This document shows, piece after piece, positions 1 through 64,000 of a stretch of DNA of 64,000 bases. Position 1 is the stretch's first letter; every line of letters starts with the position of its first letter. The notes beneath the pieces were generated by a model. That model was not told the DNA's origin. It made no database searches and saw nothing but the letters and a program-made list of their open reading frames with translations. The stretch spans positions 1-64,000 of the forward strand of contig CAINFC010000086.1 of NCBI GenBank assembly GCA_903847975.1. Direction: 5' to 3'. The position numbers were made by a program, and so were the translations under genes. This stretch comes from an uncultured Acidobacteriota bacterium. GTDB taxonomy: Bacteria > Acidobacteriota > UBA6911 > CAINFC01.

Positions 1-256
1 CACAGGACTGTTTTCCCGAGGCAAAGTCCCGTCAGGGACGGCAAGATTGTAGCCCGGCAATTTATTGCCGGGTTGGCTTCCGCACGAGGCAAGTCCCTAT
101 CGGGACGGCAGAAACGGACGACAAAACGATTTTTTGCGAAGCTATCTTTCCTGCCGGCTCGGCAAAAGTCCGGGATGCGAACCGTAATAATCGTGAGAAT
201 TCCCATGAACCCCTTGCAGGGTTTCCGCGAGAAGGCGACTTATTGCGGGGCGGTCG
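1..256. repeat. Non-coding palindromic (REP-like) repeat region
   Basis: No convincing gene is seen here. Two copies of a GTCCC-tetraloop-GGGAC hairpin (26-39 and 93-106), each in the context GGCAAxGTCCC...GGGACGGCA, flank a perfect 8-bp hairpin CCCGGCAA-TTTA-TTGCCGGG (53-72). A weaker palindrome AACCCC..GGGTT lies near 209-226. The array resembles dispersed REP/BIME-type elements of high-GC bacteria. It lies downstream of the minus-strand response regulator gene, so it may also end that transcript. Confidence 0.55.
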
Positions 257-1009
257 TTACTGAAAACGATCGAAGAAGTTCTGCTGGTACCGGCGGCTCA
301 GGCGCAGCTTGGTCCCGTCCAGCAGCAGAATCTGATAGTCGCCGTGCGACCAGGGCTGCAGCTCCCGGATCCCTTCAATATTGACGATTTCGCTGCGGTG
401 CACCCGCGCAAACCGCGCGGGATCGAGGCGCTGCTCCAGATGCGTCAGGGTTTCCCGGATCAGATACTTCCCCTTCGCGGTGTGCAGCTCCACGTAGTTC
501 TCCTGGGCCGAAAAGCACAGCACCGTTCGCACCTCGACAAAAAAAAGGCGGTCGGCTTCCCGCACCACGATCCGCTGCAAATAGGGCTGCGCCGGCAGGA
601 CTTTTTCCAGCAGATGGGCCACCTGCCCGCTGCCCTCGGCTTCCGGACCAACCCTCTGCCGGCATTTCTCGAAAGCCCGGTGAAAGCGCTCGCCGTCGAA
701 AGGCTTGAGCAGGTAATCGACCGCCTCCACCTCAAAAGCGCGAACGGCGAACTCGTCGAAAGCGGTTATGAAAATGACCGCCGGAAGCAGGTCCTCACCG
801 ACCGCCTCCAGAACCTCAAAGCCGTTCAGGCCGGGCATCTGAATGTCGAGCAGAACGATGTCCGGACGCAGGTTGCGGATGACATCCACCGCCTCCAGGC
901 CATTTTGCGCCTCTCCCACCACCTCCACTCCCTCCTCGCCGCGCAGGTGCTGGCGGATCTTTGTCCGGGCCGGCTTCTCGTCATCGGCGATCAACACCCG
1001 AAGGCTCAT
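257..1009 (-). CDS. LytTR-family DNA-binding response regulator
   Basis: Cytoplasmic response regulator of about 250 aa in the LytR/AlgR/AgrA family. The N-terminal receiver domain (about 1-120) has the acidic pair D9-D10, the phospho-acceptor D55 in LLDIQMPG, and a conserved Lys in LLKPF. A linker leads to a C-terminal LytTR DNA-binding domain (about 145-245; RIVVREADR, ENYVELHT, RVHRSEIVN). The ATG at 1009 is chosen over an upstream in-frame GTG at 1030 because it has GGGGAG upstream and overlaps the kinase stop codon (ATGA), which implies translational coupling. It should be phosphorylated by the adjacent kinase and bind promoter repeats. The target is unknown; the adjacent acyltransferase gene is a possible one. 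Confidence 0.93.
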   Translation of the reverse strand: MSLRVLIADDEKPARTKIRQHLRGEEGVEVVGEAQNGLEAVDVIRNLRPDIVLLDIQMPGLNGFEVLEAVGEDLLPAVIFITAFDEFAVRAFEVEAVDYLLKPFDGERFHRAFEKCRQRVGPEAEGSGQVAHLLEKVLPAQPYLQRIVVREADRLFFVEVRTVLCFSAQENYVELHTAKGKYLIRETLTHLEQRLDPARFARVHRSEIVNIEGIRELQPWSHGDYQILLLDGTKLRLSRRYQQNFFDRFQ

Positions 1010-2133
1010 CGAAACTTGCTCCCCGGACACCCGGCATCCCGCCAGGGCAAATCCACGGTCACCCGAAGGCCGCCGTCAGCCCTGTTGGACAGCTGAAGCC
1101 GGCAGCCGCTCCCGTACAACTGCTCCAGCCGCTTTTGCATGTTGCTCAGCCCGATTCCGCCATCCGCGCTGTTTTTTCCCTCTGCCGCGTCCGCCGGCAG
1201 CCCCGGCCCCTCGTCCTCCACCGTCAGGCGGAGGTGGTCTCCGGAAGCCGCAGCCGAAATGCGAATGGCGCCCGGCCTGTGGATCGCCGCTGTGCAGTGC
1301 TTGATGGAATTTTCGACCAGGGGCTGCAGGATCAAAAAGGGCACCAGGCAGGACCGCGTGCCGGGCTGCACGTCCAGCTGCACCTGGAGCTGCTCCTGGA
1401 AGCGCATCTTCATAATGGAAAGGTAGCAGTCCAGGAGCTGCAGCTCTTTTTCCAGCCGGATTTCCTGTCCCTCGGCAGAGTGCAGCGTCAGCCGCAGCAG
1501 GTCGCTGAGCCGGGCGATCATGCGCTCCGCAGTGGGAGGATCTTCATAAATGAAGGAGGAGATCATGTTCAGGGTATTGAAAAGAAAGTGAGGATTCAGC
1601 TGCATCTTCAGGGTTTCCAGCCGGGCTTCCGCCAGCTTTTTTTCGAGCAGGGAAGCGCGGAGCTCCTGGGTGCGGCTCCGGCGGGCGTGGAGGACCGCAC
1701 TGACAATGGCGTACATGAATCCGTACATCAGGAACTGCTTGCCGTACTCCATGGGAAAGCGGTAGATCATCTGGCCGTAGTTGTATTCCCCCCAGCCGGC
1801 CAGGCGAAACAAGATCACTCGCGAGCCCCACATCAGCAGGGTGTGGCAGGCGCCGAAAACCAGGGTAGCCAGCAGGTGAAGCGGCACCCGGCTTCTCCAG
1901 TTGCCGGCTTCTATGCGTCGGTAGGTCATCAGCCAGAGCATGGCCGGAAAAAGGCAAAGCAAGGCATAGGTGCCGGTGATTTCCTGGGCCAGCACCTTCC
2001 CGTACTCCACCGGCTTCCTTTCCGCCAGGTCCCCGCTGACGTAGATGGTGAAGTTGAGCAGGGCAATCATGTTGGCCCCCAGGAAACAGGCTCCCACGAT
2101 CGCCAATCCTCTCCGAAAATTGATGTCTGGCAT
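1006..2133 (-). CDS. LytS/YpdA-type membrane sensor histidine kinase
   Basis: Sensor kinase of about 375 aa with four hydrophobic segments in the first 150 residues. A His_kinase domain follows, with H182 in LNPHFLFNTLN, then an HATPase_c domain with the N-box LVENSIKHC, DEGPGLP and GIGLSNMQKRL. This is the LytS/YehU/YpdA class, which pairs with LytTR regulators, and the partner gene follows with a 4-base overlap. The ATG at 2133 is preceded by GGAGGAGG; a longer in-frame start at 2190 lacks such a site. No periplasmic domain is large enough to suggest a ligand, so the membrane helices probably do the sensing. Confidence 0.93.
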   Translation of the reverse strand: MPDINFRRGLAIVGACFLGANMIALLNFTIYVSGDLAERKPVEYGKVLAQEITGTYALLCLFPAMLWLMTYRRIEAGNWRSRVPLHLLATLVFGACHTLLMWGSRVILFRLAGWGEYNYGQMIYRFPMEYGKQFLMYGFMYAIVSAVLHARRSRTQELRASLLEKKLAEARLETLKMQLNPHFLFNTLNMISSFIYEDPPTAERMIARLSDLLRLTLHSAEGQEIRLEKELQLLDCYLSIMKMRFQEQLQVQLDVQPGTRSCLVPFLILQPLVENSIKHCTAAIHRPGAIRISAAASGDHLRLTVEDEGPGLPADAAEGKNSADGGIGLSNMQKRLEQLYGSGCRLQLSNRADGGLRVTVDLPWRDAGCPGSKFR

Positions 2134-2193
2134 GAGCCTCCTCCGTAAAGCCGCCGTTCCGCTATTCCTCTGTGCGAGTCCGCCGGCCACCCT

Positions 2194-3501
2194 TCATGCG
2201 CGGATCGGCGGTTCGGTCTGCAGGGCCGCGGCTGATAATACTCCATTTTGACCGACATTGCTTCGAGGATGCCGGCGGCCGTTGAGAAGCAGGCCCAGGA
2301 AGGTGGGCCGCACCAGGTAGTGGTAGCTGGCCAGAAGGACCGGGAAGGCCAGCGCCAGAATCAGAAGGAGTTTGAGAAAGGGGTGGAAATCCCATCCGGC
2401 GATCAGGATCTGAATCGGCACCACGACCGTATGGTGAACCAGGTAGAGCCAGTAGGAGCTGTCCGCCAGGTAGCGCCAGATGCGGCTTTCCCGGCGGCAG
2501 ACCGCCAGGAAAAAGCCGGTCAGCGCCAGGGCCAGCGACCACATCATGACGGGATACAGCAGGAGGTGTAAGGTTCTGGCCCAGGAGGCGAACCCGCCGC
2601 CCGGAAAAAGAAAGGAGAGGAGCGTCCGGGGCGAGCAGACCGGCCAGAGGACGGCCAGCCCGAAAATCAGACCGGTTCCCCAGTTCCGGGCCAGAAGATC
2701 CAGCCTTTCCGGGCGGCGGTGCAGGAGGCAGCCGAACCCGAAAAAGAGGCCGTAAAGCGCCACGACCGGCAGGTTCGGAACGAGCGTCTGGTTGGGAGTA
2801 TCCACCCCGCCCCCCATCCATGTGGTCAGCGGCAGACAGAGCAGCGCAAAAAAGGGAATCCTCCAGCCGGAGTGCAGAACGCGGTCAAACCCGCCGTCCA
2901 GCAGGGCGAGCAGCCGGCCTGCCGCGGCAAAGCGGCCGAGGGTCCAGCGGAAAGCCAGCAGGAGCAGATAAAGCAGGATCAGGTAGTAAAGGAACCAGAG
3001 GTGAGCCAGGTTGAAGGCTTCCCGAAAAGGGGCACCGCTCAGAATCACCCCGGCGGTAAGAGCAAAAGGATTCATGGATTGCATCTCCGCAGGGATGCGC
3101 AGATCGCTGAGCGAACCGGTTGTCCATTTTCCCCACACCCAGATCAGCATAATGGTCGGGTAAAGGAGGAACCAGCCTCCGACCAGGGGAACCAGGATGC
3201 GCCGGGCCCGGTTCCGCACAAATCCCCCGGTTCCGGAGCGCTGCAGCATGCGGTGGGCGAAAAATCCGGCGATCAGAAAGAAGACCTCCATGCGGAAGCT
3301 GTGACATACGTGCTGGAACATGTCGAAAAAAATGTGGGCGCGGAGGTCGATGATGGCCCATGACCGCCTTCCCGGACAGAACGATTCGGCGGCATGAAAG
3401 ACGATGCCCAGCAGCAGGACAAAAGCCCGCAGGGCATCCAGGGAATGATAACGCACGCCTCTTCGCTCCGGTTCCACTTGATTCGTCTCCGTTTTTCTCA
3501 T
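2194..3501 (-). CDS. Acyltransferase 3 family membrane protein (OpgC/MdoC-like)
   Basis: Polytopic inner-membrane protein of about 435 aa. The N-terminus RYHSLDALRAF followed by a helix containing GIVFHAAE carries the conserved Arg and His of the acyltransferase-3 family. The aromatic helices and the FRMEVFFLIAGFF segment resemble OpgC/MdoC, which succinylates periplasmic glucans. The substrate here could be any exported polysaccharide or lipid. The ATG at 3501 directly precedes RKTETNQ; an in-frame extension to 3594 looks non-coding. The two-component pair follows 60 bp downstream on the same strand, so co-transcription is possible. Confidence 0.85.
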   Translation of the reverse strand: MRKTETNQVEPERRGVRYHSLDALRAFVLLLGIVFHAAESFCPGRRSWAIIDLRAHIFFDMFQHVCHSFRMEVFFLIAGFFAHRMLQRSGTGGFVRNRARRILVPLVGGWFLLYPTIMLIWVWGKWTTGSLSDLRIPAEMQSMNPFALTAGVILSGAPFREAFNLAHLWFLYYLILLYLLLLAFRWTLGRFAAAGRLLALLDGGFDRVLHSGWRIPFFALLCLPLTTWMGGGVDTPNQTLVPNLPVVALYGLFFGFGCLLHRRPERLDLLARNWGTGLIFGLAVLWPVCSPRTLLSFLFPGGGFASWARTLHLLLYPVMMWSLALALTGFFLAVCRRESRIWRYLADSSYWLYLVHHTVVVPIQILIAGWDFHPFLKLLLILALAFPVLLASYHYLVRPTFLGLLLNGRRHPRSNVGQNGVLSAAALQTEPPIRA

Positions 3502-3826
3502 TGTTTTTTTCCGAATGCTCTTCGGCTCGGATTGTAAAGGAGTGGGCCCTCCTTCACCAGCGGATTGTGACCAGCGGGTCCACGGCCAACCCAAGCGGGT
3601 TTGCGGCGTAACCCGGTTAAAAGTCTCCCGGCGACAGACTCTTCCGCTTTTCTTCCCGCTCTTCCTTTCTTCCTGTAAGCCCTATCTTTGCGCAGGGAGA
3701 CGGGAAGATCGGGAAGGAAGAAAGTAACAGTCAGGGCATTTCGGACGGAGAGAAGGGCTCATTGCCGCTTCCTTTTCGATTTGGCAGGGGGGATCCGGTT
3801 TCCGGATCACGGAAGGGGAGTGGGGT
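3502..3826. other. Intergenic region with two inverted repeats
   Basis: No gene is supported in these 325 bases. A perfect 7-bp hairpin GATCCGG-TTT-CCGGATC lies at 3792-3808, just past the RDD gene, and could slow or end its transcript although no T-run follows. A second 10-bp inverted repeat (CTTTCTTCCT at 3665-3674 with AGGAAGAAAG at 3715-3724) encloses 40 bases. A promoter for the acyltransferase gene is expected here but none is obvious. Confidence 0.4.
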
Positions 3827-4801
3827 TTATCCGGTTGCGTTGGCCGGCTGAAAAGGTTCATTGATCCGGACAACTTCCGTGGCCGAAAGGATATCCTGGA
3901 GGCAGCGGCAGCGCCGGTCGAACAGGGACCAGCCGAGGCCCAGGCCCAATAGAATAAAAGAAAGAAGGAAAAAGAAGGTCCGGCCCAGGGCCTGGTGATG
4001 CCCGGGCATATCTCCGCGGGTATCCACTACCTGGATTTCGGCAATCATCATTCCGATGGTCTGCCCGGAAAACCCAAGAAAAAAAAGGGAATAAAGGTGG
4101 TAAATCAGGATGCTGATGCCGCCCAGAATCACCAGGGTAAACCGGTTGATTTCCTCATAGGAAGACAGATAGTTCAGTGTGAAAAAGAAGGGCGTGGAGC
4201 AGATCAGCACGATGACAAAATCAACCAGGCCGGCCAGGATTCGCGACAGCAAAATGCTACGGTCGGGACCCGGAGCTTTGTTCTCCAGGGCAGGCGCAAA
4301 ATCCTCCTCCCGGAGGTGAAGGACTTCATCCAGGTCCAGCGGGACCACCGCCGGCGGCTCCGGCTCCAGTTCGAACAGCGGAATCGGCGGTTCAGGAACG
4401 GCAGCCGCACTTGCGACTTCCGGGACCGCGGAGCGCGCCGGCACGGAAGGAATCGGAAGGGACGACCCGGCGACGGCTTCCAGCACCAGGGTTTTCTCCG
4501 GCGGCGGCGATTCCGCTTTTTCCGGTTCCGGTTCTTTTTCCTGGGAGGTAAAATTCAAAGAGGCGATAATCTTGCGGCGCCGCTCATCATGGCTGCTGTG
4601 GATGACGGGAGTCGCAGCTTCCTCAGGCGGCACCGATGCTTTTTCCGCCTGTTTTGCCTGGCGGGCCAGGCGCGCAGCCTGCAGCTTGCGGGTAACCTCC
4701 TGCACCCACTCCGGCTCTTTTTTTTCCTCCACATCCGACAGAGGAACCGGTACGCCAACCTTGGTCGGAAAGCGGATTACATTATCGACTTCATGCAGCA
4801 T
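3827..4801 (-). CDS. RDD-family membrane protein with long Pro/Glu-rich N-terminus
   Basis: About 324 aa. The first 190 residues are low-complexity, charged and rich in Pro, Glu and Ala. The C-terminal third is an RDD domain: LLSRILAGLVDFVIV contains the Arg and Asp that name the family, followed by a second helix pair with GFSGQTIGMMIAEIQVVD and a third segment. RDD proteins are integral inner-membrane proteins, some of them transport-related; the function here is unknown. A TTG at 4813 would add four residues, but the ATG at 4801 is preferred. A consensus-like promoter lies just upstream. Confidence 0.85.
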   Translation of the reverse strand: MLHEVDNVIRFPTKVGVPVPLSDVEEKKEPEWVQEVTRKLQAARLARQAKQAEKASVPPEEAATPVIHSSHDERRRKIIASLNFTSQEKEPEPEKAESPPPEKTLVLEAVAGSSLPIPSVPARSAVPEVASAAAVPEPPIPLFELEPEPPAVVPLDLDEVLHLREEDFAPALENKAPGPDRSILLSRILAGLVDFVIVLICSTPFFFTLNYLSSYEEINRFTLVILGGISILIYHLYSLFFLGFSGQTIGMMIAEIQVVDTRGDMPGHHQALGRTFFFLLSFILLGLGLGWSLFDRRCRCLQDILSATEVVRINEPFQPANATG

Positions 4802-4836
4802 TCTTTTGCTCAACCGTTTTTATGTGCGGTGAAAAC

Positions 4837-4865
4837 ATATTAACAAAGCACATTATCCAAGTCAA
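4837..4865 (-). promoter_or_regulatory. Sigma-70-like promoter for the RDD gene
   Basis: On the minus strand a -35 box TTGACT (4865-4860), a 17-bp spacer and a -10 box TAATAT (4842-4837) sit in the AT-rich divergent intergenic region. Transcription would start near 4830 and leave a short leader before the RDD gene. Confidence 0.55.
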
Positions 4866-4951
4866 CAAAAACCATTATATTTAATAACTTTTTCTAACTA
4901 GACACGGAACCGGACTTCTGGTTTTATGCGGCGCAGGGGTATACTATCCGG

Positions 4952-5311
4952 ATGAAAATCCGGGTCCTGTTTTCGCTCACCCTGCTTTTGCTGGGTGCGG
5001 CTATCTATTTCGTCATGCGCAGCTTTACGCTGCCGCTGGTCAACTATGTCGTCTGCCAGGCCTTTCAGCAAAAGGCCCCCCGGACATTTTCTGCAGAGGA
5101 GATCCGGCAGTTTTTTCAGACAGCCTTTGAGAAATCCCAAGGATCCCGGCCGGAGCGGCAGAAATACCTGGAACAGCTTTTCCGGCTGTCTCAAAAGCTG
5201 GAAAAAGTCCAAAGCCTTTCCAGGGAAGAAGCCCAGTCGCTTTTAGGATCCTTTCACGATCCCGAAAAAGCCCATCCACCGGCACTTTTCGAAGACAAAG
5301 ACGAAAAGTGA
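4952..5311 (+). CDS. Small membrane-anchored hypothetical protein
   Basis: 119 aa, family not recognised. One N-terminal hydrophobic segment (about 5-25) reads as a signal anchor. The rest is a hydrophilic helical domain (FSAEEIRQFFQTAF, LEQLFRLSQKLEKVQSLS) ending in an acidic/Lys tail DKDEK, probably periplasmic with coiled-coil character. It is transcribed with the ribosomal operon but the strong rplU promoter follows its stop, so it may be a separate unit. The ATG at 4952 has only a weak ribosome site. Confidence 0.6.
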   Translation: MKIRVLFSLTLLLLGAAIYFVMRSFTLPLVNYVVCQAFQQKAPRTFSAEEIRQFFQTAFEKSQGSRPERQKYLEQLFRLSQKLEKVQSLSREEAQSLLGSFHDPEKAHPPALFEDKDEK

Positions 5312-5322
5312 ACGGATTCACG

Positions 5323-5351
5323 TTGACCAATAAAACTTTTTGTTGTATGAT
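5323..5351 (+). promoter_or_regulatory. Strong sigma-70 promoter of the rplU-rpmA-obg operon
   Basis: TTGACC (5323-5328), a 17-bp spacer and TATGAT (5346-5351) match the vegetative consensus well. A start near 5358 leaves a short leader with AGGAGG at 5364-5369 ahead of rplU. Confidence 0.75.
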
Positions 5352-5377
5352 ATAAGGCTTTTCAGGAGGATACGACT

Positions 5378-5707
5378 TTGTACGCAATTATTGAAAACGG
5401 CGGGAAGCAATACCGGGTAGAGGAAGGAAGCAAAGTTCGCTTGGAAGAGATGCCTCTTCCCGAAGGGGACCAATTTGTTACCGATCAGGTACTCCTCCTT
5501 CAACTGGGCGAAAACTGTTTGATTGGAAAACCCCTGGTGTCCGGCGCCCAGGTAGTCGGCCGGGTCGTGCAGCACGGTAAAGAGGATAAAGTTCTCATTT
5601 TCAAAAAGAAAAGACGCAAGCAATACCGGAGAACGCGCGGGCATCGCCAGCTGTTCCTGGAAGTTGAAATCGAAAAGATTCAGGCCCCGCAGGGAGTGGA
5701 AGCCTGA
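5378..5707 (+). CDS. rplU: 50S ribosomal protein L21
   Basis: L21, 109 aa, binds 23S rRNA in the large subunit. The N-terminal MYAIIENGGKQYRV and the C-terminal block KRRKQYRRTRGHRQ are diagnostic, and the length is usual. Translation starts at TTG (5378-5380), fixed by a full AGGAGG eight bases upstream and by the conserved N-terminus. The order rplU-rpmA-obg is the classic bacterial arrangement. The low-efficiency start codon with a perfect ribosome site may serve to tune expression. Confidence 0.97.
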   Translation: MYAIIENGGKQYRVEEGSKVRLEEMPLPEGDQFVTDQVLLLQLGENCLIGKPLVSGAQVVGRVVQHGKEDKVLIFKKKRRKQYRRTRGHRQLFLEVEIEKIQAPQGVEA

Positions 5708-5817
5708 TCCGGCTATCCTCATTTATAACCCGTCCCCTTTTTCCGGGTTTTCCGGCCCTGCGCCGGGGACCGGAACATGAATAGGCTATTTGGGATTATC
5801 ATAGGGAGTTCAGCGAT

Positions 5818-6069
5818 ATGGCACATAAAAAAGGCGTCGGCAGCTCACGGAACGGTCGTGACAGCCATTCTCAGCGGCTTGGAGTCAAATGCTTCGACGG
5901 CCAGACCGTGACCGGCGGTTCGATCATCGTACGCCAGCGGGGAACCAAGTTCTATCCGGGTCCCAATGTCGGCATGGGGAAAGACCACACCCTTTACGCC
6001 AAAATTCCCGGCAAGGTCAAGTTTGTCAGCCGTGGAGCCAAGGGGCGGTTCATCCACATCGAACCCTAA
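5818..6069 (+). CDS. rpmA: 50S ribosomal protein L27
   Basis: L27, 83 aa. It begins [16 protein letters not shown], the Gly-rich N-terminal tail that reaches the peptidyl-transferase centre. No Firmicutes-type cleavable N-terminal extension is present, which fits the absence of a Prp protease gene between rplU and rpmA. The conserved [23 protein letters not shown] and GMGKDHTL blocks are all present. There are 110 bp between rplU and rpmA and 48 bp before obg. Confidence 0.97.
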
Positions 6070-7878
<1,809 letters not shown>

Positions 7879-7882
<4 letters not shown>

Positions 7883-8262
7883 CCAATAAACTATTATCCG
7901 CGGTTTTAAAAGCGATCGACGACAAGAAGGGGCAGGAGGTGGCCGTGCTGCACCTGAGCGAAATCTGCTCCTTTACCGATTACTTCATTCTCTGCACGGG
8001 CAACACCTCCCGCCAGACGCAAGCCATCTGCGACGCCGTTGAGGAGGCCGCTGCCGGGCTCGGAGAACGGGCCGCACACGTGGAAGGCTATACCGGCGGC
8101 GACTGGATCCTGATGGATTTCCTGGACCTGGTGGTCCACATTTTCACCCCGACCACCCGCCGGTTTTACGACCTGGAGCGTCTGTGGCGCGATGCCCCCC
8201 GCCTGGAGCCGGAAGCGCTGCGCAGCCCCGCCAGGCGAACCCGTAAACCCAAGACCGAATGA
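7879..8262 (+). CDS. rsfS: Ribosome silencing factor RsfS
   Basis: 127 aa, RsfS/Iojap family. It binds L14 and blocks 30S-50S joining in starved cells. Conserved blocks: FTDYFILCTGNTSRQTQAI, HVEGYTGGDWILMDFLDLVVHIF and FYDLERLW. Its position between nadD and rlmH with 4-base overlaps on both sides is the standard linkage. Confidence 0.96.
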
Positions 8263-8729
8263 AGCTCCGGCTGGTGTTTGTCGGCCGGACCCGCAATCCG
8301 CTTTTCGAAGGAGCCATACAGGACTACCTGGAGCGGATCCGCCGCTTTGTTCCCTGCGAAATCCAGGAAATAAAGGAAGGACAGCGGAAGGGCAAGGGGT
8401 TGCCGGATGCCGCGTCCGCCGCAGAGGAAAAGCCGCTCCTCTCCCTTCTCCAGGAAAGCCCCTGCTCCGTTCTCCTCGACGTGGGAGGCCGGGAGCTCGA
8501 CTCCCCGGCAGTCAGCGGCTTCCTGGAAGAGCGCATGCAGCAGGGGCTGCGGCGCATCGATTTTCTGGCGGCCGGGCCCTGGGGCTGGTCCGAAGCGGTG
8601 AGGAGCCGCGCCCATTACCGCTGGAGCCTGTCCCGGCTGACACTGCCGCATGAGCTGGCCCGGGTCGTTCTGCTGGAGCAGCTTTTCCGGGCCCTGGCGC
8701 GGCTGAACCACTTCCCTTACGACAAATAA
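8259..8729 (+). CDS. rlmH: 23S rRNA (pseudouridine-1915 N3) methyltransferase
   Basis: 156-aa SPOUT-family methyltransferase that modifies helix 69 of 23S rRNA. It shows the N-terminal LRLVFVGRTRN strand, LLDVGGRELDSPAVSGFLEE, and the knot region with LTLPHELARVVLLEQLFRALARLNHFPY. The SAM-binding loop reads FLAAGPWGW where FxxGGxxG is more usual. It is the last gene of the operon and converges with the next minus-strand operon after 4 bases. Confidence 0.93.
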   Translation: MKLRLVFVGRTRNPLFEGAIQDYLERIRRFVPCEIQEIKEGQRKGKGLPDAASAAEEKPLLSLLQESPCSVLLDVGGRELDSPAVSGFLEERMQQGLRRIDFLAAGPWGWSEAVRSRAHYRWSLSRLTLPHELARVVLLEQLFRALARLNHFPYDK

Positions 8730-8733
8730 ACCC

Positions 8734-9330
8734 TCACTCCCCGGGTCGCAGGAGTTTTTCCGATTCGCCCTTGCGGATCAGTTCGGCCGCCACCTCCCAC
8801 AGGGCGGCGGAGCCTTCCGCAATGCAGCCGTTGCGCTCGTAAACCTGCGCGCTGCGAATCCCGTGCTCCTTCCAGGAAATGCCCCCGGAATAGTAGTTGT
8901 GCATCACCGGCAGCAGCCGGTCGCAGGAGTTGGCCAGCCGTGACTCCGGCGTCCGTCGGGCATCGAATTCCTCCCACAGCGCGCGAAAATATTTTCCCTG
9001 GTCCGGCGGAAGCATGCCGAACAGCCGGTCCGCGGCCTGCTTTTCCCGGGCCTCCTTGTCCGTTTCCCCATGCGGATCGTAGCAATAGGTGTCCCCGGCA
9101 TCCACTTCGACGATGTCGTGCACCAGAAGCATCTGCAGAACCCGCAGGAGATCGACCGGCTCATTGGCATGTTCGGCCAGTAGCATGGCCATCAGGGCCA
9201 CATGCCAGCTATGCTCTGCGGAGTTTTCCCGGCGCCCGCCATCCACCAGATAGGTGCGGCGCAGAACGTTCTTCAGGCGGTCGACTTCCAGCACAAAAGA
9301 AATCTGCCGCGACAAACGGTCTTCCCCCAT
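8734..9330 (-). CDS. HD-domain phosphohydrolase (YfbR-like 5'-nucleotidase)
   Basis: 198 aa, cytoplasmic. The HD metal motif is clear: H in ENSAEHSWHVALMA and the HD pair in LLVHDIVEVDAGDT, with a later Asp in LANSCDRLLPVMHNY. YfbR-type enzymes dephosphorylate deoxynucleoside monophosphates. The substrate here is inferred. The ATG at 9330 is preceded by GGAGAG; in-frame sequence upstream to 9447 belongs to the preceding gene. It is the last gene of a three-gene operon with the metalloenzyme and the SSS transporter. Confidence 0.88.
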   Translation of the reverse strand: MGEDRLSRQISFVLEVDRLKNVLRRTYLVDGGRRENSAEHSWHVALMAMLLAEHANEPVDLLRVLQMLLVHDIVEVDAGDTYCYDPHGETDKEAREKQAADRLFGMLPPDQGKYFRALWEEFDARRTPESRLANSCDRLLPVMHNYYSGGISWKEHGIRSAQVYERNGCIAEGSAALWEVAAELIRKGESEKLLRPGE

Positions 9331-9343
9331 GCCTTCTCTCCTT

Positions 9344-10249
9344 TCAGCTTTCGGCGGGCGGTTCCATGTAGCGCAGGATGGCTGGAACCACATCCGTAAT
9401 GGAACGGTTCGATACCGCCACATATTCCTTGACGGGCCCCCAGGCAACCAGGTACACCGGGTTGAGGGTGTGGGTGGCCAGGGAAAGATCTTCCAGGTTC
9501 CCGTGATCGCTGGCCAGGAGCAACGATTCCGTCCGCAGGTCCAGTTTTTCCAGGACGGCGGTCAGAAACATCTCCAGCTCCCCGGCGATGAGCCGGGCCC
9601 AGGCCCGGTCGCCGCTGTGGCCGGCGCAGTCGGTCAGGAAGTGCTCATAAAGAGTGAATTCCTGGCAGCGGCTGATCCGGGCCAGATGCTCGCCCGACTG
9701 CGCCGGCGACAGCTCGCCGACCGGGTAGCCCAGCTTCTGCAGGTAGCGGTGGGTAAAATCCTGGTAGACCGCCTCCCCGGCCTGAAGGTCTTCCAGGGTT
9801 TTCAGCGGTATATTCGCGGACTGGCAGGCGGCGGTGGTCACCGAAATTCTTCTCGGGGTCCGGGTGAAAAAAGAGGGCTGGTAGGCATTGGCAAAGGTAC
9901 AGCGAACTCCCCTTTTCTGCAGCTGCACAAAAACGGACTCCTGCTCCAGGATCCCTTTCAGCTCCCGGTTCGGAAAACCGCTCAGGTGATACCCCAGCCG
10001 GGCGGCCGCATTGACGCCGGTCAAGAGGGCCGTCTGTCCCGTGGCGCTTTGCGGGAGCCCCGGAATCCCCAGGCAGGCATCGGCGGCAAAGGCCCATCCC
10101 CCGAAGGCGGTTTCCACCGGGGCGCTGTCCGCCCCGCAGCACGGGAACAGCCGCGAGCCGATGGCCGCCAGGGGGTTGCGCTCCGGGTCTCCGTCCCCCC
10201 AGCCCAGGCCGTCCACAAACACCATCAGCAAATGCCTGCCCGATCCCAT
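9344..10249 (-). CDS. Alkaline-phosphatase-superfamily metalloenzyme
   Basis: About 301 aa. It begins MVFVDGLGWGD, where the Asp is a typical first metal ligand, and carries SATGQTALLTGVNAA with the catalytic Thr/Ser region. Near the C-terminus LLASDHGNLEDLS supplies the paired metal-binding Asp-His, followed by THTLNPVYLVAWG. This pattern is shared by phosphopentomutase and cofactor-independent phosphoglycerate mutase, but the protein is shorter than either and has no recognised cap domain. A phosphomutase or phosphatase role is inferred. The ATG at 10249 lies 17 bp after the symporter stop. Confidence 0.8.
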   Translation of the reverse strand: MGSGRHLLMVFVDGLGWGDGDPERNPLAAIGSRLFPCCGADSAPVETAFGGWAFAADACLGIPGLPQSATGQTALLTGVNAAARLGYHLSGFPNRELKGILEQESVFVQLQKRGVRCTFANAYQPSFFTRTPRRISVTTAACQSANIPLKTLEDLQAGEAVYQDFTHRYLQKLGYPVGELSPAQSGEHLARISRCQEFTLYEHFLTDCAGHSGDRAWARLIAGELEMFLTAVLEKLDLRTESLLLASDHGNLEDLSLATHTLNPVYLVAWGPVKEYVAVSNRSITDVVPAILRYMEPPAES

Positions 10250-10266
10250 CCTGGCGAAGACCCGCC

Positions 10267-12081
10267 TCAGGCCTCGGCTTTGCGGTCCGACCAGAGCTGC
10301 CGTATGACATACAGCAGCACGGCGCTGCAGACGACGAATACCGCCAGCATGCCCAGGGCATAGCCCGTCCTCCCGTAGAGGAAATTGCCCACGCAGAACA
10401 GGGAGGACCAGATCACCATGGACCCGGACACCCAGCCGAGCAGCGCCAGCGGGATGTTTTCGTGGGTTGCCCTGGCTTCCTCCAGCGAAATGCCGGCCTC
10501 CTCCCGGATGCAGGTCCAGCCGGGCCCGAAGGGGCGGACCTTCTTGTAAAACTCGATCAGCACGCGGCGATCGGTCGCCGGACCCAGAAAGGCCGTGGCG
10601 ATCCAGCAGACCGAAGTGAAGACCACGGTGGTCAGCAGGGCAATATGGGTGCTGAACGCCACCCCGTTCTTGTTGAGAACCAGAAAAACCACGGAAATCA
10701 GAAACGAGCTGATCATGGCTACCACTTCGCACCAGGCGTTGACCCGCCACCAGAACCAGCGGATCAGGTACAGCAAGCCGGTGCCGGCGCCGATCTGCAG
10801 GATCACGTCGAAGGCATCCTTGGCGGTATCCAGCAGAAAAACCATTCCGGAAGAGCAGAAGAAGAGCAGGATGGTGGTCAGCCGGCCCGCCAGCACGTAA
10901 TGCTTTTCCGTGCCGTCCTTGCACAGGAAGCGCCGATAGAAATCGTGCACCAGGTAGGAGGCTCCCCAGTTGAGGTGGGTCAGGATGGTGGAGGAATTGG
11001 CGGCAATCAGGCCGCCGACCATCAGCCCGATGAAGCCCACCGGCAGGAACTTCAGCATGGCCGGATAGCCGATATCATGGCCGATCAGGCTGGGGTCCAG
11101 ATGGGGAAAGGCCTTCTGGATGTCGGACAGCTGCGGGTAGACGATCAGCGAGCAGAGCCCCACCAGAATCCAGGGCCAGGGGCGCAGGACATAATGGGCC
11201 ACGTTGAAAAAAAGCACCGCCCCGAGGGAATCCTTTTCCGATTTGGAAGCCAGCATGCGCTGGGCGATATAGCTGCCGCCCCCCGGCTCGGCCCCCGGAT
11301 ACCATACCGCCCACCACTGCACGGCGATGGGCATGATAAATACCGCGATGGCCAGGTCCCAGTTGCTGGTGAAATCCGGCAGGACGTCCAGGTAGTTCAG
11401 CCCTCCCGGACCCTTCATCGCGGAGAGCTTTTCGATCATGCCCGACAGGCCGCCGACCTGCGGCAGGTTGACCGCAAAGTAGGCGGCGGCGATGACCGCG
11501 GTCATCTTGATGAAGAACTGGATCATGTCGATCACCAGCACGCCCCACAGCCCGGAGTGGGCGGCAAAAACCACGTTCAGCAGCCCCACGGCCAGCAGCG
11601 TCTGCCAGCGGTCCAGCCCGAACAGAACCCCGGCGATCTTGCAGGCCGCCAGGTTCACCGTCGCCATGATCATGCAGTTGAACAGCAAGCCGAGATAAAT
11701 GGACCGAAAGCCGCGCACCACGCTGGCCGCCTTGCCCGAATAGCGTATCTCGTAAAACTCCAGGTCGGTCATCACCCCGGACCGGCGCCAGAGCCGTGCA
11801 TAGAAAAAGACCGTGGAGACCCCGGTCAGCACGAAAGCCCACCAGACCCAGTTCCCGGCCACCCCGTTCCGGCGGACGATATCCGTGACCAGGTTCGGGG
11901 TGTCGCTCGAAAACGTGGTGGCCACCATGGACAGCCCCGCCAGCCACCAGGGGACCGACCTCCCGGAGACAAAAAACTCGGAGGTGTTCTTTCCTGCCCT
12001 CTTCCCGAAAAACAGCGCCGGGACAAAACATATGAGCAGCGACGCCGCTACGATGATCCAGTCGATCAGCTGAAGTTGCAT
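10267..12081 (-). CDS. SSS-family sodium:solute symporter
   Basis: 604-aa inner-membrane transporter with about 14 hydrophobic segments. Signature regions are FFVSGRSVPWWLAGLSMVATTFSSDTPN (the TM2 substrate and sodium region), VWWAFVLTGVSTVFFYARLWRRSGVMTDLEFYEIRY, and GLMVGGLIAANSSTILTHLNWGASYLV. It belongs to the SSS/SglT group. The neighbourhood (GH4 glycosidase, Gfo/Idh oxidoreductase across a divergent promoter region) suggests a sugar or sugar-acid substrate. It is the first gene of a minus-strand operon. The C-terminal 80 residues form an extra pair of helices after a cytosolic loop. Confidence 0.93.
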   Translation of the reverse strand: MQLQLIDWIIVAASLLICFVPALFFGKRAGKNTSEFFVSGRSVPWWLAGLSMVATTFSSDTPNLVTDIVRRNGVAGNWVWWAFVLTGVSTVFFYARLWRRSGVMTDLEFYEIRYSGKAASVVRGFRSIYLGLLFNCMIMATVNLAACKIAGVLFGLDRWQTLLAVGLLNVVFAAHSGLWGVLVIDMIQFFIKMTAVIAAAYFAVNLPQVGGLSGMIEKLSAMKGPGGLNYLDVLPDFTSNWDLAIAVFIMPIAVQWWAVWYPGAEPGGGSYIAQRMLASKSEKDSLGAVLFFNVAHYVLRPWPWILVGLCSLIVYPQLSDIQKAFPHLDPSLIGHDIGYPAMLKFLPVGFIGLMVGGLIAANSSTILTHLNWGASYLVHDFYRRFLCKDGTEKHYVLAGRLTTILLFFCSSGMVFLLDTAKDAFDVILQIGAGTGLLYLIRWFWWRVNAWCEVVAMISSFLISVVFLVLNKNGVAFSTHIALLTTVVFTSVCWIATAFLGPATDRRVLIEFYKKVRPFGPGWTCIREEAGISLEEARATHENIPLALLGWVSGSMVIWSSLFCVGNFLYGRTGYALGMLAVFVVCSAVLLYVIRQLWSDRKAEA

Positions 12082-12257
12082 AGTTCAGGCCCTTTCCGCG
12101 ATATGGTTCCTTTTGCCGATTTGCCGATGCCGGGAATTATCCATTGAGTTCTTCCGCCGGCGCAAATAGAATAATATTTTTTTGAGGAAAAAGCATTGTA
12201 TATTCTTCGTGAGCAGATGTTGGTCCGCATCCACCGGTATCAGAGAGGAGAACGCCA

Positions 12258-13439
12258 ATGAAAGGCATACGCATGGGGTTTTTAATCGCACTTGTTATTA
12301 TTTCCGCCGCCTCCGCCGCGGCACAGGCCCCGAAAGCGGGGGGCGCGGGAAAAGAGCCGACCTTCCGCATGCAGGCCATTAATCCGGATTCCAGGTATGA
12401 AGCGGCCACCATGGCCGACATCAATAAAGACGGCCGCCTGGACATTTTCAGCGGGGGATTCTGGTACGAGGCCCCGACCTGGAAAAAACATTTCGTTCGC
12501 GAAATCGAGGAAAAAGACGAGTACTACGTGGATTTCGGAGCCCTGCCGGCCGACATCAACGGAGACGGGTGGACGGATATCGTCAACGCCGCATGGCATA
12601 ACAAGGCCATTTTCTGGATCCGGAATCCCGGCAGGAGCGGTAAAGGCTTCGAGGTTTTTACCATCGATACCCCGGGAAACATCGAAACGGCCATTGCCGC
12701 CGACATCAACGGGGACGGGCAGACCGACTTTCTTCCCAACGCCATGAATGTCGTGGTCTGGTACGAATATAAGAAAGACAAGTCCGATCCCTCCGGGGCC
12801 CGCTGGACCCGGCACGAGGTTTCCAAAGAAGCGGCCGGCCACGGCCTGGGAACCGGCGACATCGACGGAGACCGGCGCACCGACATCGTCGTCCCCAAGG
12901 GCTGGCTGCAGCAGCCGGCCCAGGCCTCCGATCCCTGGGTGTTCCACAAGGATTTCAACCTGGGGTCGACGAGCGTTCCGATGCTGGTCAGCGATGTGGA
13001 CCGCGACGGGGATGCCGACCTGATCTACGGGCTGGGGCACAACTACGGTCTTTTCTGGATGGAGCAGGCCAAGGGACCGGACGGAAAACGCAGCTGGACA
13101 ACGCATGAAATCGACAAATCCTGGTCCCAGCCTCACTTCCTGCTGCTGGCCGACCTGAACAAAGACGGGCAGCAGGAGCTGGTGACCGGCAAACGCTACC
13201 GGGCGCACAACGGCCGGGATCCCGGCGAGACCGATCCCCGGGTCATCTATTACTATCGCTTCGATCCGGCATCCAAAAATTGGAGCAAGTATCCCGTCAG
13301 CCAGCCGGGAGGGCCGGCGGCCTTCGGCATCTCCACCGTGGCCGCGGACATCGACAAGGACGGGGATATCGACATCCTCGCTCCGGGAAAGAGCGGCCTG
13401 TACCTTTTCATCAATGAACTCATCGACCGGAAAAAATGA
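12258..13439 (+). CDS. Exported FG-GAP/VCBS repeat beta-propeller protein
   Basis: 393 aa with an N-terminal Sec signal (about 1-24, ending AASAAAQA). The mature part is a series of repeats with the calcium-binding DxNxDGxxD pattern: ADINKDGRLDIFSGGFWYE, ADINGDGWTDIVNAAWHN, ADINGDGQTDFLPN, DIDGDRRTDIVVPKGW, DVDRDGDADLIYG, DLNKDGQQELVTG and DIDKDGDIDILAPG. Seven units fit one propeller. It is likely periplasmic or on the cell surface and may bind a ligand or polysaccharide. It is the first gene of the cluster with GH4 and the Tat oxidoreductase. GGAG precedes the ATG. Confidence 0.9.
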   Translation: MKGIRMGFLIALVIISAASAAAQAPKAGGAGKEPTFRMQAINPDSRYEAATMADINKDGRLDIFSGGFWYEAPTWKKHFVREIEEKDEYYVDFGALPADINGDGWTDIVNAAWHNKAIFWIRNPGRSGKGFEVFTIDTPGNIETAIAADINGDGQTDFLPNAMNVVVWYEYKKDKSDPSGARWTRHEVSKEAAGHGLGTGDIDGDRRTDIVVPKGWLQQPAQASDPWVFHKDFNLGSTSVPMLVSDVDRDGDADLIYGLGHNYGLFWMEQAKGPDGKRSWTTHEIDKSWSQPHFLLLADLNKDGQQELVTGKRYRAHNGRDPGETDPRVIYYYRFDPASKNWSKYPVSQPGGPAAFGISTVAADIDKDGDIDILAPGKSGLYLFINELIDRKK

Positions 13440-13451
13440 AAGGCGGGAAAT

Positions 13452-14879
13452 ATGGCCAAGATAACCCTGATCGGGGCGGGAAGCCTCATCTTTTCCAAGA
13501 CGCTGGTGATGGACATCCTGGCGGTGGATATCCTGCAAGGCAGCCATATCTGCCTGATGGACCTCTCCCGGAGCCGGCTCGACATGTCGGAAGCCTTCGT
13601 GCGGCGGGTGATCGGGGAAAACCGGCTGCCGGCCACCCTGACGGCTACCACCGACCGGGCCGAGGCCCTGGACGGGGCCGACTACGTCATCATCCTGATC
13701 CAGGTGGGCGGGCTGGAGGCCTTCGGGATCGATTATGAGATTCCGCTGCGGTACGGCGTCGACCAGTGCATCGGCGATTCGCTCGGGCCGGGCGGCATAT
13801 TCCGCGCCCTGCGCACCATCCCGGCCCTCGAGGAAATCGTCGGCGACATGCACCGGCTCTGCCCTCGGGCCCTGATCCTGAACTACGCCAATCCCATGGG
13901 GGCCAACTGCCACGCCCTGGGGCAAATCACGGATATTCCCTACATCGGCCTGTGCCACGGAGTACAGACCACCCTGGACCTGATCAGCCGCTATGTCGGG
14001 GTCCCCAGGGAGCGCATCGAATATCTCTGCGCGGGAATCAATCACATGGCCTGGTTTCTGGAGCTCCGGGACCGGGCCGACGGACGCGATCTCAATCCGG
14101 TCCTGCGGGAAAACATCGAAAAACCGGAATACTATCTCAACGAAAAGGTGCGCTGCGAGGTGATGCGCCACTTCGGCTACTTCATGACCGAAAGCACCGG
14201 ACACCTTTCGGAATATATCCCCTGGTTCCGCAGCAGCCGCCGGGCTCTCGAAGAGTATTGCGACCAGCCCGATTTCGGAGGGGCCTCCGGAGCCTACTAC
14301 AAGTATTCGCGCATGCTGGAGGACAAGTACCACGGGGTCGATTACCTGGCCCGCGAGTCGGCCCTCATCCGGAAGCGAAGCGTCGAATACTGCTCCTACA
14401 TCCTGGAAGCCTGCGAGAGCGGGGTTCCTTTCCGGCTGAACGGCAACATCCGCAACGAAGGGTACATCGCCAATTTGCCGGCGGGGGCCTGCGTCGAGGT
14501 GCCGGTTTATGTCGACGGCCTGGGGCTTCACCCGCTTCATGTCGGCAGCCTGCCGGCACAGTGCGCCGCACTGAACCAGAGCAATATCACCGTCCAGCAG
14601 CTGACGGTGGAGGCCTCCCTGGCCGGCGACCCGGAGCGGGTCATGCAGGCCATGGCCATGGATCCCCTGACCTCGGCGGTATGCACCCTGCGGGAAATCC
14701 GGGAAATGACCGCCGCCATGCTGGCCGCCGAAAAGGCCTGGCTGCCGCAGTTTCAGGGAAAATCGCTGCGGACCTGCCCGTCGGTTTTTATTCCGGCGGA
14801 TGTCCGCCCGGTGGACGTTCCCCTGGATCCGGCCCTGGCCATCGCCAACCGCTTCCAGGAGCTGGCCGAAGGGAAGTAA
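13452..14879 (+). CDS. GH4-family NAD/Mn-dependent glycosidase
   Basis: 475 aa, cytoplasmic. It starts MAKITLIGAGSLIFSKTLV, the Rossmann NAD motif of GH4, and contains CAGINHMAWFLEL, in which Cys and His bind the divalent metal, plus NYANPMG and LCHGVQTTLD. The closest-looking members are alpha-galactosidase (MelA) and alpha-glucosidase (AglA) types, which use an oxidation-elimination mechanism. Anomeric specificity cannot be read from sequence. It starts 12 bases after the FG-GAP gene, so it is probably co-transcribed. Imported oligosaccharide from the SSS porter is a plausible substrate. Confidence 0.92.
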   Translation: MAKITLIGAGSLIFSKTLVMDILAVDILQGSHICLMDLSRSRLDMSEAFVRRVIGENRLPATLTATTDRAEALDGADYVIILIQVGGLEAFGIDYEIPLRYGVDQCIGDSLGPGGIFRALRTIPALEEIVGDMHRLCPRALILNYANPMGANCHALGQITDIPYIGLCHGVQTTLDLISRYVGVPRERIEYLCAGINHMAWFLELRDRADGRDLNPVLRENIEKPEYYLNEKVRCEVMRHFGYFMTESTGHLSEYIPWFRSSRRALEEYCDQPDFGGASGAYYKYSRMLEDKYHGVDYLARESALIRKRSVEYCSYILEACESGVPFRLNGNIRNEGYIANLPAGACVEVPVYVDGLGLHPLHVGSLPAQCAALNQSNITVQQLTVEASLAGDPERVMQAMAMDPLTSAVCTLREIREMTAAMLAAEKAWLPQFQGKSLRTCPSVFIPADVRPVDVPLDPALAIANRFQELAEGK

Positions 14880-14926
14880 TCCCGCACCAGGATGATAACG
14901 ATTTGGTATTAGCAGAGAGGGCATCG

Positions 14927-16249
14927 ATGAACCATCCCATTTTCTCTTCCCGCCGGCATTTCCTGCGTCAGGCCGCCTCCGCGGCCCCCTGGCTGATTCC
15001 CGCCTCCGCCCTGGGTCGCGCCGGGAACCTTCCCCCGAGCGACCGGATCCTGGTGGGATCCGTCGGGGTCGGGCCGCAGGGCGCGGGAGTCATGTCCAAC
15101 TTCCTGGCGCAAAGCGACTGCCGGGTGGTCGCCGTCTGCGATGTAAAGAAAAAGGTCCTGGAGGCGGTCCGCAACAAGGTCGACGCGTTCTACGGGGAAA
15201 AGGGGTGCACTCCCTACCATGATTTCCGGGAGCTTCTGGCCCGCCCGGACATCGACGTGGTCACCGTGGCCCCTCCGGACCACTGGCACGTGCTGGTAGC
15301 GCTGGCGGCCGTGCGGGCCGGCAAGGACATTTACCTGGAAAAGCCCATGGGTCTCAGCTTGCAGGAAGACCAGGTTCTGCGGGCCGAATGCCAGCGTCGC
15401 GGGACCATTTTCCAGTTCGGCACGCAGCAGCGCAGCACGGCCATTTTCCGGCAGGCCTGCGAACTGGTCCGCAACGGGCGGATCGGCAGGCTGCAGACCA
15501 TCAACGTCTGGAGTCCGGGCAGCTCGGCGGGCGGGCCGCGCCAGCCGGTCCCCATTCCCCCGGACTACATCGACTATGACCTCTGGCTGGGGCCGGCTCC
15601 CTATGCCCCCTATACCGAAGACCGCTGCGAGAACAAGTGGTGGTGGTTCATTTCCGACTACGCTCTCGGATTCATCGCCGGCTGGGGGATTCACCCCGTC
15701 GATATCGCCCTGTGGGGCGGAGCCGACCTGCTCCAGGGCCCCATGGAGGTGCAGGGAACCGGCGACTATCCGACGCCCGAAGGGGTGGCCGACACCGCCC
15801 TGGACTGGGATCTGCAGTACCGGTTTGCGAGCGGGGTGGTCATGAACTTCACCGGCTACCCGGTTCCGGAGGAATGGAGGCGGCGGTACATCAACATTTC
15901 CAACCACGGCACCGCGTTCGAAGGCACGGAGGGCTGGGTCCAGGTGCGGCGCTCGGGGATCGAAGCCTATCCTAAAAAGATCCTGGGCGAGCATCCCGGG
16001 GCCGGCGAAGTGCATCTGCCGGTCAGCACCAACCATGCCCGGAACCTCCTGGACTGCGTGCGCTCCCGCTCGCGAACCGTCAGCCCGATCGAAGAATCGG
16101 TCTGGGGGGACACGATCTGCCATGTAGGCGATATCGCCGCCCGCACCCGTCAGAAACTGATCTGGGACCCGGAGAAGGAGAGGTTCACCAACAGCGAAAC
16201 CGCCAATCGCTACCTGGTGCGCGAAATGCGGAGTCCGTGGCACTTGTAG
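14927..16249 (+). CDS. Tat-exported Gfo/Idh/MocA-family oxidoreductase
   Basis: About 440 aa. The N-terminus SSRRHFLRQAASAAPWLIPASA is a twin-arginine signal, so the enzyme folds with NAD(P) in the cytoplasm and is then exported. The Rossmann fold follows (VGSVGVGPQGAG) with AVCDVKKK, the EKP motif (YLEKPMGLSLQED) typical of the family, QFGTQQRS, and a C-terminal dimerisation domain. Periplasmic glucose-fructose-oxidoreductase-like members oxidise sugars. The ATG at 14927 is set by the Tat signal. It lies 47 bases downstream of the GH4 gene. Confidence 0.92.
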   Translation: MNHPIFSSRRHFLRQAASAAPWLIPASALGRAGNLPPSDRILVGSVGVGPQGAGVMSNFLAQSDCRVVAVCDVKKKVLEAVRNKVDAFYGEKGCTPYHDFRELLARPDIDVVTVAPPDHWHVLVALAAVRAGKDIYLEKPMGLSLQEDQVLRAECQRRGTIFQFGTQQRSTAIFRQACELVRNGRIGRLQTINVWSPGSSAGGPRQPVPIPPDYIDYDLWLGPAPYAPYTEDRCENKWWWFISDYALGFIAGWGIHPVDIALWGGADLLQGPMEVQGTGDYPTPEGVADTALDWDLQYRFASGVVMNFTGYPVPEEWRRRYINISNHGTAFEGTEGWVQVRRSGIEAYPKKILGEHPGAGEVHLPVSTNHARNLLDCVRSRSRTVSPIEESVWGDTICHVGDIAARTRQKLIWDPEKERFTNSETANRYLVREMRSPWHL

Positions 16250-16283
16250 GCTGCTTTTCCTTCCCTGTCCGGGAGAAATTCCT

Positions 16284-18242
16284 ATGAAAACAAAATTCTA
16301 TCTTTTCTTCCCGCTTCTGTTCCTGGTCGGGGTCCATGCTGCGGGTGCCGGCTTTGCGGTCCCGGGGCAGACTCCCGCCGACCTCCCATCCGCCCTGAAG
16401 CAGCTTGCCGCCTTCGAGTACGGCGCCAGCCGCGCCCCGGTGGTAGCCCTGACGGAATACGGCTTTCACCCCCAGGGCACGGAGGCCGGGCGGAAGGAGC
16501 TGGAATCCGGGCTGATCCGGCTGCTCCAGGGTGAAGCCACACGTGCCGGCAAAGAACAGGCCTGCCGGCTGCTGAGCCTGTTTGGAGGCAGCGGCTCGGT
16601 GCCGGTCCTCCTGGAAAAGCTTTCGGATCCGGAGCTGGCCGAAATGGCGCGCTATACTCTGGCAAGAATACCCGGCAGCGAGGTAAACGCAGCCCTGCGC
16701 CAGGCGTCAGGCCGCTCGTCGGGCCGCCGGAAAGCCGACATCCTCCGGACGCTCGGCGGGCGGAAGGATCCGGAGGCGGTTCCCATGCTTCTTCCCCTGC
16801 TGGCCGATCCCGACCGGGAAACCGCCGTGGCAGCGGCCGCCGCCCTGGGCGGCATCGCCACTCCGGAAGCCCTCGCCGCCCTGACCGCCGCACGCTCCCG
16901 GACACAGGGAGACCTGAAAAAAGCCGTCTCGGAAGCCTGCCTGCGCGGTGGAGAGGAGCGGCTGGCCCGCGGCGAAAAAAAGGCGGCGGCGGAAATCTTC
17001 CTCTCCCTGCTGGATGGCAGCGAAGCCCCTCCCTTGCAGGCCGCCGCTTTGAAAGGACTGGCCCGGGCCGCCGGGCCGGATTCCCTCGACCGCCTCCGGG
17101 AGGCCTTGCGTGGAAAAGACCGCCTGGTCCAGGCGGCCGCCATTCGGTTGGTGGCCGAATTCCCGGGGGAGCGCTTTACCCTCCTGCTGGCGGATGAAAT
17201 GCCGAATCTGTCCCCTGCCGCCCAGGTGCGGGTCCTGGCCGCTCTCGCCGACCGCGCCGACCGGAAGGCCGCCACCGCCGCGCTGGCGGCGGCACGCAGC
17301 GCCGATCCGGCGGTGCGCGCCGCGGCCTACTCGGCACTGGCCCGGCTGGGAGATTCCTCCTGTGTTCTACTGCTGGCCCGGGCCGCAGCACAGTCGAAGG
17401 ATGCCGAGCAGGCCGCGGCCCGCGAGGCTCTTTACCGGCTGACGGGCGCCGATATCGATGGCACGATCCTCCGGCAGATGGAAGAAGCCGAAGCCGCCGT
17501 GCAGTTGGAGATGATCCGCGCGGTGGGGCAAAGAGGCATCCGCTCGGCGGCGGATGCCCTGCTGCGGATGGCCCGCCGGGCAGACGGTGCGGTGCGCCGG
17601 GAATCGGTACGCGCCCTGCGGGAAACCGCGGGAGCGGAGCATGTTCCGGCCCTGCTGGAAATCCTGCCGCTGCTGGGCGACGCCTCCGACCGCGAGGAAG
17701 CCGCCCACGCCCTGGCTCTGGTTTTGAAAAGGAGCGACCCGCCGCCGCTGGGGCAGGTTCAGAAAGCGTATGAGGCCGCCGGCAGCTCCGCGGTCCGGAT
17801 CGCGCTGCTGCAGGCCCTGGGAGAAGCCTGGAACCGCGACGGGCTTCCCCTGCTCCGAAACGCGCTTAAGGACAATGATGCGGAAATTCGCCGTGCGGCC
17901 ATCCTGGCCCTGACCCTCTGGCCGAATGACGCGCCGGCCGCCGACCTGCTGGCGGTGGCCTCCGGCCCGTCGGCCGAAAGCCATACCGTTCTTGCTCTGC
18001 GGGGGTATATCCGGCTGGTGACCCTACTTTCCGTGCGCCCCGAGGCGCAGACCGTGAAAATGCTGCAAAGCGCCATGCGCCTGGCCCGGCAGCCGGAGGA
18101 AAAGAAGACCATTCTCGGCAACCTGCCCAATTATCCTTGTCCGGAAGCTTTGGCTCTGGCCAAAGCCTCGACCGGCGACCCGGCGGTTGCCACGGAAGCC
18201 CGGATCGCCGAGGAGCGGATCCGCGGGCTGCTGGTCCGGTGA
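16284..18242 (+). CDS. Exported HEAT-repeat protein
   Basis: 652 aa with a signal peptide (FFPLLFLVGVHAAGAG) followed by an alpha-solenoid of HEAT/PBS-lyase-like repeats, e.g. EAVPMLLPLLADPDRETAVAAAAALGG, RLREALRGKDRLVQAAAIRLVAEF and PLLRNALKDNDAEIRRAAILAL. No catalytic motif is visible. Such exported solenoids act as protein-binding scaffolds. It is co-directional with the Gfo/Idh gene (34-bp gap) and ends 19 bp before uvrA. Function is unknown. Confidence 0.85.
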   Translation: MKTKFYLFFPLLFLVGVHAAGAGFAVPGQTPADLPSALKQLAAFEYGASRAPVVALTEYGFHPQGTEAGRKELESGLIRLLQGEATRAGKEQACRLLSLFGGSGSVPVLLEKLSDPELAEMARYTLARIPGSEVNAALRQASGRSSGRRKADILRTLGGRKDPEAVPMLLPLLADPDRETAVAAAAALGGIATPEALAALTAARSRTQGDLKKAVSEACLRGGEERLARGEKKAAAEIFLSLLDGSEAPPLQAAALKGLARAAGPDSLDRLREALRGKDRLVQAAAIRLVAEFPGERFTLLLADEMPNLSPAAQVRVLAALADRADRKAATAALAAARSADPAVRAAAYSALARLGDSSCVLLLARAAAQSKDAEQAAAREALYRLTGADIDGTILRQMEEAEAAVQLEMIRAVGQRGIRSAADALLRMARRADGAVRRESVRALRETAGAEHVPALLEILPLLGDASDREEAAHALALVLKRSDPPPLGQVQKAYEAAGSSAVRIALLQALGEAWNRDGLPLLRNALKDNDAEIRRAAILALTLWPNDAPAADLLAVASGPSAESHTVLALRGYIRLVTLLSVRPEAQTVKMLQSAMRLARQPEEKKTILGNLPNYPCPEALALAKASTGDPAVATEARIAEERIRGLLVR

Positions 18243-18261
18243 ACAGGCTGCATCCGCTGCC

Positions 18262-21200
18262 ATGACGGCCCGAAAAGAAAAGAAGAGGAAGCAGAGCGTA
18301 GGCGGGACGCCCGGGTCGCGGCGTCCCTCTCCATCCCGGCAGAGCGAAGCGCCGGAATCCCGCTCCCAATCCCGCCCGCCCGCGGCCGGGCCCGAGACCC
18401 GGGAATTCATCGAGCTGCATGGGGTCCGGGTGCACAACCTGAAGAATATCGATGTAAAAATCCCGCTGAACCGGCTGACGGTGGTCACCGGGGTCAGTGG
18501 ATCGGGAAAGTCCAGCCTGGCATTCGACACCCTGTACGCCGAAGGGCAGCGGCGCTATGTGGAATCCCTCTCCGCCTATGCCCGCCAGTTCCTGGAGAGA
18601 ATCGACAAGCCGGATGTCGACGAAATCCTGGGAATCTGCCCGGCGCTGGCCATCCGACAGAAGACCAGCACCCGGAACCCGAGATCCACGGTGGCCACGG
18701 TCACCGAGATATACGATTACCTGCGGCTGCTTTTCGCCCGTGCCGGAATCACCCTCTGTCGCCAGTGCGGGCGGGAGGTGCAGAAGGACCATTCGGAGAA
18801 GGTGGCCGGCCGGATCCTGGAGCTGCCCGCCGGGACCCGGTTTTACGTGCTGTTCCCCCTCCTGCAGCTGCTGGGCGCCGCCGCCGATTCCCCGCCGGAG
18901 GAGGCACCGCCGCCGGTGGAAAAGAAAAGCACCCGCGGCAGAAAGAAGCAACCCGGCGGCCCGGTGCTGGACCCGGCACTGGCGGAAAAATTGCGCAGCG
19001 ACGGGTTTGCGCGGCTTTTTCACCACTTTCAGGTCATCGACCTGAGCGATCCCTCTGCGGTAACCCGACGCCCGCTCGATGACGGCAGCTTCGTCATCGT
19101 GGATCGCCTGGCGGTCGGCGAGGAGATCCATTCCCGGCTGGTGGACAGCCTGGAAACCGCGCTGCGCGAGGGGAACGGCCGTGCCGCGGTTTTCCTTCTC
19201 TCCCCGGACGGAATTCCGGAAGCCTGGGCCGCCGATCTCGGCTCCCGCTCGCTGCTCTCCGCCCCGGAGGGAATCCTCTACCGGTTCAGCGAGCAGCACC
19301 AGTGCGACCACTGCAACCTGGTCTACGAATCGCCGGAACCGCGCCTTTTTTCCTTTAACAACCCCTTCGGCGCCTGCCCGGAATGCCAGGGATTCGGGAA
19401 CACCATGACCTGGGATGTGAACCTGGTGGTACCCGATTTTTCCAAGACCCTGCGGGAAGGGGCCATCGATCCCTGGACCAAGCCGGCCTATCAGCCTTTC
19501 CAGGAGGAGTTTCTGGCCTTCGCCCAGGATGCCGGCATACCGCTGGACATTCCGTTTTCCGACCTTTCCGAAGAGGACCGCCGTCTGGTTTTTCAGGGCT
19601 CGGAAGAAGACGGCTTCCCGGGAGTCAAGGGCTTTTTCGAATACCTGGAAAGCAAGAAATACAAAATGCACGTCCGCATTTTCATGAGCCGCTACCGCGG
19701 CTATACCCGCTGCAAGGCCTGCGGCGGAAGGCGGCTGCGCCCCGAAGCCCTGGATGTGTATGTCGGCGGCAGGAATATCGCCGACCTGCTGGCCATGAAT
19801 ATCCGCCAGGCGCTCCCCTTTTTCCGAAGCCTGCCGCTTAGCCCCATGCAGCAGGAAATCGCGGAGCGGCTGCTGGCGGAGATCCTGCACCGGCTGGATC
19901 TCCTGGACCAGGTCGGACTGGATTACCTCAGCCTGGATCGCCTGGCCTCCACGCTTTCGGGAGGGGAGTCCCAGCGCATTCAGCTTTCATCCGCCATCGG
20001 CAGCTCCCTGGTCGGGGCCCTTTATGTGCTCGACGAGCCCAGCATCGGGCTGCACCCGCGGGACAGCCAGCGGCTGATCCAGATCCTGTACCGGCTGCGG
20101 GACCTCGGCAACACCGTGCTGGTCGTGGAGCACGACCGGCAGATCATGAACAGCGCCGACTACCTGGTGGACCTGGGCCCGGGAGCCGGGCGGGCCGGCG
20201 GAGAGGTGCTCTATCAGGGGCCACCGGACCGGATTCCCGCGGCCGGCGCCTCCCTGACCGGCCTCTACCTGCAGGGCGGAAAATCCATCCCGGTCCCGGC
20301 ACGGCGCCGCCCCTGCCGGGACAAGTATCTCGAGGTGATCGGCGCCCGGGCCCACAACCTGAAAAACCTGGACCTGCGCATCCCGCTGGGCCTTTTTGTC
20401 TGTCTGAGCGGGGTTTCGGGATCCGGCAAATCCACCCTGGCCCACGAGGTGGTCTTTGCCGGGTGGAAACGGCTCCGCAGCCAATGGCACGAGGAGGTGG
20501 GCGAGCATCGGGCCATGCACGGAGCGGCCCTGCTCAGCGAAGTGATCCTGGTGGACCAGTCCCCGATCGGCCGCACGTCCCGCTCCAATCCGGTGACCTA
20601 CCTCAAGGTCTTCGACGAGGTCCGGGCCATCTTTGCCGTTCAGCCGGAGGCCCGGCAGCGGCACCTGCAGCCCAAGCACTTTTCGTTCAACGTGGAAGGC
20701 GGGCGCTGCGACACCTGCCAGGGGACCGGGGTGGAAATCATTTCCATGCAGTTCCTGGCGGATGTGGAAGTGACCTGCGAGGAGTGCAAGGGGAAGCGCT
20801 TTCGCCCCGAGGTGCTGGAGGTTCGCTACAAGGGGCTGAACCTGGCGGAAGTGCTCGATCTGACCGTGGCCGAGGCGCTGCGCTTTTTTGCCGGCTCGCC
20901 TAAAATCACCTCCCGGCTGCAGACTCTGGAGGACGTGGGGCTCGGCTACCTGGGCCTGGGGCAGTCCACGACCACGCTTTCCGGCGGGGAAGCGCAGCGC
21001 CTCAAGCTTTGCGGATACCTGACGGAGCAGAACGCCGGGGATGTCCTGTACATCTTCGACGAGCCCACCACCGGGTTGCATTTCGAGGATATCGGCAAGC
21101 TGCTGAAAACGTTCGACCGGCTGATCGAAGCCGGGGCCTCGCTCCTGGTGATCGAGCACAACCTGGACGTATTGAAGTCGGCCGACTGGATCATCGACCT

Positions 21201-21351
21201 GGGTCCGGAGGGGGGCGAAAACGGCGGATGCCTGGTCGCCGAAGGAACCCCGGAGGAGCTGGCCCTCGCGGAGCACTCCCATACCGGGAGGCACCTCCGG
21301 GAGCACCTGGCCCCCGGGGTCGGACCCGGTCGGGAACACCTGAAATCTTAG
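18262..21351 (+). CDS. uvrA: Excinuclease ABC subunit A
   Basis: DNA-damage recognition ATPase of nucleotide excision repair, about 1029 aa (usual about 940). Walker A GVSGSGKSS near residue 80; the UvrB-binding/insertion region with CDHC...CPEC and CKAC zinc sites; signature LSGGESQRIQLSSAIG; Walker B YVLDEPSIGLHPRD; second half with Walker A GVSGSGKST, the zinc finger CDTC-X19-CEEC and LSGGEAQRLKL. Extra length comes from a basic Ser/Pro/Arg-rich N-terminal tail of about 50 residues and a Pro/Lys-rich insert near 220-250 (EEAPPPVEKKSTRGRKK). The ATG at 18262 is the first plausible start. It could be a class-II UvrA paralogue. Confidence 0.93.
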   Translation: MTARKEKKRKQSVGGTPGSRRPSPSRQSEAPESRSQSRPPAAGPETREFIELHGVRVHNLKNIDVKIPLNRLTVVTGVSGSGKSSLAFDTLYAEGQRRYVESLSAYARQFLERIDKPDVDEILGICPALAIRQKTSTRNPRSTVATVTEIYDYLRLLFARAGITLCRQCGREVQKDHSEKVAGRILELPAGTRFYVLFPLLQLLGAAADSPPEEAPPPVEKKSTRGRKKQPGGPVLDPALAEKLRSDGFARLFHHFQVIDLSDPSAVTRRPLDDGSFVIVDRLAVGEEIHSRLVDSLETALREGNGRAAVFLLSPDGIPEAWAADLGSRSLLSAPEGILYRFSEQHQCDHCNLVYESPEPRLFSFNNPFGACPECQGFGNTMTWDVNLVVPDFSKTLREGAIDPWTKPAYQPFQEEFLAFAQDAGIPLDIPFSDLSEEDRRLVFQGSEEDGFPGVKGFFEYLESKKYKMHVRIFMSRYRGYTRCKACGGRRLRPEALDVYVGGRNIADLLAMNIRQALPFFRSLPLSPMQQEIAERLLAEILHRLDLLDQVGLDYLSLDRLASTLSGGESQRIQLSSAIGSSLVGALYVLDEPSIGLHPRDSQRLIQILYRLRDLGNTVLVVEHDRQIMNSADYLVDLGPGAGRAGGEVLYQGPPDRIPAAGASLTGLYLQGGKSIPVPARRRPCRDKYLEVIGARAHNLKNLDLRIPLGLFVCLSGVSGSGKSTLAHEVVFAGWKRLRSQWHEEVGEHRAMHGAALLSEVILVDQSPIGRTSRSNPVTYLKVFDEVRAIFAVQPEARQRHLQPKHFSFNVEGGRCDTCQGTGVEIISMQFLADVEVTCEECKGKRFRPEVLEVRYKGLNLAEVLDLTVAEALRFFAGSPKITSRLQTLEDVGLGYLGLGQSTTTLSGGEAQRLKLCGYLTEQNAGDVLYIFDEPTTGLHFEDIGKLLKTFDRLIEAGASLLVIEHNLDVLKSADWIIDLGPEGGENGGCLVAEGTPEELALAEHSHTGRHLREHLAPGVGPGREHLKS

Positions 21352-21371
21352 AAATCACTCCCTTTTTCCGG

Positions 21372-21770
21372 CTATTCCTTCCAGTCCTCCAATTTAAGAT
21401 TCCTGATTCTTCGGAATTCAACGGTATTGTTTGTGACCAGAATGAGACCTTTGGCAAGAGCCTGCGCTGCAATAAGCATGTCGTAGGAGCCAATCAGCTT
21501 TCCTTCCTTTTTCAGCTGGGAATGGATAATGCCGTATACTTCCGCATCCTGATCATCGAAAGCAAGAATTTCAAAAGGGACGAGAAATTCGGTCAGCGAT
21601 ATCCTGTTTTTTTCGACATGCCGGCTGTTGTATACGCCAAACTGCAATTCCGCGACGGTGATACTGGACAGGTAATTCTTATGATCCAAAGCTTTTCTTA
21701 AGCGATCCAGGACGTGCACCGGCTTTTTGTTTATCAGGAAGATGCACGTATTCGTGTCCAGCAGATACAC
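21372..21770 (-). CDS. vapC: PIN-domain ribonuclease toxin (VapC family)
   Basis: About 132 aa. PIN acidic residues are visible: D in YLLDTNTC, E in TVAELQFG, D in DDQDAEVYG, and D in GSYDMLIAAQAL, followed by LVTNNTVEF. VapC toxins cleave tRNA or rRNA. The start is a GTG at 21770 whose first G is the last base of the antitoxin stop (TAGTG), which couples translation of toxin to antitoxin. The gene converges with uvrA. Confidence 0.92.
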   Translation of the reverse strand: MYLLDTNTCIFLINKKPVHVLDRLRKALDHKNYLSSITVAELQFGVYNSRHVEKNRISLTEFLVPFEILAFDDQDAEVYGIIHSQLKKEGKLIGSYDMLIAAQALAKGLILVTNNTVEFRRIRNLKLEDWKE

Positions 21771-22000
21771 TACAGCTCTTCTCTGTCCTGTATTTCGGGC
21801 TGCTGCCGACCTTCCGCCATGAAATCCTCCGTGAAGCCGTAAAGGCCGTGAAGAAAAGTTTCCCACGTGCGGTTCTTGGGGAACAGGATCACAGAATCAC
21901 CCACTTTTTGGATGAACACATCCGTACCTTCAAACTGGAATTTTTTGGGTAGACGAACCGCCTGACTCCTGCCGTTTTGGAATAGCTTGGCCGTTTGCAT
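21770..22000 (-). CDS. vapB: AbrB/MazE-type antitoxin (VapB family)
   Basis: 76 aa. The N-terminal SpoVT/AbrB swapped-hairpin DNA-binding domain reads QTAKLFQNGRSQAVRLPKKF, the standard VapB opening. The C-terminal tail (TWETFLHGLYGFTEDFM) is the likely toxin-neutralising segment that occupies the PIN active site. GAGG precedes the ATG. A near-perfect promoter with an embedded palindrome lies immediately upstream, consistent with repression by the VapBC complex. Confidence 0.93.
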   Translation of the reverse strand: MQTAKLFQNGRSQAVRLPKKFQFEGTDVFIQKVGDSVILFPKNRTWETFLHGLYGFTEDFMAEGRQQPEIQDREEL

Positions 22001-22016
22001 GCTGCACCTCGCCGTT

Positions 22017-22045
22017 AATATATATCATGATATATATCGTGTCAA
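22017..22045 (-). promoter_or_regulatory. vapBC promoter with embedded 20-bp palindromic operator
   Basis: On the minus strand, -35 TTGACA (22045-22040), a 17-bp spacer and -10 TATATT (22022-22017). A perfect palindrome ATATATATCATGATATATAT (22018-22037) fills the spacer and covers the -10. The predicted start is near 22010, ten bases before vapB. This is the expected architecture for autorepression by an AbrB-type antitoxin. Confidence 0.8.
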
Positions 22046-22154
22046 TCCCAAGCATGGAAGGACAGGAAATAAAGCGATATTATCGCCGGCCGCCCGCCTC
22101 CGAGAAAAGACCGGCTTGCCTCTTGCCTGCGGCAGCGATTCGAAGTTACCATTT

Positions 22155-22163
22155 TGCTATAAT
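22155..22163 (+). promoter_or_regulatory. Extended -10 promoter upstream of the DinB-like gene
   Basis: TGCTATAAT is a TG-extended perfect -10 hexamer. No good -35 is visible. A start near 22170 gives a 45-base leader with GGAGGAAGGAG before the ATG at 22215. Confidence 0.5.
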
Positions 22164-22214
22164 GAGCATGGCAAGAGAAATATTAAGTGTCTGTTTCGGG
22201 AGGAAGGAGACCGT

Positions 22215-22739
22215 ATGAACTGGCATCAGCTGCTCCGCGCGGAAATTGAAACGACTTTTGCCGTCACCGATAAATTAATGGCCCGCATCCGCGACGAGAG
22301 CCTGGACTGGAAGCCGTCCGCGGAAAACAATTGGATGACCACCGGACAGCTCCTGAAGCACCTGACCGAAGCCTGTGGGGCCGCCTGCCGCGGCTTTATC
22401 ACCGGAGACTGGGGCCTGCCCGAAGGCGTGAAGTGGGAAGACCTGCCGCCATCGGAAATGCTCCCCCCCGCGGAAAAGCTGCCGGCCATCGGCAGCGTGG
22501 CGGAAGCCCGCCGGCTCCTGGAAAGGGATCGGATCCTGGCCCTGCAAATGGTGGACACCTGCAGCGAGGAGGATCTGGCTGAAAAAATCACCCCCGCGCC
22601 CTGGGACCCCACCCCTATCGTGCTGGGACACCGGCTCCTCCAGATGGTCGATCACCTCCGGCAGCATAAGGGTCAGCTTTTTTATTATTTGAAACTGCAG
22701 GGGCATCCGGTCGACACCGGCGACCTGTACGGAGTTTAA
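22215..22739 (+). CDS. DinB-family protein
   Basis: 174 aa, four-helix-bundle DinB/YfiT-like fold. It opens WHQLLRAEIETTFAVTDKLMARI and has WMTTGQLLKHLTEACGAACRG (first metal His) and a C-terminal LGHRLLQMVDHLRQHKGQLFYYLKLQG, whose HxxxH-like pair completes a three-His metal site. Family members include bacillithiol transferases and dehalogenases; many are uncharacterised. The ATG at 22215 has the strong ribosome site GGAGGAAGGAG; sequence upstream in frame is non-coding. Confidence 0.85.
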   Translation: MNWHQLLRAEIETTFAVTDKLMARIRDESLDWKPSAENNWMTTGQLLKHLTEACGAACRGFITGDWGLPEGVKWEDLPPSEMLPPAEKLPAIGSVAEARRLLERDRILALQMVDTCSEEDLAEKITPAPWDPTPIVLGHRLLQMVDHLRQHKGQLFYYLKLQGHPVDTGDLYGV

Positions 22740-22758
22740 ACCTTTCCGGAAAGGATCT

Positions 22759-23124
22759 ATGGTTATGAAGCACTTCCTGATCGTTCTGGCTCTGTTCACC
22801 GCCGCCGCTTTCGCGGCCGACATCGACGGCACATGGAAGGCGACCGCCGAGGGACCGAACGGCTCCATGGAAAGAACGTTTGTTTTTAAAGCGGACGGCA
22901 GCAAGCTTACCGGCGAAACCACCAGCTCTCTGTTCGGCAAGTCGACGATCGCCGACGGCAAGATCGAGGGCGATTCTCTTTCTTTTATCCTGCGCATCAA
23001 ATACCAGGACAACGAAATGAAGGTGCACTACAAGGGGAAAATAAACGGAAAGGAAATAAAGCTGACCGCCGAAATTCCCGACGCCGGCCGAACGATAGAA
23101 TGGCTGGCCAGGAAAGTCGAATAA
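22759..23124 (+). CDS. Small exported beta-rich protein
   Basis: 121 aa. A Sec signal (KHFLIVLALFTAAAFA) is followed by a compact beta-rich domain starting ADIDGTWKATAEGP and containing FKADGSKLTGETTS, IADGKIEGDSLSF and YKGKINGKEIKLTAE. Short exported proteins of this lipocalin-like pattern are common as uncharacterised genes in Acidobacteria-type genomes. It is 20 bp downstream of the DinB gene, so the two may be co-transcribed. The start could be 22759 or the second ATG at 22765. Confidence 0.75.
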   Translation: MVMKHFLIVLALFTAAAFAADIDGTWKATAEGPNGSMERTFVFKADGSKLTGETTSSLFGKSTIADGKIEGDSLSFILRIKYQDNEMKVHYKGKINGKEIKLTAEIPDAGRTIEWLARKVE

Positions 23125-23178
23125 ATACCGGAACCCGGTACCCCGGGAACGGCACAACCGCCGCGTAAAGGATTTGGC

Positions 23179-24984
23179 ATGACGGAACGCACTTTTCAAA
23201 GCAGCGACAGCGTGCGCAGCGCCCGGCCGCTGCAGTATGCCAGGGAAGCCCATTTTCCCTTTCCGCTTTCCCTGGAAATGGGCGGGGTGCTGCCGGAGTT
23301 TTCGCTCTGCTTCGAAACCTATGGATGCCTGAACGAAAAGAAGGATAACGCCATCCTGATCTGCCACGCCCTGAGCGGCGATTCCCACGTGGCGCGGCAC
23401 GACGGGCGCGACGATCCGGGCTGGTGGGATATCGCCGTGGGATCCGGGAAATGCATCGATACCGATAAGTATTTCCTGATCTGCCCCAATGTTCTGGGCG
23501 GCTGCCGGGGAACCACCGGCCCCAACAGCATCAACCCGGACACCGGACAGCCCTACGGCCAGGATTTTCCGACCATCACCATCGGCGATATGGTGGAAGC
23601 GCAGAGGAACCTGATCGACCGCCTGGGAATTGACCGGCTGATGGCGGTGATCGGCGGCTCCATGGGCGGGATGCAGGTCCTGCAGTGGGCCACCCGCTAT
23701 CCCCAACGGGTACAGGGAGCGGTCGCGGTGGCCACCGCTTCCCGCCTGACCACGCAGGGCCTGGCTTTCGACGTCATTGCCCGCAACGCCATCCGCCGCG
23801 ATCCCTGCTTTTTCGACGGCAACTATTACAGCCAGGAAAGCGGCCCGCAGGTAGGGCTGGCCCTGGCACGCATGCTGGGGCATATCACCTACCTTTCCCC
23901 GGAGTCCATGCGCAGCAAGTTCGGCGCCGACCGGATGTCCCCGCGGGACATCCAGACCCAGTTTGAAAAGACCTTTTCCGTCGGCTCCTACCTGGCCTAC
24001 CAGGGAGACCGTTTCGTGGAGCGTTTCGATGCCAACAGCTACCTGACTCTGTCCATGGCCATGGATCTTTTCGACCTCGGGGAGGGCGGAGACGACCTGG
24101 CGGCCAACCTGGCCTCCAGCCGCTGCAAATGGATAGTGATCAGCTACACCAGCGACTGGCTTTTTCCGCCGGAGCAGTCCCGCCGTATGGTGGATGCCCT
24201 GCTCTCTGCCGGCAAGCAGGTCAGCTACTGCAACGTAGCCAGCAGCTGCGGCCACGACGCCTTTCTACTGGCCGACAATCTTTCCAGCTATGGAGAGCTG
24301 ATCCGCTCCTTTCTGCACAACCTGAACTCCGCGCCGCCCCCGGTCCGGCCCGCCTCGGAAGAGTCCGCCACCCATCCGACCAGCATTTTTCACGCCCAGC
24401 GGCTGGACCACCAGAGGCTGGCCCAGCTGATTCCCGCACAGGCCTCGGTCCTCGACCTGGGCTGCGGGCGGGGCTCCCTGCTGGCCCTGCTGCAGCAGAA
24501 AGGGTACAAGCAGATCCTCGGGGTGGAGCTGGACGAGCAGGCGGTCCTGGCCTGCGTGCGCAAAGGCGTACCGGTAATTCACGCCGACCTCAACCTGGGG
24601 CTGAAGCTCTTCACCGACCAGCAGTTCGATTTCGTAATACTCTCCCAGACGCTGCAGGCCATCAAGGATGTGGAGCGGGTGGTCATGGAAATGCTGCGGG
24701 TCGGCCAGCGGGCCGTGGTCAGCTTCCCCAACTTTGCCTATGCCAAGTTGCGGACCATGCTCTGCGAGCAGGGGAAGGCACCCATCTCCCTGGGGCTGCT
24801 GCGCTATCAGTGGTACAACACCCCCAACATCCGCTTTCTGACCATCGCCGACTTTGAGGACTTCTGCCGCGAGCAGGACATCATCATCCACCAGCGCATC
24901 TGCCTGGACACCGAAGCGGGAGTGGAAATTGTCGACCATCCCAACCTTTACGCCGACATGGCTATTTACACCCTGAGCCGCTGA
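23179..24984 (+). CDS. metXW: Fused homoserine O-acyltransferase / MetW methyltransferase-like protein
   Basis: 601 aa, methionine synthesis. Residues about 1-375 are MetX: an alpha/beta-hydrolase with nucleophile elbow GGSMGGMQ (Ser about 161), LGGCRGTTGPNS, catalytic Asp in YTSDWLFP and catalytic His in CGHDAFLL. Residues about 395-600 are MetW: SAM-fold LDLGCGRGSLLALL, GVELDEQAV, VSFPNFAYAKLR and WYNTPNIRFLT. In many proteobacteria the two are separate adjacent genes; MetW is needed for full MetX activity. Here they form one frame with no internal stop. Whether the acyl donor is acetyl- or succinyl-CoA is not certain from sequence. Confidence 0.93.
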   Translation: MTERTFQSSDSVRSARPLQYAREAHFPFPLSLEMGGVLPEFSLCFETYGCLNEKKDNAILICHALSGDSHVARHDGRDDPGWWDIAVGSGKCIDTDKYFLICPNVLGGCRGTTGPNSINPDTGQPYGQDFPTITIGDMVEAQRNLIDRLGIDRLMAVIGGSMGGMQVLQWATRYPQRVQGAVAVATASRLTTQGLAFDVIARNAIRRDPCFFDGNYYSQESGPQVGLALARMLGHITYLSPESMRSKFGADRMSPRDIQTQFEKTFSVGSYLAYQGDRFVERFDANSYLTLSMAMDLFDLGEGGDDLAANLASSRCKWIVISYTSDWLFPPEQSRRMVDALLSAGKQVSYCNVASSCGHDAFLLADNLSSYGELIRSFLHNLNSAPPPVRPASEESATHPTSIFHAQRLDHQRLAQLIPAQASVLDLGCGRGSLLALLQQKGYKQILGVELDEQAVLACVRKGVPVIHADLNLGLKLFTDQQFDFVILSQTLQAIKDVERVVMEMLRVGQRAVVSFPNFAYAKLRTMLCEQGKAPISLGLLRYQWYNTPNIRFLTIADFEDFCREQDIIIHQRICLDTEAGVEIVDHPNLYADMAIYTLSR

Positions 24985-24995
24985 GGAGAGGCGGT

Positions 24996-26129
24996 TTGAT
25001 CCGTTTTCTGCATACCGCCGACTGGCAGCTGGGGATGACCCGGCATTTTTTCGGCGAGGGGGCCCAGGAAAGGTACAGCCAGGCCCGGTTCGACGCCATC
25101 CGCACCATGGGCCGCATCGCCTGCCAGGAGCAGTGCCGGTTTGTGCTGGTTTGCGGGGACGCTTTCGAGTCCAACCAGGTGGACCGGAAAACGGTGGCCC
25201 GGGCCCTGGAAGCTTTGCGGGAAATCGGGAAACCGGTGTTTATTCTGCCCGGCAACCATGACCCGCTGCACGCCGCCTCCGTCTACCGGTCCGGCGTGTT
25301 CCAGGAACGAAAGCCGCCCAACGTGACGGTGATCGAGGATTGCCGCGCCATCCCGGTCGATGGGGATGTAACCCTGGTGGGGGCGCCGTGGCTTTCCAAG
25401 CGGCCGGTCGGCAATCCGGTGGAAGAGGCCCTGGCCCTGCTGGACAACGTCGAGGACGGAAGAGTCCGGATCTGCCTGGCCCATGGGCCGGTCGACACTT
25501 TCGCCGCGGGATCCGAGCCGGCCGGGCTGGTTTCGGTGGCATTGCTGGAGCAGGCCATCGCCGGCGGAAAAATTCATTACGCGGCGCTGGGAGACCGGCA
25601 CTCCCTCACCCCGGTAGGCGGCAGCGGACGGATCTGGTACTCGGGAACTCCGGAGCCCACCGATTTCCGGGAGGTACAATCCGGGTTTGTCCAGCTGGTG
25701 GAGCTGGAGGAAAATCAAATCCAGACTCGGAGCCTCCGGGTCGGCCAGTGGCTTTTTCTGGAGCGCGAACGGGTGGATCTGAACACCGCCGCCGATGTGG
25801 AGGCGCTGCGCCAATGGCTCGACGGGATTGACAGCAAGGAGCGCGCCGTGATCCGGCTGAACCTGGTCGGCTCGCTTACCCTCTCTCTGCGGGATGCGCT
25901 TCAACAATGCCTGGCGGCCGCCGGGGATGTCCTGGGCGCTTTGGATGCCCGCAGCGAGGAGCTCCTGGTGCTGCCGGAAGATGCGGATTTTGCCGGCCTG
26001 GGCTTCACAGGATTCGCCGATGCCGTCGTGCAGAGGCTTCGGGCCCGGACGGCGGAAAACGGAAAGGAAGCCGCCACGGCCCGCGAAGCGCTGCTGCTGC
26101 TGCTGAGGCTGGCCAGGGGAGCCTTATGA
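24996..26129 (+). CDS. SbcD/YhaO-like DNA repair metallophosphoesterase
   Basis: 377 aa, Mre11/SbcD-type nuclease. Metal motifs: FLHTADWQLGM (DxH variant), VCGDAFESN, LPGNHDPL, CLAHGP and ALGDRHS. The C-terminal part is a capping domain as in YhaO. Translation starts at TTG (24996) behind GAGGAGAGG. It overlaps the next gene by 4 bases (ATGA). It would act with the adjacent SMC-like ATPase on DNA ends, analogous to Mre11-Rad50. Confidence 0.9.
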   Translation: MIRFLHTADWQLGMTRHFFGEGAQERYSQARFDAIRTMGRIACQEQCRFVLVCGDAFESNQVDRKTVARALEALREIGKPVFILPGNHDPLHAASVYRSGVFQERKPPNVTVIEDCRAIPVDGDVTLVGAPWLSKRPVGNPVEEALALLDNVEDGRVRICLAHGPVDTFAAGSEPAGLVSVALLEQAIAGGKIHYAALGDRHSLTPVGGSGRIWYSGTPEPTDFREVQSGFVQLVELEENQIQTRSLRVGQWLFLERERVDLNTAADVEALRQWLDGIDSKERAVIRLNLVGSLTLSLRDALQQCLAAAGDVLGALDARSEELLVLPEDADFAGLGFTGFADAVVQRLRARTAENGKEAATAREALLLLLRLARGAL

Positions 26130-28759
26130 AATTCATCCGGCTGCGGATTGCCAACTACCGCGGAGTGCGGCAGGCCGATCTGCCGTTCGGCTCCGCGGGG
26201 ATCACCCTGGTGCAGGGCCCCAACGAAGCCGGCAAAACCAGCCTGGGGGAAGCCATCGGGCTGCTGTTCGAGTATCTGGATTCCAGCCGGCACAGGGACA
26301 TCGAGGCCATCAAGCCGGTCCATCGGGACGAAGGACCGGAAATCGAGCTGCAGGCGGAAAGCGGCCCTTACGCGTTTACCTATTTCAAGCGTTTTCTCAA
26401 GAAGCCGGAAACCCGCCTCACCGTCACCCGGCCCAGGCCGGAAAGCGTCACCGGACGTCCGGCCCACGAACGGGTGGCGGAAATCCTGCGGGAAACGCTG
26501 GATGTCGATCTTTGGAAAGCACTGATCCTGCAGCAGGGCGATGCCATCCGTCAGCCCGACCTGACCCGGCAGACCAGCCTTTCCGCCGCCCTGGACCGCT
26601 CTGCCGGCGGCCGGCCGGCCGATCCGGCCGAGGAAGGGCTGTTTGAAAAGGTCCGCGCCGAGTATAGCCGCTATTTCACCGATCGGGGGTCGGAGCGAAA
26701 GGAAATCGCCGAGTCCTCCAAAGCCAGAGAGGCAGCGGCAGACGAGGTCGTCCGGCTGGAAAAGGCACTGGCCGACCTGGAGAGGGATGTCGAACGGGCC
26801 GCCTTCCTGCAGCGCCAGCTGGAGCAGCTGAAGCGGCAGGAGGAGCAGCAGTCCAAGGCGCTGGCGGCCTGCAGCGCATCCCTGGAAGAGCTTGCCGCCC
26901 TTGAAAGTGCCGTCCACGAGGCGCGATGGAAGCGGGAGTCCGCACAGAAATCGGAGCAGGGTTGCTGCCGGGATGTGCTGGACCGCCAGGGGCTCAGGGA
27001 CAAGGTGGAAAAAATCGCCCGGACCCACGCCGACACCGGAGAAGCCGCCGGGGAGCTGGCCCGGGATCTGACCCGGGCGGAAAGCAGGCGCCTGGAAGCC
27101 CAGGCCGCCTTCCAGGAAAGCGACCGGGCCCGGAAAGAATCGGCAGAGCGGGCCGCGCTGCGGCGGGCCGATTTCGATTATTACACCAATCAGCTGCACC
27201 TGGACCAGCTGCGGGAAAGAAAGGAGCGTATTGACCTGGCCCGGAAAATGGCGGCCCGGGCAGAGGAAATCCTGGCCGGGCGCAAGCTGAATGCGCGTCT
27301 GTTTGAATCCATCCAGGAGTCGGAGCGGGAAGTCCTGGCCGCCATCGCGCAGATGCAGGTCGGGGCGCCGAGCGTGCGGCTGCGCGGCCTGGCCAAGTGC
27401 GCGCTGACCGTGGATCACACCGAGACGGTCCTCGCTCCGGGAGAGATACGGGATATCCCCGTTGCCGAAACCGTGCGGCTTGGCCTCGCCGGTCTGCTGG
27501 AAGTGGAAATCGCCGCCGGCGCCGGCGCGGAAGGTTTGGCGCGAAAGGTGGAAGAAGCGCGGGCCGCCCTGGAAAAGGTTTGCCGCAAGGCGGGCGTCGC
27601 CGGACCGGAGGAGGCCCGGTTGGCGTGGGAAGAGATGCGGGAAGCCATGCGCCACCGGGATTCCGGGTCGCAGGTGGAAAAGGAAAATCTGCGTGACCTG
27701 ACCTATGAGGTGCTGGATCGCAAGCTGTGCGGCCTGGCCGAGTCCGTTTCGGGATACCTGAACCGGAGGGCGGCGGAGCCTCCGATCTCTCCCGACCTGA
27801 CTTCCGCACGGAAGGAATGGGAGCGGAACGAGCAGGCCCAGGAAGAAGCCCTCCGCCGGTGGGAAACGGCCCGCGAGGAATGGGAAACGGCCCGCACCCT
27901 GCGGGACCAGCTCGGGCGCAGGCACCACGAACGGCAGGTCCAGCTGGAAATGCTGGACCGCAGCCTCCAGATGGAAAGCCGCAACCTGGAAGCCGCGCGC
28001 GCTGCCACTTCGGATGCCGCACTGTCCGCGGCCCGGGAACAGGCCCGGCAGGAGGCGGCCGTCCGGGAGAAGGAATGGCAGGAGGCGGAAGCCGCCCTGC
28101 GCGGCAAAAATCCCGACCGGGTCAGGGATCTGGCCGAAGCGGCCCGGGGCTCGCTGCAGACCACGCAAGCCAGGCGGGGCGCGGCCCAGACCGAGCTGAC
28201 GGAAGTCCGGACGCGGCTGAAAATTCTGGGCGAGGAGGGCCTGCAGGAACAGCTCCATGCCGCACGGTCCCGCCAGGAGAGAACCGCGGCCGCGCACGCT
28301 TCCCTGATGCAGCGGGCCGCCGCCGCCCGGCTGCTCTTCGAGACCATGCGGGAAGAGCGGGACCGGGTGAGGCGCGCCTATGTCGCCCCGCTGCAGGAGA
28401 AAATCGAATACCTGGGTCGCCTGGTTTTCGACGAAACCTTCCGGGTCAGCCTCAGCGAGGACCTGCGCATCGTCAGCCGCACGGTCGGCGACGTCACCGT
28501 GCCGTTCGACGGCCTGAGCGGCGGCACCCGCGAGCAGCTCTCCCTGATCTTCCGCTCCGCCTGCTGCATGATCGTCGGCCGGGAGGAAGGCATTCCCCTC
28601 CTGCTGGACGACACCCTGGGCTACACCGACCCGGAGCGGCTGCGCCTGATGGGGGCCGTCCTGGCCCGCGCAGCCCGGGAGTGCCAGATCGTCATCTTCA
28701 CCTGCGTGCCCGAGCGGTTCGCCGACGTCGGGCTGGCCACGGTGACCGCCCTGCGCTGA
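26126..28759 (+). CDS. SbcC/YhaN-like coiled-coil AAA ATPase
   Basis: 877 aa, Rad50/SbcC-class partner of the preceding nuclease. The N-terminal lobe has MKFIRLRIANYRGV and Walker A GPNEAGKTSL. A long coiled coil runs from about 180 to 740, broken near 390-480 by a small globular stretch. The C-terminal lobe has the ABC signature LSGGTREQLSL and Walker B GIPLLLDDTLGYTD. No CxxC zinc hook is seen, which matches YhaN rather than Rad50. The ATG at 26126 overlaps the upstream stop codon. Confidence 0.9.
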   Translation: MKFIRLRIANYRGVRQADLPFGSAGITLVQGPNEAGKTSLGEAIGLLFEYLDSSRHRDIEAIKPVHRDEGPEIELQAESGPYAFTYFKRFLKKPETRLTVTRPRPESVTGRPAHERVAEILRETLDVDLWKALILQQGDAIRQPDLTRQTSLSAALDRSAGGRPADPAEEGLFEKVRAEYSRYFTDRGSERKEIAESSKAREAAADEVVRLEKALADLERDVERAAFLQRQLEQLKRQEEQQSKALAACSASLEELAALESAVHEARWKRESAQKSEQGCCRDVLDRQGLRDKVEKIARTHADTGEAAGELARDLTRAESRRLEAQAAFQESDRARKESAERAALRRADFDYYTNQLHLDQLRERKERIDLARKMAARAEEILAGRKLNARLFESIQESEREVLAAIAQMQVGAPSVRLRGLAKCALTVDHTETVLAPGEIRDIPVAETVRLGLAGLLEVEIAAGAGAEGLARKVEEARAALEKVCRKAGVAGPEEARLAWEEMREAMRHRDSGSQVEKENLRDLTYEVLDRKLCGLAESVSGYLNRRAAEPPISPDLTSARKEWERNEQAQEEALRRWETAREEWETARTLRDQLGRRHHERQVQLEMLDRSLQMESRNLEAARAATSDAALSAAREQARQEAAVREKEWQEAEAALRGKNPDRVRDLAEAARGSLQTTQARRGAAQTELTEVRTRLKILGEEGLQEQLHAARSRQERTAAAHASLMQRAAAARLLFETMREERDRVRRAYVAPLQEKIEYLGRLVFDETFRVSLSEDLRIVSRTVGDVTVPFDGLSGGTREQLSLIFRSACCMIVGREEGIPLLLDDTLGYTDPERLRLMGAVLARAARECQIVIFTCVPERFADVGLATVTALR

Positions 28760-28877
28760 TCTTCCCGGCGGCACGCAGCGCCCGACGTGGAAAACCTGGC
28801 GACAGGCTGGCTTCCTCGCCGCAGCGAAATGATAAAATCATAAGGCAAAAGCAATTGCCTGCAACTCATTCGACCCT
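28760..28877. other. Intergenic leader of the glycan cluster
   Basis: AT-rich stretch before the glycosyltransferase gene. It contains a small hairpin GGCAA...TTGCC (28844-28859). No confident -35/-10 pair and no ribosome site are seen. Confidence 0.35.
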
Positions 28878-30071
28878 ATGTTCAGCATGATTTTCTTATA
28901 TCTGGTCTGCATCGGTCTTCTGTGGTGGGTATATTGCGGCTATATCTACTACCTCTTTTTATACAACCTGTTTCGTCGCAGCGCCGATAATCGCCTACAG
29001 ATCGAACATTATCCGAAGCTGGCCGTTCTTGTTCCTTTTTATAATGAAAGCGAATGGATAGAAGAAAAGTTCAATAATCTTGTAGAGCTCGCCTACCCGC
29101 CGGACCGTTTGTCATTTGTTTTTATCGACGGTGGCTCTACGGACGGTTCCCGGGAGAAGATCCAACGCCTGGTTGACGGGCAAGAGTCTCCGGAGAGGTT
29201 CGTATTAATGCGTTCCCGCGTTCAGGGGAGAACCCATCAGCTGAATGAGGCCATGCAAACGGTGCAGGCCGATATCCTGGTGCAAACGGACGTCGACTCG
29301 CTTCTTGAAAAAGACTGCCTTCTCTGGATGATCAATGAATTCCAGAAAGATCCCAAGATCGGGGTTGTCGGTGCTTATATCCAGCCGCTCAAAGCAACGC
29401 CGCTGGAAACCAAGTATTGGGCCTACCAGAACCTGATCCGCTGGCTGGAAAGCAATACCTATTCTACCTCCATTGTGATCGGCCCCTGCTATGCCTTCCG
29501 AAGCTGCCTGATCCGGGAATTTCCAGAGGACTGTGCCGCAGACGATATCTATACCTGCTTTTGGGCCAATGCCGGCGGGTGGAAAGCCAAATACCTTTTC
29601 GAAGCCAAAGGATACGAACTCCGTACTCCGCGGGACATTTTTGAACTGCTTCGCCACAAATTCCGAAAGTCGAACGGGTACATCATCGAACTTTTGCGTT
29701 TCTGTTACCGCTTTCCCACTTTTAATACCCGGTGGAAGATCATCTACTTTACAAAGATCCTGCAGATCTTATGGATTCCGTTTCTGCTGCTTTTTTTGGC
29801 CATGCTCAGTTTGAATTTCGCCCTGATCGGTCTCACCTACCTTGCCCTGGTCGGTTGCATGATGGTTTTCATGCTGGCGAATCTGCTGGCCACCAGCCTT
29901 CTGCTGAAAATCAATCTTGGCAAGATCGACAGCAAAAAATTGAAAGGCGGCATGATCACCTCCTTCCTGTACACCAATTTCATTTTATTTTTTTCCGTTC
30001 TGAGTTACTGGTTCTTTTTCCAGCACGATAAGCCGGAAAAAGTCAATTGGTCCAAAGAAAAACAGGTTTAG
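28878..30071 (+). CDS. Membrane glycosyltransferase family 2
   Basis: 397 aa. An N-terminal membrane helix (about 1-35) is followed by a GT-A domain: LAVLVPFYNESEWIEEKF, IDGGSTDGS, the DxD-type motif QTDVDS, and a Q/RxxRW-like region, then three or four C-terminal helices. The topology matches processive or lipid-linked sugar transferases at the inner membrane. The product is unknown. It is the first gene of a three-gene cluster (9-bp gap to the next). Codons look less GC-biased than those of flanking housekeeping genes. Confidence 0.88.
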   Translation: MFSMIFLYLVCIGLLWWVYCGYIYYLFLYNLFRRSADNRLQIEHYPKLAVLVPFYNESEWIEEKFNNLVELAYPPDRLSFVFIDGGSTDGSREKIQRLVDGQESPERFVLMRSRVQGRTHQLNEAMQTVQADILVQTDVDSLLEKDCLLWMINEFQKDPKIGVVGAYIQPLKATPLETKYWAYQNLIRWLESNTYSTSIVIGPCYAFRSCLIREFPEDCAADDIYTCFWANAGGWKAKYLFEAKGYELRTPRDIFELLRHKFRKSNGYIIELLRFCYRFPTFNTRWKIIYFTKILQILWIPFLLLFLAMLSLNFALIGLTYLALVGCMMVFMLANLLATSLLLKINLGKIDSKKLKGGMITSFLYTNFILFFSVLSYWFFFQHDKPEKVNWSKEKQV

Positions 30072-30080
30072 ATTTCCCTC

Positions 30081-31616
30081 ATGAAGCCAACCAACAATCG
30101 TCGTCAAGCGGACGTTTTACTGATCCACCCACCCTGGTTTCGGTTGCAGGGGTCGAACTTGATCCCATTTCCTGCCGGCCCCTGCCACATTGCCGCCGTC
30201 CTGGAAAAAGCGGGAATTTCCTCCCTGGTCTGGAATGGCGACTACGATTTCCAACCCGTGATGAGCATGGGGGGCACCAATCTTATCAATACCCGGGAAT
30301 TGGTCCAGGCACACACCCATTACCTTACGGTGCTGGAGAACCTCCAGCATCCCATTTGGTCCGAGGTTCTTTCGATTATCCAAATCGTACAGCCCAAAGC
30401 GATCGGGATTTCTTCCTATACGGCTTCCTACAAATCGGCCTGCAACCTCGCCCGGGTCATTAAGAGAGCCTATCCGCAGCTTCCTGTCGTTCTGGGTGGT
30501 ATTCACCCCACCATCGCCGTGGATGAAATCCTCTCCGCCACACGGCTTTTCGATGTTCTCGCTCTTGGGGAATCGGAAAAGAATGTCGTTTCCCTTTTCT
30601 CCTACCTGATCGAACATGGGCTGCGGCAGGAAGGCCTTGCCTCCATAAAGGGCATTGCCTATTGGGCGGATCAAATCGTGAAAACCGAACCGGCGGAAAT
30701 CGAACCAACCCTGGACAACATACCGTTTCCCGCCCGGCATTTAATGATCGATGTCGACCAAATGCCTCCCGCAGCTCATCAGGCGATCTACGGCTTCCGC
30801 GGCTGCCCCTATCAGTGTATTTTCTGCGCCTCTTTCAATTTGTTCGGCAGGAAGCCCCGGCTGCGATCGGCGGCTAGTATCGTCCGGGAAATGAGACAGG
30901 TCCACCGGCAGTTTGGTACCAAGTATTTTTATATCTGTGATGACCTGTTTTTATATGATCGCCAGCGCGTTCTGGAATTTTGCCGGCTGCTTGGCAGTGC
31001 CCGGCCCCGATTGTATTTTTCTTTGCAGACACGCGGCGAAATGATGGACAGCGAACTTCTGGCCTCGCTGAAAAAAGCCGGATGCCAGCATATCGCCGTG
31101 GGTGTTGAGGTTGGGGACGAAGAGATTCGGAAGAAAATCAAGAAGGGAAACACGGTGGAACAGATGCGGAAGGCCTCCACCATGATCCGGGCCCACGGCC
31201 TTCGGATGTCCGGGTTTTTCATGTTTGGTTTTCCATGGGAAACCAAAGAGCACATGACGAAAACTCTCGACCTCATGGAGGAGATCGACCCGTTTATTGC
31301 CTTTCCCTACATTGTCACCCCGGCGTACGGTACGGAGTTGAATAAGATCGCCCAACAGATGGAGTTGATCCCACACCACCTGGATCTTTCCTCCTTCTCG
31401 CACACCAGCCCGAAAATGGGACTCACCCAGAACATCCCGGAGGAAGAAAAAGAGCAGCTTATCGACCATATTTTGCAGAGGTTCTCCCGACATAATAAAA
31501 GGAATCTGCGCTTTGATTTCTTCCGGCGCCCCCTCTTTTATTTCTATTTCGTGCGGGATTCCGGCATTCTGAAATCGCCTCGGACCATTTTCCACTATTT
31601 GAAAAATCTCTTTTAG
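30081..31616 (+). CDS. B12-binding-domain radical SAM protein
   Basis: 511 aa. The N-terminal B12-binding fold opens VLLIHPPWFR and includes AIGISSYTASYKSA and VVLGGIHPTIAVDEIL. The radical SAM core has the CX3CX2C cluster motif in GCPYQCIFCASF, then the TIM-barrel strands (FYICDDLFLYD, HIAVGVEVGDEEIRK, MSGFFMFGFPWET). Family members methylate unactivated carbons or rearrange lipid and sugar skeletons. Flanked by a GT2 and a GT-C-like protein, it probably modifies a lipid or glycan. The substrate is not deducible. Confidence 0.9.
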   Translation: MKPTNNRRQADVLLIHPPWFRLQGSNLIPFPAGPCHIAAVLEKAGISSLVWNGDYDFQPVMSMGGTNLINTRELVQAHTHYLTVLENLQHPIWSEVLSIIQIVQPKAIGISSYTASYKSACNLARVIKRAYPQLPVVLGGIHPTIAVDEILSATRLFDVLALGESEKNVVSLFSYLIEHGLRQEGLASIKGIAYWADQIVKTEPAEIEPTLDNIPFPARHLMIDVDQMPPAAHQAIYGFRGCPYQCIFCASFNLFGRKPRLRSAASIVREMRQVHRQFGTKYFYICDDLFLYDRQRVLEFCRLLGSARPRLYFSLQTRGEMMDSELLASLKKAGCQHIAVGVEVGDEEIRKKIKKGNTVEQMRKASTMIRAHGLRMSGFFMFGFPWETKEHMTKTLDLMEEIDPFIAFPYIVTPAYGTELNKIAQQMELIPHHLDLSSFSHTSPKMGLTQNIPEEEKEQLIDHILQRFSRHNKRNLRFDFFRRPLFYFYFVRDSGILKSPRTIFHYLKNLF

Positions 31617-31710
31617 AAGCAGCGCGGCCGGATCCGGGCGGCCGGGCTATCCGGTTTGTTGCGCACGAAGACATGTCTGTCTGCAGGTACGGATCTATCG
31701 GGAAACATCG

Positions 31711-33249
31711 ATGCAAACCACCCCCCAGACCATCCTCCCGTTTGTAAGACGGCATGGTCCGCCCGGGGCCGCCATTCTTTTGTCGCTGCTTGCAGCCGTG
31801 TGGGTGGCAAGCGCCGGGACATGGGTTTTGCTGGGCCCCTCCCTGGTGCAGTTTACCAGTTCACAGGTTTTCTATCCGCAGATGAACCGCTACTATGACG
31901 ACCAGGGGAAAGCCATTCTTGCGGGGCGCCTGGATGTCCCCTGCGAAAGCATTCAGCCCGAGGCCTTCGTTGTGGAAGATCGATGTTATGGCTATTTCGG
32001 AATCGCTCCTTCGCTTCTGCGGATTCCGCTGAACCTTCTTTTTCCCCGATATTACGGACAATGGGAAACCCTATCCATGCTGACGGCAAGTACCGGATTG
32101 TTGTGTCTGGCGTATGCCATGCTGCTTGCCTTGCTGCGACTCGCCTTCACGACGCCGTCGTTCCCCGGGACCGGCGATCCGCGTTACCTCTTTTTATTCC
32201 TGCTGGTTTTGGGTCTGGGAAGCCCGACCATTTTCCTTCAGAGTCGAACGGTTCTTTATCACGAGGCAATTCTCTGGTCCTGCACATTCGCCGCGGGATG
32301 TTTCTTCTTTTTACTCCGCTTTCTCGAAAGCCGGCGCACTCTCTGGCTGTTGGCCGCCGGCGGGATGGCCCTTCTTGCAATTCACTCGCGATTGCTTGCC
32401 GGAATGGCAGCGGTGACCGCCTGCAGCCTGGTCCCGTTACTGGATTCTTTTTCGAAAAGGGACCTTGCTCCAGGGAAAGAAAAAGGATCTCCTTTTTCCT
32501 TTTTACGTCATAAAGCGAACTGGCTGGGCCTGGCGATAGGCCTGCTGTCCGTACTTTCCTTCTACGGGATCGCCTACGCCAAATTCGGAGTCTTCGAGTC
32601 CAATCCCCTGCGCTACAGCTCCGCCTACACGCCGGAACGTCAAAAAGTATTCGGAGGGAAAGCGCTTCACCTGGAGAACTTTTTCTGGAATGTGGACAAC
32701 TACTTCGGGTGGCATGGACCGGATATCGGTGTGGCGAAGCGGCGCGATACGTCGCCGACAGCAGAGGCCCGGCAGCGTTTTCCAGGAGCGAAAATTGATG
32801 ACGTGGAGGGGTTCATGAGCCTGCCGGTGGGTATGACGGCGCTGTTGCTGTTATCCCTTTTCGGTCTTTGGACGCTTTACCGGCAGGGTCGGCATCGGTT
32901 GGCTTTCTCCGTCCTGCTCCTTTGTTCTTTGCTGGGGCCGGCCGGTCTGCTCTTTTTCATTTACCTCTCCTACCGTTATTACCACGAGTACGTTTTGTTT
33001 TTCATCCTTGCCGGTGGCCTTGGGGTAATTGGCCTGAGCACCCGACCCGGGAATTCCCTGGTGAACATGGTTTTGACGGCATCGGCCTCCGTCAACATCG
33101 TGTTGAACGTGCTCTTCTCCATTGAAAACCAGATCAACGATACCAATCTCGGTCCGACCATCCCGCCGATGCTGGAAAAAGTAAAAGCCATCCATTCCTG
33201 GCTTACGGCAGTATCCGAGGCTCTGATCGCACTGTTTCGGGGCGGCTAG
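31711..33249 (+). CDS. Polytopic membrane protein, GT-C glycosyltransferase-like
   Basis: 512 aa with about 10-12 transmembrane segments. The first periplasmic loop ([19 protein letters not shown]) and a long loop near 310-350 with charged and aromatic residues resemble polyprenol-dependent mannosyltransferase-type GT-C enzymes, but no definitive motif was recognised. No paralogue is in the window. It is probably the last gene of the GT2/radical SAM cluster, 94 bp downstream of the latter. Confidence 0.65.
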
Positions 33250-33329
33250 GGGTCCGGCCTGAAAAAGAGAGCCATCCGCATTACATGTTTCTTTCCCATG
33301 GATTTCCTTGTTGCATGGCGGAAATAACG

Positions 33330-33580
33330 GAATGCGGGTGTCGCCGATATATTGCAGCGGTTCATAGCAGGGGCAGTCCATGTAGGTCTCGTGGGCGCAG
33401 AGAGGCGGGCGGTGCGCCAGCCGATATCCAGAAACCTGCCGATGCGGGAGTCGTCCGCCTCCGTCCGGGCCTTTCTTTGAAACGGATCGCCCACGGCCAC
33501 GGCGCGCAGATCGTCCAGGCGCAGCGGCTCCTCGGCGGTCGCGCACCTTATGCTCCAGGTAGCGGCAGGTGCGCGACCAT
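33330..33580 (-). pseudogene. Shard of a GH78 alpha-L-rhamnosidase-like gene
   Basis: About 250 bases align closely with 40400-40646 inside the intact GH78 gene. Translated pieces on the minus strand such as [20 protein letters not shown] match [20 protein letters not shown] of that protein. Indels (for example two extra bases at the GCAGAGAGGCGGGC position, and one near 33540) break the frame. There is no start or stop and the similarity ends sharply on both sides. It is a relic of a duplicated or recombined GH78 gene. Confidence 0.88.
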
Positions 33581-33724
33581 TACCTTCCGTTGCCTTTGAA
33601 GGCTACAAGATTCGTCTGCCGGCGCAAGCCGGATCTGCCCTGACCCGCCGCAAAGCCACCGGAGGATCACCCTCCTCCCCGGATTCTGCTCCCGACAGTT
33701 TCCCGCCTCCCTCCTGACCCCCCC

Positions 33725-33754
33725 GTTTCTACTTGCTTTCGCTGCCACAGCGCC
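33725..33754. repeat. 30-bp degenerate repeat, copy 1
   Basis: GTTTCTACTTGCTTTCGCTG at the start of this segment matches 39159-39188 at 24 of 30 positions by eye, with all differences being transitions. The two copies flank the kinase/PP2C regulator pair. Confidence 0.4.
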
Positions 33755-33827
33755 TTATCATTGCCGAGTGGGAAGAAAAATGGAAAAAGCGATCGCCCAT
33801 CCATCAAAGCAGTAACAGGGGCCAAAC

Positions 33828-36800
33828 ATGAATTTCGGAACAGGAAAAACGATGAAATGCACTCTGCTTTTTCTGATCCTCATCCTGGCCGGGGGCCGGG
33901 CTGTTTCGGGCGCGGAAACCGGTACTCCCCTCATGACCGCCTATTCCTGCAAGGAAACCGGCGGGCATCCGCAGCACTGGGACATCATCCAGGATGACCG
34001 CGGCGTCATGTACATCGGCAACGGAACGGGAGTTCAGGAATTCGACGGATCCACCTGGCGGATGATTCTGCTGACCAACCGGTCTTTTGCCCGCTCCTTT
34101 GCCAAGGACAGGGACGGCCGCATCTATGTGGGGGGAGGAGGAGAAATCGGGTTTCTGGAGCCGGACCTCTCGGGCCGGATGCAGTTTGTCTCCCTGTTGA
34201 ATCGGGTGGAGGAAAAGGACCGGAACTTTACCGGCGTTCTTTGCACCCGCTCCACTCCGGAAGGAATATATTTTCTATCACAGGAAAAGCTGTTTCGTTT
34301 TCAAGCCCGTAAAGATCCCGCGGATCAGGAAGGCCGAACCTCTGCATGGACGGTAAAAACCTGGCAGCCGCCGAGTACTTTCCGAAGTCTTTTTTGGGTG
34401 GACGGGACTTTGTACGTCCAGCAGTCCGGCTCCGGCCTGATGAAAATGCAAAACGATTCCCTGGTGAAAGTTCCGGGCAGCGAGCTGTTTGCCGAGCAGC
34501 GAATGCCATTTCTGCTTCCATACCCCGGGCGGCCGGACACCTACCTGGCCGCTGGTGTGATGAACGGTCTTTTTCTCTGGCACAATGGAGTTTTTTCCCC
34601 TTTTCGCACCGAAGTCGACGAATCCCTGCACAAGGGTCTGCTCACGTCGGGCTTCTGGCTTCCGGACGGCTGTCTTGCTGTAGGAACGGCAGCAAAAGGC
34701 ATTTTCATCCTCGATCCGGCCGGAGTCGTCCGCCTGCACCTCACCCAAAACTCCGGATTGGTATCCAATGGCGTTACCGCCCTGTATCTGGACCGTCAAA
34801 AAAACCTCTGGGGGGCCGGCGACGGCGGCACGACCATCGTGGAATACAACTCTTCCCTTTCTCAATTTACCTCGCCTTCCTTCCCCTCGACCTTTATCCG
34901 GTTCAAGGATGTTTTTTATATCGGATCGAACGGAGGCCTGTTTTCCCTGGAGCCGAATGCGCAATTCAAGCTGCTGGCCGGAACATCCGAAATGGCCCAG
35001 TCTTTTCAGTTTCTGCAGATAAAACAGGAGCTTTTCGTAACCACCGGACTGGGGATTTGTCAGGTGGACGACCGGAAGGCCAGGCTGGTTTTACCAACTA
35101 CGAAGGATAACGTTGCCTTTACTGCTTTGTTTCATTCCCGAACGATCGGCGAGGACATCCTGGCCGGAGCCGGAAATGGAGCCTGTGTTCTGCGCTACGA
35201 TCCCACACATCCGAACCGGTTGACCCTGAAGGAACGAATCCAGGGACTGCACGAATATATCTATACCGTTGCAGAACCGGAACCGGGTACTTTCTGGCTG
35301 GGGACATTCGATGAGGGGACCATCCGCCTCCGAAAGAAAGGATCCGATTTTCGCGATGCCAATATCGACCGGTTCGGGACGGCGCACAATCTCCCGGCCG
35401 GTTCGGTATTTACCTACCTTGTATCCGGGCGCCTTTGTTTCACTACCATGCAGGGAGTCTATCGCTTCGACGAGTCCCGGAAAAAATTCGAACCCGACCC
35501 GCTGTTTGCCGGCATCGGCCTGGGAGCCAATCCGGCGGAAGGTATCCTGGCGGGGGATGCCGCAGGAAACATCTGGGTCAATCTCGGCCGAGAGACGGCT
35601 CTGTTGAAAAAAATGCCGGATGGCGGCTTTCGGCTCGATAAACAGGTTTTATCCCGATTCGGGGAGGACACGGTTTTTTCGATCTACGCGGAACCGAACC
35701 ACACCGTCTGGTTCGGAACCCTGAACCACGTCTTCCGCTATATACCGCAGGCATCGCCGCAAGCCGTTCCGCCCAACCCCACCCTGCTCCGGCGTATTGC
35801 TCTGGCAGACGGCGCTCCTGTCTTTTCCGGTTCCCGCTTCCCACTCTTCCCCGACCAGTGGGATCTGCCCTATTCTTCCAATGAATTGCATTTCGAATTC
35901 GCCTTGCCCTCCTATCTGAATTCGAAGGCCAACGAGTTCCAAAGCAAGCTGGAGGGATTCGACACCCGCTTTTCGGAGTGGAGCCGGGAAACAAAACGCT
36001 ATTACACCAATCTCCCTGCGGGTTCCTACCGCTTTCTCGTCCGGGCCAGAAATATAAGCGGCCAGGAGAGCGCCCCGGCGGATTTTGCCTTCACGATCCG
36101 CTCGCCCTGGTACCGGACCTGGATCGCCTATGCGGCTTACGTCGTCGGAGTGCTGATGCTGTTCCTGGGAGTGGTGCGGCTGCGGACCCGCCGGTTGCAG
36201 GAGAAAAGCGAGGCTCTGGAACGAACGGTCCGGGAGCGCACGGCGGAAATCCAGGCACAGAAGGAGAATATCGAGCAGCTCAGCATAATCGGCCGCAACA
36301 TCACCGATAAGCTTTCCAGCAAGGACATCATCGATACGGTCTATGAGAATGTCAATAAACTCATGGACGCTTCGGTGTTCGGAATCGGGCTGCATTCCCC
36401 CGAAACGCAGGCCCTGATCTTCCCGGCCACCAGGGAAAAGGGGCAAAGCCTGGAGGAATTCTCCGTTCCTCTCCGCGACGAAAACCGGCTGGCGGTCTGG
36501 TGCTTCCGGAACCGGGAAGAGGTTTTTATCAACGATTACCGCCGTGATTTTTCGCGCTACATCCATCAAATCCTGCCGGCGGTTGCCGGCGAGAATCCCG
36601 AATCGATCCTTTACCTTCCGCTGCAGCACAAGGACCGGGTGATCGGAGTGATTACCGCACAGAGCTTTCTGAAAAATTCCTACACCGAATACCATCGGAA
36701 CATCCTCCGGAACCTGGCCACCTACAGCGCCATCGCCCTGGAAAACGCCGAGGCCTTCGGCAAGGTCAACCAGCTGCTGCAGGATCTGCAGGCCACGCAG

Positions 36801-37577
36801 CAAAAGCTGATCACCCAGTCCAAGCTGGCGGCGCTGGGGGCGCTTACCGCCGGGATTGCCCATGAGATCAAGAACCCCCTGAATTTCGTCAACAACTTTG
36901 CCGCCCTGTTGCAGAAATTCCTCCGGGAGCTCGAACGGGAGCTGGAACGGGATTCACCGGACAGGAATGCCATCCGGGAAATTCTGAAAATCCTGGATCA
37001 GAATGCGGAAAAGATCGGTGAGCACGGCAAAAGGGCCGACAGCATCGTGCGCAGCATGCTGCAGCACTCCCGCGGCAAATCAGGGGACCGCCAGGAAACG
37101 GACCTGAACGCACTTCTTGCGGAAGACGTCCAGCTGGCCTATCACGGCATGCGAGCCCAGGACAGCCGCTTTAATATTGCCATCGAGACGGATTTCGACC
37201 CGGGCATCGGCAAGATCAAGGTGGTGCCGCAGGAAATCAGCCGGGTTTTTCTGAACATCATCTCCAATGCCTGCTATGAAGCCGACCGAAAGAAGTCTGC
37301 GGCTGGAGCCGGATTCACTCCCAGGCTCCAGGTGCGCAGCCGCAGCCTGGGCGATCGCGTGGAAATTCGTATCCGGGACAACGGGGATGGGGTTCCGGCA
37401 TCGATTCGTGATAAATTGTTCACTCCCTTCTTCACGACCAAGCCTACGGGCCAGGGAACCGGTCTGGGGCTATCGATCAGCTATGACATCATCGTTCATC
37501 AGCATCACGGCCAGCTCTTTTTTGAGAGCGAGGAGGGTAGCTACACCGAGTTCATTATCCAATTGCCGGTCAAATAA
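33828..37577 (+). CDS. Propeller-Y_Y_Y sensor histidine kinase with GAF domain
   Basis: 1249 aa. A Sec signal (about 8-28) is followed by a large periplasmic two-component-regulator propeller (about 40-700; repeats such as IIQDDRGVMYIGNGTGVQEFDG and ALYLDRQKNLWGAGDGG), a Y_Y_Y domain (about 690-760, NELHFEFALPSYLN), one TM helix (about 765-785) and a coiled coil. The cytoplasmic part has a GAF domain (about 830-970), HisKA with H1012 in GIAHEIKNPLNF, and HATPase (NIISNACYEA, DNGDGVP, GTGLGLSISYDI). Periplasmic propeller sensors typically detect glycan fragments. Unlike Bacteroidota hybrids it has no receiver or AraC domain; the partner is the next gene. An ATG at 33852 is an alternative start. 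Confidence 0.93.
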   Translation: MNFGTGKTMKCTLLFLILILAGGRAVSGAETGTPLMTAYSCKETGGHPQHWDIIQDDRGVMYIGNGTGVQEFDGSTWRMILLTNRSFARSFAKDRDGRIYVGGGGEIGFLEPDLSGRMQFVSLLNRVEEKDRNFTGVLCTRSTPEGIYFLSQEKLFRFQARKDPADQEGRTSAWTVKTWQPPSTFRSLFWVDGTLYVQQSGSGLMKMQNDSLVKVPGSELFAEQRMPFLLPYPGRPDTYLAAGVMNGLFLWHNGVFSPFRTEVDESLHKGLLTSGFWLPDGCLAVGTAAKGIFILDPAGVVRLHLTQNSGLVSNGVTALYLDRQKNLWGAGDGGTTIVEYNSSLSQFTSPSFPSTFIRFKDVFYIGSNGGLFSLEPNAQFKLLAGTSEMAQSFQFLQIKQELFVTTGLGICQVDDRKARLVLPTTKDNVAFTALFHSRTIGEDILAGAGNGACVLRYDPTHPNRLTLKERIQGLHEYIYTVAEPEPGTFWLGTFDEGTIRLRKKGSDFRDANIDRFGTAHNLPAGSVFTYLVSGRLCFTTMQGVYRFDESRKKFEPDPLFAGIGLGANPAEGILAGDAAGNIWVNLGRETALLKKMPDGGFRLDKQVLSRFGEDTVFSIYAEPNHTVWFGTLNHVFRYIPQASPQAVPPNPTLLRRIALADGAPVFSGSRFPLFPDQWDLPYSSNELHFEFALPSYLNSKANEFQSKLEGFDTRFSEWSRETKRYYTNLPAGSYRFLVRARNISGQESAPADFAFTIRSPWYRTWIAYAAYVVGVLMLFLGVVRLRTRRLQEKSEALERTVRERTAEIQAQKENIEQLSIIGRNITDKLSSKDIIDTVYENVNKLMDASVFGIGLHSPETQALIFPATREKGQSLEEFSVPLRDENRLAVWCFRNREEVFINDYRRDFSRYIHQILPAVAGENPESILYLPLQHKDRVIGVITAQSFLKNSYTEYHRNILRNLATYSAIALENAEAFGKVNQLLQDLQATQQKLITQSKLAALGALTAGIAHEIKNPLNFVNNFAALLQKFLRELERELERDSPDRNAIREILKILDQNAEKIGEHGKRADSIVRSMLQHSRGKSGDRQETDLNALLAEDVQLAYHGMRAQDSRFNIAIETDFDPGIGKIKVVPQEISRVFLNIISNACYEADRKKSAAGAGFTPRLQVRSRSLGDRVEIRIRDNGDGVPASIRDKLFTPFFTTKPTGQGTGLGLSISYDIIVHQHHGQLFFESEEGSYTEFIIQLPVK

Positions 37578-37598
37578 ATCGAGAGCGGGGAAAGAGAA

Positions 37599-38768
37599 AT
37601 GGCGGTAAAAATCCTGGTAGTCGACGATGAGCCCGATTTGGAGCTGCTGATCGAACTGAACTTCCGACGGCAGATTGCCGACGGCGAATTCCGTTTTGTC
37701 TTTGCCCGCAACGGGCTGGAAGCTCTGCAGAAGCTGGAGCGGGACGAGGCCATCGAGCTGATTCTGACCGACATCAATATGCCGGAAATGGATGGTTTGA
37801 CCCTGTTGAGCCGCATCCGGGAGCGGGAGAATCCTCTTTTCCGCTCCATCATCGTCTCGGCCTACGGAGATATCGACAACATACGCACCGCCATGAATCG
37901 CGGAGCCTTCGATTTCGTCATCAAGCCGATCGACCTGACCGATCTGGAAATTACCATCCGAAAGTCCCTGCAGGATCTGGCTGTTCTCAAGGACGCCATC
38001 CGTTCGCGCGATCAGCTGACGGTGATCAAAAACGAGCTTTCCATCGCCAACGAAATTCAGACCTCGATTTTACCCAGGAACTTTCCTGCCTTCCCCGACC
38101 GCCAAGAGTTCGATATCTTTGCCCAGATGATCCCGGCCCGGGAAGTCGGCGGAGATTTGTACGATTTCTTTCCCATCGACAAAAACCGCATCGGGTTGAT
38201 TATCGGAGATGTTTCCGGAAAAGGAATCCCGGCCGCCATGTTTATGGCTGTCAGCAAAACGCTGCTGAAAGCTACAGCCATCAAAGGAATCTCCGCCGAT
38301 ACCTGCCTGGGACTGGTGAATAACATTCTCGTGGAAGAAAGCCTGCCTTCCATGTTTGTCACCGTTTTCTACGGGGTATTCGACACCCGAAACGGGGTGC
38401 TGGAATATTGCAGCGGCGGACACTGTCCCGGATATGTGATCAGCCGGGCAGGCGAAGTCCGGCAGCTCAAAGCAAAAGGCGGCCTGGTTTTGGGAATCCT
38501 GGCCGATTTTGAGTATGAGGCCAACCTCATAACTCTTCAGCCGGGAGACACCCTTTTTCTCTATACAGACGGGATTACCGAAGCCAATAACTGTCAGGAG
38601 GAGATGTTTGAAGAGCAGAGACTTGAGAATGCACTCCAGCGCCATCATTCTCTGGACACAACTTCCCTGGTACAGCGGTTGATCCGGGACGTTCAGGAAT
38701 ATTCCCGCGGTGCCGAGCAGCACGATGACATCACCTGTTTGGCTCTCCGTTATCTGCCCAAAGCGTAA
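37599..38768 (+). CDS. Response regulator with PP2C/SpoIIE phosphatase output (RsbU-like)
   Basis: 389 aa. The receiver domain (1-125) has the acidic DDE cluster near the start, D58 in LTDINMPEMDG, and a Lys in VIKPID. A linker helix leads to a SpoIIE-type PP2C phosphatase (about 165-385) with AREVGGDLYDFF, LIIGDVSGKGIPAAMFM, LFLYTDGITEANN and HDDITCLAL, which carry the metal-binding Asp residues. RsbU-like enzymes dephosphorylate a STAS anti-anti-sigma protein, releasing an alternative sigma factor. No STAS or RsbW gene is in the window. It lies 21 bp after the kinase. Confidence 0.94.
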   Translation: MAVKILVVDDEPDLELLIELNFRRQIADGEFRFVFARNGLEALQKLERDEAIELILTDINMPEMDGLTLLSRIRERENPLFRSIIVSAYGDIDNIRTAMNRGAFDFVIKPIDLTDLEITIRKSLQDLAVLKDAIRSRDQLTVIKNELSIANEIQTSILPRNFPAFPDRQEFDIFAQMIPAREVGGDLYDFFPIDKNRIGLIIGDVSGKGIPAAMFMAVSKTLLKATAIKGISADTCLGLVNNILVEESLPSMFVTVFYGVFDTRNGVLEYCSGGHCPGYVISRAGEVRQLKAKGGLVLGILADFEYEANLITLQPGDTLFLYTDGITEANNCQEEMFEEQRLENALQRHHSLDTTSLVQRLIRDVQEYSRGAEQHDDITCLALRYLPKA

Positions 38769-38803
38769 AAAATGGAATACGGGATGAACGGGGAGAGCGG
38801 ACT

Positions 38804-38881
38804 TTACCCGGTAACGGGGATCTCGGCGGGGATGGAATAATCCTTGCGGTCGAAGCGGATATAGGGGGGGCGGAACGCCCC
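38804..38881 (-). pseudogene. Possible remnant of an IS21-type transposase C-terminus
   Basis: The minus strand reads GAFRPPYIRFDRKDYSIPAE... to a stop at 38804. A motif of the type PPYxRFDxNDYSIP occurs in the C-terminal beta-barrel of IS21 (IstA) transposases. The open frame extends only about 32 codons and is closed by a stop just upstream. No terminal repeats or istB gene remain. The call rests on one motif. Confidence 0.4.
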
Positions 38882-39158
38882 GACGGAGAGAACCGAACGT
38901 CAAAAGGATATCGGGAGAGCGGGCTGTGTTGCGTCTGTTCCTGAGTCGGTGCCTGAGCCACGGTCAGAGAATCGTCCCGGGGACATGGGCGCTGCCGGCG
39001 ACCCGTGCCGGCATTCTTTCCCGGTCGCGCCCTCATGGAGCCTGCCGGAAACAGGCCACTCACCTTCTTCCTTCGTGAAAGGTGAGCGGCGAGGCCTACG
39101 CGGCTCCTTTATCTCGCACGACCCCCTGAACGATCTCTTCTTGCCTCCGGACGGCTCT

Positions 39159-39188
39159 GTTTCCACCTGCTTTCGCCGTCGCAGCACC
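39159..39188. repeat. 30-bp degenerate repeat, copy 2
   Basis: Begins GTTTCCACCTGCTTTCGCCG and matches the segment at 33725-33754 with six transitions. Function unknown. Confidence 0.4.
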
Positions 39189-39290
39189 GAATAAAAGGAG
39201 AAAACGCCTGGCATGCCGGGTTCCAAAACGGTATGCCGACAATGGGTCGGCCGGCCTAACCCCTATGCAGGAAAATCCCAGAGACCGGGC

Positions 39291-41732
39291 TCAGCGCTTT
39301 GCCGGGAAAACCAGGCGGCTCTCGCCCGGGGCCAGCGGCCGGCTCTGTCCCTGCCATACAAACCGCCCCTGGACCCCGGCCGGAAGGGATACGTTCGCCT
39401 CCAGGCCGCCGGAGCCCTTCTGCAGCTTCACGGCAATTTCCCCCTGGGGATGCGGAATGGAGCCGGACAGCCGCTCCAGCTTCCCCAGGAAGGGCCGGAT
39501 GACCACCTTGCGGAAGCCGGGAGCCTCGGAGTCGATGCCCAGCATGATCCGGAAGAAGTCGACGTTCGGATGGGCGCTCCAGGCATGGCAGTCGGAGCGC
39601 GGCGGATTGCCGGCCCGCGCCGGGCGCTCCGCCCAGGTGGTCAGGCCGACTTTCACCATTTCGTCCCATTCGCCGAGCAGATCCATGTAGCGGTCCCCTT
39701 CCCCCACCTGGCGGAGCGCGGCGTGCAGATAAAAAGCCGAGTAGTAGGTGCACGGAATGATCGACCGGTCCGCCAGAATCCTGGTCACCAGGGCGCGCGC
39801 TTCCGCCCCCTTGGAAAGTCCGGACAGAACTGCCAGGGCGTTGGTGAACTGGGCGAACTGCTTCCGTGCGGAGGTGTCGGCAAACATCTGCCGGCCCGGA
39901 TCCCAGTAAAGCGTCCGGATGGTGCTGCGCAGCTGGAGTGCCCGCTGCCGGTATTCGGCGACCAGGGCGGCGGAGCCGAACGCTTTTTCCATGGCCGCCG
40001 CCCAGTCCAGGGCCAGGAGCAGCTGCAGGTCGAGAACCGCCGAGTGGCCCGCTTCCTCCACCGGCGGCGTTCCGTTCTGCCACTCCGCAGTCCAGTCGGC
40101 GTAGTTCCAGAAGGGCATGCGGCGCAGCGAGCCGTTCTCCTGCTGGAAGCGCTGGTAGTAGGAAAGCACCGCCCGGGTTCCGGGCAGGGTCTGGCGCACG
40201 AACTCCGGGTCCTCCAGGTACATCCAGTAGTCATGGAGCATCCCGATCCACCACAGCGAAAAGGGAGGGATGTACTGCGGCTGGCGGGTGGGAGCCCGGC
40301 TCTGGGTCAGCCCTTCGGGCGTGCGGGAATCGTCCAGCTGGGAGATGGCGTTGCGCAGCAACCGGCCGTCGCCGGCATTGTAAATCGAGATCAGCCCCTG
40401 AATGCGGGTGTCGCCGGCATATTGCAGCTGTTCGTAGTAGGGGCAGTCCATGTAGGTCTCGTGGGCGCAGAGGCGGGCGGTTCGCCAGCCGATATCCAGG
40501 AACTTGCCGATGCGGGTGTCGTCCGCTTCCAGCCGGGCTTTTCTTTGAAACGGATAGCCCACGGCCACGGCGCGCAGATCGTCCAGGCGCAGCGGCTCCT
40601 CGGCGGTCTGCACCTTCAGCTCCAGGTAGCGGTAGGTGCGCCACCAGAGCGGGCGGAAGGAGCGGTAAGGCCCGCCGTCGGTGACAAACAAATCGTAATA
40701 GCCCACGAATTCCTTTCCTTCCACCGTATTCCGGTCGGCCTTGTCTCCGCGCCGGGCGCCGGCATTGTACAGCGCTTCGGCATAGCCCAGCGAGAGGCGC
40801 GCCCCGCGGCCCCCGCTGACCGTCAGCTCCGGATAAGCCGTGGTCAGGAAGGACTGGTCCAGGAGCAGCCGGATCGAGGTGCGGGAAGGAATGGTGAAAG
40901 CAACCCGGTTCTCCGGAAAGCCGGCCGGCGCGGTGATTCCCGTGCCGGCCCGCAGGGCCGCCAGCCTCTGCGGCACCTCCTCCATGAAGGGGATGGTCCG
41001 CGGAACCAGCATCCAGGGATTGCCGGCATCCCGTATTCCGTAGGGGCTTCCCGCACCGCGGGAGTCGCGCAGCGCCGCCGGCCAGGAGGAGTCGTCGAAG
41101 TCCGGCAACTCCCAGCCCCAGGGATAGGCGGCCCCGTCGACCTGGTCGCCCGGCCCGGCGACGAAGTAGCCGAGCATCTGCTCGCTGGTAAAGTGCAGCG
41201 GGCGGTAGGCCGGATTGGCCAGGCATTTCCAGGAGGGCCCGGTGTCGACCGTTTTTTCGGCCTCCGAGTTTCCCTGCAGCAGGAAGCCGGTCTGGTTGGT
41301 CACCTGGGCGCAAGGGGCATACGGGCCGAAGTTCCAGACCACGGCCGCCAGCACATTCCTGCCGGGACGAAGCAGAGGGGCAATATCCAGGGACTCGAAG
41401 CGCCAGTGGAACAGGTCGCCTCGCGCCGGCCCCCAGGCGGCGCGCCGGCCGTTCACGAAAAGCTCATAGCGGTTGTCGCCGGTGACATGCACGATAAAGG
41501 AGGCCGGCACGGTTTCGAGCGGGAAGGTTCGCCGGAAATGGTAGACCCCGTAATCGTACGGGGAAGCCCCCGGCACCGAAATCCAGCCGGCCGACCAGCG
41601 CTGGGTCAGGAGGTCGGGCCGGAGGAGGGCCGGGTCCAGCGGCTTGTAGCGCGGATCCCAGCCCGGTTGGCCGAAGCCGCAAAAAGGGAGAGCCAAAATC
41701 AACAGCAGGAGCGGCGCGATCCGGAACCTCAT
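39291..41732 (-). CDS. Exported alpha-L-rhamnosidase (GH78-like)
   Basis: 813 aa. A Sec signal ([20 protein letters not shown]) is followed by beta domains including the Bac_rhamnosid N-terminal region ([28 protein letters not shown], a sugar-binding jelly roll). The (alpha/alpha)6 catalytic domain starts near 440 with [20 protein letters not shown], where the acidic residues of the GH78 signature lie, and [12 protein letters not shown]-terminal beta-sandwich ends the protein. It would release terminal rhamnose in the periplasm or outside. The ATG at 41732 follows GGAAGGAAAAAGGAAT. It is the last gene of a four-gene operon and the probable parent of the shard at 33330-33580. Confidence 0.92.
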
Positions 41733-41782
41733 AATTCCTTTTTCCTTCCGTAAAGTATTTTGCTTGTCTGGTGTCAGGGTCC

Positions 41783-44509
41783 TCACCCCAGACGCAGGTG
41801 CAGGGTCTGCCCTTCCGGAAGCTCGAACGGCTCCGCCAGGGTGATCCGCGTGGCTTCTGCCTCCTGGATTCGGGTGTGCGCCAGGGAGCGGCTTTCGGCG
41901 CGAAGCTCCGAGGCTCCTTTCGGGACCGGCGGCAGCTCCAGGATTCTCAGGGGCAGTCGGCCGTAATCCGTTCGCAGAGCCAGCTGCATCCCCCCGGCCT
42001 GTTTGGTCAGCGAGAAGGTTCCCCAGCCCGTGGCGGTGCTCCAGAAGCAGGTGAACGAAGGCATGGTCCCGCGGGGATGCAGCGACAGCAGCCCCCGGGC
42101 TCCGTGATAGTGAAATCCGCTCCAGGCCGGCAGGGCGGACCAGGAGGCCATCGCCCGGGCATAATGATGTCCGCATTCGGCTTCGTCCCAGGGGTTGCGC
42201 CGCTCGCCGTCGTAACGCCGGCGAATGTCCTGGATGCAGCGGATCCCCTCGTCGGCCAGCCCGGCGTAAATCATGGCAATGGCAGCGCTGTATTCGAAGC
42301 CGGTCATCACCTCGGCGTAGTAGGGAAACGGTATTCGCGGCCGGGCCGCCTTGCTGTAATCGCAGATGACCAGGGCCGATTCGTCGTTGAGGGCAAAAGT
42401 GCGCTGCACGGAATCGTGCCGGGACAGCTCCTCCTTGTGATTGTAGCGGTAGACCGATTCCAGCGCCCTGCGGATGTTCCCCGGGGCAAGCAGCGGGCCC
42501 AGCCCGGCCACGTCCGCCAGGTACTGTCCGACCAGCTGATCGACCAGGCACCCCTCCCCCAGCTGGAACTCCGGCTGCTCGGTATTTTCCGAGCCCATGC
42601 TGCTCATCAGCGAGGGAGCGATGGCCTCCTTTTTCACCCCGCGGATCTGCTGCACGTAATACTCGCCGTTGAAGAGCCGGGCATCGGTCCACTGCCGGCC
42701 GCTCTCGAACAGCCGGCGGTATTCCGCGGCGGAGGCCTCTTCCCCGACCTCGCGGGCCATTTCCTCGGCGGCCCGCAGCGCGGCCAGGTAATAGATTCCG
42801 CACTGCGGGTTGGGCCCGAAAAACTCCACGTCGTAGGTGTTGTGCTGCACGCCCTCGAGCACCCCGTCGCGGTCGGCATCCCAGCCCCCCGGGACCCAGG
42901 CGAACTCCAGGGCTTTCCTGACCCGCGGCCACAGGGCCCGAAGCCAGGCGCCGTCCCCGGAAAGCCTCCAGTCCAGGTAGACCTTGACGATCTGCCCCAT
43001 CTGGCCGTCGGCAGCGGCAAAACCGGAGCGCTCCTTGCCGTCGGGCAGCAGCTGGCGGAAATGGATCGCGCCGGCGTCATCCATCGAATAGCCGAAGGCC
43101 GCCCGGCGCAGGGAGCGGGCCAGTTCGGGAAACAGAAAGTCGGTGGCGGTTTCGTAGTTCCAGACGTGGGTGCAGTTTCCGAAGCAGCAGCCGGCTTGGT
43201 CGTTCACCCCCTCGAAGCCGTGAAACTCCCCGTCGGCTGTGCGGAAGCAGGTGGTGGACACCAGGGTGGAGAGATTGGCCGAGGCTGCCTCTTTCAGCGC
43301 CGCAGGCAGGGTGGAGGCCCGCAGGCCGGCCACAAAGGCGCGGGTGTATTTTTCCAGCCGGGGCAGTTCGGCAGCCAGATGCTCGGCGGCCGCAAAGGCT
43401 CCGGAAAATCGACGGCAGTAGTGGTTCCCGATCAGGCTGCTTTCGTCCCCCTTCGGGGCCCGCCATCCGCAGCGCTCCGGCGTCCGGTTGGGAAAATGCC
43501 AGGAGAGCAGAAAGGTGAATTCGGCCTGCGCCGCAGGAGCCAGGGTCCCCGAAAGGCATAGCGATCCGACCTGGTTGCGGGCCTCCGGCTCCTCCCCCAG
43601 ACGGCCGTCGGCGCGAAAGTCGTCCCAGAAGAGCATCGGCGAATTCCACCAGCGGCCCTTGGGCCAGCCGCGCCAGGCCCGCACTTCCAGCCCCGCGGCG
43701 GAAGGCGTGGTCAGCGCGAATTCGCCCCGCATCGGATCCGCCGCCGCCAGGCCGGGATTGCTCATCAGGATACCCTCGATCCCTTTCCCCTGGCGGATCT
43801 CGTTTTGCCGGGTATCCTTCGGCGGCTGCCGGGAGGAAGGCCGGCTCTCCGGTCCCGCCGGATTGTCGACACACCAGACGATGGATACCTTCACCGTCTC
43901 TCCGCCCGGATTGGAAACCCGGTAGCGCAGCATCGCCGCCGGCAGGCCGGAATCGTCCGCCCGCAGGGGAACAAACGGGGTGAACGCCTCCAGGACCACC
44001 TGCACCGGCAGGTCCGGATCCTGAAAATCGATGCGCGCCAGCGGGAACTCCCCGGTAAAAATTGCGGCGTGCAATCGGGGAAGTCCGGGTACGTTGTTGG
44101 ATCCCAGCCCGGAGCTGCCTTCAAAGGGCGGCAGAATGGCCGATTCCAGGATACGGGCCACTGGCACGCCGTTCCCCTTCTGCGCCCAGATAGCCGGGAA
44201 AGCATACGCCGGCGCGTTGCCCTTGTCGGGCCGGTTGAAGACCTCCCAGTCGCGAAGCTGGCCGCGGCCGCCCAGGCTGATGCTACCCGCGGCCACGCCA
44301 CCCAGGGGGAAGGCGATCCGGGCCAGCTGCCGCCCCGCAAAGCGGCGCGGGAATTCCACCCACGGATAAGCCGGGTTTTCGCTCCCGGGTGCCGCTTCGG
44401 CGGCAGCCGTCGGCACCGCGGCCGAAGCCGGCGCCGAAGCCATCCCGCCGGCCCAGGCTACCTGCCGGATAAAGGCGCGGCGGCCCGCTTTACTCTTCTT
44501 TTCCTTCAT
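41783..44509 (-). CDS. Tat-exported GH116-family beta-glycosidase
   Basis: 908 aa. The twin-arginine signal [18 protein letters not shown] implies export after folding. The N-terminal beta domain has [28 protein letters not shown], typical of GH116 (GBA2-like). The (alpha/alpha)6 domain has [20 protein letters not shown], where Glu fits the nucleophile, and [15 protein letters not shown], where Asp fits the acid/base. Members act on beta-glucosides or beta-xylosides. The start has the operon gap of 31 bp after GH38; the stop is 50 bp before GH78. Confidence 0.92.
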
Positions 44510-44540
44510 AGACCACTCCCCGGAAACCGGTTGCTGTTGC

Positions 44541-47500
44541 TTAGAGGATCCTTACAAATTTGACTTCATAAGGGGCCAGGGTAACTGTCCCGCTGCGCTG
44601 TGGAATGGCCTCCTGCAGAACGTTAACCTCCTCCAGGGAAGAGATTTTTTTCCCAGGAAGGAGGCTTTCCACGGCAACCGCCGCCGGCCGGCCTTCGATC
44701 TCCCGCAGCTGAAGGACCACTCCCCGGCCGTCGTGAGCCGGCCGGGCGCCGACCAGCAGGACATTGTCCGGCGCAATGCGAAGAAAGGATCGTGCCCCGG
44801 GCTCGGCCGATTTCTTTCCGGGCGGCAGAACCCGGGCCAGCAGCGGAACCCTCGATCCCCAGCCAAAGCGGGTGGCCGCGGTGTTGCCGACGCCCCGGTC
44901 GGAGGTCAGCTGATAGCTCCACTTGATCTCCCCTTCCTGGCGGGCCGGGAAATTGGTATGCCAGTAGTTGCTGAGCACATAGGAAAAGAAGTGCGGCTTC
45001 CCGAGGTGGCTCATGTCCTCCTTTTTACCGAAGTTTCCGAAGTTGAAGCCGCCGAACATGACCATGGGTGCCTGGTCGCTGCAGAAAATCAGCTGCCGGT
45101 CGGCCCCGCGCACCGCGGCGAAGTTCTGCACCGTGTGGTAGTCGGTGGAGGACCCGGAAATCTGGTTTTTCCCCGGCGTAATGAATCCGCCCTGGGCTTC
45201 ATACACGATGCGCGCTCCCGGCATCTGAAAGGGAAAAAGCACATAGACCGCTTCCGGGGTAACCACCGGCTGCTTGCGGATGGCAAACAGAAGTTCAATC
45301 CGTTTTTCGACGGAGTAGAGGCGGATTTCCATGGCAACTCCGCCCGGACGCCCGGAGGCCGTCGGCACGCAGCCCTCGGCATCGGCCAGCACCTGCAGGC
45401 TCTGCCAGATCGGCCCGGCCGGACCGGGTTCGATGCGCACATTTTTCAGGCCGCTGCGCTGGAAAGCCTCGCGGGTGAGCATGCTGCGATCCACCGCCTT
45501 TTCGTAGACGAACTGGGCCAGCTGCCAGGGCCCCTTGGCGTCCACCCACTCCCCGGCGAGCTGCTTGTCGAAAAGGCTGCGCACCGCGCCGGTGGCCGGA
45601 TCGAGGACGATTTTATAGAACTCGTTCTCCAGCTCCGGCAGCGCGGGCGCCGGCAGCGGAGCCGGGCTATTTTTCCGGAAGCGGTAGAGCTTGTATCCCA
45701 GCGCCGGCACATCCCGGGCCCAGAAAATCCAGTAGCTCCCCTCCGCGCGCGAGCCGGCCAGGCGAAGCGGAGCGGTCTGGCCCTCGGGATCGACCAGCAC
45801 CGCCGGCTGGTCGGGAGAAAGGATTTCCCGGTCGATGAAGACCTTGACCAGGGCGGAGCGGTTCCAGTTGAGGGTATTGATCACCGCCAGGGACGGGGCC
45901 TCCAGCCGGGGAAGATAGGGCTGCAGCTGCCCCAGCGCCGCTTCCTGGGCGATGCCGCCCTCCTTGACCGCCTGCCACGCGTAGGCCGCCTTTTGCGCCC
46001 ACTGGACCATGCTGTTCTCGGCATCCGGATCGGTGACGCTTTCCGCGGCCCCGTAAGTGTGCTCGTCATAAAATAAGAGAGCGTCCTGGACCGACTGCAT
46101 CTGGGACTCCAGGCCCGGATACAGCCCGGAACCCAGCCACCGGGCCAGGGCGAAGGCGCTCTCCGTCGCTGTCAGTCCGGCCTGCGCTCCGCGAACCGCA
46201 GCCGTTTCCCGGGCGGCGGTGGCCACCCCGTCGGTCCACCAGTCGGGCCACCCCAGGCGGTGGGCCGGCAGATCCCGGCCATGCTGCTTTTCCACGTACT
46301 GCAGGAATTCGCCGGCCACAGCCACCCGCATCCTGGGCCAGACATGGGCCTCGTTCCATCGGCGGATCAGATCGCAGCCCCGTACGGCGGGGGGCGAGTT
46401 GTCGGTATGATAGCCGCCGTACTGCACGGCAATCCGGTCAAAAGGATACTGCTTCTTTTCCAGAGTACTAAGATATGAGATGACTGCCAGCCGGGAGACA
46501 TCCAGGTTGCCGTCCGCGCTGACGAAAGCGTTGGCCGTCATGTAATGATCGGCCTGGAAGGCCAGAACGCGCTTTCCGGAGGGGGACTCCCACCAGAAAG
46601 GGGTGGGGCGCGGAAACTGCAGGGCGGAATGATCGTGATTGATACCCATGCTCAGGTAGCGGATGCCGCTGTCGCTGAAATAGTCCACCAGGCACCAGGC
46701 AGCCCCGTTGACGTCGTTCTGCATGGTGCCGACCACCGGAATTCCTTGCCGGCGCAGCTCCCGGACCGGCTGCAGAGATGCGGCCAGAAGGGACTCGTCG
46801 GCCAGCTCCGACCAGTTCAGCAGCAGGCCGGTTACCTCGATGCGGCCTTCCCGGACCCGCCGGCGCAGGCGCTCCACCTGCTCCGGCGGCCGGCTTTGAA
46901 TGTACTCGCGCACCGCCCAGGAGGTTTCGCAGGTCCAGCGGAACCGGGCGTCGTCCGGGTAGCCGTCGGTCTGGTCGCAAAAATCCAGGGCCCAGTCGAT
47001 ATAGCGGAAGTACTCGGCCAGCATCTCGTTTTGCGGCCGGGTGTAGCCGATGTCGGTGTGGGTGTGCTGGACCAGGTAGACCACCCAGGGGCGCACCTTT
47101 TTAAGCAGGACCTGTTCCAGGCTTTTACGGTCGCTGGCCGATTCCAGCAGGATATCGAGACGGCTGTCCTCCTCCAGGACCGGGATCTTCAGGTCACAGC
47201 GGAAGGTTCCGGGGGTCACGTCGCCGATCTCGATGCGCAGCGGCTGTGCCCAGCCGTTTTTGCGCAGCGTGCATACGGTTTCGCGCAGCCCGCCGCTGCG
47301 GATCACCGCCGTCACGATCTGGCGATCCCCTTCGGCGGTGCGCACCACCACCGGGGCGGCCTGAAATTCCGCGGATACAATCCGGCCGGAAATGTTCGGG
47401 TCGGTGGGAATCCGGCTTTCCACCCCTCGGAGGGGCTGGCCGTCGGGGGTAACCGCCGAGACCAGCAACCCCCAGGCGCCGCCACTCTGGTCGACCTTGG

Positions 47501-48035
47501 CGAGCAGCCGGTTTTCCCCTTTCCGAAGCAGCACCGGAACGCGGTCTTCTTCGGCTTCAACCCGGCGGCCGATATGGCGGTCGTGCACCATGGTCCCGTT
47601 GAGCCAGACACGCACCCCGTCGTTGCTGCGCACCCTGAGCAGCGCCTTCTGCTCGCTGTCGGAAAAGAGCTGGCAGTAGGCGTAGGCGACATACGCCGTC
47701 TGGGAATCCACGGCCAGGTTGGAAATGAAATCGACCAGCCCGCTCCCTTCGCTGGAAGTCCGCAGCCAGCTCGAAGGAGACAGGCCGCTGTTGTTTATGG
47801 CGGTCCCTTCCCCGGGCTGCACTCCGGTTTCCCCGCCGTGAGCGGCAAGGTAATCCTTGAAATACCCGGTGCAGTCCTTGCCGTGCGATCCGGAGGCCTC
47901 TCCGTTGGGGAACGGCCCGGCAATCAGCCATTTTTGGATGGTCCCGTTTTCCCGCAGCGGCGTGGTTTGCCAGGTGACCGCCAGGCAGGAAGTGCCGAGC
48001 AGAAGAATACAGACCAGGAATTTAACGAATTTCAT
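44541..48035 (-). CDS. Exported GH38-family alpha-mannosidase
   Basis: 1164 aa. Sec signal FVKFLVCILLLGTSCLA. The N-terminal domain (about 25-190, WLIAGPFPNG...VRVWLNGTMVHD) looks like a PA14/NPCBM-type carbohydrate-binding fold. The GH38 catalytic domain starts with zinc-binding HTHTDIGYT (324-332); MQNDVNG near 430 carries the catalytic nucleophile Asp. Helical and C-terminal beta domains follow (AYAWQAVKEGG; RIELLFAIRKQP). Alpha-mannosidases of this class trim mannose from glycans. Specificity is not readable. It is the second gene of the operon. Confidence 0.93.
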   Translation of the reverse strand: MKFVKFLVCILLLGTSCLAVTWQTTPLRENGTIQKWLIAGPFPNGEASGSHGKDCTGYFKDYLAAHGGETGVQPGEGTAINNSGLSPSSWLRTSSEGSGLVDFISNLAVDSQTAYVAYAYCQLFSDSEQKALLRVRSNDGVRVWLNGTMVHDRHIGRRVEAEEDRVPVLLRKGENRLLAKVDQSGGAWGLLVSAVTPDGQPLRGVESRIPTDPNISGRIVSAEFQAAPVVVRTAEGDRQIVTAVIRSGGLRETVCTLRKNGWAQPLRIEIGDVTPGTFRCDLKIPVLEEDSRLDILLESASDRKSLEQVLLKKVRPWVVYLVQHTHTDIGYTRPQNEMLAEYFRYIDWALDFCDQTDGYPDDARFRWTCETSWAVREYIQSRPPEQVERLRRRVREGRIEVTGLLLNWSELADESLLAASLQPVRELRRQGIPVVGTMQNDVNGAAWCLVDYFSDSGIRYLSMGINHDHSALQFPRPTPFWWESPSGKRVLAFQADHYMTANAFVSADGNLDVSRLAVISYLSTLEKKQYPFDRIAVQYGGYHTDNSPPAVRGCDLIRRWNEAHVWPRMRVAVAGEFLQYVEKQHGRDLPAHRLGWPDWWTDGVATAARETAAVRGAQAGLTATESAFALARWLGSGLYPGLESQMQSVQDALLFYDEHTYGAAESVTDPDAENSMVQWAQKAAYAWQAVKEGGIAQEAALGQLQPYLPRLEAPSLAVINTLNWNRSALVKVFIDREILSPDQPAVLVDPEGQTAPLRLAGSRAEGSYWIFWARDVPALGYKLYRFRKNSPAPLPAPALPELENEFYKIVLDPATGAVRSLFDKQLAGEWVDAKGPWQLAQFVYEKAVDRSMLTREAFQRSGLKNVRIEPGPAGPIWQSLQVLADAEGCVPTASGRPGGVAMEIRLYSVEKRIELLFAIRKQPVVTPEAVYVLFPFQMPGARIVYEAQGGFITPGKNQISGSSTDYHTVQNFAAVRGADRQLIFCSDQAPMVMFGGFNFGNFGKKEDMSHLGKPHFFSYVLSNYWHTNFPARQEGEIKWSYQLTSDRGVGNTAATRFGWGSRVPLLARVLPPGKKSAEPGARSFLRIAPDNVLLVGARPAHDGRGVVLQLREIEGRPAAVAVESLLPGKKISSLEEVNVLQEAIPQRSGTVTLAPYEVKFVRIL

Positions 48036-48074
48036 TTCCAGTTCTCTCCATTATCTATCATTTGCTTTTTCGGT

Positions 48075-50267
48075 TCAGGGAGCAGCAAAGACGGGAAACC
48101 AGGAAACGGACGAACTCCCCTCCCCCTGAAGTGCTGCGACAAAGACCGGCTCTCCCGAGGTAATGCTCAGTTGAAAGGCGGACGGCATGGAATCCGCTTC
48201 CGGAAACAGCTGGTCGAGGAGCCGGACATCGCTTTTTCCCGCGGGCAGGACCAGCTGGCGACGCACCGGCGGACGACCGCCGGATGCCAGCTCCAGGGTG
48301 ACGGAAACCTCATGCTCCTGGCGGTTCAGGATAGCTACCCCCAGATAGCGGAAGGTGGAATTTTCCCCGGAGGGATATCCGGGCCAAAGGATCTGAAACG
48401 ACTTTGCCGCAGGAGCGGGCGGTTTGAATCGGGAACGGCCGGCGGCATTTCCCGACACGGAAGTACAAAGCAGATTTCCGCCAAGCCTGCCGTCCGTCGC
48501 TTCCACCAGGAGATATCCGCGGAAGACCGGATCGGTGTCGGCCACGGCAGGCAGTTCGAGGCCCAGGTCCACGCTGCCGAAGGCGGCAATCCGTCCTTCC
48601 TGCTCCTGCACGGGAACGCCCTCCAGCGTAAAAGACTTCCAGCGGTATCGTGTTTCCCGACCGGTGGTCTCCTGCAGCTCCACGCGCGAGCTCCAGGAAA
48701 CGCCGCCCTGGCTTCCGACGGTGAAAAAGGGAAACCAGAGTTTTTCTTCCGCCAGGGTCGGATTGTCCCCGACAAAAGCAGCAAGTCCTCCGGGAGGCGT
48801 CTGCTCCCGGCCCCACAAGATCAGGGGGATTTTTTCGGAAAAGGACTCCGCTTTCAGGGCTGCGGTGCGGAGCAGATCAGCCTTCGGCATTTCGATGGAA
48901 AGCCAGCCCCGGTCAAAAAGACGGAATCCGCGGGCCGGCACGTAAAAATCAGGGATTTGCCCGAGAACCGTCCCGGCTTCATCCAACAAAGACAGGCGAG
49001 CCAGGACCGCCTGCGTGCCGGGGTTAAGCAGAGTATACGTCGGGGAAGAGTCCGGCCGGGCGCCGAGACGGTACAGGTACTGAACGGCACCCGCTTGCTG
49101 GGGGGAAAGGGCCGGGCCGGTTTCAAAATCGCTCTCCGCCCGGTCCGTTGCCATGACCTGCATGCCGGCCTGCCCGGACTGAAATTCGACCCACACCGGA
49201 GAATCGCCCGGCCAGCCGGATGCCGTACCCGGAGAGGAAGCAGCCGGAGTGCCCTGGATAAAGTCGGCCAGAGCGGCGGACCAGGCCGATTGAGGCTCGA
49301 AGGAATAAACAGCGGGATTGCGGATTCCATCCCCTTCCAGCATCTGCCCGTCGAAACGGTAGGCGGCAAGCGTCACCTTGGAAGCGGCAGCGCTGTTGTT
49401 TATGATGGTCAGGGCGGTTTTTTTCCCGGCTCGCGGGAGCCACAACGTCGAAGCGGGTACGGGGTTCTCCGCCATGGCAAAGAAAGAGGCGGCGCTGGCC
49501 CGGCGGTCAAACAGATTGCCGTTGACCGCTCCGGTCGACTCCTTGCGCAGGTCAAATTCCGCTTCCAGCACGGTGGGCACATCCGGCTGTAAAAAGCCCT
49601 TATCGTTTTTCCAATAGGTTCGCATCCGGTCGAAGCCGTTCGGGAATCCGCCTTCCGGCCAGAAATACATGAAGCCGGAGGCCACCGTCGATTTTCCCGC
49701 ATCCTGAAAGAGGTATTCAAAGCCGGGACAAAACATGCAGTAGTTGAAATACCCGGAGGCGATCGGCTGGCTTTTCGAATCCAGGCGCAAGTCACGGAGC
49801 GCAAAATATCCCCAGCCGTCGATGGCCCCGCGAATCACTTCTTTCCCATCGGGACCAAAGGCAATGAGGTCCCCCGAGCGGCTCCCGTAAAAAAACCGCC
49901 CGACCGGCGTGCCGTCCGGACTCAGCAGATCCATTTCCACATTATAGTTGGACCGTACGACTCCCCCGACCCTCACCACCACCTGCTGCCGCCCCTGCGG
50001 GTCCTTGCGGTCCCGGGTGATCAGGTTCAGGTTGACATGTTCCACCCGGAATCCGAATGCCGGTTCCGAGATGGAAAGAGAAAGGCATATCCCTGTGAGA
50101 ATGCTGAAGAAGAGGCCATTTTCCCGAAGAACCTCCGCCTGCGAGGGATCCGGGCGGGTAAGCTGCGGCGGCTTGTCAAAGATGATCGCCGCCCTGGCCT
50201 GGAAGCTCAGTATTGCCCACAGTATCAGGCGGGCGATTTGCCCGCGTTTCCCGCCCGGAATAAACAT
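48075..50267 (-). CDS. Large exported protein of unknown function
   Basis: 730 aa, family not recognised. Two hydrophobic stretches occur near the N-terminus: ARLILWAILSFQARA (about 12-27) and GLFFSILTGICLSLSISEPAFG (about 50-72). The second looks like a true signal peptide, so the real start may be an unusual codon inside the current frame. The rest is beta-rich and repetitive in character, with sections like FNYCMFCPGFEYLF, WVEFQSGQAG and RYLGVAILNRQEHEVSVTLE, consistent with Ig-like or adhesin-type domains. It is the first gene of the GH38-GH116-GH78 operon (39-bp gap), so it probably binds substrate or helps display the enzymes. Confidence 0.7.
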   Translation of the reverse strand: MFIPGGKRGQIARLILWAILSFQARAAIIFDKPPQLTRPDPSQAEVLRENGLFFSILTGICLSLSISEPAFGFRVEHVNLNLITRDRKDPQGRQQVVVRVGGVVRSNYNVEMDLLSPDGTPVGRFFYGSRSGDLIAFGPDGKEVIRGAIDGWGYFALRDLRLDSKSQPIASGYFNYCMFCPGFEYLFQDAGKSTVASGFMYFWPEGGFPNGFDRMRTYWKNDKGFLQPDVPTVLEAEFDLRKESTGAVNGNLFDRRASAASFFAMAENPVPASTLWLPRAGKKTALTIINNSAAASKVTLAAYRFDGQMLEGDGIRNPAVYSFEPQSAWSAALADFIQGTPAASSPGTASGWPGDSPVWVEFQSGQAGMQVMATDRAESDFETGPALSPQQAGAVQYLYRLGARPDSSPTYTLLNPGTQAVLARLSLLDEAGTVLGQIPDFYVPARGFRLFDRGWLSIEMPKADLLRTAALKAESFSEKIPLILWGREQTPPGGLAAFVGDNPTLAEEKLWFPFFTVGSQGGVSWSSRVELQETTGRETRYRWKSFTLEGVPVQEQEGRIAAFGSVDLGLELPAVADTDPVFRGYLLVEATDGRLGGNLLCTSVSGNAAGRSRFKPPAPAAKSFQILWPGYPSGENSTFRYLGVAILNRQEHEVSVTLELASGGRPPVRRQLVLPAGKSDVRLLDQLFPEADSMPSAFQLSITSGEPVFVAALQGEGSSSVSWFPVFAAP

Positions 50268-50364
50268 ATCGTTGCCTTACCCTTATGAATCTATCACAGG
50301 AATCCCGGACAGGTATTCTATTTTTTTCAAGGAGAGTGACGTGAGGCGCAGCTTTTCAGGATTC

Positions 50365-50393
50365 TTGGCAAACCCCACAATGGATGTTATATT
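50365..50393 (+). promoter_or_regulatory. clpB-lon promoter
   Basis: -35 TTGGCA (50365-50370), a 17-bp spacer and -10 TATATT (50388-50393). The predicted start near 50400 coincides with the beginning of a perfect inverted repeat. The only other candidate -35 (TTGACA at 50398) would place its -10 on the ribosome site, so it is not favoured. Confidence 0.6.
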
Positions 50394-50397
50394 TTTT

Positions 50398-50416
50398 TTG
50401 ACAAAAACATTGTCAA
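50398..50416 (+). promoter_or_regulatory. Inverted-repeat operator at the clpB start
   Basis: Perfect 7-bp inverted repeat TTGACAA-AAACA-TTGTCAA covering about +1 to +17 of the predicted transcript, 18 bases before the clpB ATG (ribosome site AGAGG at 50422-50426). It differs from CIRCE and from the actinobacterial HAIR element. A repressor site or an mRNA hairpin is inferred. Confidence 0.55.
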
Positions 50417-50433
50417 CTTTTAGAGGCTTATAA

Positions 50434-53010
50434 ATGAGATTGGACCGATTTACTATCAAAGCCCAGGAAGCGCTGCAGGATGCAAAGCAAAAAGCATCCG
50501 ACTACAGCCACCAGGGCCTGGATGTGGAACACTTAACCCTGGCTCTTCTCGATCAGGGCGATGGCGTTGTTCGTGCTGTCCTCTCCAAGCTCGGGGCCAA
50601 CCTTCCGGCCTTGTCCGGATTCATCGGCAAAGAGCTGGAAAAGTTTCCCAGGGTGAACGGGGCAAGCGCCGGCGAATATATCACCCCAAGGCTGAACAAG
50701 GTGCTGGAAGGAGCCTTCCAGGAGGCGGATCAGTTCAAAGACGAATACGTCAGCAGCGAACACCTGATCCTTTCCATCCTTGCCCGGGAAGAAAAAATAG
50801 CCCGTTTTTTCCGGGAAAACGGCGTGGACCGGGACAGCCTCCTACGCTCCCTGCAGGAAATCCGCGGAGGACAGCGGATCACCGACCAGAACCCGGAGGA
50901 CAAGTACCAGGCCCTGACGCGTTATTCCCGGGATCTTACCGAGGAAGCCCGCAAGGGAAAACTGGATCCGGTCATCGGCCGGGACGAGGAAATTCGCCGC
51001 GTCGTCCAGGTTCTCTCCCGCCGCACCAAGAACAATCCGGTGCTGATCGGCGAGCCGGGCGTCGGCAAGACCGCCATCGTGGAAGGACTGGCGCAGCGTA
51101 TCATTCACGGGGATGTTCCCGAAAGCCTCAAGCACCGGCGCCTGGTTTCTCTGGACCTGGCGGCCCTGGTGGCCGGCTCCAAGTACCGCGGCGAATTTGA
51201 AGACCGGCTGAAGGCGGTCCTCAAGGATGTGCAGCAGGCGGAAGGCTCGGTCATCCTCTTCATCGATGAGCTCCACACCCTGGTGGGAGTGGGCGCTGCG
51301 GAAGGAGCCCTGGATGCCTCCAACATGCTCAAACCGGCCCTGGCCCGCGGAGAGCTGCGCTGCATCGGGGCCACCACCCTGAACGAGTACCAGAAATACA
51401 TCGAAAAGGACGCCGCCCTGGAACGCCGCTTCCAGCCGGTCTACGTTGGAGAGCCCGGATTGCAGGACACCATTGCCATCCTGCGGGGGCTGAAGGAGCG
51501 CTACGAGCTTCACCACGGCGTGCGCATTCAGGATGCGGCCCTGGTCAGCGCCGCGGTGTTGTCGCAGCGCTACATCAGCGACCGGTTTCTCCCGGACAAG
51601 GCCATCGACCTGATCGACGAGGCGGCTTCGCGGCTGCGGATCGAAATCGACAGCATGCCCACCGGGATCGACCAGGTGGACCGGCGCATTACCCAGCTGG
51701 AAATCGAGCGCCGGGCTTTATCCCGCGAGGCGGATGAAAGCTCCCGGGAGCGCCGGGCCGAGCTGGACCGCGATCTGGCCGATCTGCGCGAAAAGTCCAA
51801 AGCCATGAAGCTTCACTGGCGAGGGGAAAAGGAAAAAATCCAGGAAATCCGAGCGATCAAGGAACAGATGGACCAGGTTCGCACCGAAGAGCAGAAAGCC
51901 GAGCGGGAGGGAGACCTCGGGCGGGCTGCCGAACTGCGCTACGGAAAGATCGGAGAGCTGAACCGCAGGCTGGAAAAGGCGAACGCCGACCTGGAAACCA
52001 TGCAGAAAGAGCAGAAAATGCTCAAAGAGGAAGTCGATGAAGAAGATGTGGCTGAGGTGATCTCCCGGTGGACCGGGATTCCCCTATCCCGCATGCTGGA
52101 GGGGGAGATGCAAAAACTGCTGCACATGGAAGAGCGCCTGTGCAGCCGGGTTATCGGCCAGGATCTGGCTATCCAGTCGGTGGCCGATGCCGTGCGGCGC
52201 TCCCGGGCACGGCTGCAGGATCCCAACCGGCCGGTGGGATCCTTCATTTTTCTGGGGCCCACCGGAGTGGGTAAGACCGAATTGGCCCGGGCGCTGGCCG
52301 AATTTCTATTCGACGACGAGCACGCCATGACTCGCATCGATATGTCGGAATACATGGAAAAACACTCCGTCGCCCGACTGATCGGAGCGCCCCCGGGGTA
52401 CGTCGGCTATGACGAGGGCGGCTTCCTGACCGAGGCCATCCGGCGCAGGCCTTATGCGGTCATCCTGTTCGATGAGATTGAAAAAGCGCACCCCGAGGTT
52501 TTCCATATCCTGCTGCAGGTGCTGGACGACGGACGGCTGACCGACGGAAAGGGCCGCACCGTGGACTTCAAGAACACGGTGATCATCATGACCTCCAACA
52601 TCGGGGGGCAGCTGCTCTCCGACACGGGCCCGAAGGATTTCGATAAAACCAGGCAGAAAGTCATGGCGGCGCTTCGCGATTATTTCCGGCCTGAATTTCT
52701 GAACCGGGTTGATGATATCATTCTCTTTAACAGCCTGAGTCTGCCGAACCTGCAGGAGATTGTAAAAGTTCAGCTTAAAAAGCTGGAGAAGATGCTGTCG
52801 GACAGATCCATCACCCTGGTTCTGCAGCCGGAAGCCTTGACTTATCTAGCCCGGAAAGGGTTTGACCCGAGCTATGGAGCTCGCCCGCTGAAGAGGATCA
52901 TCCAGCGGGAACTGCAAAACGAACTGGCCCGTCAAATCCTGGAGGGAAAGATCCGGGAAGGTTCCCAGGTGCGGGTTGAGCTGGAGCGGGATGGTTTAAA
53001 AATATGGTAA
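50434..53010 (+). CDS. clpB: ATP-dependent disaggregase ClpB
   Basis: 858-aa Hsp100 chaperone that works with DnaK to dissolve aggregates. N-terminal Clp_N repeats (about 1-145); NBD1 with Walker [10 protein letters not shown] and Walker [14 protein letters not shown]; the ClpB-specific coiled-coil M-domain (about 410-525, [15 protein letters not shown]); NBD2 with Walker [10 protein letters not shown], Walker [16 protein letters not shown]-terminal D2-small domain. The M-domain separates it from ClpA/C. The stop overlaps the lon start by 7 bases, so aggregate rescue and proteolysis are co-expressed. Confidence 0.97.
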
Positions 53011-55364
53011 CGATCAATATTTCCCCAGTCGATTCGGAAAAGTCGCTTTCCGCCACGGTACTGCCCACCCATGTGCCGATTCTGCCCATGCGCGGGACGG
53101 TGGTGTTCCCGGACGATATTGTCCCCCTGGCCATCGGGCGTGAAGCCAGTTTGCGGGTGATCGAGGCCACCCAGTCGGGAGAAAAGATCATCGGCATCGT
53201 CACCCAGAAAGATCCCAGCGTGAATGAACCCCAGCCGGACGACTTATACCGGGTGGGAACCCTGGTGCTGGTGGTCAAGTCGATCCGGCTGCCCGACGGC
53301 AGCTACCGATCCATTGTGCACGGCCTGATGCGCTTCCGAATTCTCGAATACCTGCACACCCAGCCTTACATGATGGCGGGAATCGAGCCCATCCCCCAGG
53401 ATGAATCCACCAGCGTGGCCATCGAAGCCCTGGTAGCCAATCTGCGCGGCCAGTTTCAGAAAGCTTCCGAGCTGGCACCCTATATCAACGAGGAATCCTC
53501 CACGCATGTGCTGAACATCGAGAGCCCGGGTCACTTTGCGGACGCCATGTCGTCGGTGATCAATCTGAAAACCGGCGACCGCCAAACCATCCTGGAGGGC
53601 TTCGATCTCAAGGAACGCCTGGAAAATCTGACTATTTTTCTGGCCAAGGAGATCCAGATCCTGGAGCTGAGCAGCAAAATTCAGAGCCAGGTGGCGGGGG
53701 AAATCAGCAAGAACCAGCGCGAATACTACCTTCGGGAGCAGCTGAAGGCCATCAAGCAGGAGCTGGGTGAAACGGATGACCGGGACTCGGAAATCCAGGA
53801 ACTGCGGGAAAAACTGCTGAAGCTGCCGCTGTCCGAAGACGTCCGGAAGGAAACCGCCCGCGAGCTGAAGCGCCTTTCCAAAATGAACCCCGACTCGGCG
53901 GAGCACACCGTGTCCCGTACTTACCTGGACTGGATCGTGGAGCTGCCCTGGGACAGCCGCACCGAAGACAACCTGGACCTGGCACAGGCCGCCCGGGTTC
54001 TCGACGAAGACCATTACGGGCTGGAAAAGGTAAAAAAGCGCATCATCGAATTCCTGGCAGTTCGTAAGCTGAAGGCCGACTCCCGCGGACCGATTCAGTG
54101 CCTGGTGGGACCACCCGGGGTCGGCAAAACCTCCCTGGGGAAAAGCATTGCCCGGGCCCTGGGACGCAAGTTCGTGCGCGTTTCCCTGGGTGGAATGCAC
54201 GACGAGGCGGAAATCCGGGGCCACCGCCGCACCTACATTGGCGCCCTGCCGGGAAAAATCATTCAGGAGCTGAAGAAATGCGGCTCCAAGAATCCGGTGT
54301 TCATGCTCGACGAAATCGACAAGCTCGGAAGGGATTTCCGCGGCGACCCCGCTTCCGCCTTGCTCGAGGTTCTCGACCCGGAGCAGAACCAGAACTTTAC
54401 AGACCACTACCTGAACGTCCCCTTTGACCTGTCGGAGGTGCTGTTTCTCTGCACGGCCAACGTGCTGGATCCCATTCTTCCTCCCCTGCGCGACCGCATG
54501 GAAACGATCGAAATTCCCGGATACACCGAGGAGGAAAAGATGGCCATCGCCCAGCGGCATCTGCTCCGCAAGCAGATCGAGGGGCACGGCCTGAAGGAGG
54601 ACCAGCTGCAGTTCCAGCGGGAAGCGCTGCAGGAAATGGTTCGCTCCTACACCCGGGAAGCCGGGGTTCGAAATCTGGAAAGGGAGATCGCCAAGATTTG
54701 TCGGGCTACGGCCAGCATGGTGGTTTCCGGGCAGGCGGAGAAAGTGGTCCTGGAGGCCGAAAATCTGCCGAAACTGCTGGGGGCGGCAAAATACTACTCG
54801 GAGGTGGCGGAACGGACCCTGACCACCGGAGTCGCCACGGGGCTGGCCTTTACGCCCTACGGCGGCGACATCCTTTTCGTGGAGGCCACGCAGATGAAGG
54901 GGCGCGGGCAGCTTACCCTGACCGGCCAGCTCGGCGATGTCATGAAGGAGTCGGCGCAGGCCGCGCTGAGCTACGTCCGTTCCAAGGCTGAGGAATTCCA
55001 GATTCCCAAGGATGTGTTCCGCAATACCGACATTCACATCCACGCTCCGGCCGGCGCCGTTCCCAAGGACGGCCCCTCCGCCGGGGTCACCCTTTTTACC
55101 GCCCTGCTTTCGCTGCTGAGCGGCCGGCGGGTTCGCAGCGAAATCGCCATGACGGGAGAAATCACCCTTCGGGGGCTGGTCCTCCCCGTCGGAGGGATCA
55201 AGGAAAAGGTACTGGCTGCCAGGCGCGCGGGAATCCGCGAGGTGATCCTGCCGGAAAGGAACCGTAGCGACGTCGAGGAGATCAAGGAAAAGGAAATCCA
55301 GGAATTAACGTTCCATTACGTCACCTGGATGCACGATATTCCCCCTCTCGCTTTTTTGAGTTAG
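53004..55364 (+). CDS. lon: ATP-dependent protease Lon
   Basis: 786 aa. LonN substrate domain (about 15-220, [17 protein letters not shown]), AAA+ module with Walker [14 protein letters not shown] and Walker [12 protein letters not shown], then the protease domain with catalytic Ser in [19 protein letters not shown] and Lys in [15 protein letters not shown]. It degrades misfolded and short-lived regulatory proteins. It is translationally coupled to clpB. Its stop is 5 bp from the convergent tRNA-Phe gene. Confidence 0.97.
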
Positions 55365-55369
55365 GGGAA

Positions 55370-55442
<73 letters not shown>

Positions 55443-55534
55443 ATACACGGGCTGGACGGAAAAGATTTATACCCTACCGCCTGGGTAATGACAAGTTTTT
55501 TTTTAATAAATTTTGCTTCCCTGGAAAGGACGGT

Positions 55535-55540
55535 TATAAT
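55535..55540 (+). promoter_or_regulatory. Perfect -10 box upstream of the small selenoprotein candidate
   Basis: TATAAT with a weak TTGCTT 16 bases upstream (55513-55518). If used, transcription starts near 55547, two bases before the ATG at 55549, giving a nearly leaderless message. Confidence 0.4.
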
Positions 55541-55548
55541 CGGAGCGT

Positions 55549-55719
55549 ATGAGCGAGGCAATTTTATTTTTAGGCATACTGGCAGCCTGGATTGCGCTGC
55601 AGCGATGGATCCTGCCGAGGTTCGGGATACCTACCTGAATGAGCCCTTCGTGCCCGGTGGATCCGCCGGGAAAGAAATCTTCCCCCTCCTCAACGGATGT
55701 TTCGAACCGGGAGAATTAA
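55549..55719 (+). CDS. Candidate selenocysteine-containing small membrane protein (TGA read as Sec)
   Basis: The frame ATG (55549) to TGA (55636-55638) encodes MSEAILFLGILAAWIALQRW and nine more residues ending GIPT: one transmembrane helix with a short basic exit. After the TGA the same frame runs 26 more codons, MSPSCPVDPPGKK..., to TAA at 55717-55719, one base before the ATG of the next gene. If the TGA is Sec, the product is 56 aa with a U-x-x-x-C pair just outside the membrane helix. A hairpin CCCGGTGGATCCGCCGGG (55653-55670) starts 14 bases after the TGA. Its apical loop GAUC lies 21 bases after the TGA and begins with G, as expected of a bacterial SECIS. A Cys or Sec redox role is inferred. 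Alternatively it is only a 29-aa peptide. Confidence 0.6.
55653..55670 (+). promoter_or_regulatory. SECIS-like RNA hairpin
   Basis: Seven-base-pair stem (five G-C/C-G pairs, one U-G and one G-C) closed by the loop GAUC. Below it a 3x3 internal loop and a further TTC/GAA stem (55647-55649 with 55674-55676) can form. The distance from the TGA to the loop fits the published window for bacterial SECIS elements (about 16-37 bases). Confidence 0.55.
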
Positions 55720-55720
55720 A

Positions 55721-55924
55721 ATGCCCCTTTATGAGTATCGGTGCCCCGACTGCGACCATCGCTTTGAAAAAATAAAATCGGTAAGTCAGGCCGACTTCCC
55801 GGAGGTCTGCCCCCGCTGCCAGAACGCCAAGGCAGAGAGAACCCTTTCGACATTTTCCGCCCGGGGTTCGGCCGGGCCCTCCTCTTCTTCCGGCTGCGGA
55901 CCCTCCTCCGGCGGCTTTTCCTGA
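55721..55924 (+). CDS. FmdB-family zinc-ribbon protein
   Basis: 67 aa. MPLYEYRCPDCDHRFEKIKS followed by PEVCPRCQNAKAERTLSTFSA is the FmdB/regulatory zinc-ribbon pattern with two CxxC knuckles; the tail is Ser/Gly-rich with one Cys (SSGCGPSSGGFS). Members are small putative regulatory proteins of unknown function. The ATG at 55721 has GGGAG nine bases upstream and sits one base after the read-through stop of the preceding frame, suggesting translational coupling. Confidence 0.9.
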   Translation: MPLYEYRCPDCDHRFEKIKSVSQADFPEVCPRCQNAKAERTLSTFSARGSAGPSSSSGCGPSSGGFS

Positions 55925-55940
55925 GCGCGCTAGGCTCTGC

Positions 55941-55959
55941 GGCGCCCGGTCCGGGCGCC
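55941..55959. terminator. Bidirectional hairpin between fmdB-like gene and folE
   Basis: Perfect GGCGCCCG-GTC-CGGGCGCC stem in the 34 bp between the convergent fmdB-like and folE stops. No T-run follows on either strand, so the assignment is tentative. Confidence 0.4.
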
Positions 55960-56564
55960 TACTTGATCAGGGAGCTCTGAATCAGGGTGAGGAACTCCAT
56001 GCGGGTTGCGGTGTGGGAGCGGAATCCCCCCAGCATGGCACTGGTGGTGGCCACCGAGTTGATCTTTTCCACCCCGCGCATGACCATGCACATGTGCCTG
56101 GCCTCCATCACCACCGCCACGCCCAGCGGGGAAATATTTTCCTCGATGGCATGCGCAATTTCGGAAGTGAGCCGTTCCTGAATCTGCAGTCGGCGGCTGT
56201 ACATTTCTACCAGCCGGGGAATCTTGCTCAGCCCGATGACCTTCCGGTTGGGCAGATAGGCGATGTGGCATTTGCCGAAAAAAGGGAGCAGGTGGTGCTC
56301 GCAAAGAGAGAAAAAGTCGATGTCCTTGATGATCACCATTTCATCGTGCGGGACCGTGTAAAGCGCATTGTTGAGGATCTTCTCCGCGCTCTGCCGGTAC
56401 CCGCGGGTCAGATAGCGCAGCGACTTGGCCACGCGCGCCGGCGTGTTTTGCAGCCCCTCGCGCAAGGGGTCTTCTCCCAGTTCGCCGAGCAGGGTGCCGA
56501 TGGCCTGGCGCAAGGCTTCCGAGCCCCGGTCGCCGTCGTGTCCTTCTTCCTTTTTTTCTTTCAT
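55959..56564 (-). CDS. folE: GTP cyclohydrolase I
   Basis: About 201 aa; converts GTP to dihydroneopterin triphosphate, the first step of folate/pterin synthesis. Conserved [22 protein letters not shown] and a later Cys in [10 protein letters not shown] give the zinc ligands (Cys-His-Cys); [23 protein letters not shown] is the substrate region. Of two close ATGs, 56564 is preferred because AAAGGA lies seven bases upstream; 56570 would add two residues. Confidence 0.96.
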
Positions 56565-56618
56565 TTTCATTTCCTTTTTCGCCTGGGCGGTCCGGCCGAT
56601 GTTCCGCCTCTAATTGTA

Positions 56619-57377
56619 CTACCCGCAAAGGACGGAGCCGCCGTTCACATTCAAGACCTCGCCCTGAATGTGCCGGGCCAGGGGTGATGCCAGGAACAGG
56701 ATGGGCCCGGCAACATCCTCCGCCGAGGCCACCCGGCCCAGAGGGATGGCTTTTTCGATGGTTTGCCGGGCTTCCGCATCGGAGCGCAGGGCGGAGGCGG
56801 CCATGTCGGTATCCACCCAGCCCGGAGCCACGCAATTGACGACTATGCCCAGCGGGCCGAGTTCCGACGCCAGGCTCTTGGTGAAGCTGATGATTGCCCC
56901 TTTGGATGCGGCATAGCTGCTGAAAAAGGCCTCGCCGCGCTGTCCGGCGGTGGAGCTGACGGTGATGATCCTTCCTTCCTTTTGCTCCCGCATGATCCGG
57001 GCCGCCGCCCGGCAGCAAAGAAAAACGGACTTCAGGTTGATGCGCATGGTCCGCTCCCAGTCGCTTTCGGTCATGTCCTGGATCGGGCTTCCCTCCCAGA
57101 TTCCAGCATTGGCCACCAGCACGTCAAGCTTCCGATAGGTGCCCAGGACGGCATCGAACAGGCCTTGCACTCCGGCTTCGGAGGAAACATCGGCCTGGGC
57201 CAGAAGATGGTTCCCGGGCCCGGGGAGTTCCTGGAGCAGATCCCTGGCGGGACCGTCGGAGCGTAAATAATTCAAAACCACATCGGCGCCGGCTGCCGCA
57301 AACAGCCGGGCACAGGCCGCTCCGATACCCCGGGAAGCGCCGGTCACGAGAACCGCTTTTCCGGTCATGGAGATCAT
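56619..57377 (-). CDS. SDR-family oxidoreductase (FabG-like)
   Basis: 252 aa, classical short-chain dehydrogenase. NAD(P) motif VTGASRGIGAACA, NAG in VLVANAGIW, catalytic Ser in TVSSTAGQRG, and YAASK with Tyr-Lys. C-terminal IQGEVLNVNGG. FabG-type 3-oxoacyl-ACP reductase is possible, but adjacency to folE also allows pteridine reductase or another substrate. It lies three bases downstream of the MFS gene's stop, so it is co-transcribed. The start is 57377, or 57368 at the second Met. Confidence 0.88.
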   Translation of the reverse strand: MISMTGKAVLVTGASRGIGAACARLFAAAGADVVLNYLRSDGPARDLLQELPGPGNHLLAQADVSSEAGVQGLFDAVLGTYRKLDVLVANAGIWEGSPIQDMTESDWERTMRINLKSVFLCCRAAARIMREQKEGRIITVSSTAGQRGEAFFSSYAASKGAIISFTKSLASELGPLGIVVNCVAPGWVDTDMAASALRSDAEARQTIEKAIPLGRVASAEDVAGPILFLASPLARHIQGEVLNVNGGSVLCG

Positions 57378-57380
57378 GGC

Positions 57381-58574
57381 TCAAAAGCCCTCGGAAAGGT
57401 CCACCGATTCCGGTGCCGGCCGGGATCCCACGGCCGACGGCAGCTGCAGGGTCAGCAGAAATCCCAGCAGCGGCAGAACCGACAGGACCGCGTAGGTGAA
57501 TGTAAACCCGTAGTTTTCGGCCAGCAGGCCCGCCAGGGGAAGGACCAGGATGCCGCCCGCTCCCCAGGCAAAGCCCATCATCATCGCCGAAACGGTGGAG
57601 GAGTGGTTCGGAGCCAGCTGCTGGGCAATGACCACGTTGACCGGAATCGTGGACAACAGAAAAAGCCCGGTGCACACCAGGGCGATCACGGACCACAGGC
57701 CGGGAAGAAACAGGAAAGCCAGAAGCAGCGGCGTGGTTCCCAGCATGGAAGCCGCCATGACTTTTCTCCCGCCGAAACGATCGGCCAGGTGTCCGCCAAA
57801 GAAGCCGCCCACCCCGCCGCTCACCAGGAAGAGGGTCAGGAAAAAAGCCCCCTGCTTTACGGAATATCCCTGTGCGGTGTAATAAAGAGGCAGAAACTGG
57901 CTCAGGGTAAACTGCACGGCCGACCGGATCACCACCAGGAGGTAAAGGACCAGGAGCGGCCGCCACAGGCGGCGCAATTGAATTCCTTCCGCCCGTTCCT
58001 GGTGGCTCTTCACGCTGGAGAGATTTCCTGGCACCAGGCGCATCAGCCACAACCCGATCAGAATGCCCGGTACGGCCGTCAGATAGGAGCGCTCCAGGCC
58101 AAAGGAAAGAATGAAAAGCGTCGCCAACGTCGGGCCAAAGGCATATCCCAGGCTGCCGCAGGTGACAAAAACAGACATGCTGAAACCCTGGCGCCCTTTG
58201 GCCGCCGAGCTGACCAGCGCGGCGGCCTGCGGGTGAAACGCCGCAATGCCCACTCCCCCCAGGAGAAGAAATACAGCCAGCGTGTAATAGCCGGGGGCGA
58301 TTCCGATCATGGACATGAATACCGCCGTCACCAGCGGACCATAAACGGCAAAAGCCCGGTGTACGTAGCGGTCCCCGAGGTAGCCGTACAGCGGCTGTGT
58401 CAGGCTGGAGGAAAACACCAGCAGGCTGCCCAGGAAGCCCGCCTGACTCAGCGAAAAACCGAGCTTGGCCATCAGCAGCGGGAGAAGGGGCCCGAGCATG
58501 TTCGAATAGGAATCGTTAACGAAATGCCCGGCCGATATGGCGGCAATGGTTGTCTTTTGGCTTTTGGTCAACAT
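57381..58574 (-). CDS. MFS transporter, fosmidomycin-resistance (Fsr)-like
   Basis: 397 aa with 12 predicted helices. The opening AISAGHFVNDSYSNMLGPLLPLLMAKLGFSLSQAG and GVGIAAFHPQAAALVSSAAKGRQGFSMSVFVTCGSLGYAFGP match the Fsr branch of MFS exporters. MFS motif A-like GHLADRFGGRKVM is in the central loop. The substrate is not predictable. First gene of the minus-strand MFS-SDR-(folE) unit. Confidence 0.9.
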   Translation of the reverse strand: MLTKSQKTTIAAISAGHFVNDSYSNMLGPLLPLLMAKLGFSLSQAGFLGSLLVFSSSLTQPLYGYLGDRYVHRAFAVYGPLVTAVFMSMIGIAPGYYTLAVFLLLGGVGIAAFHPQAAALVSSAAKGRQGFSMSVFVTCGSLGYAFGPTLATLFILSFGLERSYLTAVPGILIGLWLMRLVPGNLSSVKSHQERAEGIQLRRLWRPLLVLYLLVVIRSAVQFTLSQFLPLYYTAQGYSVKQGAFFLTLFLVSGGVGGFFGGHLADRFGGRKVMAASMLGTTPLLLAFLFLPGLWSVIALVCTGLFLLSTIPVNVVIAQQLAPNHSSTVSAMMMGFAWGAGGILVLPLAGLLAENYGFTFTYAVLSVLPLLGFLLTLQLPSAVGSRPAPESVDLSEGF

Positions 58575-58847
58575 GGTGGAACCGTAAAGAATAGCGCAAC
58601 ACCCTCGCCTTGGTAAAGATGGATTCTTCCTGCGCTTTCCGTATTCCTGTTAAAAAAGACTCCACAGGAAGAAAATGAAGGACAGGAAGATACAGCGAAA
58701 GGGCCGCGGAAGGAAAAAGCGCGACCGATTGCACCTTCACCTTTTCTGACAATCCGGCAAAAAGTATTAACTAGCCCTGAAGGGGCGAAATGATTCCAGC
58801 CCGGGGTTGGCGCGCTTCGCGCCTGCCCCGGGAAGCAATCCGCAAAC
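58575..58847. repeat. Intergenic region with REP-like palindromes
   Basis: No gene is seen. GCCCTGAAGGGGC (58774-58786) is followed by a long hairpin CCCGGGG-TT-GGCGCG-CTT-CGCGCC-TG-CCCCGGG (58800-58832). This pair of palindromes resembles dispersed REP elements and is similar in style to the array at the window's start. It sits downstream of the DUF72 gene and upstream of the MFS gene. Confidence 0.55.
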
Positions 58848-59714
58848 CTATAAAGGTTCCCGACTTCCGGCCGGGGCCGCCAGCCGGGGATACTGCTGCG
58901 CCAGAAGGGGAGGGACGGACGGCTGCTCCCCGGTGAGGATCTGCTGCAGCTCCAGGGCATTGCAGGGCGCCTGGCCACGGAAGTGGTTGTTGGCAATCAC
59001 GTAGCTGTCCTCGGTTTTTCGGGCTATCTCCTCGACCAGGCCGGCGATGGTCTCCAGCTCCTCTTTGGCATACAGATAATCGTAGCGCTGGTCGCGGCCG
59101 GCCCCTTCCCGGAACCAGTCCCGGTAATTGCGCCCGTGCAGTCGAAAATAGCCGACTGGAGAAGTAACCTGGCTGGTAGGCGGCAGGGATTCCCCGATGA
59201 CCGGCTGGTCCACGTTGCAGAAGCCCACCCGGTGTTTTTTCAGGAATCCGAACACCGCCTCGTCCTGCCAGGAGGAGTGGCGCACTTCCAGCACCAGGGG
59301 ATAATCCTGAAAGGCTTCAAAGATCCGCAGCAGCCGGATTCCTTCCGGTTTCCCCTTGCGAAAAGACCAGGGAAACTGCAGCAGCAGAGCCCCCAGCAAG
59401 CCCGCTTCCGCCAGCGGGGCAATCCCTTCCCGAAAAAGATGGACGTCCTCCTTGTGCAGCGGCGCGGCTTCATGGGTGAAGCGGCTCCAGAGCTTGGCGG
59501 TGAAACGGAAATCCGGGCAGGCGGCCACGCGGCGGACCCAGCTCTGAGACATCCTGGCCGTAGCCGGACGGTAAAAAGTACTGTTGATCTCCAGCGCGGA
59601 AAATGTCTGCGCCAGAAAAGACAGCTCGTCGAATCCCCTGGGCCGGGGATGCGGATAAACGATGCCTGCCCAGTCGGGATAGCTCCACCCGGCGGTTCCG
59701 AAGCGAAGAGTCAT
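58848..59714 (-). CDS. DUF72 (YecE-like) TIM-barrel protein
   Basis: 288 aa. DUF72 features: RFGTAGWSYPDW near the N-terminus, FSALEINSTFYRPAT, FRFTAKLWSRFTHE, FPWSFRKG, LVLEVRHSSWQ, VGYFRLHGRN and YVIANNHFRGQAPCNALEL. The fold is a TIM barrel resembling AP endonucleases; biochemical function is unknown. The ATG at 59714 lies next to the tRNA-Met gene on the same strand (29-bp gap). Confidence 0.92.
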   Translation of the reverse strand: MTLRFGTAGWSYPDWAGIVYPHPRPRGFDELSFLAQTFSALEINSTFYRPATARMSQSWVRRVAACPDFRFTAKLWSRFTHEAAPLHKEDVHLFREGIAPLAEAGLLGALLLQFPWSFRKGKPEGIRLLRIFEAFQDYPLVLEVRHSSWQDEAVFGFLKKHRVGFCNVDQPVIGESLPPTSQVTSPVGYFRLHGRNYRDWFREGAGRDQRYDYLYAKEELETIAGLVEEIARKTEDSYVIANNHFRGQAPCNALELQQILTGEQPSVPPLLAQQYPRLAAPAGSREPL

Positions 59715-59740
59715 AGGCTGGTGAAGGAAAAGGGCGATAA

Positions 59741-59817
59741 TGGTAGCTGGGGGCGGAGTCGAACCGCCGACCTACGGGTTATGAATCCGTCGCTCTAACC
59801 ATCTGAGCTACCCAGCC
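59741..59817 (-). tRNA. tRNA-Met (CAT)
   Basis: Minus-strand cloverleaf with acceptor GGCTGGG/CCCAGCT (G1-U72 wobble), D-arm GCTCAGATGGTTAGAGC, anticodon loop TTCATAA (CAT), T-loop GTTCGACTC and an encoded CCA (59741-59743). The anticodon stem ACGGA/CCCGT has an A31-C39 mismatch at the loop. The lack of the GGG/CCC anticodon-stem pairs argues for elongator Met rather than initiator; tRNA-Ile2 (CAT) is an alternative. Confidence 0.93.
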
Positions 59818-59907
59818 AGCCACAGCAAATATATACCGCTTCGCCTTGCCGGTCAAGACAAAGGCATGTCGCCCGGACAACGATTTCGGAGAAAACAGGC
59901 CGGCAGC

Positions 59908-61374
59908 CTACCGGCGCGGCGGCAGGCTAACCTTGATTTCCAGGGGCTTGCGTTCTCTCATCACCCGGAAAAGCCATACAGGGACATTCGCCTGGCTCGA
60001 GAACTCCTGGGCCAGTCCCAGCTGATTGACCACTTCCATGCCGTTCAGCGATACGATGACGTCGCCGGCTTTCATCCCGCTTTTTTCCGCCAGGCCTCCC
60101 GGAAGAACGGTGTTGACCAGAACGCCCTTTCCTCCCTGAACTCCGAAAAAGGATCCCAGCTGCGGGGTCAAATCATCGCCCACGAAGCCGAGAACCGGGC
60201 CCCGCCTGGGCTCGGGACCGGACTCTTCCGGAATTTGCGGCGGACTGATTTCCGCTATCTGCAAAGAGGCCTCGCCTGCTCCGGGACCGGCGGGGGAAAA
60301 CTGGAGGTAATAGCTGGGCCGCTCGGATTTCATTGCGGACTTGCGCTCGGAAATGACCACCGGAAGGTCGATCGTTTTGTTCTGGCGCTCCACCCGGAAC
60401 TGCATTCGACTTCCCGGGGGACTCCAGCGAACCCGGGAGATGAATTCCTGTGCGCTTTGCACCGCTTGCCGGTTGACTTCCACCACCTGATCGCCGGGCT
60501 GCAGGCCGGCTTCCAGCGCCGGGCTGTTCGGTTCCACCCGGGTGATCAGAATCCGGTGGCGACCGGACGGACTAACCGCCTCATCGAGAAAGACCCCCAC
60601 CCAGCCGGCGGAGATGTCTTTCCCGGTATCGATGATTTCCCTGATCGTAGCCAGCGCCGGATCGACCGGCAGAGCGTTCAGCACCACCTGGTTTTCCGAA
60701 TCTTTTCGCGTCCCGGTCAGAAAGCCCCAGAATTCCCCATCGGCACTAAACAGAAGCTGCCCCTGGGATAGCCGGGGATGGGCGGATGTCCAATACTCGG
60801 TGGCGGCTCCGCTCCGGGTTTTTTTCAGGGACAGTTTTTGCCCCAGGGGCTCCCGCCCCTGCAGGTCCACGGGATAAAAATCCAGGGAGGCCCTCGACTC
60901 CGCATTCCGGACCGGCGTTGCCGCGGAAAGCGTTCCGGCGGAGGCAGTTTTCAGTACCACAATTCCGACGCGCTGGTCGATCCCCACCAGGGAAGCCGGC
61001 GTGATCTGTCCGTCGGCACGCACGATCTCGATGGCCACCTGGCGGTCTTTGGCATCCTGCAGAAGCCAGTTCCAGCTGAGCCCCACGTAGGCGACGGCGT
61101 ATCCCGGGAGCTGGCTTCCCACCGCCTGGCTTCGGAAGCTCTTGTAAATCGTAGGGACCATCCGCGCATCCACCAGCGCGCCATTGAGGAGAATCTGCCG
61201 CAGGGAATCGGGATTCTTGGGATCGTTCAGCTGCTTCTGGATGTGGATCTCCGCCACGGAAGACTGTATTCTGGACCAGAGCTCCTGCGATACCGGCTGT
61301 GCCGGAAGAAAATCGACCAGGAGCAAAACAATTCCGGACAACAAATATTTAAAGGTGCGATCTTTCATAATCAT
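59908..61374 (-). CDS. Exported two-PDZ protein with degenerate trypsin-like domain
   Basis: 488 aa. A signal peptide (YLLSGIVLLLVDFLPAQ) precedes a trypsin/HtrA-like beta domain (about 30-260) that lacks the GNSGGP serine loop (that region reads LSQGQLLFSADGEFWGF) and an evident catalytic His. Two PDZ domains follow (about 265-345, GWVGVFLDEAV...VEPNSPALEAGLQPGDQVVEVN; about 405-485, LGFVGDDLTP...VLPGGLAEKSGMKAGDVIVSLNG). It is probably a periplasmic scaffold or sensor, not a protease. It lies 9 bases downstream of the anti-sigma gene, so the three genes form one module. Confidence 0.87.
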   Translation of the reverse strand: MIMKDRTFKYLLSGIVLLLVDFLPAQPVSQELWSRIQSSVAEIHIQKQLNDPKNPDSLRQILLNGALVDARMVPTIYKSFRSQAVGSQLPGYAVAYVGLSWNWLLQDAKDRQVAIEIVRADGQITPASLVGIDQRVGIVVLKTASAGTLSAATPVRNAESRASLDFYPVDLQGREPLGQKLSLKKTRSGAATEYWTSAHPRLSQGQLLFSADGEFWGFLTGTRKDSENQVVLNALPVDPALATIREIIDTGKDISAGWVGVFLDEAVSPSGRHRILITRVEPNSPALEAGLQPGDQVVEVNRQAVQSAQEFISRVRWSPPGSRMQFRVERQNKTIDLPVVISERKSAMKSERPSYYLQFSPAGPGAGEASLQIAEISPPQIPEESGPEPRRGPVLGFVGDDLTPQLGSFFGVQGGKGVLVNTVLPGGLAEKSGMKAGDVIVSLNGMEVVNQLGLAQEFSSQANVPVWLFRVMRERKPLEIKVSLPPRR

Positions 61375-61383
61375 TCATGCATA

Positions 61384-62058
61384 TCAGTGGCTGATATATC
61401 GGAAATAAGAGGGATCGTTTTCACCGGGCGGCCTCACCCGGATGGTTTTCGGCATTCGAACCACGATTTCATCCTGTCCCGTTCCCTTCAGCAGGTATTC
61501 CACGTATTCGCCCCCCTCTCCGTGAACCTCTATATCGGGAGGCCATTCGCCCGGATTCCGCGGTCCGCCATACCCGGCGGTGCGTGTGGAAACGGGAAGG
61601 GCCGCCGGGTAGGCGCCCGGGTCTTCCACGGCAGAATCCGGCCTTTCCCCCTGCGGCTGGCCCGGTTCGACAGGAATCGCCTTTGCCTGTGAAGCGGTCC
61701 GATCGATAGATCCGCCGCCCCCGCCCGGCTGGTACAGATAAAGGGCCGAAAAGCAGATACAGAGAGACATGGCCCCCACCATGGCATAGCGCCAGGTGAC
61801 CGGGATAAAGGAAAACCAGCCGGATCGGACTTCGGCCTGCTCCTCACGGAGGCGCTTCCGCAGGCGGATTTCGAAATCCCCCGGAGCCTCCACCCGTGGC
61901 AGCCCTTTGGCCAGCCGGCTAACCCATTGCCATTGCAGGAGAAAACCGCTGCAATCCGGGCACACCTCCAGGTGCTGCTTCATTTCCCGGACCAGCGGAT
62001 CCTCCGGCTTTGCATCCTGGTACTCCAGGATATTCTCGCGGAATATTCGACAGTTCAT
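61384..62058 (-). CDS. Zinc-finger anti-sigma factor (single TM)
   Basis: About 224 aa. N-terminal ZAS domain with C and H-x3-C-x2-C: MNCRIFREN and MKQHLEVCPDCSGFLLQW. One transmembrane helix (about 95-115, YAMVGAMSLCICFSALYLY), then a Pro/Gly-rich periplasmic tail. It would hold the adjacent ECF sigma factor at the membrane. The ATG at 62058 overlaps the sigma stop as ATGA; an earlier in-frame ATG at 62070 adds four residues. The stop sits in a 7-bp inverted repeat ATATCAG-TGG-CTGATAT (61381-61397). Confidence 0.88.
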   Translation of the reverse strand: MNCRIFRENILEYQDAKPEDPLVREMKQHLEVCPDCSGFLLQWQWVSRLAKGLPRVEAPGDFEIRLRKRLREEQAEVRSGWFSFIPVTWRYAMVGAMSLCICFSALYLYQPGGGGGSIDRTASQAKAIPVEPGQPQGERPDSAVEDPGAYPAALPVSTRTAGYGGPRNPGEWPPDIEVHGEGGEYVEYLLKGTGQDEIVVRMPKTIRVRPPGENDPSYFRYISH

Positions 62059-62642
62059 ATTTTCTTCCAATAAGGAGCCAGTTTCTTCTGTAAAAGACTC
62101 TTGGCGCGATGCAGCCTCGACTTGACCGTTCCCAGGGAACAGCCCAGAACCTGACCGATCTTTTCGTAATCCATCTCTTCCACCGCGTTCAGGACAAAAA
62201 CCGTCCGATAGGCCGGCGGCAGTGTTTGGATCGCTTCCTGAATCAGCTTCCGGTATTGCATATCGGCCAGCACCTCATCCGCGGATCGCCGTGTGTCGGC
62301 GAGCTGCTCTTCCGGGGCCGTCTCTTTTTCCGGCTCTTCCCGGGATGCGTTCTGTCTGCCGAAAAGGCCTCTTCTCTTCCTCCAGCGAAGCTCGTCGATA
62401 GCCAGGTTGGAAGCAATCCGGTAAATCCACGTGGAGAACTGGTAATCGCTTCGGTAGCTTCCCAGGCTTTTGTATACCCGTAAAAAAGTTTCCTGGGTCA
62501 GGTCCACTGCCTGATCGTAATTTCCGATAATCCTGGTAATGAAATTGGTGATCGGATTTTTGTACTTGCTTACCAGGCTGTAAAACGCATCTTCCTCCCC
62601 GGCCAGATATCTTTGTACCAACTCGTTGTCACTGTCTTGCAT
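62055..62642 (-). CDS. ECF-type RNA polymerase sigma factor
   Basis: 195 aa. Sigma-70 region 2 (VSKYKNPITNFITRIIGNYDQAVDLTQETFLRVYKSL, then FSTWIYRIASNLAIDELRWRK) and region 4 (IQTLPPAYRTVFVLNAVEEMDYEKIGQVLGCSLGTVKSRLHRAK). The acidic linker between the regions is rather long. The ATG at 62642 is favoured because the in-frame sequence upstream to 62819 lies in the polA tail and is not sigma-like. It is co-translated with its anti-sigma factor. The target promoter is not identifiable in the window. Confidence 0.93.
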   Translation of the reverse strand: MQDSDNELVQRYLAGEEDAFYSLVSKYKNPITNFITRIIGNYDQAVDLTQETFLRVYKSLGSYRSDYQFSTWIYRIASNLAIDELRWRKRRGLFGRQNASREEPEKETAPEEQLADTRRSADEVLADMQYRKLIQEAIQTLPPAYRTVFVLNAVEEMDYEKIGQVLGCSLGTVKSRLHRAKSLLQKKLAPYWKKI

Positions 62643-62719
62643 CCGCACCTTGAGCTTTCTTGGGCTTTTACGTCCGACCCCCGGGTCCGGTTCCCGAAAG
62701 TAGCCTGCGCTTCTTTTTC

Positions 62720-64000
62720 CTACCCTTTGGTTTCCTTCCAGTTCCTGCCATGGCCGGTCTCCACCAGCAGGGGAACTTTCAGCGGGTAAACCGTTTCCAT
62801 GATTTCTTTCACCAGGCAACAGACCGGGGTCAGCTCCTCCGTCGGAACCTCCAGGACCAGTTCATCGTGAACCTGGAGAAGGATCCGGCTGCGGTATCCC
62901 TGCTCCCCCAGTGCCCGGTGCAGCCGGACCATGGCCAGCTTGATCAGGTCGGCGGCCGTCCCCTGCACCGGGGCATTGATGGCAGCGCGCTCGCCGAAGG
63001 ATCGGACATTCTTGTCCGGGCTTTTCAGTTCGGGGATAGGCCGTATGCGGCCCAGCAGGGTGCGTACCTGCCCTTCCTCCCTGGCCTGCTGCATGGTGGC
63101 GTCGATCCAGTTCCGGACGCCGGGATACCGCATGAAATACTGGTCGATAAACCGCTGGGCCTCGGGCCGGGAAATCTGCAGCTCCTTGGCCAGGCCGAAG
63201 GCGCTCAATCCGTAGAGGATACCGAAGTTGATGACCTTGGCGCGCCGTCGGCATTCGTCGGGATAGAGCTGGGCGGTCATCCCGAAAACCTCGCGGGCGG
63301 TCCGGGCGTGGATGTCCTCGCCCGAGCGGAAGGCCTGCAGCATGGCTTCGTCATCCGACAGGTGGGCCATCACCCGGAGCTCGATCTGGGAATAGTCGGC
63401 AGCCAGCAGGCTCCAGCCGTCCGCGGCACGGAACGCGTGGCGTATCTTCCGCCCCAGGGCGGTGCGGATCGGAATATTCTGGAGATTGGGATTGCTGCTG
63501 GAAAGACGGCCGGTAGCAGCGACGGTCTGGTTGAAGGTGGTGTGAACCCGTCCGGTTTCTGCCGAAACCATCCGCGGCAGGGCATCGATGTACGTCGATT
63601 TCAGCTTGGCAAGCTGGCGGTATTCCAACAGCAGCCGGGGAGCCTCATAGGCTCCTGCCAGTTCCTCGAGGACCTCCTGGTCCGTGGAGTGGCTTTTGGT
63701 CACCCGGGTGCGCTTGAGAACCGGCAGTTTCAGCTTTTCGAAAAGAACTTCTCCCACCTGTTTGGGGGAATCGAGATTGAATTCCATCCCTGCCAGGTCG
63801 ACGATTTTTCGCCGAAGCACCTGAATGTCCTGCTCCACCTGGGCGGAAAACTCGCGAAGCATGGGCACATCCAGCTCGATGCCAACCGATTCCATATGGG
63901 CCAGGACCGGAATCAGGGGCTTTTCCAACTCCTCGTAGAGAGAGCGCAACCGGAGCTGCTCCAGGTCCCGGGTCAGTTCCTCCGACAGCCGGTCGATGGC
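62720..64000 (-). CDS. polA: DNA polymerase I, C-terminal part (runs off window)
   Basis: 426 codons are visible; the N-terminal 5'-exonuclease and most of the 3'-exonuclease region lie beyond 64000. The family-A polymerase domain is complete: motif A DYSQIELRVMAHLS, motif B RRAKVINFGILYGLSAFG, motif C LLQVHDELVLEVP. The usual C-terminus follows, then TAG at 62720. It is 77 bp upstream of the ECF sigma gene on the same strand. The 3'-exo status cannot be judged from this part. Confidence 0.96.
   Translation of the reverse strand, partial: AIDRLSEELTRDLEQLRLRSLYEELEKPLIPVLAHMESVGIELDVPMLREFSAQVEQDIQVLRRKIVDLAGMEFNLDSPKQVGEVLFEKLKLPVLKRTRVTKSHSTDQEVLEELAGAYEAPRLLLEYRQLAKLKSTYIDALPRMVSAETGRVHTTFNQTVAATGRLSSSNPNLQNIPIRTALGRKIRHAFRAADGWSLLAADYSQIELRVMAHLSDDEAMLQAFRSGEDIHARTAREVFGMTAQLYPDECRRRAKVINFGILYGLSAFGLAKELQISRPEAQRFIDQYFMRYPGVRNWIDATMQQAREEGQVRTLLGRIRPIPELKSPDKNVRSFGERAAINAPVQGTAADLIKLAMVRLHRALGEQGYRSRILLQVHDELVLEVPTEELTPVCCLVKEIMETVYPLKVPLLVETGHGRNWKETKG

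Follow-up and report, generated by a model that had tools for sequence, protein, structure and literature searches.

The gene at positions 55549-55719 (forward strand) of the window, i.e., of the whole 64,000-nucleotide stretch of an Acidobacteriota contig analysed here, is almost certainly a genuine selenoprotein gene, judging by sequence comparison, with its in-frame TGA decoded as selenocysteine (Sec). The TGA, the residues flanking it and a hairpin behind it are all kept in relatives, a pattern which lies far beyond chance. SelB together with tRNA-Sec would decode the TGA as selenocysteine, being directed by the hairpin just 3' of this codon. The earlier note had proposed a hidden selenoprotein at this place, and the proposal was borne out by the sel genes of the host genome, the relatives bearing the same TGA, the Cys orthologues and the SECIS hairpin.

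The read-through frame and its hairpin

The frame opens with the ATG at 55549, runs through 29 codons to the TGA at 55636-55638 (forward strand, residue 30), which directly follows ...FGIPT, and continues for 26 codons to the TAA at 55717-55719. The 56-residue product, MSEAILFLGILAAWIALQRWILPRFGIPT-U-MSPSCPVDPPGKKSSPSSTDVSNREN, is assigned on the basis of the frame as read, the relatives with an in-frame TGA and the Cys orthologues. The TAA lies one base upstream of the ATG at 55721, which opens the next gene on the same strand (55721-55924); its product is an FmdB-family zinc ribbon protein (TIGR02605, E 2.3e-17; PF09723, E 6.3e-15 in a profile scan) containing Cys only, with no in-frame TGA. 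On the other side, a tRNA-Phe gene (gaa; 55369-55443, reverse strand) forms the upstream boundary. The frame, the position of the TGA after GIPT, the onward reading to the TAA just before the next ATG and both flanking genes had been described in this way previously, and the coordinates and profile matches agree with that description. The spacing of the redox-type pair had been misread as Sec-x3-Cys, the actual motif U-M-S-P-S-C being Sec-x4-Cys.

Immediately upstream of the gene (55534-55548) a perfect TATAAT precedes the ATG by about 10 bases, with GGAG in the gap, so the mRNA could begin with the start codon itself or just ahead of it; this box was left unscored by the promoter scan because it has no good -35 box.

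The hairpin CCCGGTG-GATC-CGCCGGG (55653-55670, forward strand; stem 55653-55659 with 55664-55670, loop GATC at 55660-55663) comprises 7 bp, has G as the first base of the loop, and begins its loop 21 nt after the TGA; its energy as an isolated stem-loop is -12.1 kcal/mol. These properties, which had already been pointed out apart from the energy, fit the published bacterial SECIS model (spacing of 16-37 nt, a G among the first two loop bases, minimum free energy at or below -7.5 kcal/mol; PMC13188914). As an Rfam scan of positions 55300-56000 gave the tRNA as the sole credible match, the SECIS model, synonymous recoding and covariation served as the criteria for the hairpin, which proved to be both kept and covarying in the relatives.

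In the recoding test, a hairpin was counted if its stem was perfect and 4 bp or longer, if a G stood among the first two loop bases, if it was located 16-37 nt after the TGA and if its energy was -6 kcal/mol or lower. By this definition 79% of 193 TGA-bearing members of the family possessed one, as compared with a mean of 21% in their synonymous recodings (maximum 29% in 20 rounds) and with one of the nine Cys forms. At the published threshold of -7.5 kcal/mol the corresponding values were 62% for the TGA members and 12% for the recodings. Most of the TGA members that failed the test have an imperfect hairpin at the same place. The loops are mostly GUC, GGUC, GGA and GUU, and their starts are concentrated 17-24 nt after the TGA.

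Since the exact position of the hairpin varies by a few bases between members, so that a single register for all of them blurs the pairing, covariation was analysed in 50 members sharing one register (VESR-like members picked by their motif in the protein, after removal of a few rows whose register differed). In this set 92% of the cells were paired versus 74% after shuffling, changes on both sides of the stem numbered 72 versus 19.3, and the covariation score was 0.565 versus 0.218; none of 500 shuffles reached the observed values, and sliding by 1-3 columns left at most 40% of the cells paired. The same stem was independently predicted by RNAalifold. The subset is selective, having been chosen by motif and register, and the recoding test, which is non-selective, is thus the fairer of the two.

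Relatives and the exchange of selenocysteine for cysteine

A search with the 56-residue read-through protein gave matches with this in-frame TGA in 11 further genomes of the host's class. The profile built from these same-class relatives matched in 89 of 396 sampled Acidobacteriota genomes and in 42 of 250 genomes of another class of this phylum, nearly always with one TGA. As for the remaining matches, G206 and G431 are Cys forms, those in G327 and G196 stop short of the TGA, which is present, and that in G299 is degenerate and was discounted. The set subsequently considered comprises at least 206 distinct members; 197 carry TGA at the site, and in 9 the codon is TGC or TGT. As the collection step accepted only Sec or Cys there, the unfiltered support for TGA usage comes from the profile searches of the 396 and 250 genomes. 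Over named genome contigs, a pattern accepting either TGA or a Cys codon matched at least 117 stretches, from which L135, L146, L173, L205, L221 and L227 were left out as apparent chance hits.

Among the matches listed, members belong to Acidobacteriota, Planctomycetota, Spirochaetota, Verrucomicrobiota, Melainabacteria/Cyanobacteriota, Armatimonadota, and Thermodesulfobacteriota with other 'Deltaproteobacteria', many of which are ranked as Myxococcota by NCBI. Actinomycetota, Gemmatimonadota, Zixibacteria, LCP-89, CSSED10-310, SAR324 and Rokubacteria are represented in that list by single records, which call for caution because the sources are metagenome bins. No plasmid copy of the gene was found in the search. 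One Acidobacteriota genome (G064) carries two divergent TGA copies on separate contigs, C8 and C24 (L118, L120).

The host genome (8.1 Mb, 99% complete) contains the full set of genes whose presence the earlier note had suggested checking, all over cut-off: tRNA-Sec, i.e., selC (77.1 bits), SelB (343.7), SelA (544) and SelD (357.7). A second TGA gene in this genome was sought via formate dehydrogenase, and nothing over cut-off was obtained. Across the family, SelA was detected in 41 of 43 TGA-form genomes (both exceptions carry SelB) and in neither of two Cys-form genomes, while SelB over cut-off was present in 14 of 15 TGA-form genomes versus one of nine Cys-form ones. When the machinery is considered as a whole, the ratio is 55/56 to 1/9 (Fisher p 1.6e-8, a value that is only indicative because related genomes are not independent). 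The TGA-form genome in which SelB did not pass the cut-off, G617, is possibly an incomplete bin. The SelB-positive Cys-form genome, DAHZZC (Planctomycetales), holds a Cys copy along with a Sec copy (L138 and L174, the latter with TGA). SelA was over cut-off also in 31 of 35 members of the phylum devoid of the selenoprotein gene; hence, having the machinery does not by itself mean that a genome has the gene.

The tree, based on 50 columns, is poorly resolved and requires a minimum of six Sec/Cys changes; a single origin could still be accommodated. In one Cys form (L242/L267, from G431, a genome with neither SelA nor SelB) the Cys codon is followed by a SECIS-like hairpin of -12.6 kcal/mol, possibly a fossil SECIS left after a recent Sec-to-Cys conversion.

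The simplest rival of Sec insertion is that the TGA is a real stop and that two short coupled ORFs of 29 and 26 codons, the second starting from the ATG at 55639, share a frame by chance. Such a reading agrees with the standard code and with the ATG that directly follows the TGA in this gene as in many relatives, and likewise with the weaker constraint on the tail than on the helix: in 43 near pairs pN/pS was 0.30 before the TGA and 0.69 after it, which implies no more than loose constraint on the end of the tail, though, as the hairpin also holds synonymous sites after the TGA, the true constraint on the tail is likely stronger, with its end still variable. The relatives, however, do not end at the TGA. 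They read on past it, with Cys at +5 in 78% and Met at +1 in 74% of the 206 members, so that both outcomes which had been named in advance as damaging to the proposal, orthologues terminating at the TGA and loss of conservation behind it, failed to appear. Moreover, about a quarter of the members lack a Met after the TGA, the motif continues from helix to tail uninterrupted, the hairpin covaries, and neither TAA nor TAG occurs at the site in the profile matches inspected. In nine orthologues with TGC or TGT the frame reads straight through with Cys in place of Sec, an outcome that the earlier note had named as decisive, and eight of their nine genomes have no SelB over cut-off. Two coupled ORFs were rejected on the strength of these Cys orthologues and the TGA-only usage, and we consider a real stop very improbable. 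Insertion of another amino acid, through an altered genetic code or unspecific read-through, has nothing specific in its favour; it conflicts with the complete sel set, with a hairpin fitting the SECIS model and with the way the Cys form tracks the absence of SelB. Reassignment of TGA was rejected likewise, given the sel genes and the fact that TGA still terminates other genes here, e.g., the adjoining FmdB gene, and the chance of this explanation being correct is minute.

Predicted membrane architecture, neighbouring genes and possible role

All 206 members follow one plan, a single hydrophobic helix and then a short tail with Sec/Cys. The conserved columns, numbered from the Sec/Cys site, are W or Y at -16, L-13, W-10, L-8, P-7, G-4, V/I-3, T-1, Sec/Cys, M+1, S/A+2 and C+5, with P-7, G-4 and T-1 each reaching 99% in the 206 members, values that partly reflect selection, because some of the positions served to collect the members. 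The same conserved columns emerged in a MAFFT alignment of the first 12 members, which had been found by similarity alone. For the window protein, AlphaFold2 predicted a helix at residues 2-24 (codons 55552-55620, forward strand) and a low-confidence tail, which, along with the hydrophobic columns present in all members, is consistent with the single transmembrane anchor and tail-borne Sec/Cys pair proposed earlier. Across the family the net charge averages -0.66 ahead of the helix and +1.97 behind it, so that according to the positive-inside rule the Sec-bearing tail probably faces the cytoplasm.

The first Cys after Sec is found at +5 in 153 of 195 members and at +6 in 11, and 17 have no later Cys, mostly those of a 'TUAVPxP'-like subtype. 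Seven loci of this kind (L110, L112, L113, L115, L116, L121 and L122) combine T-U-A-V-P-x-P and the lack of Cys at +5 with a G-C-rich hairpin, and the subtype may work by different chemistry.

The genes recurring near the selenoprotein gene, mostly on the same strand, encode rhodanese/YgaP-TM/CoA-disulfide-reductase-like proteins (35 loci), DUF302 proteins (21), RND efflux components (20), thioredoxin (15), ArsR regulators (13), universal stress proteins (11), TauE/SafE (11) and, more rarely, SQR-like oxidoreductases (6) and OsmC (4); these counts are probably lower bounds, because the genes were called with a home-made, composition-scored ORF caller and the flanks were often short. At least one of the rhodanese group, DUF302, thioredoxin, ArsR, TauE, SQR-like and OsmC genes occurs within two genes of the selenoprotein gene in 74 of 206 loci. 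DUF302 is present in 38 of 48 carrier genomes, at roughly one copy per genome; in 16 of the 48 no more than about 1 kb separates it from the selenoprotein gene, as against an expected number of about 0.05. FmdB-like genes stand no further than 1.5 kb away in 14 of the 206 loci, FmdB being a recurrent neighbour, though not the main one. Some carriers, including the window, have no sulfur genes nearby. In one lineage (L089-L091 and L105) SufS-like cysteine desulfurase, Rieske-like and YgaP-TM genes, the first two named by eye, are located upstream, a set that suggests sulfur mobilisation.

The Sec-x4-Cys motif and the sulfur/thiol-redox neighbourhood point to a membrane-tethered selenol/thiol redox or sulfane-sulfur relay, a role to which we would give slightly less than an even chance. 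A protein of about 56 residues, with one membrane helix, Sec beside the membrane and Cys five residues further on, would present its selenol at the membrane surface, where it might attack a disulfide, a persulfide or similarly oxidised sulfur; the Cys at +5 would then resolve the intermediate to a selenenylsulfide, which a cytoplasmic reductant such as thioredoxin might reset. Such a relay would act beside partners of the rhodanese/YgaP, DUF302, SQR-like and TauE types. The carriers having no sulfur genes nearby and the members without Cys after Sec weigh against this role.

The neighbourhood can also be read differently. A protein with a membrane selenol/thiol ligand pair could hand arsenic, mercury or copper ions over to efflux systems, which would account for the ArsR-type regulators and for the RND/MFP/TolC efflux genes at about 20 loci, the more so as several selenoproteins in the table of a recent review are metal-related (PMC13188914). 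The commonest neighbours, however, the rhodanese/YgaP-TM and DUF302 genes, and along with them thioredoxin, TauE, OsmC and SQR-like genes, suit sulfur/thiol chemistry better, and one subtype has no second ligand. ArsR-family regulators, for their part, sense sulfide and persulfides too. Metal or metalloid handling therefore seems unlikely to us. Small membrane proteins frequently regulate larger ones, and the tiny size, the lone helix with its conserved W and L faces, the short tail and the absence of a catalytic fold would also suit a non-catalytic subunit with an accessory or redox-sensing function in some larger membrane complex; as the neighbours vary too much among lineages for a single partner complex to be named, we rate this option as rather unlikely and retain the relay as the working proposal.

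Relation to known selenoproteins

Apparently, the family is new; the best reading of the sequence comparisons is that it was previously undescribed as far as searchable databases and reviews show. The members tested, Cys forms included, gave no match over cut-off in NCBIfam release 20 (June 2026) or Pfam, and no significant match to the family was obtained in PHROGs or among PDB sequences. In the literature, with supplementary tables, subscription papers and RefSeq lying outside the search, no protein with the Sec-x4-Cys motif or this context was found. The new families reported by deep-Sep did not match the membrane selenoprotein either, and the deep-Sep authors state that their filtering may remove candidates for which there is no Cys homologue. 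The catalogues of bacterial selenoproteins grow family by family, mostly with known enzyme folds, and this widespread family was apparently missed, plausibly on account of its length of about 56 residues, its appearance as a 29-codon ORF in ordinary annotation and its few Cys relatives. That such a family was overlooked implies that small selenoproteins may be under-represented in catalogues and in genome annotations. The family's steady association with genes for rhodanese, DUF302, thioredoxin and TauE offers a testable entry into selenium-dependent membrane sulfur redox chemistry, and for the DUF302 proteins, which are uncharacterised, the adjacency gives a clue to function.

With bacterial selenoproteins as a class the family shares the in-frame TGA, the 3' SECIS hairpin, the genomic Sec machinery, the Cys homologues and the redox-type Sec/Cys pair. 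The review of May 2026 lists 119 bacterial selenoprotein families and subfamilies in its Table 1 (PMC13188914), none of which has the present sequence, the small single-helix build or a lone Sec-x4-Cys, and the single-pass membrane plan is unlike that of any bacterial family in the table. The only UxxxxU entry there, TsoB, is a rhodanese/DsbD fusion, a larger and different protein. An FmdB-family selenoprotein (TIGR02605, UxxU) is also among the families of this review, and an FmdB gene adjoins the window gene, with FmdB-like genes recurring near its relatives; the FmdB of the window, however, is a separate gene with Cys only, and the membrane selenoprotein has no TIGR02605 match. Also comparable are the small domainless selenoproteins of the same review, OS_HP3 (NF041197), the CC/Se motif (NF041239), KCU-star (NF033934), UXX-star (NF041114, NF041211) and TsoA (NF045695), which, together with the deep-Sep families DG, DW and DF, are likewise small or domainless, SECIS-driven and of unknown function, although the NCBIfam models of the five named from the review match none of the members tested.

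As regards chemistry, the nearest comparison is with the YgaP-type membrane rhodaneses and the CoA-disulfide reductases, which perform sulfane-sulfur or thiol redox reactions at the membrane or in the cytoplasm and are frequent same-strand neighbours; the selenoprotein differs from them in having neither a rhodanese domain nor a CxxC or CxxxxxR active site. As regards build, it recalls SELENOK and SELENOS (VIMP), single-pass membrane proteins with Sec in a flexible cytosolic tail, with a Cys-Sec bridge in SELENOS that thioredoxin can reduce. This resemblance is one of general plan only; the bacterial protein carries its Sec at the membrane rather than near the C-terminus, and its SECIS is of the bacterial type. 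Taken together, we tentatively regard these genes as encoding undescribed membrane micro-selenoproteins of a dozen or so phyla, which might serve as a selenol relay at the membrane surface in sulfane-sulfur/thiol homeostasis and thus be a functional counterpart of the SELENOK/SELENOS plan, a synthesis that we hold to be possible, at somewhat less than even chances.
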